A stretch of DNA of 64,000 bases from contig NC_003281.10 in the NCBI RefSeq assembly GCF_000002985.6, forward strand, positions 7,192,001 through 7,256,000, in the 5' to 3' direction. Positions 1-64,000 of the stretch are shown here, one piece after another. The DNA is from Caenorhabditis elegans (Eukaryota; Nematoda; Chromadorea; Rhabditida; Rhabditidae). Each line of letters opens with the position of its first letter. Within the stretch, counting starts at the first letter, position 1. The notes below the pieces were generated by a model, which did no database searches, was not told the origin of the DNA, and worked only from the letters and a program-made list of their open reading frames with translations. The translations under genes and the position numbers were made by a program.

Positions 1-944
1 AAACCTTGTTTTATGGCAGTTTCCACTATTTTTATTATCGAATCTTCTACATTTCCAAACATTCCTCCGATTGCAGCAGCACCTACAAAATAGTTGTTTC
101 AATCAAATTATAAATAGGGGATCTTGTCGAGATGGTCTCAATATGAAAAGCTTTAAAACAATTGAGGTATTCCCGAATTATCGAAATTTGGCAAATTGCC
201 AAAATTCTAATTTTTTTAAAGAAAATTGCTAGATGCCCGAAGTTACTGAATGTTAGAATGATCTGAGCAAGACAAAAATAATTTTAACTGTCTTGTTAAT
301 TAGAGTAACCAAGTCAAATGAGAGTTCTTCATCCACCTCTATGAATTTCCATAAATTCAAAAATATTACCGAATCCAATTTTTGACATTCGAATGTCGGT
401 TCCTGGTATCTGTCGGTAATTCATTCGTCGAACTGCTGACTCGTCATGAAATCGAGGTATATATGTTACAGGGAGGGACGTCTGAAAGTTTTTATTTTTA
501 TTTTGGGATATTTTAATTTATTTGCAAAATTCATTTCAAAAACATTTCCTAACATACATCAACTTGTTCTCTGTCTATTCGTGTAGATCCGGTACGATGA
601 TGTCCAGTTGGAGCAAGTGAAATACTTCTGGGAAGCTGTCGAGATGTTGATGGCTGTAAAGATATGGTTGTAAATGTGGTTATATACAATTTGTCTTGTC
701 TTTGCAAAAAATGAATCTTGTAATGTTTCACTTCTTTGTGCAGTTTCGTATGTAACTATAGATTTCAATTTAAAAGGAGAAGTTTAATCTAGATACTATA
801 ATATTTTCAAACAAATATCCTTGAACTATCTTTTTTAAAAACTTGACAAACCTCTGAAAGCCGATCGTATAATCTTTGATGTGACACAGATCCATTCATA
901 TAAATCGGAACACCACGGCTCCGAGTGAATGTATGTGATTGCAT
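1..944 (-). CDS. Aldo-keto reductase, N-terminal part only (runs off the left edge)
   Basis: Four exons read from the minus strand: 944-852, 653-558, 481-370 and 82-1, the last cut by the window edge. All junctions are in phase. The conserved part begins with RQIPGTDIRMSKIGFG, followed by GGMFGNVEDS and IVETAIKQG. This is the first strand and cofactor-side start of the aldo-keto reductase barrel, closest in style to L-galactose dehydrogenase-like members. Such enzymes reduce or oxidise carbonyls with NAD(P)H, usually in the cytosol. The start at 944 has an in-frame stop just upstream. Before the barrel there are about 75 residues rich in Ser, Arg and Pro that ordinary family members lack. The catalytic Tyr/Lys/His residues lie outside the window, so activity cannot be judged. 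The family call is strong; the exact first exon is less sure. Confidence 0.75.
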
Positions 945-2220
945 CACAAGTCAAAAAGTTCATGTGTATGATAACATCAATGACGGATTTATCTGAATTT
1001 TTGAATGATTTAGAAAAATGAAAATGTTTCTAGTGAGATGTGATTAACAAAAATTAGAATTTTAAAATAAATAATAACAGTGAAACTTCAATCCTAATAA
1101 TCAGCAATAATTATAGTAGACCGTGATAATGATAGAAATAAAAAAATATTCAAAGAGTAATTTATAAATAAACTAGGAAGCAAAAAAAATTTTAACTTTG
1201 AACTTAAATTGCGGAATGTATGTAAAAACTAAACAAAAGATGAAATCGTTTCAAAAATTAATCGAATTCGGCATCCGACACTGTGAACCGAAAGTTCTTT
1301 GGTACTCACTTGTCCACCACTTGCTTCTATTTCTTCTTCTCTTTTTCTTCAGACTCGTAAGCTTCTTCTTGACTCTTCCAGAGCTCATCCTCAGAAGCGG
1401 GGGAGTCATATGTCTGCGTCTCTCTGTCTATACTGTTGCATCACGTACTGTCTCATCCGGTTACCGTAATTTGAAATGCATGACGGGAAGGGAAAACACT
1501 CACACACATTTAGGATACAGCTCGTGTATGAAAAAATGACAAAAGAATACAGAATACAAAGAGATACAGACAAACAAACAGAAATTGAAATACGAAACTG
1601 GATAAGAATTTACTCGCAGAAATTGGAACAATTCTATAAGTTAAGACAAGGGACGGGTTCTATATAAAATATTATATAAACCTTGGTCAAACTGAATTTT
1701 TTATTTTAGGTTCTGTGTAATGTCACTTAAATGATCTATTTCTGTGCTACATCTTCATGCCTACCTCATGTCTACCATATGCCTACCTTGGTTCCAATTT
1801 TATGCCTTTCTACGCTCAACATTCGTTTTTTTGCTTTAGTTTCACCAACCAAGGTTTATCCAAAATATCAGCTGTGATTCAGAGGTTGGCAAAACTGTAG
1901 CAAAACTTAAATTGGACAAGTGTCTAAACTTGGGTAATAAGTTAGAGTTGATAACCGAGTGCTTCGTGGCTGTCCACGAGACTACATCGAGCCTTCTACA
2001 TGCCTACTCCTAACTGATACGAAACAACTTGCTAAAAAATAAAAACTGGTTCTCCAGATTAATCTGCCTTTGGAAAGCTACAGAATATATGAATACAGAA
2101 TATATGAATTTATTCAAAGTTCTAGTCAAAATTCATGTTTATTAGAAATAAATCATAAATACATTCGAGTACTAATTGATGACTTGCTGATACTTCCAAC
2201 TTTTCCGTGATTGCATACCA
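945..2220. other. Intergenic stretch with one coding-like patch and short repeats
   Basis: No complete gene could be built here. The minus strand between about 1434 and 1327 reads as an acidic peptide (including ASEDELWKSQEEAYESEEKE) ending in a stop, but I found no convincing acceptor in phase. Copies of a CTAC(A/C)TGCCTAC-type motif occur around 1746-1820 and 1985-2010. An AATAAA is present on the minus strand near 2145, just past the end of the neighbouring minus-strand gene. Confidence 0.4.
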
Positions 2221-3368
2221 TCAACTGACCCATTTTCCTGAAAAAAATGATAAAATTAGAAGACATGTCTTAAACAATTCAAACCAACATCTGTCATGTT
2301 TTTAACGAATAAATATATATTCATCAATTCTAGGCCATCCGTTTTTGTCTCCAAGAATAGTTCAGACAATGTCAAATTCATTTGAGATGGAACTAGAATT
2401 TGTCGAAAAATGTTATCCGATGGTGGTGTCTTCATCACTTCACAACGTGGACGTTTCCAAATTACATCATATGGAGAAGCAAAGACGTAGAATGAGAACT
2501 CATTGCGGCTGAAAAAAATACTTTGAAACTAAAAGATGTGCTCAGGGTTTGAATATTTAATTCTTCCAATACGGATAAGTAGATGAAAGTATTGGAAAAA
2601 ATCATTCAATTTCAGATAATTTTACATTTGCTACGTGCAAAACAAAAATTCAAACCCACATCTCTTTGGATATAGCATTCAGCACAATCCGTAGAAGTGT
2701 CTGAAGTGATCGATCAGTTGCCAATTCAAATGTGGTGAACAAGTTTTGCATGAAATACACACGAATCAATGCCATACGTGGCAGAACGTGCGGATCAGCA
2801 ATTTGTTTTGAATCAGCAGCTGTAGACTCTTGAAATGAAGACATGTCAGATTTGGAGGGAGTTTTGGCAACTGAAGTACGGAAACGTCGAAGACTTTGCT
2901 CAGCAATCAGAGCCTTCTCATGTGGAGGAACTGGTGTGAAGATTGTTGGGATTCCGCTGAAAATTTAAGAATTGGAACTTTGATTCAAAAGTTGATGAAC
3001 GTACGCGCGCGCGCGTCTACATCTTTATTAATTATGCGGGAACTTAGGGGAGTGTGCAGGTATAGACGGAAAAAAACGTTAATTCATACGTTTTCCATCA
3101 TTTTGCCGATTTCGAGAATTTTATGCCTAGCGAGCCCAATGTTTATTGCACTTTCAACATTTTCATTTGGTCTCGGAGCGCGATTACACCTCGATTTTAA
3201 AAGGCGCATTTTTCTGCGTACCAATAATAATGAGAAAACCATTGTCAGAAAATTATATGCTATTCAAGCAATGACTTTCTGAATTTATTTTGCCCAAACT
3301 CACATTTCTCTCGGCGAATAATTACGAGAGCGTTCCTTCTTTCTTTTTGAATCCATTTTCTTGCTCAT
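2221..3368 (-). CDS. Unrecognised 200-aa protein, basic N terminus
   Basis: Four exons on the minus strand: 3368-3304, 2956-2660, 2508-2285 and 2237-2221. They give 603 nt including the stop, with all phases consistent. The protein starts MSKKMDSKRKKERSRNYSPR, a basic leader that could be nuclear. It continues with a mixed alpha/beta-looking body (IPTIFTPVPPHEKALIAEQ, LQTLLRIVLNAISKE, FSFYVFASPYDVIWKRPRC) with no membrane segment or known motif. The second donor is GTGGGT rather than the usual GTAAGT/GTTTGT, and the last exon is only 17 nt, joined by a 47-nt intron; both are points to check. The first intron is about 350 nt and contains a short alternating CG run (3003-3016). I do not recognise the family and assign no function. 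Confidence 0.6.
3003..3016. repeat. Short (CG)n tract
   Basis: Alternating C and G for about 14 bases in otherwise AT-rich DNA, inside the first intron of the unrecognised gene 2221-3368. Alternating purine-pyrimidine runs of this kind can adopt Z-DNA; too short to say more. Confidence 0.7.
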
Positions 3369-3699
3369 TTTATTTTATGGTGATCCGAGTTCCGTCCGAT
3401 TTGTACGACGAAAATATTAGAAACTGATTTTTTTAAAAATCGAACACTCTTTTAAAATGAATCTTGATAAGAGTTTGCGTGAACTTTTTTTTTGAATTTA
3501 CACGGAAGATGCATAAGTTTTTAGCTAAAACTAATTTGACAGGTATATCCTTCAGGGTCAGATTAGGCACTTCCCCCGATCGAGGTGTGACAGGGATTCT
3601 TCCTCTGTCGCCCTCTTGGCAACGAAACGAGCAGCATCATGGTGTAATGATGATTTCATGGTGTTTGTGGAGCATTATACTTAAACGCAATGTTTCGCT

Positions 3700-3945
3700 G
3701 TTTTTGCGTCAAACATACGGTACCTGGTCTCGACACGACTAAAATTTATTGAAAAGGGTGTGCGCCTTTAAGGATTACTGTAATTTTAAAATCTCGTTGC
3801 TAAGCTAATATATTTATAATACGAAAAATTTAGGAAATTTTCGTAGCTACGAAAGTTTAAAATTACAGTAATCTTCCAAGGCGCACAGCATTTTTAAATT
3901 ACAAAACCTTGTCTTATCGAGACCGGTACCGTATTTTTTGAACAG
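3700..3945. repeat. Foldback DNA repeat (PALTTTAAA-like family)
   Basis: The left arm carries ACGGTACCTGGTCTCGACAC and then GTGCGCCTTTAA with a TTACTGTAATTT block. The right arm carries the reverse complements in reverse order (AAATTACAGTAATC, AAGGCGCAC, then GAGACCGGTACCGTATTT). It is an imperfect palindrome of about 240 bp in the space between exos-9 and its downstream neighbour. The same family recurs at six or more other places in this window. The family name is from memory of C. elegans repeats. Confidence 0.75.
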
Positions 3946-3972
3946 AAATCGCAAAATTTCGTATCAGCGTAT

Positions 3973-4117
3973 TAAGAGACCACCAGTTCATGAGAATGCC
4001 TACTTTCTGGCACGAAAGTAGCGGAAGCAGAGAGCATGCGGCGAAGAGAGATTTAGGTGCCTTCGCTACGAGATATTAAAACAACGGTAGGCATTCTCAT
4101 GATCTCATGGTTTCTTA
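3973..4117. repeat. MITE-like element with about 31-bp terminal inverted repeats
   Basis: The ends are inverted copies: the inner 16 bp (TCATGAGAATGCCTAC at about 3992 and its complement near 4087) match exactly, and the outer 15 bp match with a few differences. Total length is about 145 bp, with no coding capacity and TA-rich flanks. It lies downstream of exos-9, next to the foldback at 3700-3945. Confidence 0.65.
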
Positions 4118-4328
4118 ATAATATAAATATTGCATTGGTTTTTTTCTCTATCTCATGTCAATCTCTGTTCAGGAATATTTAGCTGCTAAATGTCTTATTC
4201 AACTGAATCCCGTACTTCCCGAATGAAACTTTAAACGATTCATAAACACAACAAGGCAACATTGCGAACAAATAAAAATGGGAAGGAATGAAAAAGACAA
4301 CAAATTAAAGAAATTAGCGGCATCTAAA

Positions 4329-6061
4329 CTACTTCTTCTTTTTCTTTTTAGCATTCACGAGGCTATCTTCGGCATCTGGAGCTTCTTCCATTGGCACGTC
4401 GTTCAATACTGTTTCGGATCCCAGTGTCATTGTTTGAACTTCTTCCTCCTCGTCGTCATCGTCGAGTCCGTCAAGAAGATCGTTGACTTCCTCTACTTCG
4501 CGCTTAAACAGTAATAAATAGTAAAAAAATGTTTAAATAAAATCTTAATTTCACAAACCTTTCGGCTGGAAACTGCAACAGTCTGCTTCTCAGTCACTTC
4601 AACTTGTCCAACACTATTCTGAATAGTTGTAAGTTGCTCGGCGAGCAATGTCTCCTCATCAACATCTTCTTGCTTGACTGATCCGACACTCAATGGATTC
4701 TCATTAAGAATAACACTTGGTTGGTAGAGACTTCTCTGTGTGAACGACTCAGGCTCAGTTTTGATTACAGGAGCACGAATTTGACGAGAAGCTGTAGTTC
4801 CAGCTGTGAGAATGAGTGATGGAGTGGTGATTGCAAAACCATCCGGACGTTTGAATGCGCTTCTGAAATATTTTACAATTGAATAATAATTTCAAAATTT
4901 GAAAATCTAATGTTACCTTTCAATTTGATCCTGTTTAATGACGTCACTAACAACTGCAGTGAGCGCTTCCGCACGAGCCATTGCCAACTTTACGCAACGC
5001 TCGATCTTAATAATTTTAAAGTCATATTCGAAAATTTGAAATGCGAAATTGAATACCTGCTTTGTTGATAAAATGAGATTTGTGCTCTGATGGAGGGCAC
5101 AAACTTCGCGACGCTTATTGCAGGCAACTACAATTGATCCATCAAGACATGCAGTTTCTTTATCTGTTGGATCGATGACTACAATTTGTCTGAAAATTAA
5201 AAATTAAAATGAATTTGTGACAGAAATCAAACCCTTTATCCAATAATCCGATGGTTGTACAAATTGGCATATGGTAAATGTTCAATGGAACTGGTGCTTT
5301 TTCGTATTCCGAATACTGAAATTTGTGATTACTTAAGAACTTTAAAAAAATTCAAACTCACGATAAGAGTGTGATGTGGTTCCAAAGTGACATTTGGTCG
5401 TCTAAAATGCTGAAGAGCTGTGATAGCAGCGAGACAAGCACAATCAAGAAGACTTCCATCTTCGTCAAGAATTCGGACATCTACTCGAATTTTCCAAATT
5501 TCTTTTCCAGCGCGAATGCAGAGAGCCTGGAATTTATTTTTGTAATTTAAGTTCTCTACAGCTCAATTCACCTCAACATCAATACACCGAGAATCACGAA
5601 TAATAAGCTCCAATAGACGAATCAGTTCCATTCCTTTGCTCCCGAGACGGTCATGCTCATTGGCTAAAAAAAGGATAATTGTTAATCAAAAATAGGAATC
5701 TAACCATAATTAGCCATTGGACTCAAATCAACGTCAATATTAATAACTCCTTTGTGTGGTCTCATTGACGATGGTTCAGCGATTTCGGCACTTACTGCAG
5801 CCATTACTCTGAAAATTCAAAATTTATGACTATAAATAATAAGGAAAAACTAACGAACTTTGTATTTCCAATAGTGCAAATTGCAGTTCCAACTTCTGCT
5901 CCGACCACTAACTTCACATCCCGAAATTCTTCCAGACTACGAAAATCAAATCTCTGAAAAAAAAATTAAAAATAAATCCAATGAAACCAGTTTACTTTTC
6001 CAATTTTCAGCGCCTCTAATATCACAGCCTTCTCGCAGTTTGTCACCGGTTGAACTCTCAT
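4329..6061 (-). CDS. exos-9: Exosome complex component RRP45 (EXOSC9 homolog)
   Basis: Ten exons on the minus strand (6061-5996, 5953-5859, 5808-5705, 5663-5572, 5526-5362, 5315-5233, 5189-5057, 5005-4917, 4862-4559, 4502-4329) give 434 aa with all phases correct. The RNase PH fold is clear: RFDFRSLEEFRDVKLVVGAE near the N terminus, then LLDCACLAAITALQHFRRP and LEPHHTLIYSEYEKAPVPL. EXOSC9 is one of the six ring subunits of the RNA exosome, which degrades and trims RNA 3' to 5' in nucleus and cytoplasm; the ring is catalytically inactive in animals. The C terminus is an acidic stretch followed by a lysine run just before the stop, plausible for nuclear targeting. A TTCAG acceptor lies 4 nt before the ATG, about 220 bp behind pfd-5, which fits SL2 trans-splicing in an operon. 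Confidence 0.95.
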
Positions 6062-6281
6062 TACTTCTGAAGTTAGATTTTAAAGTAATTATTTTTTCGA
6101 ACTGTAAGTACTCAAGGCGTTTGAACGCGAACCACTAGCTAGAATACAAAAAAGAAGCAAGAAACATATTATTTTGAACAAGAATCAATGCAAGGTGTAG
6201 TATTAAAATCGAAAATTGATAACAACAATTTGAATATCGGAAAAGCAAGAGATTTTCAGAAGTAGATTTCTCGGCAGACAT

Positions 6282-6883
6282 TTATTGTGTATTCATCGTG
6301 GCGAGTTGAGACTGAACCTTGGTCTGGAATGCGTCCGAAATATAGGCCCGAGTTCTTCGCTTCTCTTTCAGAATTCCCTCAACTGTCTCAACCTGATATA
6401 AATAAGATTAAATACTCAAGTAAGACACTTTCGATGTTCGTACCTGCTTTGTAATATGTTCCTTTTTACGGTCAAAAATTGCTTTGGCTTTCTCGCGGTC
6501 CAGCTCCACGAAGTATCCAGTTCCGATCTCCACCAAATGCTTTGATGGATCAGATAGTTCAGCACGGATGTAGAGCTGAATAATCATTAATTATTAAAAA
6601 AGTACAATGAAAATATACCGATTCAGAAAGTGGAATGAGAGCTGTATGTCCTGCAGTTGCAATTTTCACATCGTCCAAAGCAGAAATACTTTTTTCGTTC
6701 CGCGTTAAAAGACCCTGCAAATATTTTTATTAATTTGAAAAACAAATACGAAATTCAACAAACTTTAAGAGCATTGAAAGACTCCTGGAAGAAGTTTAAT
6801 TCTTGTTCGCAATTCTTCTGGAGTTCTCCGAGTTGTTGCAAGCTGAGCTCTGACAGCGGTACTCCTTTCGGTTCTTCTGCCAT
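6282..6883 (-). CDS. pfd-5: Prefoldin subunit 5
   Basis: Four exons (6883-6764, 6714-6619, 6575-6444, 6392-6282) encode 152 aa. The start MAEEPKGVPLSELSLQQLGE opens the first coiled-coil helix. GHTALIPLSESLYIRAEL and VEIGTGYFVELD form the beta-hairpin part, and VETVEGILKEKRRTRAYISD starts the second helix. This is the alpha-class prefoldin layout. Prefoldin is a cytosolic hexamer that hands unfolded actin and tubulin to the chaperonin CCT. The ATG follows a TTTTAG acceptor by one base. exos-9 starts about 220 bp downstream on the same strand, so the two are probably co-transcribed. Confidence 0.95.
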
Positions 6884-7223
6884 TCTAAAATTATTTATAA
6901 TTATTAAAGAAGAATATTTATAACAATCTTTATTGAAATTATGATCTAAAAATGGATAAAAGGATAATGAAAAAATAAGCATTAAAAATCGGTGAAATTT
7001 TCTCGAATTGAACCATTGGCCTAGAAAATTCAAATGTGCGCGGCCACGGCCACTGTTGGCGGTAATTCAAAAATAATATTTTAAGGAAGGACGAAAAGTA
7101 GATTTTTGCTCTATTCATCAAAATATATTGAAGGTGTTTTTTTTTTAGAAAAATTAATTGAATAATATTTTATGGAGATTCCAACCAATTAATACCGATT
7201 TTGTAACTTTTATTTGAAGACAT

Positions 7224-7445
7224 TTAGCTCCAACACCAGACTTTTCTCCTTTGTTTCCCTGCAATGTTGTGTATCTTCTTGAGGGTATTCCCCGATTTCG
7301 CCTTCACTTTTTTATTTGTTGAATCATAAAAAAATTCCGGTGTATAATAAATTAGACTGGGATACTTTGAACTATTAGTTCGAAAATCAAACATCATTTG
7401 CAGTTTGGAACTTCTTGGCGGATCTGTTTCATTTGAAAAAGGCAT
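7224..7445 (-). CDS. Small unrecognised protein, 73 aa
   Basis: A single uninterrupted reading frame begins MPFSNETDPPRSSKLQMMFD and ends RKVWCWS. Its ATG lies two bases after a good TTTCAG acceptor, so the mRNA is either trans-spliced or has an upstream non-coding exon (a GTGAGT donor sits about 65 bp further up). It lies on the same strand, about 340 bp in front of pfd-5, and could be the first gene of that cluster. The second half is basic, the first half Ser/Pro-rich, and there is no signal peptide or membrane segment. No family recognised; a chance ORF cannot be excluded. Confidence 0.45.
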   Translation of the reverse strand: MPFSNETDPPRSSKLQMMFDFRTNSSKYPSLIYYTPEFFYDSTNKKVKAKSGNTLKKIHNIAGKQRRKVWCWS

Positions 7446-10400
7446 AACTGAAATACAACATTTTTTGGAAAGGTAAAGCTACTACAACCCCTAGAATTCT
7501 ATAAACTCACAAAGATCCCTTCATAAAATTGTTTCCTTTTTATAGACGAATCTTCTCGAAGTGGAAAAGTTGTTTTGAACCTTCAAAGATATCACTTTCA
7601 TCTCCTTATCATTCAATTTCCTTTTCTCTAATCTCTCTAATTTTTCCAATTATGTCTCAAAATGATAACGTGAAAGAGACTTTCAAAAGTCATCTTCTTT
7701 CTATTCTTTAAAGATTTTCTAACACCAGTTCTCATATCAAATTCTCTATTTTTAGAGACTTATCAATCAATTAGATAAAGATAGAAATGACGTTGATCAC
7801 ATCTCTAAAGGTTATAAGCTCCGCCTATTGTTTTTAAGAAAAGTACAGAGATTTTCATGTGATATTTGACATATAAAACTGTAAATATGTATACATGAAT
7901 CCACGTGAAAGTCTTTAGAAACATTTCCTTGTTTCAAAAATGATCTTTGAATCTGACCGTACTTCTTGTACTTTTTGAATTTGATCTATAAGTTACCGTA
8001 ATCAAGATAGGATTTGATAGACCGGAAGTTGCTTCAAAAAGAAGACTTTGATTTATATTTATTTGTTTCTTTTAAAATTCATTCTCTGATCTTTTGTATT
8101 CGCTAGAACTCCGTCCAGATCTGAACTTTGCAAACCCTTACTAGGTAATTGCTCTTGTACTTGTCCTTACCAAAATTGCACTCTCATGTGTGACGTCACA
8201 ACTTTTCCAACTGTAGTTTCATGAAATTAAATCCCTCACGTTCGTTTTTTTAACTTTTCACAAAAAGCAATCCCTGTTTACTATTGTATTCAGTCATCAC
8301 ACCTCTTATTAATATGTCTATATTATGATAACAATACCAATTTTTTGTTTTTCCGTCTGGAACAGGTTGCTACACTTATTTTGAAAAGTGACGAATGATC
8401 TGATCAGTGAGGTTGGATTACGGTATCAATGACCATTATGTTGAGAACTTTCGGTCTCTTCTGCTAACAAAAAGTGGCCTAAAAGATTGAATATGGCCTC
8501 CAAAGGTGTCATTGTTTTATTGATACAGTTATCAATTAATCTTTAGTATCAGAAGTTACTGTAGTTTTATCAGAAGTTTCAGTTTTTCCTGACCTAAAGT
8601 GACAGATGTTCTGATCCCTATTGTTCTCAGCTGACTGATTGTTTTGTAGAAATAATTGTTATGTTTCTCAAGATGATCAATATGCAACGTCAACAAAAAT
8701 ATGTGAGAATTATGTTTTAATTTGGATCTTAGAATGTTCACTTTCTGTTACGACCTCAGACCTGTGTAATGCGAACTGATAGTGTATCTTGTTTGAAGTA
8801 AACTTCAACTAAAATTTACACAAAAGTTGAGATGCATTTCTGAAATTTTAAAAATTCATTTCAAGCTTGAGTTTTTAACGAAAACTTTCTAGTGATTACA
8901 GTACTATTTCCCGATAACTTTTCTGCAACTTCCTGTCAAACTTTTGAAACTTTCTGGAGTTTTTTTTCTGAGAACTAATCAAATATGTTGTCAATTGGAA
9001 AGTAATTAAATTTCAATATCGACGATTCTGTTATTATAGTTTTTGAATTTTACTGGCAGTTAACTAAGTTTTTGAATTTTACTGGCAGTTAAAATCAAAC
9101 TGAAAATCAAGGAAGGGAAACTCAACAATGTCGGCGGCTTCTTGTTCGATGCTAGAAAATACCTTGCAACTTTAATTTATTTATCCGTAACGAAAGAGCA
9201 AGAAATGTTTTTTTCGTACAGAAAAGTCTTACATTGACATTTTAAATGGAATTACAGTATAATTTTGAGCAGAAAGATCTAGCTCACGGATCAGATCATT
9301 CCACCTTCTAATTTCATCTTCAACCCCGTATTCGTCAAATCAATTCCGTTTTTTTTTTCATTTGCGTCACGTACCGTTCCTTTTTGTCATTATCTTATCG
9401 TTTCAAAATTCCTATTACCTTTCTTCCCATGAACATGAAATGTGTATAGAAGAAGAAGAAACAATATTCTAAGCATACCAGTCAGCCCTCCCATGCCCTT
9501 CATCGGCTTCACACCTTTCGCTTTCTGTCTCTCTCATTCAGGTCAAGTTTTTGCTTGAATCTTTACCTTTCTTTCTCATTTTCTCTTTTAAATTGTCATC
9601 TCTTCATAGTCTTCTACTTTTCTTTTTTCTTCTTCTTTTGCTTGATCTATCTATCTACAAAAGTGGAAATAGTAAGAGAGGTTAGAGATATAAACAGTCC
9701 CAGAGTCTCCACCTTCTTTTATTTGTCTTTACATAGCCATTGCATATACCATTCGGACATCAAGTGTCTCTTATTCTCTTTTATTTTAATTATCTCTCTC
9801 TCTCTTTCTCTTTTGTTATTAGGCTAGTACTTAATTAGGTAACCATCAATGCAAATAAATAATACTGGTACTTGAAGCTATAACTTCACAATTTGTTTTT
9901 AAAACTAATGTTCTTTGAAAGTCATGTTCCTAATTTCAGGTCCTTCTAGGCCTTTTCAATATGGTTCACCTTCAAATCTCAAATAGGGTCTTATATTTTT
10001 TTAATGCGTATTTCCAATTTTTGTTTCAATTACACCGTTTTTCTAAAAATTTTCCGGATAACTTTTTGAAAACTGAAAGCTTTTGTATTTCTGCTATTAG
10101 ATTTTCAATTTTGGAACAAGTGATATTGTTTAATAGTAAGGCATTCAGAGAACTTCTGATTTTTAAAGCCTTTATCTTCTTTAGGAAAAATCCGAAACCA
10201 TGTTTTTTTCAGCCATCTTCATCTGGGCGTTCACTGTTACATATTGGTCGTTTTTGGTTTTATTAAAAGGTACAAAATTGAGTACTTTCCGAACGAATCT
10301 CTTGAGGTTTATAGTATTTGCTTATAAATAATTTCATTTAGTTTTTCTTCTTCAAATAAACTGAAAAAAATGCTTCCACCAAACGCTTCACACCTCATCC

Positions 10401-10661
10401 AACCTCAATTCTCTCATTCACCTATCAAGCTGACATATAATTATACTTCCACCTTATGTGAACACTTGACAGCAATCTAGGCGTTAATTATTTTTTAATT
10501 ATACAACCTTGAATAATACGGTGACAATTAAATCATTGACTCTGAAAAAAAACGGTGTAAACTGGATTGATATTTCCAAACACTCCTATACGTTTTGTTC
10601 GTTATTTTTCACTTTGCTTCTACTAAATTTTAAATAAATAACTTTAAACTTTAATTTCAGC
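7446..10661. other. Upstream region between the pfd-5 cluster and dpy-31; no gene supported
   Basis: About 3.2 kb between divergently oriented genes, AT-rich with T-runs. I see only a tandem duplication at 9038-9092 and low-complexity pyrimidine tracts (about 9540-9820) that create a meaningless hydrophobic ORF. It most likely contains the control region of dpy-31. Confidence 0.6.
9038..9092. repeat. Tandem duplication of about 28 bp
   Basis: The phrase AGTTTTTGAATTTTACTGGC plus the next bases AGTTAA occurs twice back to back with no mismatch in the shared core. Two copies only, in the dpy-31 upstream region. Confidence 0.8.
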
Positions 10662-13600
10662 ATGCACAAAATATTTATCATATTCGGATTACTGTCATTA
10701 TGTGCTGCTCATTCCCTTCGAGACCTTTCAAATAAAGATGAGGAGGACCCTCCCTCTTCAGCTCCAGGTGTTAGAAAACGGAGAATGATGTCAGAGGAAG
10801 ATCAGAAAACAGTTGACTATTATATGGATAAACTGAATAAATTGGCTGATGAGAAGCACCCAGAGGTAAAATTTTTCTGAACGAGTTCATTAAAAATAAT
10901 TTTAAAAACTCTGATTTTTGATAGAATGAAAAACAAAAAAAAACCATCGAATCTAAAAAATTAATTTAGACTGAAACTCGTAGCTACAATTAGACATTTT
11001 ATATGACATCCCATTTTTTTACTCACAAAGTTGTAAATTGCAACACTGTAAATTTGTGAAGTTCCAAGAAGGAGTACCTTTTGCAACTCTTTTCACATTC
11101 GAATAGTTTTCGCCTCGAGATGATAAATAGTTTATTTTGTCTAAATCTCGTGGTACTTATCGATTGATTGAGTTATCAATTTTCAAAAAAAAGTTGTCCT
11201 GATCCTCTCTGTCTCTCTCGACATGGTTTCAAATCATCGTTTTTCTTCTTGTCAATTTCCTCCATTTCTTCATTAATTTCTTGCGTTTTCTATGTACTGA
11301 TTGAGTGATTCTTCAACAGCATCGAAACAGGTTTCTCCTCTCTTCATTTTGATTCTCGAGACACATTTGGGCCAGTGATAAATGTATGTATGTAAAGGGG
11401 GGTTAAGAGAAGTGAAGACTTCCTATTCTGCTACTAAAGAATAATGAAGAAAATGAAGATGAAAATGAAAAATGAGTGTTGATTCAGTGACCAATCATAT
11501 CAACTGTGATTAAAAACGGATAATAAACTGATTTTTTATTAAATATCAATAACACGAGAAACTCCCCAAAAACTACTGTAGGGATCTTTTGAATGTCAAA
11601 TAATTATTTTCGAATTTATTCTGGTTGTCTGACACTTGCACAGAACACAGCTCGTGCTTCGTGAACGCAAAAAAGAAAAATCGGTCGCTATATGAGCCCC
11701 CTCGTCATATAAATATTTTCAGGAAATCGAACGACACAAGAATCCAGAGTTGGTAGCATGGGATCGTAAGAGAGATAGTGTGCTGAATCCAGAAGAGCAG
11801 GGAAAATTCTTTCAAGGAGATATTGTTCTCTATCCAGAGCAAGCAAAGGCTCTTTATGAGCAAGCACTAACTGAAGGTTGGTATAATATTAGCGCACCAC
11901 ATTTCATTTTAAAATGTACCACCAAAATTTGAAATTTAAATTTTTAAGAGGCCTTTTTTTGGTTTGCAAAAAATATTAAAGAATGAATTTCAGGAAAAAC
12001 AAGAGTAAAGAGAAAATTCATTGGGTCTAACTTGAGAAGATGGGACGCCAGTCGACCGATAATTTATGCTTTTGATGGAAGTCACAGTGAGTTTTCAAGC
12101 ATAAAACTGTTTTATTTAAGATGTCATCAAGTGTGGATTAAGTCTAAACGCACCTATTGTAGTATAACATGACGGAATATGATAATAAAGTAACCAAGTT
12201 TTGGTAAATTACCAAATATTCAAAACAAAACTCGTTTAAAGAACATTTTTTGGTCGAGTTCCAAAATTATGATAGGTGACAACTGAGTTTTCAGGGTGTG
12301 ACTATAAATAAAAAATGCCAAAAAAAACATTTGAAAACTTTTATGGGGTTATTCAAGTAATGTAGCAAAATGCATTTAAATACATTTGTGACGTCACAAA
12401 TGTATTAAAATACATGTTTTTATATACTTGAATACAGTTGTGACGTAATTTTTCTACACTTTTTAATTTTCCGACACTACTTGAATATCCCCATTACTAC
12501 AATAATTGGACATTTGAGCACTTTTCCCACTGACGCTACTCCAGTTTTATTCGAAAATGTCATTGGAAATGAAAATATTAACTAGAAAGTTATAGTGTTC
12601 TGAAGTTTTCCAAAATTCGAATTTTGATGTATTTCTTGAAATAAAAAAATAAAAAATAAAATAAGTTTTCTGACTAATGACTGGAAAAATAATAAGATTT
12701 TTCCCATTCTAAATCACTTACATTTTCCCATATTTCCAGCCCAACGCGAACAAAGAATCATCGAACTTGCACTTGAACACTGGCACAATATAACTTGTCT
12801 CAACTTTCAAAGAAACGATCAAGCTAACTCTGGAAATCGAATTGTATTCACTGATGTTGATGGATGTGCATCAAATGTTGGGAGACATCCACTCGGAGAA
12901 GAACAACTTGTTTCACTTGCACCTGAATGTATTCGATTAGGAGTTATTGCTCATGAAGTTGCACATGCTCTTGGCTTCTGGCATGAACAATCGAGACCCG
13001 ATAGAGATCAATATGTAACAGTTAGATGGGAAAATATTGATAAAGATTCAAAGGGGCAATTCTTGAAAGAAGATCCTGATGATGTTGATAATGCTGGAGT
13101 ACCATATGATTATGGAAGTATCATGCATTACCGGTCCAAGGCATTCTCAAAGTTTGATGATTTGTATACAATCAGTACCTATGTCACGGATTATCAAAAA
13201 ACTATTGGTAAGTCTATTTTTCCAATTATACACAACTATACAATATACACGATGTTTCTATCTCAATCTTTACCCAGTGAGTTTCAAGGGATGCCAATTT
13301 ATTCAAAATGGTCTCGTCGCGCGCCCAGCAGTTATCTTTAAAAAGTTGGTGCACGCGCCTTAAATTACTGTGGGACCTAGATATACCGTATATCCACTAT
13401 TAGTAAGGCGTGCAAAACTTATTTTCGGACACCTAATTTGATGCAAAACTAATATAGGGTGCAAAACTAATTTTCAAACAGGGTTTTCTCATGTTTCCCA
13501 TTAAGTTATGGCAAATATCATCAATTTCAGTAAGACCTTGTGAAGCAAAATGGACGAATAAATAATGTGAAGCAAAATGCAAAATGGACGCAAAAACTGT

Positions 13601-15429
13601 CCGAGTTGCACTCATATTTTGCCAATTTTGACTTGTTATACCAAGTCTGTAAGAATTTTCCTGATTTGTAAAACGATTTTCTAATGCAAATTTTCAATTC
13701 CTAAAAATAGGGAACAAGTGAAGGGGTGCAAAACTAATAGAGGCGCCTTACTAATAGAGAATATACGGTATTTTTTTTCCGTATTCAATATTAAGTTTAA
13801 CATTTATTATAATCAAGAGCAACAAGATAAATTTATTATAAAACAACCAATTTCAACAGTAATCTTTAAGGTTCGTACGGACAATTTCAAAATAAATATT
13901 GTTGGCGCGGCGAGATCAGTGTGAATGTACTTCCATTAAATTGCATAAAGTAAACATGCACAGAATTGGGATTGGAAAAATAATAACGTATTTGTGCAAA
14001 TTGGCGATTTTTTTGCCAGAAAATACGGTACCCGGTCTCGACACGGCAAATTTGTGGGAAATGCGAAAGGGTACGCGCCTTTAAAGAATACTGTAGTCTC
14101 AAACTTTTGTGGCTGCTCAATTTTCATCGATTTATATTTTGTTTTTCTCTTGTGTCGTTCAACATTTTTCACATAAATGTATCAGACAAATTTATTTTAT
14201 TTTATAGAAACTATGAAAACCCGATACAAATTCAGCAGCAACGAAAGTTTGAAACTACAGCACTCTTGAAAGCAGCGCATATTTTTTATTTAAAAATATT
14301 TTTCGTGTCGGGTACCGTATTTTTGGCACAAAAAGTCGCGGAAATTTCACTTCTAGGTAATAGGAACTTGCTAAAAAATAATCTTCCAGGTCAACGTGAT
14401 CAGTTATCTTTTAACGACATCCGACTAATGAATAAAATCTACTGCTCCGCAGTCTGCCCATCAAAACTTCCATGTCAACGTGGAGGATACACGGATCCAC
14501 GTCGTTGTGATCGTTGTCGATGTCCTGATGGATTCACCGGGCAATACTGCGAACAAGTGATGCCTGGATACGGAGCCACTTGTGGTGGAAAAATCAGTTT
14601 AACTAGATCTACAACTAGAATATCATCACCTGGATATCCAAGAGAATTCAAAGAAGGACAAGAATGCTCATGGCTTCTCGTTGCTCCACCAGGTCATATT
14701 GTAGAATTTCAGTTTATTGGAGAATTTGAGATGTACTGCAAAATTAGACATTCTTTGTGCATGGACTACGTAGAAGTTAGAAACTCTACTGATTTTGCAA
14801 ATACTGGAATGAGGTATATTTTGTAATTGCATAGTAATTACCTAACATTATGATAATTTCCAGATATTGTTGCTATGGAACTCCTCCAACTAGAATCCGT
14901 TCTGCAACTACTGATATGGTTGTACTTTTCCGAAGCTTCTACCGTGGTGGTAAAGGCTTTGAAGCAAGAGCCCGTGCAGTACCAGAGGCGGGTAACTGGA
15001 ATTCCTGGAGCCCCTGGACGGCATGTTCCGCAACTTGTGGAGCATGCGGAAGTCGCATGAGAACCCGAACATGTCCACCTGGAAATGCATGCTCGTACGT
15101 TTCCCAAACTAATCAATTGGACCTTTATATAACCATAGCTAATGAAAATATAAAATAACTGTAAATTTTTCAGTGGGGAGCCAGTAGAAACACAAATTTG
15201 CAATACTCAAGCTTGTACGGGTATGTGCGCTCAGAAACGGGAGGAAGAGGGTCAATGTGGAGGTTTCCTTTCTTTGTTACGAGGCGTCCGTTGTAGACAG
15301 TAAGTTCTTCAATCAACCAAAACTTTGAATTTTAAATTTCATTTTTTCAGAGAGAAGACGGTGATGGCTCCATGCGAGAACGCGTGCTGTCCAGGTTTCA
15401 CTCTTCAGCGTGGCAGATGTGTCCGGTGA
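10662..15429 (+). CDS. dpy-31: Astacin-family metalloprotease DPY-31 (procollagen C-proteinase type)
   Basis: Eight exons (10662-10865, 11723-11876, 11994-12086, 12740-13207, 14390-14813, 14864-15094, 15174-15299, 15351-15429) encode 592 aa. The order is a signal peptide (residues 1-16), an acidic propeptide, a furin-like site RVKR at 123-126, and the astacin domain with zinc motif HEVAHALGFWHEQSRPDR (His222, His226, His232) and Met-turn SIMHY (Met279, Tyr281). Then come an EGF-like module (about 325-365), a CUB domain (about 372-480), a thrombospondin type 1 repeat (about 500-550) and a Cys-rich tail. This is the worm NAS-35/DPY-31 layout. In published work this secreted enzyme trims the C-propeptide of cuticle collagen SQT-3. 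The ATG follows TTTCAG by one base. Introns 3 and 4 carry mobile-element remnants. AATAAA at about 15643. Confidence 0.95.
12343..12494. repeat. MITE in dpy-31 intron 3 containing a perfect 28-bp palindrome
   Basis: The ends are inverted: ATGGGGTTATTCAAGTA on the left, and on the right the complement of ATGGGGATATTCAAGTA. Inside, 12379-12406 is a perfect palindrome centred on TGACGTCA, the cyclic-AMP response element / ATF-CREB consensus, and a second half site (TGACGT) follows near 12437. No coding potential. Length about 152 bp. Confidence 0.7.
13386..13768. repeat. MITE-like element in dpy-31 intron 4
   Basis: The two ends are inverted copies of about 25 bp (CCGTATAT, a three-base variable part, then CTATTAGTAAGGCG). 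The interior repeats the phrase GTGCAAAACT several times. It lies between two half-arms of the foldback family (about 13300-13375 and 13850-13880), as if it had inserted into an older foldback. Confidence 0.65.
14020..14330. repeat. Foldback DNA repeat (PALTTTAAA-like) in dpy-31 intron 4
   Basis: The left arm has TACGGTACCCGGTCTCGACA and then GCGCCTTTAAAGAATACTGT. The right arm has ACAGCACTCTTGAAAGC and GTCGGGTACCGTATTTTTGG. The stem is imperfect. It ends about 60 bp before the exon that starts at 14390. Confidence 0.7.
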
Positions 15430-16454
15430 TCACCAATTTGTATCCATTATTTCAATTCCATATTTTATCCTGTAACCTACAGAACTCTTACGAAGCTACG
15501 GGCCAATTCCTAATCAAACCAAATTGTTATAATCCTTATTTTCACTGTTTCATTTTTCTTCTTCTAAATTAAATACCACCTCTTTTTATGTTGTTTCGAG
15601 TTTGTGTGTATGATTGAACGAGTTTGACCATGTTTTTGATATAATAAATATTTTTGATGCTTTGTTTGGACAGACAGCGGTGGTATTGGCGAATAGATCA
15701 TGAGACTTAGATGAAACTCGTTTTAGAAACCTTTTCAAGAACTTCGAAAATATTTCCGCTGGGTGATCTGATCGAATTTAAGATGGGGAAAGATTTTTTA
15801 CTGAATAAATTATCTGGTGAGGAATTACAATTCCGATCTGTTTTCATTTGATCATTTTTCAGGTACCTGATCAGGTGCAAAAAACATTTTACATTAATAA
15901 TTTTCGTTTTGAAAAACTAATTTTTAAAATTTATGACAGATAATTAACAATTTTTTGATTTAATTATAATTATTATTATTGCCTAAATAACTTTCTGAAA
16001 TATATAAAAATAAACATTTTTCATGAAAAAGTTGCATTTTGTGTTGAAGAACAGGGAGAAATAACACACGTAAAACGAGTGTCACCGTAGTCAGACGCGG
16101 GTCTCGCCGCGACGAGGCATTGAATACTCAGGCAACAAGCCCTATTCGCTGATTTTTTCGTGCTTTTTAATTCTTTTTTCGATTTTTACATGTTTTTAAG
16201 AAAAAATAACGTTATTTCCAGTTTAAAAATGTAAAAACATGATTCCCATTAAAATTCTGGTTCATTATTCAATTTAATTCTCTGTTCTTTTTGCCAGAAA
16301 TCGTTTTTTACATGTTTTTTAAATTTTAGGATTCATATTGCTTGATCTCTTTTTTAATCAAAAAATAATTTTTAATCATCCAATTCATAATATGTCTGTC
16401 GTTTTTGTTAAATAGTTGGTCAGAGTTGAAATTAATTATTTTGCAGGGTACAAA
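15430..16454. other. dpy-31 3' end and rpl-6 promoter region
   Basis: The first 220 bp are dpy-31 3' UTR (AATAAA near 15643). The rest has no ORF of note. A GC-rich patch at about 16075-16125 includes GGGTCTCGCCGCGACGAG, which shares the GGTCTCG..CGAC core of the foldback repeats, and may be a repeat remnant or part of the rpl-6 promoter. Confidence 0.5.
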
Positions 16455-17755
16455 ATGGTTGGAAAGAGAAACCTTCCGGTCATCAGCAGAAACTTCGACC
16501 TCTCCCCAGGAGTGCTCCGCTTCTCTGCTTCCCGACTTCGCCTGAAGAAAGGAGAGAAGAAGCCGAAGTTCACCAAGGACACTGTACGTTTTTTTCTCAA
16601 TAAAATCTCTTAAACGAGGTCCAGAGTCACCTTTTCAGCAAAATGCAGTTAGGGTGCTAGGATTTCTCGAAAATGAAATTGGTCGTATTATGCAAGTAGG
16701 GCTTGCTTTTGCGCTCCCCGACTTCACCTCATTCCCAAACATTTCCTACAAATTAAAAAACTTTCAAGATAAATTGTTTTCAAAATTTATACTAATCAAA
16801 TTAGTTTTAGAGCGCCAAGCTTCCAAAACTTCAAAGAAACGGAACGAAATTCGCTCTCGGACATTCCAAGACTGTCACTCTCCGCAAGACTCTCACTCCA
16901 GGAACTGTCCTCATCGTTCTCGCTGGACGTCATAAGGGAAAGCGTGTTGTCTTCTTGAAGCAGCTCCCACAATCCGGACTTCTCCTTGTCACTGGTTAGT
17001 TGAACGCGTATTTCAAAGATACAGCATCGAAAATGGACGGACTTTCCCGATGGATCGTTTCGTATAATTTTGGTGCAAAATAGTAGAGAGACGCAGTGTT
17101 ACTCTTCCTTACGTTACCTGTATCTGGAGAGTGTCAAGCGTTTCCCACATTTATTTTTAAAAGCTGTAAATTCAAATAAATTAAATGTTTAGGACCACAC
17201 AAGATCAACGGATTCCCACTTCGCAGAATCGGACAAGCTTTCGTGATCGCTACCTCACTTAAGGTCAACGTCTCCGGAGTCAAGATCCCAGAGCACATCA
17301 ACGACGAGTACTTCAAGAGAAAGTCCACCGCACAAAAGACCGGAAAGAACATCTTTGCTTCCGGAAAGACCGAGTACACCGTAGGTTATTTATCATCGCT
17401 TTTTGCATTGAAAAGGGACGGGCTATCTTTATGGATTGTTTCGTATAATTTTGATGCGAGATAATAGAGAGGCGCACTGTTACTCTTCATCACTTTTTCT
17501 GTGAACGGAGAGTGTCAAGCGCTTCCCACAATTTCTGGAATAACCCATATGTAGATAAATTTTTAAAGTGATCTTTTCGATTTTCATATTTATTTTTTGC
17601 AGGTCTCCGAGCAGAGAAAGAAGGACATCAAGACCGTTGATGCCCCAATCCTCGCTGCCATCAAGAAGCACCCAGAGCACAAGTTCCTCTTCGGATACCT
17701 TGGAACGAGATTCTCACTCGGAAAGAACCAGTATCCACACAAGATGCAGTTCTAA
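16455..17755 (+). CDS. rpl-6: 60S ribosomal protein L6 (eL6)
   Basis: Four exons (16455-16583, 16811-16994, 17193-17380, 17603-17755) encode 217 aa. The start [20 protein letters not shown] follows a TTTTGCAG acceptor. The eL6 core is visible in [36 protein letters not shown] and the C-terminal [20 protein letters not shown]. Codon use is strongly biased to C-ending codons (CTC, ATC, AAG), typical of very highly expressed worm genes and unlike its neighbours. eL6 is a structural protein of the large ribosomal subunit. Introns 2 and 3 each hold a related H/ACA snoRNA candidate. AATAAA at 17772. Confidence 0.97.
17020..17152 (+). ncRNA. Intronic H/ACA snoRNA candidate, copy 1 (rpl-6 intron 2)
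   Basis: Hairpin-hinge-hairpin-tail order. The 5' hairpin base GCATCGAAAAT pairs with ATTTTGGTGC. Hinge box H is ATAGTA at 17080-17085 (ANANNA consensus). In the 3' hairpin, ACGC pairs with GCGT and ACTCT with AGAGT. Box ACA is at 17147-17149, a few bases before the expected end. It shares long blocks with the candidate in the next intron while the rest of the two introns does not match, which argues for a conserved RNA. Target site not determined. Confidence 0.75.
17403..17533 (+). ncRNA. Intronic H/ACA snoRNA candidate, copy 2 (rpl-6 intron 3)
   Basis: Sister of the element in intron 2. The 5' hairpin is closed by GCATTGAAAA and TTTTGATGC, box H is ATAATA at 17461-17466, and box ACA is at 17528-17530. 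Nearly identical blocks include GTTTCGTATAATTTTG, TGTTACTCTTC and GGAGAGTGTCAAGCG. Conserved pocket regions suggest both guide pseudouridylation at the same or related positions. Confidence 0.75.
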
Positions 17756-18107
17756 ATGTATTTTGTTATTGAATAAATTGTTGACATTTGTTCGTTATTC
17801 GTCATCAATTTGTTCCTCTGCCGACATCGTCAGTCAGATTCTGAATAAACTTGGAGCGTGTTAGCAGGTTTACTTGGTTGTTCAGGTGAAAGATTGTCAG
17901 GCTACTTGCATCGTTGAGATTATCAACTACGGTAATCATACAAATTTTGTATTCGCGGTTTTTCAGAAAATTCAATTTGAAGAAAGAAATCGGCTAACTC
18001 GTTCCAGTGTTTATCGATTTAAATATTTTCAATGAAGGGTACTCTCTTTCACATTAGAGCAAACCTTTCCAGAGAATAACCTCCAAGTATTACCTATTAA
18101 AATCTCG
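17756..18107. other. Short gap between rpl-6 and the first prps-1 exon
   Basis: Contains the rpl-6 3' UTR and, presumably, the promoter for the longest prps-1 form. No gene seen. Confidence 0.5.
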
Positions 18108-22714
<4,607 letters not shown>

Positions 22715-24525
22715 ATCGGTTAAAATTATGGCTTTTCCGGGTTGACGTAACCTCAATATCCTATGTTTATTTGTTTTAAACTCCGAAATTATTGTATTCA
22801 ACTATTCAACTACCCAAACATTTCCCAATTGCAAATTATATTTATCCAAGATTCGCTTCAGTTGACTTGTTGTAGTTGCGTGATGATTTCTCTTTTCAGT
22901 TTTCCATTCGTATTTCCACTATTTGAACATTTGTCCTCTTTCTCTGTTACCATTCGATTCTGCTCATTTTCTCTTCCTAAAATGTCTTCAAATTGCATTC
23001 AACTGTTTATCAGGTTTTTTGTGAATGAGATTCTGAACGACGATGTTTTCTTGTGAAGTGTTCAAAAGCATTTTTTGTGAATTTCGTTGAATACACATGT
23101 TGTTTCTTCTTTCTTGGATGAGTGACAATTTTGAAAATCTAATTGAGATAGTCAGATGTAGGTTAAAATACATGTGCACAATTTGTAAATTCACACGTAC
23201 ATAAGTCGACAAGTATAACAACTTCGAAAAAGGAAGTTTCAATGTTTTCGGCTGAAATTATCTAATATAATAATAATAAATGTTTAGAATATTTCTTTTC
23301 AATTATGCTACTTTCTCAAAAGATCTTGTTGAAGTAATGTTTCTTCTTTTTTTCCCAGAAAAAGGCAAAAATGCAATTAGTTCAATACTCACTTCAATTC
23401 GCAAAGTTTTGGTCGTGCCAAGACCGAGTACCGTACTTGTAAGATGAAATAGCGCGGGGAAACAAGTAAATTTTAAAATGGTTCATTCGCTCGGAAAGAG
23501 ATTGCTCATAATTGTGAAAATCTGTGTTAGATCAGATCATTTTCAGAATATTCTAAAGCTTGCGGTAAAAGTTCAAAGAAGGCATGCGGTCACACAAAAA
23601 ACCTTCGCGGTCAGGTAGGTCGGGACTATCTTCAACTGGACAGATTCAACACAATTAGAATGATATTCCCATGGACTCATTGTCCTTGTGCCGTCCTCCT
23701 GGATCTTCATACAATCATCCGAACCTCTGAACAACTGACTCTTCTCTGTCTGTGATCTCTCAAATCTGCTTGCTCACTGATCTCTCAGTACTGGCCGATC
23801 GGTTACATCTCACGAAAATGAAGAGAGCGAAGAACCATTGTGTCTCGCAATTTAGAGATACACATTATCTAACAACACATCTCTCTGTGCTTCTCACTCT
23901 CTTCATCTTACTTTTCACTCATTTCGAAGAAATTATGCTCAAGTTTATGAAATTATAAATATGAGAACTTGATTTTATATCTAGGTGAACTGTGTTTAGT
24001 TAACTTCATTCAGAACATTTCTAAATAGCTACAGTATCCTACTAAACTTTTGTGATTGTATTCCAATTTTCTCCACTGTTCCTTCTTAGTTTTTCCTTTT
24101 TTAAAATATCGTTTTAATGTAAAAAAATACGAATTGAAAAAAAATTTAAAAGAAATAAAATAAGTTACAGCTGAGCAAAGCTACTGTCTACCGTACTCGC
24201 AAGTACGGCAATTAAAATGTTTAGTTCGTGACAAGACCCATGGTTCAGATTTTTTGGAAAACAGTGAATCATAATTGAATCATGTATATTTGAAAAATCT
24301 TGCCCAGGAAAGCAAGAATTCGTGTTTCAAACTTACTGAAAATATTTATTATTTGTCCTGTTTTTTAATTAATACTGATCATACCAACAGTTTTCATTTT
24401 GATTGATATTCGAAGTAACAACATGTTTTTAAATGTATTCAAAAACCCCATTGTCTCATACTCTTCCCCTTCTAAATTATTTTTACCGAAAAAAACCAAA
24501 CTCTGTTTTCAGATTATTCCGAACT
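22715..24525. other. Spacer between prps-1 and the receptor kinase gene
   Basis: The prps-1 3' UTR and upstream sequence of the kinase gene. A fragment of a foldback arm (GGTCGTGCCAAGACCGAGTA) lies at about 23409-23435, and another possible fragment near 24185-24205. No gene supported. Confidence 0.5.
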
Positions 24526-27500
24526 ATGAGGATACACCTCTACTTAATATTATTATTAATTCATATTTTCTTACAAAATAAATCAAATGCATTCGAACAA
24601 CGATCCGATTGCGTAGAGTCTTGTTCTCATTTGGATACAAGTCAAGAGTTTGGAGATTGCCTGGCAAAATGTTCGAAACGGCCGAGAAAGGATAATCTAG
24701 GAGATTCACATTGTAAGTGGCTGGTAATGAAATATGAGAGTTTATAACCAAATTGATAAATCGAACTCATATGAATGCATAATCTTCTAATTCTTAACTC
24801 AATCCTAGCGGCCATTATATTTACAGAAATGTAGGTGTCAATATCCTAGGTACGCAGATTAGCATTTAATGAGCTATTCTTGGAAAGCGAAAACGGATGT
24901 TGTAGATGGTTAATGATGTATCGATTAAAAACAATTTCAGTTGATTTCAGTGACATGTAGAGCAAAAAACTTTTGAAATTTCTAAACACCTGCCAACTTT
25001 TTGACAACTCTGGCTTTCTGTAAATACAGATTTAGTCGACAAAAATTTTGATTCGCTCCACTTTTAGTGCAACCATTAATCTTGATGCATCTGCTCATCG
25101 TCTCAAAATAGTTTCCTTAGTGATCAACAACTATTTGTCTCAAGTCTCTCAATTCACCATACTATTTCTCAGAGTGTGCACCTGACCCTTCTGAAGATCA
25201 CAATTTTTCCTCATCATTCCTCGTGCCCGTGCCTGTCAATTTTCAGTGGGTACCTTTCTCTCGCATCTCTCATCTCCCAGTAGTGTACACTTTCTGCTGA
25301 TGATTGGGGTCCCGTTGTCCAAAATCCCAAAAAGCCAACTGTTTTCTGTTTCTATTCTCTCACTGTCTGTGTCTCTTCAATCACTTTGATGAGAATATCG
25401 AGAAGATTTTTTATGAGTGAAAAGAAAGAAAAACGGATTTTCTCTAAGAGTTTATGTTGCCGCCATTCTTTGATTAGTCGGATTTTTGGGAGAAATGATG
25501 AACGGAGTCACGTTAATCAAACTGAGGAAAGATGTACTTTGTGGCGGGCACAAATTAGAAGTTGAGTATTCAAATATGGTAAGGAAAACTAAGAAAACTA
25601 AAAAATCTTTAAAAAACCGATAATGATTGCAGTCAGACAAGTCCAATGAAATAAATTAAAGTTGGAGTATGGCCAGTAGGGATTTTTATATATTGACAAA
25701 TTACCGAATATTAGAATTTAATACAACAAAATGCTTTTACAGTTTTCAAAATGCGATACTACATTGAAGTTAACTTTTAAAAATAATTATAATAAATTTC
25801 TTATTCGACTGATTTTATATTCTATTTCAGTATTCGCAATGCCACCAACAAATGTAGAAATCGAGACGAAAGTTATTATGGATGGCGGAAAAATATTAGA
25901 AACCACAATTAACTGGAAAGCCGACGAAAAAGGTGTGCAGAAACATCAAATTTAAAATTAAATTTAAAATTATTCAGACACACGTCGAGAAGGCTTCTAT
26001 ATTAGGTACACTGCCGTAAATTCAACATGCCAGAAACATTTTCCTGGGTATTTTACTTCTTCTATTCTTCCGGTTAGTTTTTAAATGTATTGTCATAAAT
26101 TTAAGATTTAAACCCACATTGATTGATTCTGCTCGTTTATCTATTATTTCACCAAAAATTAACAACGTTCATATATTTTTTCTACAGTCATGTAGTTTCT
26201 TAATTTTTTAATTGTTTAAAATATTATATAAGTCATAAAAAATGGAGAAATCTGATGCAAGACTGAAAAACAAAATACGATATAAACTCATTACAGTAAT
26301 ATAATGGGTTTTCTTTCAAAATCTCCGAAATTGCAGGATGAAAGATCTCTAACAATTCCATCAGCCTTCAATGGTCATGCTCTTGTAATTGATCACTCTT
26401 GCTCTTACCATCTTCAAATTCGTGCAAAGCCATATCCACCTGGTGATGATAAATATATAATTGAACGAAGGCATACTGTACCTGATTGTATTGATAAGTA
26501 CTGTAGCTGTCGACCTGGTGATGTGGCAGCTATTCGGGATGTTTCTGTGGATGCAGAGTATCGATTGAATTGGAAATTTGATGAAATGAAAGGAAGAGAG
26601 TATCAGTTCTATGTTGATGTATATGAAAGGTATTCAAATAGTGATTTTTTCTGAAAAATGCTAATGTTAATTTAAGTTTTTTTTCCAGAAATTTCGATAA
26701 AAACTAATTTTTTTTAAAGTTTAGAATCATTTTTTGAGAGGAATGCATAATTTTTCCAATGTTTCAAAACGTTTTCTCTTATTCCAAAATTAATCACAAT
26801 TTCAGAATCGCGATGCCTCTAATCAAGAAAAAAGGATCTGAACCCGAATCAGAGGAGTACACCTTTAGAATAGCCAACGCCGATTCTTATGAGATTTCTG
26901 CAAAATCTGCAGAGGTTTGTTTATCTACGAAACTCCTTTATAAATATTTATAAGTTTATAAGTACCTTATTTCAGACATCTGCTCACACCTACCAATATC
27001 AACTACCGTTCCAATTTACCCCGTTTCAACAATACAAGATTTCAATATTCGCTGTTGATGACAGTTTCTGTCATAATCAAGATGTATTCCATATATTCAA
27101 TACAACAAATGCCACGTTTTCTAGTTCTGAAATTCCGAAAACAACACCGATTCCAGAAATATCTGGCTCAGCAATTACCAAGACTACAATGCTTATGGTG
27201 AGTTTTCTTCAATTGAAGAAGCTGAAAAAATTTGAACAATCGGTTTTTAGGAGTCATCAATTTTGGTAATTTTCCTAATTGTGGTCGCCTGTATGTCACC
27301 GATTTGTACAATGATCGTACTTCTTTGCCTCAGAAGGTAAGCTAAAATTAATTGACAAATAGAAAAAATTAAAATATTAAGACGGAAAAAGGAAATCAAA
27401 AAACGTCATCACTTCCTCCATCGTCGATCACTTTCATGTTCTCGTCATAGTATCATTGAAACAAATATTCTATATCGACCACCAAATGAAGTAAATGGAG

Positions 27501-29066
27501 GAACTACGGGAGAATGGTTGATTAGAGGACAAGATATTGTTGTTGGAGCTGTTATCGGTAAGAAAGATGGATTTATGAAAACGCGTACCATTTTCGTTAC
27601 GAGGCCCAATTTGTAAAAGTTTTTGAATAATTTATCGATTCTGCACCAAAAACTCCAAACTCCAAAACTTCTGGAATTCGGGAAAGCCGGACGTTTCATT
27701 TATTTCAGTTTGGCAGCATCATAATATCAAAGAATGGGTATAATCTTTAGCCAAACACCCATAAAGTCCAAAGTTATTGACAACTTTTGCCCTTGGCCAA
27801 GTCATTCTTTTTGTTGTACTTGAGAAATCCAAACAAACTGAAAGTATATGGAGAGTAGTGAGGTTCTAGGTTGGCGTACAACAATGACTATAATCATATG
27901 AAATATAAAGTTAAACTAGCTAAATGGCGTCTTTGTCTAATCTTTGTTAGGCGAAATAAGAAATCAACCAAAAATGCTTTTAGGAGAAGGAGCGTTTGGT
28001 CAAGTGTTCAAAGGAATTCTACGTGGTCCAAATGGTCAAGTAATTCCAGTTGCAGTAAAACAATTAAAAGCAAATGCAATTGATGAAGAACGAGAAGAAT
28101 TTGTGAGGGAAATTCAAATGATGCAAACGGTAGGGAATTACATTCTTGTGTATCAATTGAATATACTTATAGGTTGGTCAACATGACAATATTGTGACAA
28201 TGTATGGATACTGTATGGATGAACAATTACAATGTATGATAATGGAGTACGTACCATATGGAGATTTGAAACATTATTTGCAGAATATGAGAAAGGAGAA
28301 GGTATAGATGAAGTAGTTTTTGAACTTTTATAATTAAATTTGATATCATTCAGGACTCAGACAGTGCGATTGATTCCAAAGAATTCTTGTCATTTACGAA
28401 TCAAATTGCTTGTGGAATGGCTCATCTTGAATCAGTTGGGATTATTCACAGAGATCTTGCTGCAAGAAATATTCTCGTTGGAACGGGAAAAGTTCTGAAA
28501 ATCTCCGATTTTGGAATGTCTCGTCCTGGAGTTTATATCAAAATGAGCAAAGGAGTGATTCCACTTCGTTGGCTGTCTCCTGAAGCAATTAAAGATAATA
28601 CTTATTCAAATAAGAGCGATGTTTGGGTAAGTTGCCAACTTCGCGATTAAAAAAAAGAAAAATTAAAGGATTTAGGTTTTGAAAACTTGGGTAGGGGGCT
28701 CAAAGCGGAAATCATTACATATAATAATCACCTTCTTTTAATTTCAGGCTTTTGGAGTTTTACTCTGGGAAATAGCCACTCTTGGAGGATTCCCGTATAA
28801 CAATGTGGCAGATAAGGATATTCTAAATCAATTGACTGAAGGAATGAGACTGGAACAACCTGCCAAATGTTCTGATGATATGTAAGCTTTTGACTCCCTT
28901 TTTCCTAATTATTTTGTTCTATTTCAGGTACATTTTAATGAAATCATGTTGGAATTTGAAAGCAGAAGACCGTCCATCTTTCTTGGCAATTTTGAGTAAA
29001 ATCGAGCAAATAGCAAATGTTGATGCAGATGCTCCACCATCCGATCCACCTGCAAAAGATGTTTAA
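24526..29066 (+). CDS. Single-pass receptor tyrosine kinase, nematode type
   Basis: Thirteen exons (24526-24712, 25831-25932, 25978-26072, 26337-26629, 26806-26914, 26976-27197, 27251-27336, 27382-27557, 27951-28129, 28173-28301, 28354-28626, 28748-28881, 28928-29066) give 707 aa, all in phase. A signal peptide (MRIHLYLILLLIHIFLQN) is followed by a Cys-rich start (CVESCSHLD, CLAKCSK) and about 270 extracellular residues that look like divergent fibronectin-III modules. A membrane helix lies at about 337-365 (ILVIFLIVVACMSPICTMIV). The kinase has glycine loop GEGAFGQVFKG, Lys460 (VPVAVK), HRDLAARN (558-565), DFGMS (578-582) and PLRWLSPEAI, so it looks catalytically intact with tyrosine-kinase signature. 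Ligand and pathway unknown. The ATG lies 15 nt after a TTTTCAG acceptor. Confidence 0.88.
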
Positions 29067-30034
29067 TTTTCTAATTTTTTCATGTGTTTCTATTCTTAAC
29101 GGGTTTTATTTTTTGTACAAACAGAGCTCGATTCGATTATTTATTTGGTTTTTTTATTAATAAATGAAAATTCAGTTTTTTAAAAATAAAACTTCGAAAA
29201 AAAAAAGAAATATTCGAAATGTTCTTAATATTATCATGGGTGAACAGAGCATTTTATTTGACGCGCGATATCTTTTAGCGAAAACTACAGTAAGAATTTA
29301 AATAACTACTGTAGCGCGTTGTCGATTTACGGGCTCGATTTAGAAAATATTTTCTTATCGAATTTTGAGAGCAATATTTCAGTTTTTTCGTATTTTATTT
29401 GCCGTTTTTATACTTTCTGGTAATATTTTATCAATAAATCATTTTTTTGGATTCAAAAATGTGTAATGTTGGTTTCATTGTGATGAGGACTCTTTTTCCC
29501 GTGTTTTGCAGATTTTTCAGCAGAAGACCGGCATTTTACTATCTGTAAGGTGAGAATTATCAATTTCTATTAATAATAATTGATTTTCATTCGGGATTTC
29601 AACGGCAACGGAGAGGGTTCAGACTGCTGATGGTTTTTTTCTGTTGAATGACGGCATCTTTTCATCGTCCGGAATTTCCTTCAAAATTTGGCATTAGATC
29701 AGAATAATTTCTTTCTTGTGGAGAAATTCGATGCGTGGCTAGTTAATGAGCATTTACTAAACGAGAACTTACACCATCCCGCTTATGAGAAAATAACTTA
29801 CATAAAATAGGGAATCAAACTGTGCACTTTGAAAGGCAAGAAATATCTTTGGAACATAGAATTGCGAGAGAATATTCACAGAAAACGTAGAATGATGGAA
29901 GGACAACCGATAGAGACCCACGAGTGAATTCAAAAATTAAGAGCAGAGAAAATAATAATTAGGTAATATGAGAAAATTATACGTTCAGTCGCGAAATAGA
30001 TGTCTAACTTCAAAAATACTAAAACATTGTATAA
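29067..30034. other. Convergent 3' ends; dispersed repeat copy
   Basis: Between the plus-strand kinase gene and the minus-strand der-2. About 29260-29350 holds a copy of a common worm repeat (ACTACTGTAGCGCG, then GTCGATTTACGGGCTCGATT). No gene seen in the remainder. Confidence 0.55.
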
Positions 30035-31129
30035 TTAATCATGTTGTTCTTGTTCCGGTTGCTCATCACCCCATTCAAATCCACCGGGTCTTTCATCTTC
30101 AGGCAGAGGTTCCGGTCGGCGTTCATCAAACAAATATACAAGCCACTGTGGAGTTTTCAGGAATCGTTTTCCGTGCTCTTGGAATGGGAAAACATCTTCC
30201 AAGAAGAAATATATATGTCCACATGCAATTCCTGGAACAATAATTCAACTTTTAAACGAAAATGTATAATCTTTTGCAACATTAAAGATTATGACAATAT
30301 AAAACAATTATTCATGAAATGCCTTACCCATAAAATCAACGACAGCATTATTTCCGAGTAAAAGTGAGAAAAGAAGAAGAACCCATGGAAGATACGGAGC
30401 TGTGAATGTTAAAACACCAAAGAAGTTCATTTGAATCATTGGGTTACGACGGCTCCATATGTAGACCAACATAATAGTGAATGCTTGTCCAAGAAATAGA
30501 ATTTGTACAAAGATTCCGGATAGAATCTGAAAAATAAGAAACATTTCAATATTTTCAAAGAAAATGGATAAGTTTGAAAAATTGCTAAATATTTCATCAG
30601 TTAAAAAAAATATGTTAAAATTCAAATACTTTCACCTTCACTAGATCATCGAAAAAATAATTAATATTCTAACATAAATAGACTTATTTTCTTATTATAT
30701 CCAAAACAAGTAAAAACTCATAGAATTACCATTAGAACGGCTCCAAAAAGGAACATGTATACAAAATCAGCTCTTCTTCCACGGAACGATCCTTCTTCCA
30801 GCATCATACAATATCGATATGTGAAGATCATATTGAAAAGAAAAGAAAATCCAAAAGATCCGAAAAAGCAGAATGATGTGATCAGGCGCCAGAATTGATA
30901 TTTTCGGATAATCAACTCCCAGTTGAAGTATAAATGGAATGGTGTCACGAATTCCAAATGCTGTAACATTTTTTGTACAATTTGGGTAGAGACAGTTTTT
31001 TTTTCAAAATATAAATTTTTATGTTTCTTTTAAAAAACTTACCACAGCGGTTGTCAATAGCACGCAGGCTCCTGTGTAGAACCGAGTTACCGGTGGCATT
31101 TCTTCCAGAGCAGCAACTACTCCATTCAT
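30035..31129 (-). CDS. der-2: Derlin (ER-associated degradation membrane protein)
   Basis: Four exons (31129-31043, 30960-30730, 30526-30328, 30231-30035) encode 237 aa. The family signature is clear: [39 protein letters not shown] and [20 protein letters not shown], then hydrophobic segments and the Derlin motif [20 protein letters not shown]. Derlins are multi-pass ER membrane proteins of the rhomboid fold without protease residues. They form part of the channel that moves misfolded proteins to the cytosol for p97/proteasome degradation. The C-terminal tail is acidic and Pro-rich, as in Derlin-2/3. The ATG directly follows GTTTCAG, about 220 bp behind hsp-75. Confidence 0.92.
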
Positions 31130-31352
31130 CTGAAACTACTGCTTGTAAAAAAACTATTAACCTAAAAGATAAATTAGAAAATAATCTGAATTGGTTGGAA
31201 ACCAAATCTAGCTAATTTGAAAAAATCGAGAATAAAAATCAACGAATGTATGGGAAAAGGCACAGGTTCAACAGATCAAAAACACAAAAAAGGAATAAGT
31301 TATTATGATATCTATCCTAAAACTACAATAAAAACAAAAATAAATGTGGAAA

Positions 31353-34300
31353 TTATGGCGTCAAAATGGTGCTTGTACCCTTATTTCCAGCCAAGGAAGT
31401 CAATAATTTGTTCAATCTTCCGACCATTCGGCTTGTATCTTTAATCAATCCAGCTGTGATTAGAGCATTGTCATAAATCTGAAAAAAAAATTTCAGGAAA
31501 AGACACAAGAATATGAGAGAGAGCACAGAGAAAACATAGAAACCATAACTGTGGTGTATGTACATAATAAATACACGTCAACAAACGGGAAGTTTTTTGA
31601 AAAATTTCCCAATTTTCGCAAACTGATTATTTTGTGATAGATTTGAAATTTAACTCAACTTTGATAAAGGATATTTTAAAAAAGCAAAAGTTTGCGATTA
31701 ACCTTATTATTAGCCACACGCGAAAATTTGAGCCAAAAATATGGTACCAGGTCTTAACACGAATTTATTTTGCTATATATGAAAACGTGTGCTCCTTTAA
31801 AGAGTACTGTAATTCCAAACTTTTGTTGCTGCGGAATATTGATAAATTTTTCAGTTTTTTGAAGAAAATTTAATCAAAACTCCAATATAAGAATATACAT
31901 AGTACACAAATTTTAACCAAAAACTAGGAAAAAGCGATAAAAATTCCGCAACGACGAAAATTTGAAATTACAGTACTCTTTAAAGGCTCACACTTGTCCG
32001 CATTAAAAAAAAACTTGTGGTGAAACCGGGTACCCGGGTATACCCTTTTTTAACGAAATTTTTCTTTTAAAACCTCACCTGCTCAGCCAAAATAGCCGCG
32101 GTTTCCTTATCTGTTTTTCTCATTTTGTACATTGCCTTGACCAATGGATGTGTTAAATTAACATGAACATGTGGTTTGAAGTACACTAAATGCTCCATAT
32201 CCTTGATTTCTCCGGTTCTCAAGAAATGACGAGCCGCTCCCATATCGAGCACAGTCACCATGACTGGATGCTCACTCGGACGATGGTTGCCTAGAAACAA
32301 TATTATTAATAAGCATAGCTTTCTACGCGTTTCGGGACATTATGACATTTTGAAATTAGTTTTTTTGGTTGTGAAAATTCGCTTAGAAAAAAACTTACCA
32401 GAAATTTCAGAAACTCGAACACTTCCAAGTGTTTCTTTCATCCAATCGAGGAGCTCTTTCTTCTCATTATCTCGGAAATCTTCTGAATAAATAACTTATT
32501 GAGTTTGAATTGGAGTTTTTTCTTTCGTTTTTTCCATGAACAGTAAAAACTTCTAAATTCAAAAAAATTCTTAAAAAATTAGTGAAACTGACTAGTATCC
32601 TTCTTATCATCAGTTCCAGTCTTTTCAGCTTCTTCTTGAGCCCACTTTTCAACTGGAACTAATTGTTTCATTCCAAACTGCCCAAGACCCAAGAACACAA
32701 CTTCGTCGGCTGGATCATAAAGAAACAGAACTTCCTTATTTTGTGACTTGATGACTTCATAATAAGGAGATGATTCAGCTAGTTGACGGCTGAAAATTGA
32801 CAAACTCATTGATTTTCATTAAACTTTCAAGAAAAACGTACTTGTTAGCATACATATAGTAGATCTCTTTCTGTCCTTCTTGCATTCTCTTTACATAATC
32901 TCCAAGACTTGTTAGTTCTCCAGCCTTCTTTGAAGAAGACTCAAATAATAACAACTTTGCAACATCCTCCTTCACTCCTTGATCTTGTTCAGTTACAACT
33001 CCTTCTTTGAAATACAAGGAATAGTTTTTGAAGAATTCCGAGTACTTCACAGGATCTTTTTTCATTTCCGATTGAAGACTGCCCAAGATTTTGTCGGTGA
33101 TAATTTTACGAAGTTTACGGAGAACTGGATTATTTTGCAGCATTTCACGGGATAAATTCAGAGGAATGTCCTCCGAATCGACAACTCCAATCACAAAACG
33201 AAGATAACTACAAATACTCGAGTTTCAGAGGTTTTAAATTTGAAAACTCTTACTTTGGAATCAACTCCTGGGCATCTGGCTTAATAAGAACTCGTCTTGC
33301 ATAGAGTGAGAGTCCACACATCGTCTGTTGAGCCATGAACGTTAGCTGGTTGAATTGAGTCTGTGGAATGTAGATAACTGATCGAAGAGATACTGGAGTA
33401 TCAGTTTGAAAATGAATTGTGTATTGTGGACGAGTATACATTTCTTGTTTTCCTTGCGTTTTCACGAGTTGTCTGGAAATATCAAATTTAATAATCTATA
33501 AAATAAAATTACATTAACTAACTTGAAGAATGTTTCATGCATTTCTTTGTTAACTTCTCTCGCCTGCATCGTCCAAATTGCATTCAAATTGTTCACTCTC
33601 TCTCCATTCACCAAAATTGGCGCAGAAACAAAATACGAATATTTATTGATAACTTCTTTGATTCTATCTTCTTCCGCATAGGTTGCCGAATCTCCAACTT
33701 TCAGTCTAATCTCAATTTTAGTTCCAGTTTGAAGCCCGGATGTTTCAGCAATTTCATACGAGTTGTCTCCATTCCATGTCCATTGAAGGCCATCGGCATC
33801 CGATGAACCAACTTTTCTAGTCGTGACAACAACGGAATCAGCAACCATAAAAGCTGAGTAGAATCCAACTCCGAATTGTCCAATAACTGCTTCAGCGTTT
33901 TCCTTGTTCTATAAATTAAAACAAATATGATTTTCATTGTTTTATCAGAATTTATCCTCACATTCTCAATGAAATCCTTCGATCCTGATTTTGCAATAGT
34001 TCCCAAAAACTTTACAAGATCCTCTCGATTCATTCCGATACCGGTATCCTCAAATGTGATTGTTCGTTTGTCTTTGTTAGTCGTGATTCGAATTTCACTT
34101 GGACCTTCTGCCACGTCACCTTTCAATTCTGCGTATCGTCTCTTCTCAAGAGCATCCGAAGCATTGGAAATGAGCTCGCGAACAAATACCTAAAACAAAA
34201 ATTAAATACTTGTGGAATACATCAATTTCCTATATTTTTTGAGAATAAGGAAATATTCTGCCAATTTTTTTCGCGAAGTATACGGTATCCGGTCTCGACA

Positions 34301-34707
34301 CGACAAACTTTGTTAAAGACAAAAAGGTGTGCGCCTTTAAAGAGTACTGTAATTTGAAATGTTCGTTTTTGCAGAATTTTTATCGCTTTTTTGAAGTTTT
34401 CGCACGATTTGTCAAAGTTCATGTCGAGACCGGGTACCGTACTTTTGACGCAAAATTCAAAAAATTTTGTGTCTGGGCTATATTGAACTTTTTAAAAAAT
34501 ATTTACCTCGCTGTGTGAATACAAGGATTTTGCGACAATGTCCATAAGATTCCGTGTCTCTGCTTGGAATTCATGTCTCTGTGGTTCAGAAGCCATCCAT
34601 CTCCGTTGTGTTGGTACAGAAGGGGTGAAATGTGAAGCGGTGATGGGAGCTACGTATCTCATTGTTCGCATGATCCTGCCAGTTAACATCCGTACCGGGA
34701 GCGACAT
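31353..34707 (-). CDS. hsp-75: Mitochondrial Hsp90 chaperone TRAP1
   Basis: Nine exons (34707-34507, 34189-33962, 33908-33523, 33472-33254, 33207-32842, 32789-32593, 32482-32399, 32290-32079, 31478-31353) encode 672 aa. The leader MSLPVRMLTGRIMRTMRYVA is basic and lacks acids, as expected for a mitochondrial presequence. The GHKL ATPase motifs follow in order: ELISNASDALEKRR, FEDTGIGMNREDL and GQFGVGFYSAFMVAD. The middle domain has RGVVD-type sequence (IGVVDSEDIPLNLSREMLQ) and the C-terminal dimer domain closes the protein. TRAP1 folds and stabilises matrix proteins and tunes respiration. Introns 1 and 8 each contain a foldback repeat. The symbol is from memory; the family is certain. Confidence 0.92.
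31730..32050. repeat. Foldback DNA repeat in the last hsp-75 intron
   Basis: ATGGTACCAGGTCTTAACAC and GTGCTCCTTTAAAGAGTACT lie on the left, TACAGTACTCTTTAAAGGCT and GGTGAAACCGGGTACCCGGG on the right. It fills half of the intron 31479-32078 and would form an intramolecular duplex in the pre-mRNA. Confidence 0.75.
34260..34450. repeat. Foldback DNA repeat in the first hsp-75 intron
   Basis: TACGGTATCCGGTCTCGACA and GTGTGCGCCTTTAAAGAGTA on the left arm, with GTCGAGACCGGGTACCGTAC on the right. About 190 bp. Confidence 0.75.
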
Positions 34708-34968
34708 CTAATAAAATGATTTTTGGATCTGGAAAGGCAATAGGATGGAGATAATGATATTTGGAAAACAAACCAGTTCATAAAACAACTCTTGGCAGAT
34801 ATAAAACAGTATAAAAAAATTTTATGAAGCAAGAATCGAAATATTAAGGAATGCAAAAAGTAAAAACCTGAAATTCAATGGAAAATTGAGTGTAGTACAG
34901 AAAATGAATAATATGGAATATTTAAGAAAATACAATTCGTGAGATTCAATATCAGAAAGCAAAAAAAA

Positions 34969-37785
34969 CTATTTTTTCTTCTTGGGCGTGGTCTTCTTCT
35001 TCTGAAAGTGCGATAGAATGTAATCCTGACTATCTTGCGATGAAGAAATCATATCGTGATATTTTTCGTGAACTTCATTAACTGAGAAATGCAGAGCCGG
35101 ATTAGAAATTGTAGTCAGATCTCCGTGATTCGTAATATTCTGGTACATCATGTCGGTGAAGTCAATTGTTCTAAAAATCAGTTGTATTATTTGTTATCAA
35201 ATTATTTCTTTACTTACGTGTTATTTCCTCCAGGAGTTTCCAAATGAGATGCATGTCGTGTCGATCCAGGTGACATTGATAGATCTCCACCGAAATATTG
35301 TTGCATAATGCTGTCTTTCTGAAAAATTAGAAGATTTTTTTACAATTCGATATTGTCTCATTGCATACCTTCGGAGTTGGATCTGGTGTACGTAGAGATG
35401 ATAAAAATGCATCATTTCTTTTTCTTTGCAATTCAGGATCTGCACTTCGTTTTGTTGGAGAGAACACGACAGATGAGAAATCAGTTGGTCCTTGAGTACT
35501 TGTACTTGGTGAGTCAGAAGTTGCAGTGAGTTCTGATATTTTATGAGCATTTGATAGAAGTAGAGATTTCTTTTCCGAATATGTAGAGGTTCTTCTCGGA
35601 ATTATTGTAGTTTTTGGTGCTGCGAACACTTGTTTCACCATAAGATCCTGAATCGCAGGAGCGGAACTTGACTCTCCGGGTGGCGGACGAATCAGTAGTT
35701 GAGGAGTAACTGTTGCAAGTACTGGATTCGTTGGTTTTCGTTTTGCTGGAGCAGTCTTCTTTCGAGTTGTCTTTTTAAGAAATGCGAGTTGACATGCAAA
35801 GTCTTCAGTTTCTTGTCGAACGATGTCGCTCACTGGATTGCCAGGAACATCCGAAGTAGTATCATCACATTTTTTCTTTTTCGAAGCTGACGAACTTGGT
35901 TCTCTGTAATGATATTTGGAACAACAGCTTTTTGGAACATCGAAAAATTTCGTTTTTTCGATATTTAGAAAAATATCTTAAATTTTTGTCATTTTTTTAG
36001 CAGCTATGTTTTTCATCAACATGATCAAAATTTGATGAAAAATTTAATTTTATTGTTAATTTACTAAATATTTTTTGATCTCTCGATGTTCCCAAAAATG
36101 TTAATTTTTTAATGACACTCTTGACTCGGATTGAAAATTGAAAATACTCGGATCGGAGGAAAAAGCGACTCACGAATCTGCCGTTGGTTTGTCTCTTTTT
36201 CTGGTCTTACTCGGCGCCAAACAATCTCCGTATCCTCTATTTAATAGATTAATCATTACTTTCCAGGGTTCAGATGCTTGAATAGGTTGGTTCTCGTTAT
36301 GAACTTGATATCTTAATTGGATTGGATTTTTACGGCCACACTGAAAAATAGAACAAATAAAACTGATAATAAGAGTGTTAAATTAACTTACAACACAAAA
36401 AAGTTCCGCCACAATTGCATTTCGAACATTTTTAGAATTTATTCCTTCCGCAATAATTTCATCGGTTAACGTGAAAGGTCTTGGATAAGTTACAGTATGA
36501 GATGGTTTTGTTTCTGAAAAAACAATAAATGTTTTTGTCAACTGAATCATTAACTAACTGATATTAACATCCGTCGCCACTTTTATTCCAGTTACTTCTA
36601 TTTTCTTAGCTTCCAGCTTCTCCTTACTCTCTTCTACATTCTTAATCAATTTGTTCATAGACAACGAGATGAACGGTGAATTTTCGGCCGATTGAACGCA
36701 TAAACTCGCTATTTCACAAGAACTATCCGGCCATAAAGTGACTGAAATAGGGGTAGAATCTCCTGCCAATGACCATTTTTTGTGCAAAAACTCGAGAAGT
36801 TTTGTGATTCGATCGTTTGCATTGAGTTTAACACGAAGAAATGGATTCTGATTACGTTGTCTCATGAAAACATGGTCTCCATTGCTTGTTGGCTCGAGGT
36901 GAATGTAGAGATCATTTGGAACTTTATCACCTTTTTTGACGCCTTAAAACAATAATCTAAATAAAAACTAATTTCCAATCCATAAACTCACTGAAGTATC
37001 TGCAAAGTGCTGGGCAAGGTGGTGTTTTAATCGTTACCAATTTCCTACCAGCTCTGACGACAACAGTTCTGCAAACTTTTAGTAATAATTTTTCAAGTTC
37101 AAATTTTTTAAAACCAACCCTTCGAACACTAACTCCTTCAACTTCTCTACAATAACCTTCATATTAACAGTTTTACGCTTATATTCGCACGCGTTGATGA
37201 GAAGAAACAGTTCTCGAGCATCTCGTGGAATATTTGCAAAATCATCTGAATTTAACAAACATGTGAGATCAGATTAAAATATATTCTTATTACCATCTGT
37301 CATTGCCAATAATGATTTATATGCTTTTGCCGAATTGAAGAAGAACGTCTTCACGTGATCTTTGGTCTTTTCCATTTTTCGCTTCGCCATGAACTTTACA
37401 ACACTGTCAAAATCTTTCCCGTGCTGAAACAATAATATAATCACAGAGATTGTTAATATATATGACTCACAAGCTTGATTCCATCATGAAAAGCGCAAAC
37501 TTCATCAAAAGACCAAGCTCTTCTTTTTGGAAGATCTAGCGATTTTTGGTCAGAAAGTACAGAAGTGCACGTGGGTTCCGAACTTGACGGGTTCAATATT
37601 TCTCCATTTGTTGTAGTGTTGTCAGTTGATGTTTGAGGTTCTTTGTCTAGCCCGGACGTCAATGAAGTCGATGTAATCGGTGCAGGTGATTGAAGCGGTC
37701 TTTCCCTCAATACGGGAGGCCGCCCAAAGGCGATGCGTCGTCGAGAAGAACTGGCAGATGACGTTGATGGCTCATCTGATTGCAT
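34969..37785 (-). CDS. Cramped-like (CRAMP1 family) chromatin protein
   Basis: Ten exons (37785-37471, 37423-37294, 37245-37119, 37068-36992, 36942-36559, 36513-36392, 36340-36174, 35903-35369, 35318-35218, 35170-34969) encode 719 aa. After a Ser/Thr/Pro-rich leader comes RAWSFDEVCAFHDGIKLHGK then DFDSVVKFMAKRKM and KDHVKTFFFNSAKAYKS, at about residues 90-150. This is the SANT-like domain typical of Drosophila Cramped and human CRAMP1, where a longer-than-Myb loop precedes the FF/YY helix. Human CRAMP1 is reported to support linker-histone gene expression, so a nuclear regulator is likely. The C-terminal half is basic and low-complexity and ends in a lysine run. The ATG lies two bases after TTTCAG. 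Family assigned from motif memory only. Confidence 0.75.
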
Positions 37786-38183
37786 TTCTGAAACAAAAAA
37801 TGAAGAAAATATAATCGAGAATTCTTTTCAAAATTAGCGGTTACCACCAGAGCGCATTTGTACACAGTTAAATTATGTCCAAATTCAAGATAGATTAAGG
37901 AACATAGCATAGCAACATATGCACAATACAGTTTGGATTGATGTAGAAAAATTTGAAAATCAGTTATAATATATTTGCCTTAACTTTGAAAGTCAAATAA
38001 GATAATAATTAGTGCCTCAAACACTATCGATCGATGAAAGAGTCAATGTGAAATAAACTGTTGCAAAAATATATTCAAAAAAAAACAACTAGAAATATAA
38101 AATGGTTATGTGAATATCACAAAGTACGATCGAATACAGATAGAAGTAAACCATCAGTTTTTTGAAAGAAAAATATGATATAT
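37786..38183. other. Intercistronic spacer
   Basis: An AT-rich 400-bp gap between the HAD phosphatase stop and the Cramped-like start. No ORF or RNA gene recognised; U-rich on the transcribed strand, as expected before an SL2 site. Confidence 0.5.
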
Positions 38184-38931
38184 TTAATATGGGGGCAATC
38201 CGAAGTCCTCTGGCTTAAACTGTTCCAAACTATTCAAAATCACAGTCACACGATTTTTGAATTCTGGGTCTGAATCGGGGTCGAAAATCGATCGTTCTGG
38301 AACCATCACACATTGCATTCCAGCATCGAGTGCCGACAAGACACCATTGTACGAATCTTCAAATACAAGAACTTTGTCCGCCGATTCTGGAACTTGTGGG
38401 AATCGTTTCATAGTCACCAAAAATGGATCTGGGTGTGGTTTTCCGTGTTTCACTTCAGGATCATCTCCCGATAAAACTTGCAACTTGATCATGTTCACCC
38501 AATCTTTGTGGTTATCCAATTTCGTTGGAAATGTGCGACTACACGATCCAGTACACAATGCAACTGGAACTCCGGTATGAAGAAGGTGACGAACCAGTTT
38601 CTCAGCTCCAGGCATCGCAGGACTCCTTTTGAACATTTCGATGAGAAGTTCATCGTATTGACGTGAATACTCTTCCGGTGTCACAAGATCGCCGATTTTC
38701 AGTTCGTTGATTAGCCATCGGATCGATTCATCATGGCGTTTTCCCATTTGCCCTGAAATTTATATTAAAATAAAAATATTTCTGATATTTCTTCTCACTT
38801 CTCTTCAAATCCATTGTGAAAACGTGTCCATATTTTCTCAAAAGCTCCATATTCGCTTCCGTGTATGCAGATTCTGTGTCGACGAGAAGACCGTCAAAAT
38901 CGAAAATCACATGGGTCACTGATGCAGGCAT
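38184..38931 (-). CDS. HAD-superfamily phosphatase, pseudouridine-5'-phosphatase (PUDP/HDHD1) type
   Basis: Two exons (38931-38799, 38752-38184) encode 233 aa. Motif I is FDFDGLLVDTES, with nucleophile Asp and +2 Asp. Motif II is VALCTGSCSRTF (catalytic S/T position), motif III includes the Lys of GKPHPDPFL, and motif IV is VFEDSYNGVLSALDAG. The helical cap between motifs I and II (GHVFTMDLKR, SIRWLINELK) gives the beta-phosphoglucomutase-like subclass, where HDHD1 dephosphorylates pseudouridine 5'-phosphate in the cytosol. Exact substrate is inferred. The ATG follows TTTCCAG directly, about 240 bp behind adr-2. Confidence 0.9.
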
Positions 38932-39172
38932 CTGGAAATTTCTATAAAAACATATTTATTCCAGTTTTCGTTTCCTTAAATAATATTCAACTCCGAGATA
39001 AGTAACTCGAATCACTGAAAATTGTAAGTCCAAAAAATAAAAGATTAACAATTAATTAATGCAGAAATTAAGAGTTAACAGCTAAAATGGAATGAATACA
39101 CGATGCTGCATGAGATTTTTAAAAGTGGAACCACATTGAACTTTTGATACAATAAAGGTAAAATTGCATTGA

Positions 39173-40882
39173 TTAATTTATAGTAAACATTTGAAATTCT
39201 CGTGGCTTTCGTTGCCAAATTCCGAGATCCTTCTGTCGCAGCCAGGTAATGAACGACTTTTTTGCAGCAGCGTATTCTTGAGATCCAGCTTTGAGTTCTT
39301 CGTATGAGATTGGATAATCCACAGAAGTCTTTGTCAACGTGCAGATCTGAAATAGAAGGAATTGTTGAGTTTCACACTCAAAACATCAAGAAAATTATTT
39401 TTATTTTCCCCCAGCTTACAGTAATCATCAGTTCTGCCATATTTTTTTTACACAATCTGGATGGAGTCGTGATGTCAGCCCCGCTCATATCCTTATCATG
39501 AACCATTCCATCCGATGTTCGTACAACTTCTGTATTTCCATCAGCCAAGTTCCAATTCATCGAACTAATCGTGGATCGTGCTGCTGCAGAAGTTGATTGC
39601 TCAGTATCTTCCACTTGACACTCTCCGATTTCCACGTCTTGAACATGGAATGGAGCTGGAGGTTTGAAGGTGGCTGCTCTGCTGTAAACTGCTTTACGGA
39701 GACGATCTGCATTGTTCAACTCGGCAACGGCGATTGACGAGTAATAGATCTGAAAATCAAGATCTCATGTTATACTAATCAGGTTAAACTAACTGGATCG
39801 ATGAAATGTGATAATATTGCTCCTTGGACACCCAGTACATTTGCTCGAAGCAATTTATCAGAGCAAGACATTGTCCTCATTCGTTCTCCCATCATGATTC
39901 CATCAAATGTTTGTGGAGCTTCAAACTCAGAAGCACCACCGAGCACTGTGCCCATACCTTTATCAATTTTGAATCGAAGACGAGAAGAATTTTGAAGGTC
40001 ATCTGATGTTCCGGGTTTTAGCTTTTTCTGAAAATAATTCAAATGAAGAATTTACAAAAATTAATACTTGAAAAGTTACATCTATTCTCGCAACTCCACA
40101 TGGTGCGGTGTTTATGAATAAATGGAAAGAAATTCCTGGCTTCAGCACCAATGCGTTCTTTCCTTTTGTAAAAATTGAATTGGGTGGCTCTGTAGAGAAC
40201 TTTAGAACTTCGGAATACAAAAATCTCAGAAGGCCTCTTCTTGCGAGAATTTCAGCATGACAATCTATGAGAGCTGTTCCATCGTTTACAATTTTGTCTC
40301 CGCGTAATCCCTTGTTTCCAGTGGAGAGAGCAATGATTTGGAGGTTTCCATTGATTTTCAGGAAAACAGAAGCGATCACTTTTTCGAATCCATAGATTAA
40401 GGCGTTGTTCTTACAAAGTCTAAAATGATAATAAAAGGGATACATTCACTATGAATTATTTTTTCCACTGACTCATAAAATTTCGCGTATGTATGTTCTC
40501 TGAGCATCTCGAAAAATGTGGTTTTCTCCTCAAATTTGACAGCAGGCACAACGTATTCGCTAACATGCTTGAGCACGACTTCCAGTCCTTTCAATGAGCA
40601 CGACACCTTTGCCTCTTTCTTTTTGGATTTTACATTTCCCTCGATTCGTTCTCCATTTAAAATTACAACACATATAAATTTCATGGATCCGTTCGGTTGG
40701 TTTCTGTTATAGAAATCAAAAACTGGAGTGTTGCCTGTCATATGAACATAAAGCTCTGAGAATAATGACATTGGATTCTTTCCGCTTCTTTCCACAGTTT
40801 CCTTCACAAAGTCGGGAATATTGTCATCCAAATCCATTTTCTCTGACTTTAACTCAACTTCCATACCTTCTTCGACGGACAT
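39173..40882 (-). CDS. adr-2: Double-stranded RNA adenosine deaminase ADR-2
   Basis: Five exons (40882-40473, 40419-40080, 40027-39794, 39749-39420, 39346-39173) encode 495 aa. A single dsRNA-binding domain occupies about residues 30-105 ([40 protein letters not shown]). The deaminase domain starts near 138. HAE at 191-193 supplies a zinc ligand and the proton-shuttle Glu, PCG at 243-245 and the later MSCSDKL supply the zinc cysteines. Gly184 lies in [12 protein letters not shown]; published work uses a G184R form as deaminase-dead, which agrees with this numbering. ADR-2 is the catalytically active worm ADAR and converts A to I in duplex RNA, helped by ADR-1. The ATG follows ATTCAG directly. 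Confidence 0.96.
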
Positions 40883-41201
40883 CTGAATTACGAATAATTT
40901 TTGGAACAAAAAGTCCACATGAGGAAATGTGTAACAGTTTTACCTTGAGATATCGAAAAAACAATAGAGCAACATCGACTAGTGAACGATATTTAAGAAA
41001 AACATAGAGAAAACATAAAAGTATATAACATATTTTGTTTTTCATCTACAATTCGGAAGTTATCAGAAAAGGGGAACAAATACTAAAACCTCAAAATTAA
41101 AAATAAATCATCTGACAACAGAAAACGGAAAAGCGAAAAAGCTACGAAAAAATCAGGTATTTTAAAATGTTCTCTTCTCATTTCCCACAATTCGTATTAT
41201 C
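40883..41201. other. Intercistronic spacer in front of adr-2
   Basis: About 320 bp between the NDUFS8 stop and the adr-2 start. No ORF or RNA gene seen. Confidence 0.5.
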
Positions 41202-42181
<980 letters not shown>

Positions 42182-42629
42182 TTTGACAGCGTGGTTAAGT
42201 TACTGAAAAACGTATTATTGATAGACTACATTTAATTTAATTGGAATGAAGTGTTTATAATAGAAAAACATTGATAAATATAAAATTGAACACGAAAAAA
42301 TATTAAAAAAGCGAGAAAGACGCAAACATGTCCTGCAGGTGCACGAGAAACGCGCCAACGATGAACCAAGGGCGCAACTTCTGCGTTCCAACAAAGTTTA
42401 ATTCCCAAATATCTATTTAAATACTTTTAGCCTTTCAATTTATATATTTTATATTGTTATTATGTTTAAATATTTGTCAAATAACATAATTTTATCGTTT
42501 AGTGTTTCTAAGCACGCTTATTGTCACAATAATTTTACTTTAATGCTTTGTTTCTTGAGAAATTAGGAAAACTGTTCTCAAGTTTGCTTCCGAATATTTG
42601 TTTCTCAATTTACTTCTCATAAATATATA
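42182..42629. other. Divergent promoter side of the NDUFS8 gene
   Basis: About 450 bp with no coding potential seen; a GC-richer patch around 42310-42390 lies immediately upstream of the operon start and is the likely promoter. Confidence 0.4.
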
Positions 42630-43949
42630 TTCTCGGGTCGCTGCGCTCCCCCGAGAAAAGGTTTTCCCTTGTTCCTAGCTCCGTTCGAGAGAAATGAGGT
42701 ACGAGAAAAGGAGGAAATTGAGTTACAGAATTTATGGGCTTTGCGTGTGGTACAGGTCGTGACAAAAGTAGAAAATTAGGGGCAGTTGGGCGCCAGGCGC
42801 CCAACTTGAACGATATGAGGGCCACGAACGGTATAAATTGGGGAAATTTAATGTGCTGACGCCGTCGTGAAGAGCCCGATCGTTCGATGTTGCCGACATG
42901 ATGTTGACTGTGCAGGAGCTGCTGGTGTTGCTGATGGAGCCGACTGTGCTGAAGTACGTGCTGCAAAAACGAAAAAGGACGGACCGAAAGTACTTATTAT
43001 TGGTTAAGGTGGCAAAAGAGGTAAAATGGTAAACCAACGTGAATCGATAATCCTGGCAACTCCTGTAGATCTGATACTTGAAGCTCGTCTGCTGCCCAAA
43101 CAAGGATCGTCGCTTCTCAACCCTCTGTTTTCGCGTTCCACCCACGTGCGAACAATCCGAAATTTCCCTAAATCCTTGACAAGAGCCCGCGAGATCTTTC
43201 ACTGCCGCTCTCCGTTATGTCTCCTGAATACCTAAAAATGGCGAACTGATCTGAAAACAAATTATGTTAATTAGGATAGTTTATAGTTTGGGGATTATGG
43301 CCGTTTCCCATTTAAAAGACCCCGAAAAAGAACTACCTGTAGTCTGTTATGAAGTAATCTCGCGACTCGTGGCCGACCGCGGTTTTCTCCACTCCGTTAG
43401 TTATCCTTTCCTTATCCAGGTCTTATCCGAAACTTGAAAACTTGTTCTTGTTGGCTCGCTGGATTCCTTCCCTGCCGTTCCAATGTCACCCTTGATACCT
43501 CTAGGGAATTTCCTGTAAACCTTCAACGCCTGCAAATCGCCAAAATTAACCTTTAGGGATATCAATTTTTGGTCGCTATTAAAAAATTTTTAAACCTTTC
43601 CTGCCACCGCCAAAAAAGACTGACAGATTACTCCTGCAATTATTTCGGAGGAATCCTGCCTGTCTACTCTGGTGGAATTGCGGAATTTTAAGAATAAGTT
43701 ACCTGTCCTCGTGTTTGTCAACCTACCCACAATAGCTCGGTGTTAGAACCGCCGCTAGAATAGTGAATATAGAGTAGCAAAAATATCAGTCGAGGGGTGG
43801 GCGGGCGGGAACTCACACGTAGAATGAGGAGAAACAGGCGCCGGAGCCCGCGGGGCGCTTGTCGCGGCGAGACCCGTGCCGGAGGAAAATGCCTGCGCCT
43901 TTAGTTTGCTACTGTCTCTCTCACTCCGCTGTCACGGGAAAACATCCCA
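42630..43949. mobile_element. Repeat element 1 of a head-to-tail pair (non-coding, unclassified)
   Basis: Bounded by block A (42630-42756) and block B (43811-43949). Block A opens with an 8-bp stem, TTCTCGGG and CCCGAGAA, around a 12-base loop. Block B ends in CACGGGAAAACATCCCA. GC content is clearly above the surroundings. No ORF with a recognisable domain was found; a GGGCGCCAGGCGCCC palindrome lies at about 42788. Termini are not simple inverted repeats. A terminal hairpin and absence of coding sequence would suit a non-autonomous Helitron, but I cannot confirm the canonical ends. Confidence 0.6.
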
Positions 43950-44700
43950 TTCTCGGGTCGCTGCGCTCCCCCGAGAAAAGGTTTTCCCTTGTTCCTAGCT
44001 CCGTTCGAGAGAAATGAGGTACGAGAAAAGGAGGAAATTGAGTTACAGAATTTATGGGCTTTGCGTGTGGTACAGGGTAGAACAAGAAAAGCCTCGGGGC
44101 TATAAGTGACCGTGTGGTTTCAACTAAAAAATTCTAATGAAGCCTCTGTCAACCGATAACGCAAGTCGCCCATTACCGAAAAAATTTTTGAAAAACTAAA
44201 TTATCTTACTCGCCAGTCTCGGCCAGAATGTTTTTATATCGAAGTGTATTGTTTACCTAGTAGACTCTAACCTGGAAGTCGTTCTAAACTTCGTTCTCCT
44301 GTGTTATTCCGTAAGGTATCGTCTGATTTGCACCTCGATGGTTGTCATATCGATAAAGCCAGTATTATTCTCGCCTGATAAACCTCCTCGCTCGGAACCC
44401 TGATTGTCCGAATCGAATCATAGTTCGCCAAAAACCGGTAAAAAAGAGCGTTTAATCCAGCATCAGGCAAATTTCTACTGTTTCTACATATTCGTAATAT
44501 TTGAGGACCCGGAACGTGTGTAGGACCTCCTGTACTCCGTGATCAGAAAAACTACCAAGGGAACATTATATTACTGAAAAACTACCCGAAAAAGCAGAAA
44601 ATTTCGTTGACTCTGTCGATAGATAGAATAATCTATGGGTAAAAATCCTTCTAATTGAAAAGACACTGTAAAACGATTGTTTCGTTCTGGGAAAGGCGAT

Positions 44701-44717
44701 GGGGGGGGGGGGGGGGG
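44701..44717. repeat. Mononucleotide run of 17 G
   Basis: Uninterrupted G17 between GAT and TTTCCCC. Long G tracts form quadruplexes, and in C. elegans such tracts are the sites deleted in dog-1 (FANCJ helicase) mutants. Confidence 0.95.
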
Positions 44718-45037
44718 TTTCCCCGGAACCCCGCTACACTAATCGGCTATTATCTTGAAAACCAGTTATGGTATAATTGAGAAGAACGAACATTATCTCA
44801 AAAAACTCCGAACTCTCGTTTTCCTCAGCGGGCAAAACAGACGATAACTAGCTATCCTCTGTTCAGAACTCGAACAAAATTTCTCTCGACCCAAAACTGA
44901 GAAGGTCGTCCTTCCCGCGACAGAAAATTGTCGTACGTCTGGCTTTCCTAGGTAGAACTGTCGGGAAAAAGCACACGATACTCTACCCCGCGCTAAATTA
45001 TACACTTTCCTCTGCAGAAACTGCTACAAATTCTATA

Positions 45038-45290
45038 TTTTCTCGACGGAGGCCGTCGGACATCACACTTTCCTCGACAGAAGCTGTCGGACATCACGCT
45101 TTCCTCGACAGAAGCTGTCGGACATCACGCTTTCCTCGACAGAAGCTGTCGGACCTCACACTTTCATCGACAGAAGCTGCCGGAACTATTACCTTCTCCG
45201 ACCGATGCTGTCGGACCTCATTCTCACCTTGCCAGAAGCTGTCGAATATATAAACCTTCTTCGACGGAGGTTGTCGAAAAACTCCACATT
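45038..45290. repeat. 31-bp minisatellite with a hairpin in every unit
   Basis: About eight units with period near 31 bp. The core CGACAGAAGCTGTCG is a palindrome that would fold (CGACAG/CTGTCG). The three central units (about 45068-45160) are nearly identical, the outer ones diverge but keep compensating changes such as CGACGGAGGCCGTCG. Confidence 0.85.
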
Positions 45291-46203
45291 AAAACTGACC
45301 GGAGACCAAAAATAATTTTATAAAACCGCACCCCGCCTCGACGTTTCTTTTACCTTGATTTTGTCAAAAAGGGAATACAATTCATTCTAAAATTAGGTAA
45401 CGATATCGATATCTGACGAGGCGATGCGAAGTTTTTAAACAACTGAAACTAAGCTGCTGGAGACTGAAATCACCTGTCCAGACCATGGGCCGGTTATACA
45501 CTACTTACTCTTTTAATAACCCAAATATGCCGAGATTGATTATTTACGTAGAGAAATTTAAACGGAATGTGCGAGATCAATAGCAAGCAATTTGACGAAA
45601 AACGAGCGGTTTACAAAGATATGTTATTTGAAAAAGCGACTCGAATCTAGGCTTAAAATATTTTGAGAAGGAGAGGAAAAGGATAACACATTGAGACGAA
45701 AGCAAGAGATAAACCAAGATCTACCAAAAACGGAAAACCAATTTCCGACTATCCGCCGGACTTATAGCCGAAAAGAATAATTTAAGTTTAATAACAGCGA
45801 ACGATCGGAGAGAAAGGAGAAAATTCAAATAATCCAGGTCTGAAAACACAAATCTGTTACGAAAAACGCTCTCGAAAACATTCACGCCAATACTCATACT
45901 AAGCTATCTGTTTATCACACACATAAGCGCTAACTATTGCCTAAATGACGAAAAATATTTACAAAAATCACTAAACAACCCCTAATTAATGAAAAAATGG
46001 CAAAAATTCGCAAAAAAATCGCAAAAAACGCATAACATCGATAAAAAACACGACCTCTACGCTACTCACACGTAGAATGAGGAGAAACAGGCGCCGGAGC
46101 GCCGCGGGGCGCTTGTCGCGGCGAGACCCGTGCCGGAGGAAAATGCCTGCGCCTTTAGTTTGCTACTGTTTCTCTCACTCCGCTGTCACGGGAAAACATC
46201 CCA

Positions 46204-47037
46204 GAACTTTCACATAGTTTTTTTCGAATATGCCTTACATTTTTCACAGCAACGAAAAAGAAATAGAAACAACTTATAAGCGTGAATTATTGGAGGATAA
46301 CTCACGTTTGATCAAAAATATTAAATTAAAAAGTAACAGCTTAACGTAGACGTTGCGATTTCCAATTCTATGTTTCCTTCTGACTTGTTCAAAATTTAAT
46401 CGGCAAGCATTTTATATATGTAGAATCGTCAATTTAATAAATTTTACTTCGTCTCTTTCAAAACTGCAAGCTGTGAGGAAGTTAAAATTCTTTAATTTGA
46501 TATATTTCCCCCACCTCAAAAACTTCATTTGACCACTGTGTTTGCGGATAGTTCTCCTGACATTCCTGTTCTCTTCAGTGTCGATTTGGAAGTCGGAAGC
46601 CTAGCCTCGCCCTCTCGTTGTCCGTCTTCTCCCTTTTCACGCGGTAAATTTGTTTCATCCATTCATTCCGCTACCTTGTTTGTCTTCTTCTCTTCATTTT
46701 TATTCACTATAGTTCCTTGTTCAAGTCGGAGCTTGGTGTTTCTGACTAAAAAGTTAAAAATATATGTTCTAATCTATTTTTATTAATCAAAAAATGGGCT
46801 TGGTCCCATAATTGATATTCATATTTTGTTGGACAACCTATTTCCCAAAAATTACACTCCTAAATTGTCAATCCAAATATCACGAAATATTATTGTACAT
46901 AGTTTCCGTTGCTTTCCTCATACTCATTCTCACAACAACAATTCGCAATATTTCGCAATCACTCATCCTTCCTCTGTTTTTTCAATTTAAATGGCTACAA
47001 AGTTAATAAAAAATACTGATTTTCAGTTTGGGAAGTA
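46204..47037. other. pars-1 upstream region
   Basis: About 830 bp of AT-rich sequence between element 2 and pars-1. No gene supported; small plus-strand ORFs lack codon bias and splice context. Confidence 0.5.
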
Positions 47038-49101
47038 ATGTCGACGAAAGAAGAAATTACAAAAGAGATCGAGGAGCAAGGAGCCGAAGTCCGCCGTGTG
47101 AAAGGTGACAAGAACTCCACAGAGGTTTGTCGTTTAAAAAAAATAGGAAAATAGTTATAAAAAATACTAATTAAATTTGAATCAAAAGTTTAATTCGAAA
47201 TTCAATTGATACGTACTTTTAAATATTTTTCAAGGAAGCAAAAAAAGAAGCAATCGACAAGCTTCTTGCTCTGAAGCTTACTTACAAGGAGGTTACCGGA
47301 CAAGAGTACGCAGCTCCAAATGCTCGTCAATCCAAACCAAAGAAGGAAGAGAAACCAAAACAACAGCCAAAGCAACAAGAAAAGAAACAAGATGGAAAGA
47401 AGCAGACATTGTTAGGAGTTGGAACCAAGAAAGATGATAACTATTCGGAATGGTACAGTGAAGTTATCACTAAGGCAGAAATGATCGAATACTATGATGT
47501 ATCTGGTTGCTATGTTCTTAGACCATGGTCATTTGCAGTTTGGGAATCTATTCAAGAATGGTTTGATTCTGGAATTAAGAAATTAGGAGTGAAGAACTGC
47601 TACTTCCCAATGTTCGTATCAAATGCTGCCCTCGAACGCGAAAAGACTCATATTGCTGATTTTGCCCCAGAAGTTGCTTGGGTTACTCGTGCTGGAAACT
47701 CTGAAATGGCCGAACCAATCGCTATTCGCCCAACTTCAGAGACAGTTATGTACCCATCTTACAAGAAATGGGTTCAATCTCATCGCGATCTTCCAATCAA
47801 GTTGAACCAATGGTGCAATGTTGTTGTAAGTATTGATTTTTTAATTGAAATTAGTTAAAAATTTTTATAAATTTCTGTTGAATTTCTCCTAGCTGTCTTG
47901 CTCCACTGCAAAAATATTATCATAATACTTTTTTCCTTTACAGCGATGGGAGTTCAAGCATCCAACACCATTCCTTCGTACTCGTGAATTTCTCTGGCAA
48001 GAGGGACATACGGCTTTTGCCAACCCAGCAGACGCTGAAAAAGAGGTTTTCCAAATCCTTGATCTCTACGCAGGAGTCTACACTGATTTGCTCGCTATCC
48101 CAGTTGTGAAGGGACGAAAGAGTGAGAAGGAAAAGTTTGCTGGAGGAGATTTTACGACGACAGTCGAAGCATACGTGGCATGCAATGGTAGAGGAATCCA
48201 AGGAGCAACTTCTCACCATCTCGGACAAAATTTCTCCAAGATGTTTGATATTTCGTACGAGGATCCAGCGAAGGAAGGAGAACGAGCATTCGCTTGGCAA
48301 AATTCGTGGGGTCTTTCCACTCGTACCATTGGTGCAATGGTAATGATTCACGGAGATGACAAGGGATTAGTACTTCCACCAAGAGTTGCCGCTGTTCAAG
48401 TTATTGTTGTTCCAGTTGGATTCAAGACTGAGAACAAGCAATCGCTTTTCGATGCTGTTGATAAGGTTACCAAGGATTTGGTCGCGGATGGAGTAAAGGC
48501 TGAGCACGATTTGAGGTTTGAAATTAATAATGAATGCAGTTATGTACGTTTTTAATTACAGAGAAAACTACAATGCTGGCTGGAAGTTCAATCATTGGGA
48601 ATTGAAAGGAGTCCCAATCCGTTTTGAGGTCGGACCAAATGATTTGGCAAAGAACCAGGTAACCGCTGTAATCCGTCACAACGGAGAGAAGAAACAACTT
48701 TCCCTGGAAGGACTGTCTAAAACTGTCAAATCTCTTCTTGATGAAATTCATACTGCTATGTACAATAAGTTGGTTAAAATTTTTAAAAGTTGAAATAAAT
48801 TCCATACTTCAGGGTACTCGCTCAACGTGACTCTCACCTGAAGAGCACCACGTGCATCGAAGAATTCAAGAAGCTTCTTGACGAGAAGTGCATTATACTG
48901 TCCCCATTCTGTGGTCGTCCAGACTGTGAAGAGGAAATCAAGAAGGCATCAACAAGAGAAGACGGAGAAGGCGCACAGATGGGAGCCAAGACGTTATGTA
49001 TTCCATTGGATCAACCAAAACAAGAACTTCCATCAAAATGTCTTTTCCCATCATGCACATACAATGCCAAGGCTTTCGCTCTGTTTGGAAGAAGTTATTA
49101 A
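47038..49101 (+). CDS. pars-1: Prolyl-tRNA synthetase, cytoplasmic, with WHEP domain
   Basis: Five exons (47038-47124, 47235-47825, 47944-48515, 48562-48768, 48813-49101) encode 581 aa. Residues about 5-60 form a WHEP helix-turn-helix domain ([20 protein letters not shown], then [19 protein letters not shown]), followed by a Lys/Gln-rich linker and the class II core: motif 2 region [20 protein letters not shown] and [14 protein letters not shown], motif 3 region including [20 protein letters not shown]. The C-terminal zinc-binding domain carries CGRPDC and CLFPSC. In most animals this half is fused to GluRS as EPRS; here it stands alone, as known for nematodes. The enzyme charges tRNA-Pro in the cytosol. 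A TTTTCAG acceptor lies 12 nt before the ATG. Confidence 0.96.
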
Positions 49102-49389
49102 TTTTCACGTCTACGTCCCTAATAACTAAATATTCAGAAGCATAGTATTTATTCGTTGTCCTCTGTTTTTGCTATTTATTTTTTTTGGTGATTGTTTCAT
49201 TTGTCTTCATACATCCTACTATTGCTCGTTTTTTTCATTTGTTCTGAATATCATTAAAAATAAAAATTAAAAATAAAATTAACAGAAAAAAAAGAACGTG
49301 GTGCCCTACATTGCGTGGTGGTATGTGGCAATGGGGTCAGGGGTGGGGAATGATGGAAAGAACATTTACACTTTTAGTTTTTTATATTA

Positions 49390-50900
49390 ATGTCGTCATC
49401 CAGTGAATCCGATTCCGAAGGAGAACGGTAACATCATTTAACTTTAGATTTCCAGATATTTTCAGCGGTCTTAAATTTCAGAAAACTTCCTTTGTCGTAT
49501 CGTAGAAAAAGACGACGTGATTCGAGTTCAACAACCAACTCCGAAGTATCCGATAATGATAGAAAAAAACGGCAAAACGAGAAGCGGAGAAGCCGTGAGT
49601 CATCCAAGATGAAGCATCAAAAAACGGCGAAACGGGACAAACCAATGTGGAAAGAGGAAGGAGAAATTTCATGGTGAGCACAGTTTTCATTGCATTAGAA
49701 GATTTCTTTCATTTTCAGTGACAGTGAGAGTGACGTCTGTAATTCCTCGAGTAGCAACAACCGGAGCCGCTGTCGTGATCGGCGAAGAAGAACTGATTAC
49801 GGAAGAAGACGTCACAGAAATTCAGATTCTAGATCTCATGAGAGATGGAGTACTAGAAGAAGACAGACAACTCCAGAGGGAAATTTCAGATGTGATGAGT
49901 GTGGATGTAACCACTACACTTTGAAGGTAATTGACTATGGACACAAAAGTGCAAGCTTCTGACGTAATAGATGAAATAAGCATTATTGCATTGGTGACTC
50001 GGTTTGCAACAATATCACACAGTCGCAAAGTTTGCGATTTTCGCGCGAAGAATACGGTGCTCGGTCTCTATGCGACTGTTTTTGTTAAATTTTTTAAAAA
50101 GCGTGCGCCTTTGAAGAGTACTGTAATTTCAAAATTTTATTCTGCGGAATTTTCAGGAGTTTTTAAGAATAATTTTTCTCCAGATCTTTTGAGAGTTCTG
50201 GGGTTTATGGTTATATTTATTTTTTAAATATACTTCTATTGAAAAACTATCGTTTTAAATTCCGCAGAAACTAGATTTGGAAATTACAGTACTCTTTAAA
50301 GACGCGCGCCTTTTTGTATTGAGCAAAAATAAATGTCGTCTCGAGACCAGGAACCGTATTTTTGTGCAATAGTCGCAAAATTTCGCGTCTGTGTAATAGA
50401 AAGGTTTGAGTTTAATGGAATAACTCACTTTTGCTCAAAATTTCATATATTAAATTAGTAAACACCTCTGCAGCTTGACACCGACTGGCACACACAAAAT
50501 ATTAAACTTTCAGGGTCTAATCCATCACGAAATGAACGACCACAACCTCAATGCAAAATGTCATTTATGCCAGAAATCTTTCGAGAATAAGAAGACATTC
50601 CGTGAACACTGTGAATTGGATCACACACCGGAAGTGGTATGACAGTATTCATTAACAGATTCAATTTGAAATATTAATTTTAGGTTAGATGTGTATTCTG
50701 CAAAAGCTCATTCGATCAGCCACTGGAAATGAACGATGAACAATGGGCACACTTTTTCGCTCATATTTATGGGGTTAGTAATTCACCATTCGAATCTAGA
50801 AGTCGATTCTCCTGACTGACATTTTTAAAACCATTTTTTCCAGGAAATCCTCTACTCCCGCCTTGCCGACTACGAGGATCGTGCTTTGAACACTGCATGA
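49390..50900 (+). CDS. C2H2 zinc-finger protein with Arg/Ser-rich N terminus
   Basis: Six exons (49390-49427, 49482-49673, 49719-49926, 50514-50636, 50684-50773, 50844-50900) encode 235 aa. Residues 1-130 are almost entirely Ser, Arg, Lys, Asp and Glu (MSSSSESDSEGER and many RR/RS pairs), as in nuclear RNA-associated proteins. The second half has three Cys pairs: CDECGCNHYTLKGLIHHEMN, CHLCQKSFENKKTFREHCEL with DH, and CVFCKSSFDQP ending in AHFFAHIYG. These look like consecutive C2H2-type fingers. The gene starts about 290 bp after pars-1 on the same strand and could share its transcript, though the acceptor before the ATG (TTTTAG, then a T-rich stretch) is weak. Intron 3 holds a foldback repeat. 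Exact function unknown. Confidence 0.82.
50025..50395. repeat. Foldback DNA repeat in intron 3 of the C2H2 gene
   Basis: ATACGGTGCTCGGTCTC and GTGCGCCTTTGAAGAGTACT on the left arm. TACAGTACTCTTTAAAGACG and GTCTCGAGACCAGGAACCGT on the right. About 370 bp with a longer unpaired centre than its relatives. Confidence 0.7.
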
Positions 50901-51362
50901 ATTATATATTTGATTCGATGGTTAGCTTAATAAAGAATTTTTCTGTTGTACTTCAACCTTTTTCTGAAATAGGAAATAATCACAAGTTGTCTGAAAAATG
51001 TGATCAGCTATCCAGATCAAACAGTGAAAATGTTGTCTGCAATGATTCATAGCTGAACATCTGAACTCTTAAATTTTCAGCGAATCATGATTTGCATTGT
51101 GATATATTATTCTTATGGTTGCAAAAGAAAAAAGATTACGAAAATATCTTGTGACAGAGTAAGAAACCATTGAAATTTAATTAATCACCGTGGAGACAGG
51201 TGTGCACTCTGCTCTTATTATATTATCAAAACGAGAAACGCGTGAGCAAGAAGTGGGCGTGACTTGGTAGAAAGGTACTTAATCGAGATGTTGAGCCAAC
51301 TTTCGAGATTATTCTAAAAGTTTCCATATCAATAAACTTTTTTGGAAATTTCATCTTGCAAG
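50901..51362. other. Spacer between the C2H2 gene and the MSP-domain gene
   Basis: Contains the C2H2 gene 3' UTR (AATAAA near 50930) and the likely promoter of the next gene. No ORF or RNA gene recognised. Confidence 0.5.
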
Positions 51363-53428
51363 ATGTCGAAGGCAACGTCCGCGTGTTCTCAAAAGGTGAG
51401 ATTTCTGAAATAATACTTAGGATTAAACTTGAAATTTTATCCACATAACTTTATCTAGGAAAAAACTTTTTCGATTTATGTTAGAACCTAATAAATTTCA
51501 GAAGACCTCTCTCCTGGATCCGAGTCCAAAAAAGTCATCTGTAATTGAAACAACAACCAAAAAAACTTCTGGGATTGAGTCCAAACTATTGCCAAATGAG
51601 CTTCCATCAACTGGAACAACTGGAACTAGCGGTGTTAAGAATGGGGCTTCAAGTCCAAAAACTAGCCCAGCAAAAACCACTACTACCACAACTACCGTAG
51701 TCACTCAAAAAGTTTCAAATCAACCAACTGCACCCATTTCAACACTTCCACCTCGTAAGCCAACAGCCCAAAAAAGTCGCGAATTGTCCCCTCCAAAAGC
51801 GAAGAAATCTCCGAGTCCAAGTCGTACTGGTTCAGGTGACTCTGGTTCAAGAAAGGAAAGCAGTGCATCCAGAAAAGATTCTTCGAAAACCGAAAAATTG
51901 GTCAAAGATTTGGAAAATGTCAAATTGGAGAAAGGAGGTAACAAACTCAGGCAACAATGGGCAAACTGAATACACTTAATTATATTTCAGATTCCCGTGA
52001 ATCGGCTACTCTTCCAACTCCGAAGCAGTATCCAGCTTCGGACGATGAGGAAGACACGGTTAGTGGTTAAACCAAAACCTAGCTAGAGCTCATATTACTC
52101 CTCTTGAGTTCTGAAACTCGTGGCAACCTCTCTTTCAAAATTGTGATGGGAACACTCTGAACACACAAAATTATTCCATTCTTGTTTGTACATAGGAAAA
52201 TGTGGCAACTTTATATTTCGGGTGTGTGAGGTCAAAATGACTTTTAGTGCATTTTTATTGCTGAAAAACATCCATGACAGCATATAAGTATACTTCCTGA
52301 ATAGTGGATAGCCACACTTTTTAGCAATCAGTATTTACGAGTTTATTATTCACTCAGTCTTACTCAGAAGTCTCAGAAGTCTGAGAAGTCAGAAGTCTAA
52401 CCACACTTAAATTTCCTCATCAAGTAAATTCTCTACGGTTGTGACAAGGTCTACTTAGAAAAATAACATGCACCTTCAAATTGGCGTTATTTCAATCACA
52501 AAAAATTAGTTTTACAGAAGGAAAGAAAATCACTTCGTTTTGGAACAACCACAGAATGGCAATCGGATAACTTGGAAGAGTTCTACAGAGAGCATGAGAA
52601 GTTTCCAAATGCAGAAGCCGTTAAGAAATTTGGGCAAATGTATTCAATGACTGAGCTCATTGCAGAGGTATATACATATAACACTTTAAGAGACAATCAT
52701 CAACAATTCATACAAAGTGATCTTCAGACTTGGCTCGAAACTCGTCGCCAACAAACGTATCAGAAATACGTGGAAAAAGGTCTTCAAACAGATCCATCTG
52801 TCATTCAATTTTATTGTGAATCTCTGAAAATTGCCGAAGGTCTTCGTTTGGAAAATCCAAGTATTCAAACCAAATCATTCTTTTCCTTGAATGGAGTCAA
52901 TGCTCTTGAACAGAAAAAAGAAGAAGAAGAGAAAATGCAACCAGTCATTTCAGTTTCATCTAACAAAGTTTTCATTAGTCCAAAAAAAGAGCAAAAGTGT
53001 CAGTTGACCATCAAAAATGACGGAGAAGTCAATGTAGTGTATCAGATAAGTATCATGAATGCGGCAAATTATGTCATGTCACCAATCTGTGCAATATTGC
53101 TTCCAAAAGAGGAATTGACACTTAATATCACAAGAAAGGTAGGTAACGAAAAATGTGTGTTTGGAATTATGCCGTCTGGACAAATCCCAGGTTTTCCAGG
53201 GAACATTCTGAATACTTATGATCACTGTTCGAAATTTCTAAAATTATCCGATAACTTTTTTTTCAGCCGGGAAAGCTTCTTGAAGAAGAGTTCTTCCGTA
53301 TTGACTACGGTGTTGCTCCTGAAGGAATCATTGATGCACGTGATTCTTCTGATCGAGCAGAATTTACCAATCGGGAAATAATCGAAGTTGTCGAGATCGA
53401 TGAAAAAGAAATGAAAATTGTCCGTTAA
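51363..53428 (+). CDS. MSP-domain protein with low-complexity N-terminal half
   Basis: Exons 51363-51395, 51502-51937, 51991-52058, 52518-53138 and 53267-53428 give 439 aa. Residues 1-180 are Ser/Thr/Pro/Lys-rich and probably disordered. A helical region ([40 protein letters not shown]) follows. From about residue 318 the sequence [36 protein letters not shown] and [20 protein letters not shown] matches the major sperm protein (immunoglobulin-like) fold. MSP domains form worm sperm filaments or serve as protein-binding modules; the long extra N-terminal part speaks for the latter. Positions 52668-52727 start with GTATAT, end with TTCAG and are 60 nt long, so they may be a retained in-frame intron (then 419 aa). 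The last exon is acidic. Confidence 0.75.
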
Positions 53429-53808
53429 TTAATTCATACTTGTATCAATCAAAACTTAGTTTGAAAGCACAAAAATTCCTTGATCAATTCAAAAATTACT
53501 TCTGTTTTTTTCGAAAGTTGTATTAACTTTGTATGAACTTGACATGAACCCTGCAAGTAATGTACTAATATGTACACTAAAATTCAATTATTCTCATGTC
53601 ACCTTTCTTGTAAAATCAAAATAATCTGATTTCCCCCCATGCCTGACTTTACTATTTCATTAACTCAGCGCTCGAGTGTCTCTGCTGAAATCACATCATA
53701 AATCTATTTGTATAACTTTATTAATAATAAATGTACTTCATTGAAAGACTTTTTCTAACAAATTTTGGAAAACAAGTACCCGAGAAAACATAACATATTT
53801 GTAGAGAT
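53429..53808. other. Convergent 3' ends of the MSP-domain gene and the metalloprotease
   Basis: UTR sequence of two genes that point at each other. A minus-strand reading frame of 66 codons continues past the metalloprotease stop in a different phase; no independent gene is supported. Confidence 0.5.
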
Positions 53809-55768
53809 CTATAGAACAAACCAGTCGTTTCGTCTTTGAAAATGCTCAATTGAAGGAAGTGGAAATGGGAAAAAAGAGTCAGGAGATGATGAAGATGTGG
53901 TTGTTGAAGATGCATCAAATGGATCGTCTGAAATGTTTTTCATTGAATTATAAAAAACTCCATTGCATTTTTTATCCATTGATCTTGAACGATTCGAATG
54001 ACTTTTAAAAATTGAATTTTTCCAAGATTTTAGAGTTTAAGAGAGCATAGGATACAAAAACAGTTAAAAATATTCGCACCTCTATAAATTGCAGCCCACT
54101 ATTTTGCTCAAAAACTTTTGAGCTTTACATTTCTAATTACATTTCTTCTGTAATAAATTGCAAGCCTGGTTAATTCAATAATATACAAAATTTTATTCAA
54201 TTCTCTGAATGATATTGATAACTTTAGCCAAATCTGGAAAATACTCTGATCTCCAAAGTGTAAGATCTAATAAAGAGCTTATCAGTAACGTTTAAAGTGT
54301 TTAAATATTTCATAAACAGTGAAATCGCATAATTTCCAACAGAAAAATTCTTTAAAAAATAACTCACTATTTTCTTCGTCAATTCCTTCTTCTTTGCTGA
54401 TTGGCTTAACAGTTGTCACCGGATCCTCTGAATTCTCTTCGCTTCCAGAATTTGCATCTGTTTCATTTATAGGGAATAAAGATCTAATGGCTCGTACATC
54501 GTCATCACCTGACAAAAAAAATGTTAAATTCAATTTGTACGCGTCTCGGAACACAGTCATATGATGCTGAAATGAAATTACCTAAAGTGAATGCAGGATC
54601 ATAAGGTCTTTTAGCAGCAAACATTGCTGCTCGAACATCCATTGAATGCTCCAAACCTAACAGATGACCAATTTCATGTACTGCTGTCTGGAATAAATTG
54701 ACGCCTTCAACTGAATTAAGGCTCCATTGTTCTTCGGCGTCAAAGTGTAGTCGTCCATCACGTGGATAGAATGCATGAGCTACTACTCCGTCTGAAAATT
54801 GTTTTAAAAGTATAGTGATTGATCTGGAGTCTACAATTGGTTTAAAAAATTGAAACATGTAGTTTACATTTTTTTTTTAACCAGAAAATACTCGAGGAAA
54901 AGGATAAGAAAAGTATTTCAGTTAGACTTTCAAATAGAACCTACACTCAAAGAGAGCTTTTTACATAGGTCTCGACAAAAATTTAATAGTAGAGAAGCAC
55001 ATTGAACTAGAAAAAAAGCCTGTGAAATTGTTTCCAAATTGGCTTTTGTAACGTTGTGCCTAAGCCTTTTGGAAATTTTTTTGCTGTAACAAAATTCATC
55101 TTTTTCACTCAACTCGATCAAAACATGCTTAGAATTTTTCTCAAAAATGAAATTGTTCTTAGTAGGTTCACAGAAAAACCTAAAACCAGAATTAGACATG
55201 GAACAAATTTTCCAAGGCATTTTTTCGATCATCTATTAAGCTGAAGTTACCTTGCCCATCAAATGGGAATCCATCGGAATGTTCTCCTTTTTCGAATGCA
55301 ATGTAGATATCAGGTGGTTGCTTTGTTACCAAATCGGGTGGTATTTCTCGAAAATCAACGGATGATACGGTTGACCATTCGTTGAATGCTCGGTGCATTG
55401 TATTTCTGAGTATATATATCGTTTGTTAATTTATTAGACATTATTGCAAACTTACCTTACAATAAAAACATCTGGATCTAATAAATTCTGAGTCTGTAAC
55501 TGCCACGTTAATGTGTGCTTTTTCCATCGTTTTGCTCGAATCACTGAAACTATAATTTGACTTTAAAAAGAATAAAGACTGTCTTAACAGGGGGAGTTGG
55601 GTTAATATTTAAAAATAGCATGTCAGGCAATTTAGACTTACCGTATCTTTTCTCCCTGCTCCCGAAACCAATCGGTTTTATGAAATCGAGGTTTTTATCA
55701 ATATTCTCTTGAGCTTCACTAATTGCAAAAATCAAGAATATAAGAATAAAAAGTAATATAGAACGCAT
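53809..55768 (-). CDS. zmp-1: Matrixin-type zinc metalloprotease (ZMP-1)
   Basis: Six exons (55768-55642, 55543-55456, 55405-55251, 54791-54582, 54508-54368, 53927-53809) encode 279 aa in phase. There is a signal peptide (MRSILLFILIFLIFAISEAQ), a very short pro-part ending in the basic site REKR (38-41), and then the catalytic domain starting AKRWKKHTLTWQLQ. Zinc motif HEIGHLLGLEH covers 162-172 with Met-turn Met180. The cysteine-switch motif (PRCGxPD) of ordinary MMP prodomains and the hemopexin domain are both absent. The tail is acidic, then Ser/Thr/Pro-rich. ZMP-1 is known as an anchor-cell invasion protease reported to be GPI-anchored; the C terminus of this reading (ending NDWFVL) is not an obvious GPI signal, so an alternative 3' exon may exist. 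The symbol is from position memory plus family. Confidence 0.8.
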
Positions 55769-57261
55769 AGGTCAAAAAATATTAAAAAGAACTGTACATA
55801 CAAGAAGACTGAATGAAAGCAGCTGAGATGGAGAGTAAGAGAGAAAAAGATGAGGAAGAGGAAAACAAGTGTGAAAATATAGAGAAGGATGGCATGGCAG
55901 AAGATGACGATGAAGATGTTGGCAGAATTCATGTACCGCCCACATTTCCAAAATACAGAGGGTCAGTCATCAGAAATTGAAGTTCGCGGTTCATAAGTAA
56001 CCATTTTTGAAAAAATTGTACTATTTCTCGAAAACGTATCATTAGCGTAGCACGTTTTCTTAGTCGTTTGTTTGCAAGATTTGCGAAAAAAAGTTTTCAG
56101 AGCATTATTACAAATGGAAAAATCTAATTAATATAGGCAATATAGGCAATATAGGCAATGCCTATAGGCAATTCACCATAAATATATTTGTCTAAATTAT
56201 TGGGAGAGTTTTCTTGCATTTTTTCTTTGGTTGTCAAAAACGAAACGTTTCAGTTTTGTTCTTGAAATTTTCTAGAAAAATAGAAGGTTTAATTTTAAGT
56301 TATTACTGAATTGTTATTTTTTCTCAGAAATAGTACAACAATCATAAATAAAAAGTGAAAGAAGAAGGTGAGCTTGTGTGAAACTTGTTCTTGAAGACGT
56401 TCTTGAACAATGTCAATCACTTTTGTCAAGTATAATAATGTGACGTGGCATTCCTTTTACAACAACTAGATTAGCTACTTGAAGGACGTGAGACGACTTA
56501 ACAAGAGTTGGGGGACAAGTGAAGGTTAAGAATAAAGTTTTAGGTATTTATCTTAAATTGGAAGTAAATTTTTGTATTGTTTCGCTGAGTATTATGGAAC
56601 ACCGCAGGTTGTCAGTGGTTAGCGAACCTTCCAATTTAGAATTATTGTCTAGCCTCCAGACCTTGATGAACTTTACAAATCATCAAGCTTCTCAGTTCAC
56701 ATAATCCAAATCGAGTTACGCAATGAACCGAAATAATTGGAAAAATGAAAGATAAAACTGTTTTCCTTCTTTCTCTCATTTCGTCTCACGCGTTCGTTCA
56801 TACGGGGGTAGCAGAAGAAGAAGCTTTCAATGTTTTTGCCTTTTTCTAACCTTTCTCTAAACCTCTTTTTATTCTTTACTATTCATCATCTCATCCCTCA
56901 TTGCCTTAGAACATAAAAAACTTTCGCTAACTTATTACAGCTTTTCATGATCATGGAGTGGTGTGTAGTCGGCAGGATGATGGCTGACGGACTGAAAATC
57001 AAAGTGTATTATTTTATTGAGTAAAAGATTTTTGTCGGTTTTTCTCACGGCAAAGGATAAGAAAGACAGATATATAGATACATATGGAAAGTACTTACAG
57101 TTGATAAGATTATAAAAACAAGGAAGCGGAGAATTTTATGGATTTGGATACTGTAGATTAACAGAATGTCATAAAGCGATTCATATATTTAAAACCTTTG
57201 GAAACATTGTTCAAGGTAGCTACTACACAACCGAACTAAACAAAATCTGAAAATCTGAAGC
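55769..57261. other. zmp-1 upstream region
   Basis: No gene seen. Contains the 5' side of zmp-1, where published cell-specific enhancers of this gene lie. A short array of TATAGGCAA units occurs at about 56137-56172, closing with its own complement (TTGCCTATA-like). Confidence 0.45.
56137..56172. repeat. Short array of ATATAGGCA-type units
   Basis: Three direct copies of a 10-bp unit (ATAGGCAAT) followed by GCCTATAGGCAAT, giving a small inverted repeat. Confidence 0.7.
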
Positions 57262-57457
57262 GATGAACGGAAACACGAAAAAGGCATCAGACAAATCCGA
57301 CGCTGGGGGTTTCAGCCCTAAAATTCGAAATATTAATCATTGTAACTGGCGTTCCTCAACGATTATTGTATTGGAGCAAAATGACTTTCCTGATTCCATA
57401 AGACTTTTACAATTTTGAGTAACCTATTTTATAAACATATGCCTCGTTTACGCAACA
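57262..57457. repeat. 196-bp direct duplication, copy 1 (ORF of 51 codons)
   Basis: Matches 58624-58819 with about seven substitutions and no gap. Contains an open frame at 57263-57418 beginning MNGNTKKASDKSDA and ending SIRLLQF. No splice or trans-splice acceptor immediately upstream. No known family. Confidence 0.9.
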
Positions 57458-58623
57458 TCCGGTTTCAATTTCGCGGGTGTGAATTCTCTGGTTCTTTTCC
57501 TCATAATTATCCATAAAACAATGCTGGACATACCGAGATGGCTATCTGTAAATGTGTTGCAATAATTCGAGATGACAATCATTTTTATGCTACAACGCCT
57601 GTTTGCATAATAAATTGCAGTTGAAATTTCAATCAAAGGGAAATACAAATGTTACATGTTTAATTATGTACACAGACAATGTAGTTAATATTAAAAGAGA
57701 GGTTGAATAAAAACCGTATCTAGTTTCTTCTGTTAAGAATAGATTCAATTTCCCAACTGATATAATTATTCACTAAGTCTTCAAACATAAATTTGCCTGT
57801 TCCAATATAATTTGTGTGAAATTTGATTTGAATTTTTTTTCGTATTTCAAGCTTTTCAGGGAGTATATGTTTGCTCAAATAGAGTAAAAGTCAGTTAAGT
57901 TACAGAAAATCCGGGAAAAAAAGGAAAAATGGTTCATTCTCAAGGGAGCACTCACTCCCGAACATTCATAAAACTGACCGCATAATTTCGTCTCATTTTA
58001 AATATTTCTACCAAAATGTATCTGTTATTTTTAAATATTTATATCTTTAATAAAATATTGACTTTGTGAATGTGTTTTGATGCTGTGTGATTCTTTGTAT
58101 TCTTAGAATTTCAAAAATTTGAAAGATGTCCTAACGAATTCAACGGAAAAAAGAGGAAAATATATGCTCGTTTTGTTGCCTGAACAAGAACTTTTTGTTC
58201 ACTTTTCCAAGAGATAAACATTTTTGGAAACTAGTTCAGGTGAACTAAAAGTTCCAAAAGCGTTCTAAAAATTTTTAACGTGAGCCTACTTTGTTTCTTA
58301 TGTGTTCTTTAAGCAAAAATTAAACTTCTCAGGCACAGATTTACGTTTCCGAAATTTCCCACAAGTTTTTATTTTCAATTTCTAATCTCTCTGGTTCTCG
58401 AAAAAAAAGTCTGAAAGTCTCAACATCTCAAAGAGCACATCTTCTCATAAACAAGTCCCATTTCCGGTTTTCCACGAGAGAGATGAGCCACCCTCCATGT
58501 GTTATCTGTAATTCTTGAACCTTGGGCTTTTTGTCTGAAATTTTCTTTTCCCGAATAATTGTTTTGCTCATTTCTATTGATATTTTCTCTAATTTTTTTT
58601 GCTTAAAGTTGAGAGAAATACAA

Positions 58624-58819
58624 GATGAACGGAAACACGAAAAAGGCATCAGACAAATCCGACGCTGTGGTTTTCAGCCTTAAAATTCGAAATATTAATC
58701 ATTGTAACTGGCGTTTCTCAACGGTTATTGTATTGGAGCAAAATGACTTTCCTGATTCCATGAGACTTTTACAATTTTGAGTAACCTATTTTATAAACAT
58801 ATGCCTTGTTTACGCAACA
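58624..58819. repeat. 196-bp direct duplication, copy 2 (ORF of 51 codons)
   Basis: The same open frame is intact at 58625-58780 (MNGNTKKASDKSDAVVFSLK at the start, SMRLLQF at the end). All six differences inside the ORF change an amino acid. The copies are 1,362 bp apart and the sequence between them is not duplicated. Confidence 0.9.
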
Positions 58820-61800
58820 GTGAAAATATCCATCAATTCATGGGAACAAAATACAAAAGTTTTTAGTATTTTCCTTAAAAACTATGACACGATATGGGAA
58901 ATTTGTACACATAAAAATTAAAAACTCGGATAAAGTTTTGAATTTTCTGAAACTTTCTTAATCTGATTTGAATGGATTTTTATATTTCAGAATAAATTTT
59001 ATTAAGCAAATAAGAAGCCCTTTTTTGTTTTTTAGATTTATAAATAATTTCCAAAACTGAAGAAAAAATAATTAATCCCCTGGAGAAAAGCCTATTGACC
59101 TGAAAGAAAAGAAGCCCATTGATAATTTTGATCTGCAAATATTTTTTAAATCCTTTTTTGTTTTCTTTTTTGTGTCTGGGAAAAAGAAAAAAACATTTCC
59201 ACATTTTTATCCATGCATTTTTTGGCGCTTTTTTGGCGGTTGGACGTGATTTCTGGATTTTGGGTTAGTTAAAAACATGGCGAGTATGAAGTAGAACATC
59301 CATTTTTGAAAGAAAGAAAAACGAATATTATTCTTAAACCTTTTACATTTTAATGCGATGATAATAGTAGGCTTAGAATAAACTGTAACCATGATTCGAA
59401 TGCAGACAGAGAACGGCTGAGGTCAGTGCTAGAAAACTGTTAAAAAGTGCTCTAGAAATGTTGCCGTGTTTTCCGTTAACACTCAAAAACTGAAAAACTA
59501 AATTTCATAAAAAAGATAGCTCAAAAGTTTCCTAAATATTTTAACTGAGATTTAAATTTAAAAGACCGAATTCTTATCGCAAAACCCTATTAACAGAACA
59601 CATTTCCTTAGCACTATGAACTTTCAAAAATTAATAGGAATGTTGACATACTTTCTTTTCAAGTTCTAAGAAAATAGTTCACCATTTTGTTATTTCTGAA
59701 AACAACAATAAATTATTTTGTTTTCTTTAAAAAATAATGTTTTTTTGCACCACATAAGTCTTTTTCCTTCTGAGAACTGAGAGAAAAAAAGTCATCAGAA
59801 AATAATGAAAGCTGAAACAGAAAGAAAAACCGCCATAAAATGTCTGCTTTTCAGTTCTAACTGACCACATCTCCCATAGTTTTATTGATGATCATTACTT
59901 TGAATTCTTCGTATTACGATTACTACTTGTTCTGAATCTTATAGAAGTATGTTTATATAAGCTCAAAATTGAACTAAAATTTCAAAATCCTAAAATAGAA
60001 ATTCTAAATGAGAATTTATTTTTTCTGATCAAAATTGTAGTCAGACAATGTGTGTAATTCCATGAATTTGAGTGTGACTTGGCAGTGTTTTTCACTACCC
60101 TCAAAAATTTTCAAATCTGATTTCAAATTACCAGATTTATTGAAAAGTTTGAAATATTTTGGTTATTCAAAGCTATCTTAAACTGTGTCCGTTGATTGGG
60201 AATATAAATATTCTTTGGAACAACCTCGAGTACTTAATGAAAATTGAAATTTGCCGAGAAAAATTTGCATAATGTTTTTCGGCAAATGACAACTTTTAGT
60301 AAGTATTTGAGATTATTTTCATATTTCAAAACAAGAGTAAAAACAATAAAATAATTATATACACTGATACATTTATTTTGGATTAATTTTGAATTTTCAA
60401 ATTGACACTACCGTTCCAAAACATTCATTTTTTCATTTTTTCTAATAGTTTTAAATTAAAATTACAACGTTTATCTGTGAAACTAACAAATCTTAAAACC
60501 CGTTAATTCCAGACATTTCAACCAATCATCACTTATTCAATTGTAGGAAGTGGAAAATCAGTACTCTGATGACGCAATCTCCATGTTCTGATTGAATTTT
60601 TTGAAGTCTTCTTCTCCTCCCAAAGTATCTTTACGCGGTCACTTTTACAAATACGTTCTTTAGCCGCAAAATGATTGCCGCTTTTCTCTGCAAACAAATT
60701 GCGTACTTGTTGGGTACTCATAACTTCAACTACACCAATCCCTACTCTAAAACAAAAGTTTAGTGATGAGGACGGTCGTTCCTAGTAATTTGCACGTTTT
60801 CTTGATCTGAAATTCACATTCGAAACTGCTTTAAAACTTTAGATTTTCTGCCTGAAGTTCTTGAATTAGTTTTAAAAAACAGACGGAAACCTTTTTTTTT
60901 TTAAATATTTTAAATTTTAATTATAAGATTTGAACTCATTGACATTTTTTTTATATAACCTGTTCTCGTCAGGTCTCAGCCCAATCCACATTTTTAAGCT
61001 ACAGTACTCGAAGATGTTTCGTAATTTTCTCCAATTTTTTAAATCTTTTGTTTAATATTTATGGTTACGGCAGCTCAAAAGTTTTGCTCGTGCCGATACC
61101 TAAACCCTTGTTTCGGAAAATTTATTTTTTGCAAAAAAATAATTCAACATTTTTTAGAAACTCTAATATTTATGCCAGAGCAAAACGGAGTTTTATTTGA
61201 ATTTTCTACTGCATTTTTTGGTAATTAATTTTTGCTCTATAACCCAAAAAGTGCCTCTTTCCTTTTCCATAATGAGCAGTAGAATGTGTGCATATCGTTT
61301 TCACACATATCCAATTTCCATCTTCGTATTCAAACGCTATTCGGAAACTTGAATCTTTCTACTTTTTTATGTGTGTGTGCTCTTTTATTATGCATATGTG
61401 CTCTTTTTTTTTATTTCGAGAGGTGGCCATGTTGTTTTTTAATATTTCAAATGTTAATTAAGAAGATTTGAACAAGTTTGAATTTGTGAGTCTCCGTGCT
61501 ATGAGAAAACGCAATTAACGACGTGCAAGCGTCGCTGCAGCGTATTGGTCGGATCATTTATGCGCGAATTCAAAGTTATAAAACCTGATATAGTATATAT
61601 CTGCTCAATATTGTTGTATGGAAGTTCTTTTTACACATATTTGGCACTTAACTAAGTCCCTACTCATCTTTTGGCTCAAAAGTCCTTCTTTAAAATTAAT
61701 TTGCTAAACATTTTCGGGAAACTTTGCTCTTCAAAGAACTCTAGTCTTTGGATCTTATTTTTCTCTCCTGTTCGCCTTGTGGTCGGAAGCCAAACAAAAG

Positions 61801-64000
61801 AGTATGCAGGTCCATAGTTAGTAATCGAATCGAAAAAGTTTTTTGGAAGATAAAGAAAAGAAGAGAGAAGATGCATTGAGCTTCTTCTCAGTCTATGAGA
61901 CAATTTGATCATCTTGGAACCTTTCGGTTTCACTCTTTTTTTCTCTCTTTTTCCTCTATCTCATCATTTTCTGTTTCAACCATGGGGGTCATCCCTTTTT
62001 AGGTGGAAAACTACATCTTGTAAGCTGGAGGCATCTTTAAACATGTGTCAATCCTTTTTTAGCCAAAAGTTCAAGGCTAAACATCTAGAAATGTATTTTT
62101 CCAGACATCTATCAACTCGACCTCCTTACCAAATTCCAATTATCTTTCATTTTTCCTTTTTTTTCCTCATCCAATTATTCAAGGGGCTTACTAGTTAGTG
62201 TGAAAGTGTGAAAAATGATGAAGGTCAATTTAATTTTTCAGTTAAAATTTCCCATAATTTTCAAATGTTTATTAATGAGAGGAAAGTTCAAAGATGGTCA
62301 TTCCCTTTTGATCACATTTTGGACCCCGAGGCTATTTTTCCTTGTCTCGAGACTTTTCTTGTTTGCTCCCAGAACAAATTTCCGGAATAATCCATTAAAA
62401 ACTCTTAAACAGTCTAGAAAAATTTTAGGGGAAAACATGTTGACCCGATTTATTTATTTTTATTGCTTACTAGTCAAGAAAAATCATTTTAAAGAAAGGT
62501 TCAATGCATAAATGTTAAGAAGTGTGTGGCCATTCGGCTAATTCTTAGGCTTACAATTAGGTAGAGGTTCAGAATTAGGCTTAGCATCCCTTATCCTCAA
62601 GCGTTTATTTTTTGAAGACAAAAGTGTAATAACGGCTTAATTTCCGATACAGCAGGCTTTTTTCTGATTACATAAAAACCATCTAGAAAGACTAATAGAA
62701 AAACTAATCAGGAACGCTCGATTATATTTCCGTTCCGAAAATCAATTTGCTGTTAGAATATTTTAGGTGTACCTGATTGTAGTCAACAACCGTTCTTAAT
62801 TTCGGAAGTTTTGAAAATAATGGTAGAGTGAATTTTAGAGTTCATCAAAAAGTTGTCACATCATTAATCATTTCTCATGCATATGTATGTTTATCCTAAT
62901 GACTTCCAAATTGAATACGGATATTTTCGAAATACGTCACTTTTTGATCTTTTTAAAATGTAACGTAGTGCGCCCAAAATTATCTTCATTCGTCTTGCAA
63001 AATTTTGCTTACAATTAGAAGTTTTAAATTGAAAAATTAAAATGAATTGCCTGTGCAACCACAAACCGTAATGCATAAAGTTTTACGCGTAATTTTTGCA
63101 AAGTTGACAGGAAATCTGTTTGGTTCATTTGTTTTTTTAGAGGCATAATTGCATTTTGCAAAGATGTTACTACACAAACTAAATAAGATAACTAAAACTG
63201 TGTGTTTTAGAAAATTAAAAATCGATTGTCGCTTCCAGTTTACTAATATGAAATTAAAAATTTCGTGTAGTTTTTTTTTTTCAAAATAAAAATAGAATCA
63301 TGATCTATATTTATCTAGTAATTCTTCTCTCATTCAATTTTCTATACAAATGTCATTTTTAACTTTTCCTCCTACATTTCCCAACTCCTAAATATCTTCT
63401 CTTCCTATTTTTATCCGCCTCCTCACTGACCTCCCTATTTTTGGTGGGGTCCCAAAAGAAGCGTGGAAAAAACATAGGAGAAGCATTGCCTTGAGGCGTA
63501 TTTTTGAGCTTTTTGAATCTCTGTGTTGACAATCAGAAGTCATCATTGTCCCTTTCCATGTTTTTTGACTTCTCCGCCCTTTCAAAATTCAATTAAATGC
63601 GAGGGTGGATAAGAGATAGTTGAGAAAGTTCAAAGAGATGCCCCTCATTTTTTTTTTGAGATTTTTAGTATCCATCCAATGAACTTGTCTATCAAATTTC
63701 AAGTTGAATGAATTTGGAACTAGTTGATTTTTAAATTTAACTATAGTTAAACGTTAAGAAACAATTTTAATTTTTACTTTTATAGCTCAAAGAATAATGA
63801 GATTTTTATATATTTTCTGATCCTTTTTCCGATTTCAAATATTAATTATTGTTGCGACCGATATCGTGTGGGTGTTCAAATTCTCTAAAACCAAGCCGCA
63901 AGGTGCCGGTGCGGTTGTCAAACAAAAATTACTGTTGAAAATCGATTAACTTTCGTTAACAGATTTTTCTTCCATATGCAGAAATGCGGCTAAAATTGTA
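58820..64000. other. Gene-poor AT-rich region at the right edge
   Basis: Apart from the candidate at 60533-60721, I find no ORF with worm-like codon bias flanked by splice sites, and no RNA gene. Long T- and A-runs dominate. It may be far upstream regulatory sequence or a large intron of a gene lying beyond the edge. Confidence 0.45.
60533..60721 (-). CDS. Possible small gene or exon, 62 codons
   Basis: The open frame starts MSTQQVRNLFAEKSGNHFAA and ends TDFPLPTIE, with codon use (GCG GCT, CGC GTA, GAG GAG AAG AAG) unlike the AT-rich noise around it. A TTTTAG acceptor lies 25 nt before the ATG and the frame stays open up to that acceptor (GIGVVEV before the Met), so this may be the last exon of a longer gene. 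No further upstream exon could be fixed; ATCAAGAAAACGTGC after a TTTCAG at about 60805 is a candidate. Family not recognised. Confidence 0.4.
   Translation of the reverse strand: MSTQQVRNLFAEKSGNHFAAKERICKSDRVKILWEEKKTSKNSIRTWRLRHQSTDFPLPTIE

Follow-up and report, generated by a model that had tools for sequence, protein, structure and literature searches.

A probable PAT-like split-direct-repeat element in Caenorhabditis elegans and its tyrosine-recombinase relatives

Layout of the element at 42630 to 46203

The DNA analyzed here, referred to as the window, is a stretch of 64,000 nucleotides from Caenorhabditis elegans (NC_003281.10, positions 7,192,001 to 7,256,000, forward strand), in which positions 42630 to 46203 hold two copies each of two end repeats, A and B, enclosing two interiors, int1 and int2 (Table 1). 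An earlier note on this DNA had described the layout correctly: the A copies starting at 42630 and 43950 are identical over 127 bp, the B copies agree in 138 of 140 alignment columns, and the first B (last base, 43949) touches the second A (first base, 43950) with no spacer. The interiors (1,054 and 1,987 bp) do not match each other, as was also said, since their local alignment score of 27 (28 when reversed) did not exceed that of 30 shuffled controls (mean, 28.3; maximum, 34). The reported terminal hairpin lies inside the first 28 bases of A, and neither a terminal inverted repeat nor a target duplication was seen at the window copy. Bases of the hairpin stem are swapped to TTCTCCC/GGGAGAA in a related unit on C2 and to TTCTCAC/GTGAGAA in a relic on C3 (see below). 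When the element is read in the direction of the recombinase (minus strand), A1 is the right terminal repeat. The palindrome near the start of int1 has a similar counterpart in int1 of family 3 (within the int1_5 alignment; score, 68).

Table 1. Parts of the element (window coordinates)
Feature	Position	Strand	Basis or remark
A1, outer left end repeat	42630..42756	+	outer end set by comparison of multiple copies
Terminal hairpin of A1, stem TTCTCGGG/CCCGAGAA	42630..42657	+	stem kept with swapped bases in relics
int1, interior of cassette 1	42757..43810	.	tyrosine-recombinase frame (minus strand) occupies the same place in the C2 relative
Palindrome GTTGGGCGCC-A-GGCGCCCAAC near int1 start	42785..42805	.	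read from sequence
G-rich lead-in to B1	43794..43810	+	also present in the C2 relative and family 3
B1, internal copy of right-end repeat, 139 bp	43811..43949	+	alignment with B2
Junction fold	43936..43988	+	predicted outer stem GGGAAAAC (43936-43943) with GTTTTCCC (43981-43988)
ATT at the B1-A2 junction, presumed crossover core	43949..43951	+	compare the DIRS NTT/ATT junction (PMC3266345, excerpts)
Inner stem of junction fold	43950-43957 with 43970-43977	+	predicted fold
A2, internal copy of left-end repeat, identical to A1	43950..44076	+	
int2, second-cassette interior without a coding match	44077..46063	.	
Conserved int2 start GTAGAACAAGAAAAGCCTCGGGGCTATA	44077..44104	+	score 41 against family-3 int2
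31-bp minisatellite in int2	45038..45244	+	also in other int2 copies, families 1 and 2
B2, outer right end repeat, 140 bp	46064..46203	+	alignment with B1

Pfam searches with 10 open reading frames (ORFs), namely, 6 out of 36 from the window (minimum length, 50 amino acids) and 4 out of 14 from a related locus, L051 (minimum length, 70 amino acids), gave nothing above cut-off and no match to reverse transcriptase (RT) or tyrosine recombinase (YR); a weak match to TMEM72 (E = 0.051) fell short of its cut-off and was attributed to chance. No gag was found in the elements examined, and Rfam gave no matches at the gathering score between positions 42000 and 47000. An LTR retrotransposon, which would have the same long repeat at its two termini and a target duplication, was rejected, as the left end is A and the right end is B, with no duplication.

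The composite recurs as a unit in at least three families

Searches of the genome (100,286,401 bp in 7 contigs) with the two end repeats, as the earlier note had proposed, gave at least 20 matches for A and at least 17 for B, numbers that exclude a chance resemblance. The view that these are the conserved ends of a non-autonomous mobile family is supported. The whole composite, A1-int1-B1-A2-int2-B2, was present in eight complete copies (window, L013, L014, L015, L051 to L053, and L063) that belong to at least three families, with int1 preceding int2 in all eight and never the reverse, and with end repeats that diverge to approximately 65% identity across families. The composite is thus a recurrent unit. 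Single cassettes were also found, seven of the int1 type (among them one that carries a tyrosine-recombinase frame and a 347-bp derivative of that copy) and a single one of the int2 type. A pattern search with GAGAAAANGTTTTCCC (up to one mismatch) yielded 60 matches versus 21 for the reversed control, and the 10 stretches inspected around 14 of the 60 matches yielded family 3 together with two related loci, L054 and L055. Loci L056 to L060, including two of the five GCGAAAAAG matches, were dropped as family members because the hairpin was absent.

The end repeats are homogenized within composites: A1 and A2 were 97.7 to 100% identical (seven of the eight complete composites measured) and B1 and B2 97.9 to 100% (six composites measured), versus 80 to 93% between subfamilies. 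Subterminal motifs were cassette specific when families 1 and 3 were compared, the score being highest with the own cassette in 4 of 4 cases. Distance matrices of unit 1 and unit 2 across 10 loci were correlated (Mantel r = 0.94; 0 of 5,000 permutations), a value driven mostly by the split of families 1 and 2 from families 3 and 4, where distances are near saturation (0.47 to 0.59). Within groups the two units disagreed in places: the distance of L015 to L013 and L014 was 0.13 to 0.16 in unit 1 versus 0.02 to 0.03 in unit 2, and that of L063 to L065 was 0.32 and 0.06, respectively. Strict coinheritance of both cassettes is weakened by these mismatches and agreement holds at the level of families, so that cassettes may sometimes have been exchanged.

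These copies bear directly on how the two cassettes came to lie side by side. Independent insertion of the two cassettes at a single spot, or local duplication, would accord with the occurrence of the first cassette by itself at three further sites within the family of the window copy, yet that account is improbable in the extreme given that the int1-int2 pair is found in eight complete composites at different places and that, at the paralogous empty sites of L014 and L015, the composite is missing as a whole. The recurrence of composites refutes double insertion at the same site as a general explanation, the same pair of interiors being present in the same order in three families, whereas its alternative in the earlier note, mobilization of the tandem as a unit, is supported. 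Capture of unrelated sequence by the family was likewise not upheld: among the matches listed, every one to int1 (whole) and to the first 925 bp of int2 fell at a locus also holding A or B. The earlier note had set a local duplication against a mobile family by asking whether A and B occur only here or always with the same interior; A and B proved to be widespread, but the interiors are limited to two fixed classes, as is predicted by a split-direct-repeat element.

Recombinase relics, element ends, and insertion sites

The genome contains one match to the tyrosine-recombinase model PF00589 (E = 1.4e-12), in a frame that was compared with Cre and could be aligned to it near R, HxxR, and W...Y. 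It lies between A-like and B-like blocks (C2:13210915-13212520) and reads away from the B-like block. The latter scored 67.5 versus 32 for the best nonoverlapping tile, and full local alignment with this tiled background as control was required before the weak blastn pieces of B seen near the YR (E = 0.005 and 0.73) were accepted. The order B'-YR-A' would fit the nematode form, but the unit is a single cassette, whose repeats could have been either internal or terminal. The 347-bp derivative, on C5, has kept both ends. Comparison of int1 with the C2 unit gave a local score of 30, taken as background without a control set. A second YR relic, on C3, lies beside an A-like block that was detected with A of family 4 (56.5 versus a background of 37.5), barely with A of the C2 unit (43 versus 40.5), and not with A of the window (26 versus 34.5); a B block was searched for there and not found. 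Both YR relics found in the genome thus adjoin an A-like end, and only that on C2 is inside a whole A-to-B unit.

Such a unit raises an alternative in which these are Crypton-like, DNA-only elements: A-YR-B would be autonomous, excising and inserting as a circle without reverse transcription, and a dimer would arise when a second circle entered at the junction of B with the flank and was then moved as a unit. The C2 unit, which leaves no room for RT, and its short derivative are in keeping with this, as are single cassettes of both kinds (though recombination inside composites could leave them) and the mismatch of units 1 and 2 within families. Animal Cryptons, in the excerpts of PMC3212892, likewise include YR-only units and non-autonomous forms that share both ends and have no terminal repeats, inverted or otherwise. 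However, the excerpts do not describe a split-direct-repeat or two-cassette form, and composites do not fit a YR-only element without terminal repeats; the word Caenorhabditis does not occur in the main text of that paper. Repeated tandem insertion would also have mixed the orders, whereas all eight complete composites read int1 then int2; the cassettes have codiverged at the family level; and homogenization of A1 with A2 and of B1 with B2 is expected from split-direct-repeat replication. We consider a Crypton-like origin unlikely.

Paralogous empty sites were found for three of the seven insertions searched (L014, L015, and the C5 element), and a target duplication was absent at all three. 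The base flanking the left end was A in 17 of 21 cases, the right flank was TT in 11 of 19, and ATT was found in 7 of 16 versus a background of 3.6%; insertion between A and TT is thus favored. The window copy, unlike this favored target, has A and GA as its outer flanks, and in its own family (window, L009, L010, L011, and L017) only one of five right flanks is TT.

Helitrons begin with TC and end with CTRR preceded by a hairpin, and they insert near a junction of A and T without target duplication. Two non-autonomous rolling-circle elements in tandem, the second arising by read-through of the terminator of the first, would share with the present copies the lack of duplication, an insertion point that usually follows A and frequently precedes T, a terminal hairpin on one side, and spacer-free tandem arrangement. 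In the present elements, however, the hairpin sits at the extreme left end, the right ends that were read are CCCA, ACCA, CCTA, CCAA, ATCA, ATAA, AAAA, and ACAA and never CTRR, no Rep/Helicase was seen with these ends, and tyrosine recombinase is the only gene found between them, all of which makes tandem Helitrons very improbable.

Folding of 24 B-A junctions (16 natural and 8 hypothetical) predicted a two-step hairpin in 23, with the crossover point within the loop and a perfect outer stem in 21. The lowest-energy fold of the window copy has seven of eight outer pairs plus CC/GG, and for the hypothetical L009 junction the lowest-energy state is not the two-step fold. Strict conservation of the inner hairpin was weakened as a proposal: L061 to L064 and L069 keep only a shorter AATTCT/AGAATT pairing, and one or two pairs are missing from L014, L052, and L066. 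The predicted B-A fold resembles the attC site of integrons, a stepped hairpin formed by one strand whose unpaired part holds the crossover point; unlike integrons, the elements reside in a eukaryotic host, and the YR is not known to be akin to integron integrases. On this model the A-to-B cassette would be the mobile unit, and the YR would recognize a folded, single-stranded B-A circle junction and move cargo cassettes alone or as ordered pairs, with partners sometimes exchanged, in a bipartite system without reverse transcription. We regard this as a quite doubtful account.

Proposed mobility and relation to PAT elements

We estimate at roughly 0.7 the probability that positions 42630 to 46203 constitute one non-autonomous split-direct-repeat mobile element moved by a tyrosine recombinase, and the class, left open by the earlier note, is best read as a split-direct-repeat tyrosine-recombinase element. 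In a transient circle B would be joined to A, and the YR would recombine this junction (core, ATT) with an ATT-like chromosomal site, the presumed product being a linear insertion bounded by A on one side and by B on the opposite side. Within the element, B1-A2 would be a second copy of the circle junction from which, as proposed for split-direct-repeat retrotransposons, the terminal sequence could be regenerated in each cycle; it might also keep A1 equal to A2 and B1 equal to B2 and allow the budding of single cassettes. In the direction of the YR (minus strand), the order would be repeat, int2, internal repeat, YR segment, and repeat, which would correspond to the published order of nematode Pat1 with the coding parts lost here; int2 may stand in for gag, RT, and methyltransferase of an autonomous element. 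An RNA step is suggested solely by the likeness to Pat1.

PAT elements (Pat1-like; excerpts of PMC4157794 and PMC3266345) share with the present elements the split direct repeats (A1-B1A2-B2), a YR between the same ends and pointing away from the B-like block, the lack of target duplication, and, in part of the copies, the NTT/ATT junction. In the excerpts of PMC3266345, DIRS elements lack target duplications and have NTT, usually ATT, at their start and end. The nematode PAT form has an internal repeat between methyltransferase and YR. Unlike PAT, no RT, RNase H, gag, or methyltransferase was found, and the segments between repeats were noncoding in the copies examined. PF05869, a Dam-type methyltransferase model that we take to be the nearest to the PAT methyltransferase domain, had no match in the genome and was positive in 1 of 14 control genomes, and we therefore use the term PAT-like and stop short of classifying the element as PAT. 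Membership in PAT is unproven because no methyltransferase was found and RT was checked in 10 ORFs only.

In the excerpts of PMC4157794, C. elegans is credited with one YR match, no intact element, and one partial element of the DIRS order, in contrast to the at least three families found here; protein-domain surveys miss these elements because the copies examined are noncoding. No description of these repeats in C. elegans was found in the titles and abstract openings of the papers listed, and a 19-base piece of A had no match in papers. Circles have been demonstrated for DIRS-1 of Dictyostelium (PMC5633606, excerpts), and no circle test for a split-direct-repeat element was found in those parts of the literature that were searched. 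If our reading is true, split-direct-repeat YR elements were active in the C. elegans lineage and have left copies in several families, some perhaps still polymorphic, and the workings of the circle junction and of split direct repeats could be tested in C. elegans as a tractable animal.

Composite copies and their families

An earlier note had described two elements with shared end blocks lying head to tail in the window, and the alignments bore out its structural details. The window spans C3:7192001-7256000 in a genome of seven contigs and 100,286,401 bp, and C3 is probably chromosome III. In the window copy (A1-int1-B1|A2-int2-B2, with end repeats A and B and cassette interiors int1 and int2), A1 and A2 were identical over all 127 bp, the 139-bp B1 and the 140-bp B2 were identical in 138/140 columns, B1 directly contacted A2, and int1 and int2 did not match (local score, 27; 30 shuffles, mean 28.3 and maximum 34). 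A local duplication was rejected by a genome search with A and B and by comparison of loci, in which copies were widespread (at least 20 matches for A and at least 17 for B), including three further whole composites with both interiors in the window's order. A run of 17 Gs lies in int2, and a homopolymer run was also seen in its relative L016.

Coordinates of composites, cassettes, recombinase relics, and neighboring features
Feature	Location	Strand	Description
L013	C4:15782350-15786275		whole composite
L014	C4:12293692-12297603		whole composite
L015	C1:1077946-1082646		whole composite
L017/L018	C3:6563771-6575459		broken composite copy
L009	C5:15115471-15116813		single A-int1-B
L010	C4:16758322-16759656		single A-int1-B
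L011	C6:15920690-15922036		single A-int1-B
L020	C4:4658767-4658975		209-bp piece, B|A only
L012	C4:6090948-6091008		61-bp match to C2 unit
C2 unit	C2:13210915-13212520		A-like block to full-length B-like block
YR match	C2:13211441-13211917	opposite to C2 unit	lies in a 226-aa open frame
L026/L027	C2:13209606-13213838	+ (frames)	YR unit between frames of presumed helicase gene
C5 unit	C5:15166653-15166999		347-bp derivative of C2 unit
C3 relic	C3:1446360-1446569		second YR relic
L049	C3:1444330-1445980		imperfect inverted repeat
G run	window 44701-44717		17 Gs in int2
Exons	window 47040-49101	+	presumed prolyl-tRNA synthetase
Palindromic repeat	window 50000-50380		apparent

The window copy, L009 to L011, L017, and L020 were assigned to family 1 and L013 to L016 and L019 to family 2, A and B diverging by ~12 to 20% between the two. 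A search for GAGAAAANGTTTTCCC yielded family 3 (L051, L052, and L053; composites of ~4.0 kb with cassettes of 1469 to 1502 and 2544 to 2564 bp), in which A was identical to window A at 83/129 positions and B to window B at 100/151; since this third family has the composite layout, the layout is not restricted to one lineage. The family-3 junction as query gave 35 matches, and among the loci opened, L063 was a further complete composite, L064, L065, L066, and L062/L070 were composites incomplete within the stretch fetched, L067 and L069 were single A-int1-B cassettes, and L068 was a single A-int2-B cassette. All of these except L066 form a further branch, family 4.

With partial or broken copies omitted (L012, L016 to L024 except those named, L054, L055, and L061), there were eight complete composites (window, L013 [B1 truncated], L014, L015, L051, L052, L053, and L063), none with reversed cassette order, seven single int1-type cassettes (L009, L010, L011, L067, L069, and the C2 and C5 units), and one single int2-type cassette (L068). 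Single cassettes may have moved independently or may be remnants of recombination within a composite. In the broken copy L017/L018, int1 carries large tandem arrays (period, ~122 bp), and the start of A1 is replaced by a copy of ~50 bp of its own right flank. L020, bordered by TTTAAGGATT on either side, may represent filler DNA or else a junction fragment that was captured. L012 is perhaps a mixed or nested copy, its match (93% identity to the initial region of the C2 unit) lying soon after an A-int2 start.

Motifs adjacent to the repeats were cassette specific between families 1 and 3 (own-cassette scores of 68, 41, 36, and 54 versus a best other of 31; these are raw scores without shuffles, and 36 versus 31 is a narrow margin). 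Unit-1 and unit-2 distances among the 10 loci with both cassettes readable were correlated (r of 0.94, reached by 0/5000 permutations), a value that stems chiefly from the separation of families 1-2 from families 3-4 (distances of 0.47 to 0.59). The two cassettes are associated, at least at the family level. Distances within groups were mismatched for L015 to L013/L014 (0.13 to 0.16 in unit 1 versus 0.02 to 0.03 in unit 2) and for L063 to L065 (0.32 versus 0.06), and therefore cassettes may occasionally be exchanged.

Tyrosine recombinase relics

The Phage_integrase model had a single match in the genome, the tyrosine recombinase (YR) frame within the C2 unit (hmmscan E, 2.9e-15), which aligned weakly with Cre (best E, 0.0051) across the arginine, HxxR, and W...Y blocks. 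The B alignment of this unit scored 67.5, versus at most 32 for those 900-base tiles of the 20 kb not overlapping it. Both ends of the C5 unit were 97% identical to those of the C2 unit, which was therefore mobile. The surrounding frames resemble what we take to be an SNF2/Mot1-type helicase gene, and the unit apparently sits in an intron of it.

A protein search gave one additional YR relic (51% identical, one stop), adjoined on the matching strand by an A-like block. This block was detected with family-4 A (56.5 versus a background of 37.5) and L065 A (53 versus 35.5), barely with C2 A (43 versus 40.5), and not with window A (26 versus 34.5); a B beside the relic was looked for and not found. 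An A-like end adjoins both YR relics found, a link that is strong at C2 and weaker at C3. The inverted repeat adjoining the C3 relic has arms of ~540 bp (84%).

Insertion sites

Empty sites were searched with the flank pairs of seven insertions (40/280 candidate relatives scored), and relatives spanning the join were obtained for three: L014, L015, and the short C5 element. For L014, one of eight aligned relatives had the exact joined sequence GCGATTTTGAG and one more had equal spacing, the remaining six differing by one base in length plus substitutions. For L015, one of six (L041) was ungapped over the join, with 8 to 9 additional bases nearby in five, and for the C5 element all three were collinear, the right side covering few bases only. 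The L014 and L015 empty sites were without the entire composite, and the duplicated flank of L017/L018 retained an unbroken ...CATA|TTACGG.... These alignments indicate that insertion produces no target duplication; the earlier note had likewise seen no clear one, in agreement with the relatives at three insertions.

Excluding L055 (A one base short at its start) and internal junctions, insertion flanks showed a target preference, with a left A in 17/21, a right TT in 11/19, and ATT in 7/16 with both flanks; the window copy is flanked by A|GA, not ATT, and family 1 was the poorest fit (right TT, 1/5). The apparent palindromic repeat of the window contains GGTCTC...GCGCCTTT words that recur, partly inverted, both in block B and within the repeat entered by L014. 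The presumed prolyl-tRNA synthetase exons begin ~0.84 kb past the element.

Class and proposed movement

DIRS1-like elements are described as having NTT, most commonly ATT, at most starts and ends, linked to a circular junction, and as producing no target duplication (PMC3266345); PAT-type elements are described as having A1-B1-A2-B2 repeats, with the internal repeat of nematode Pat1 between methyltransferase (MT) and YR, and C. elegans as having one YR match, no intact element, and one partial element (PMC4157794). PAT-type DIRS-order retrotransposons are characterized by split direct repeats, a YR, insertion without duplication, and a junction of the ATT type. The window element is most likely a non-autonomous relative of these, with a DNA-only, Crypton-like cycle as a less likely alternative. 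We use the label PAT-like rather than PAT for it because MT was not found in the genome by a profile search with the nearest model and the reverse transcriptase search covered 10 ORFs of the window and L051, with no match. We found no literature on these repeats in C. elegans; they may already have an entry in Repbase or Dfam under a different label.

The DNA folding set comprised 16 natural B|A junctions, all spacer-free, plus eight hypothetical ones. Pairing in the outer stem, GGGAAAAC/GTTTTCCC, was perfect in 21/24 (one mismatch in L009, L016, and L053), and the lowest-energy fold was a two-step hairpin in all but L009 (23/24), with z-scores of -2.3 to -3.9 versus dinucleotide shuffles in the 12 junctions scored. 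The inner stem begins on or beside the first base of A; its bases differ between groups with pairing preserved (families 1-2, CGGG/CCCG; family 3, CGG/CCG; C2 and C5, CCC/GGG; C3 relic, CAC/GTG). It is short of one or two pairs in L014, L052, and L066 and is a shorter or interrupted AATTCT/AGAATT in L061 to L064, L067, and L069. In families 1 to 3, the B|A crossover point lies within the loop separating the stems. That the YR might make use of this fold is our conjecture.

As a PAT-like element, the window copy would read repeat-int2-internal repeat-int1-repeat on the - strand; it would form a circle, recombine at ATT, and regenerate its ends from the internal junction. In the other complete composites except L063, A1 and A2 were identical at 127/128 (L013), 126/129 (L014), 124/126 (L015), 113/113 (L051 and L053), and 112/113 (L052) positions, and B1 and B2 at 141/143 (L014), 141/141 (L015), 139/140 (L051 and L053), and 137/140 (L052); B1 is without its start in L013 and has a 12-bp gap in L017. 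Identity between sub-families (80 to 93%) was below these within-composite values, and such homogenization is the behavior of repeats renewed at every round of movement.
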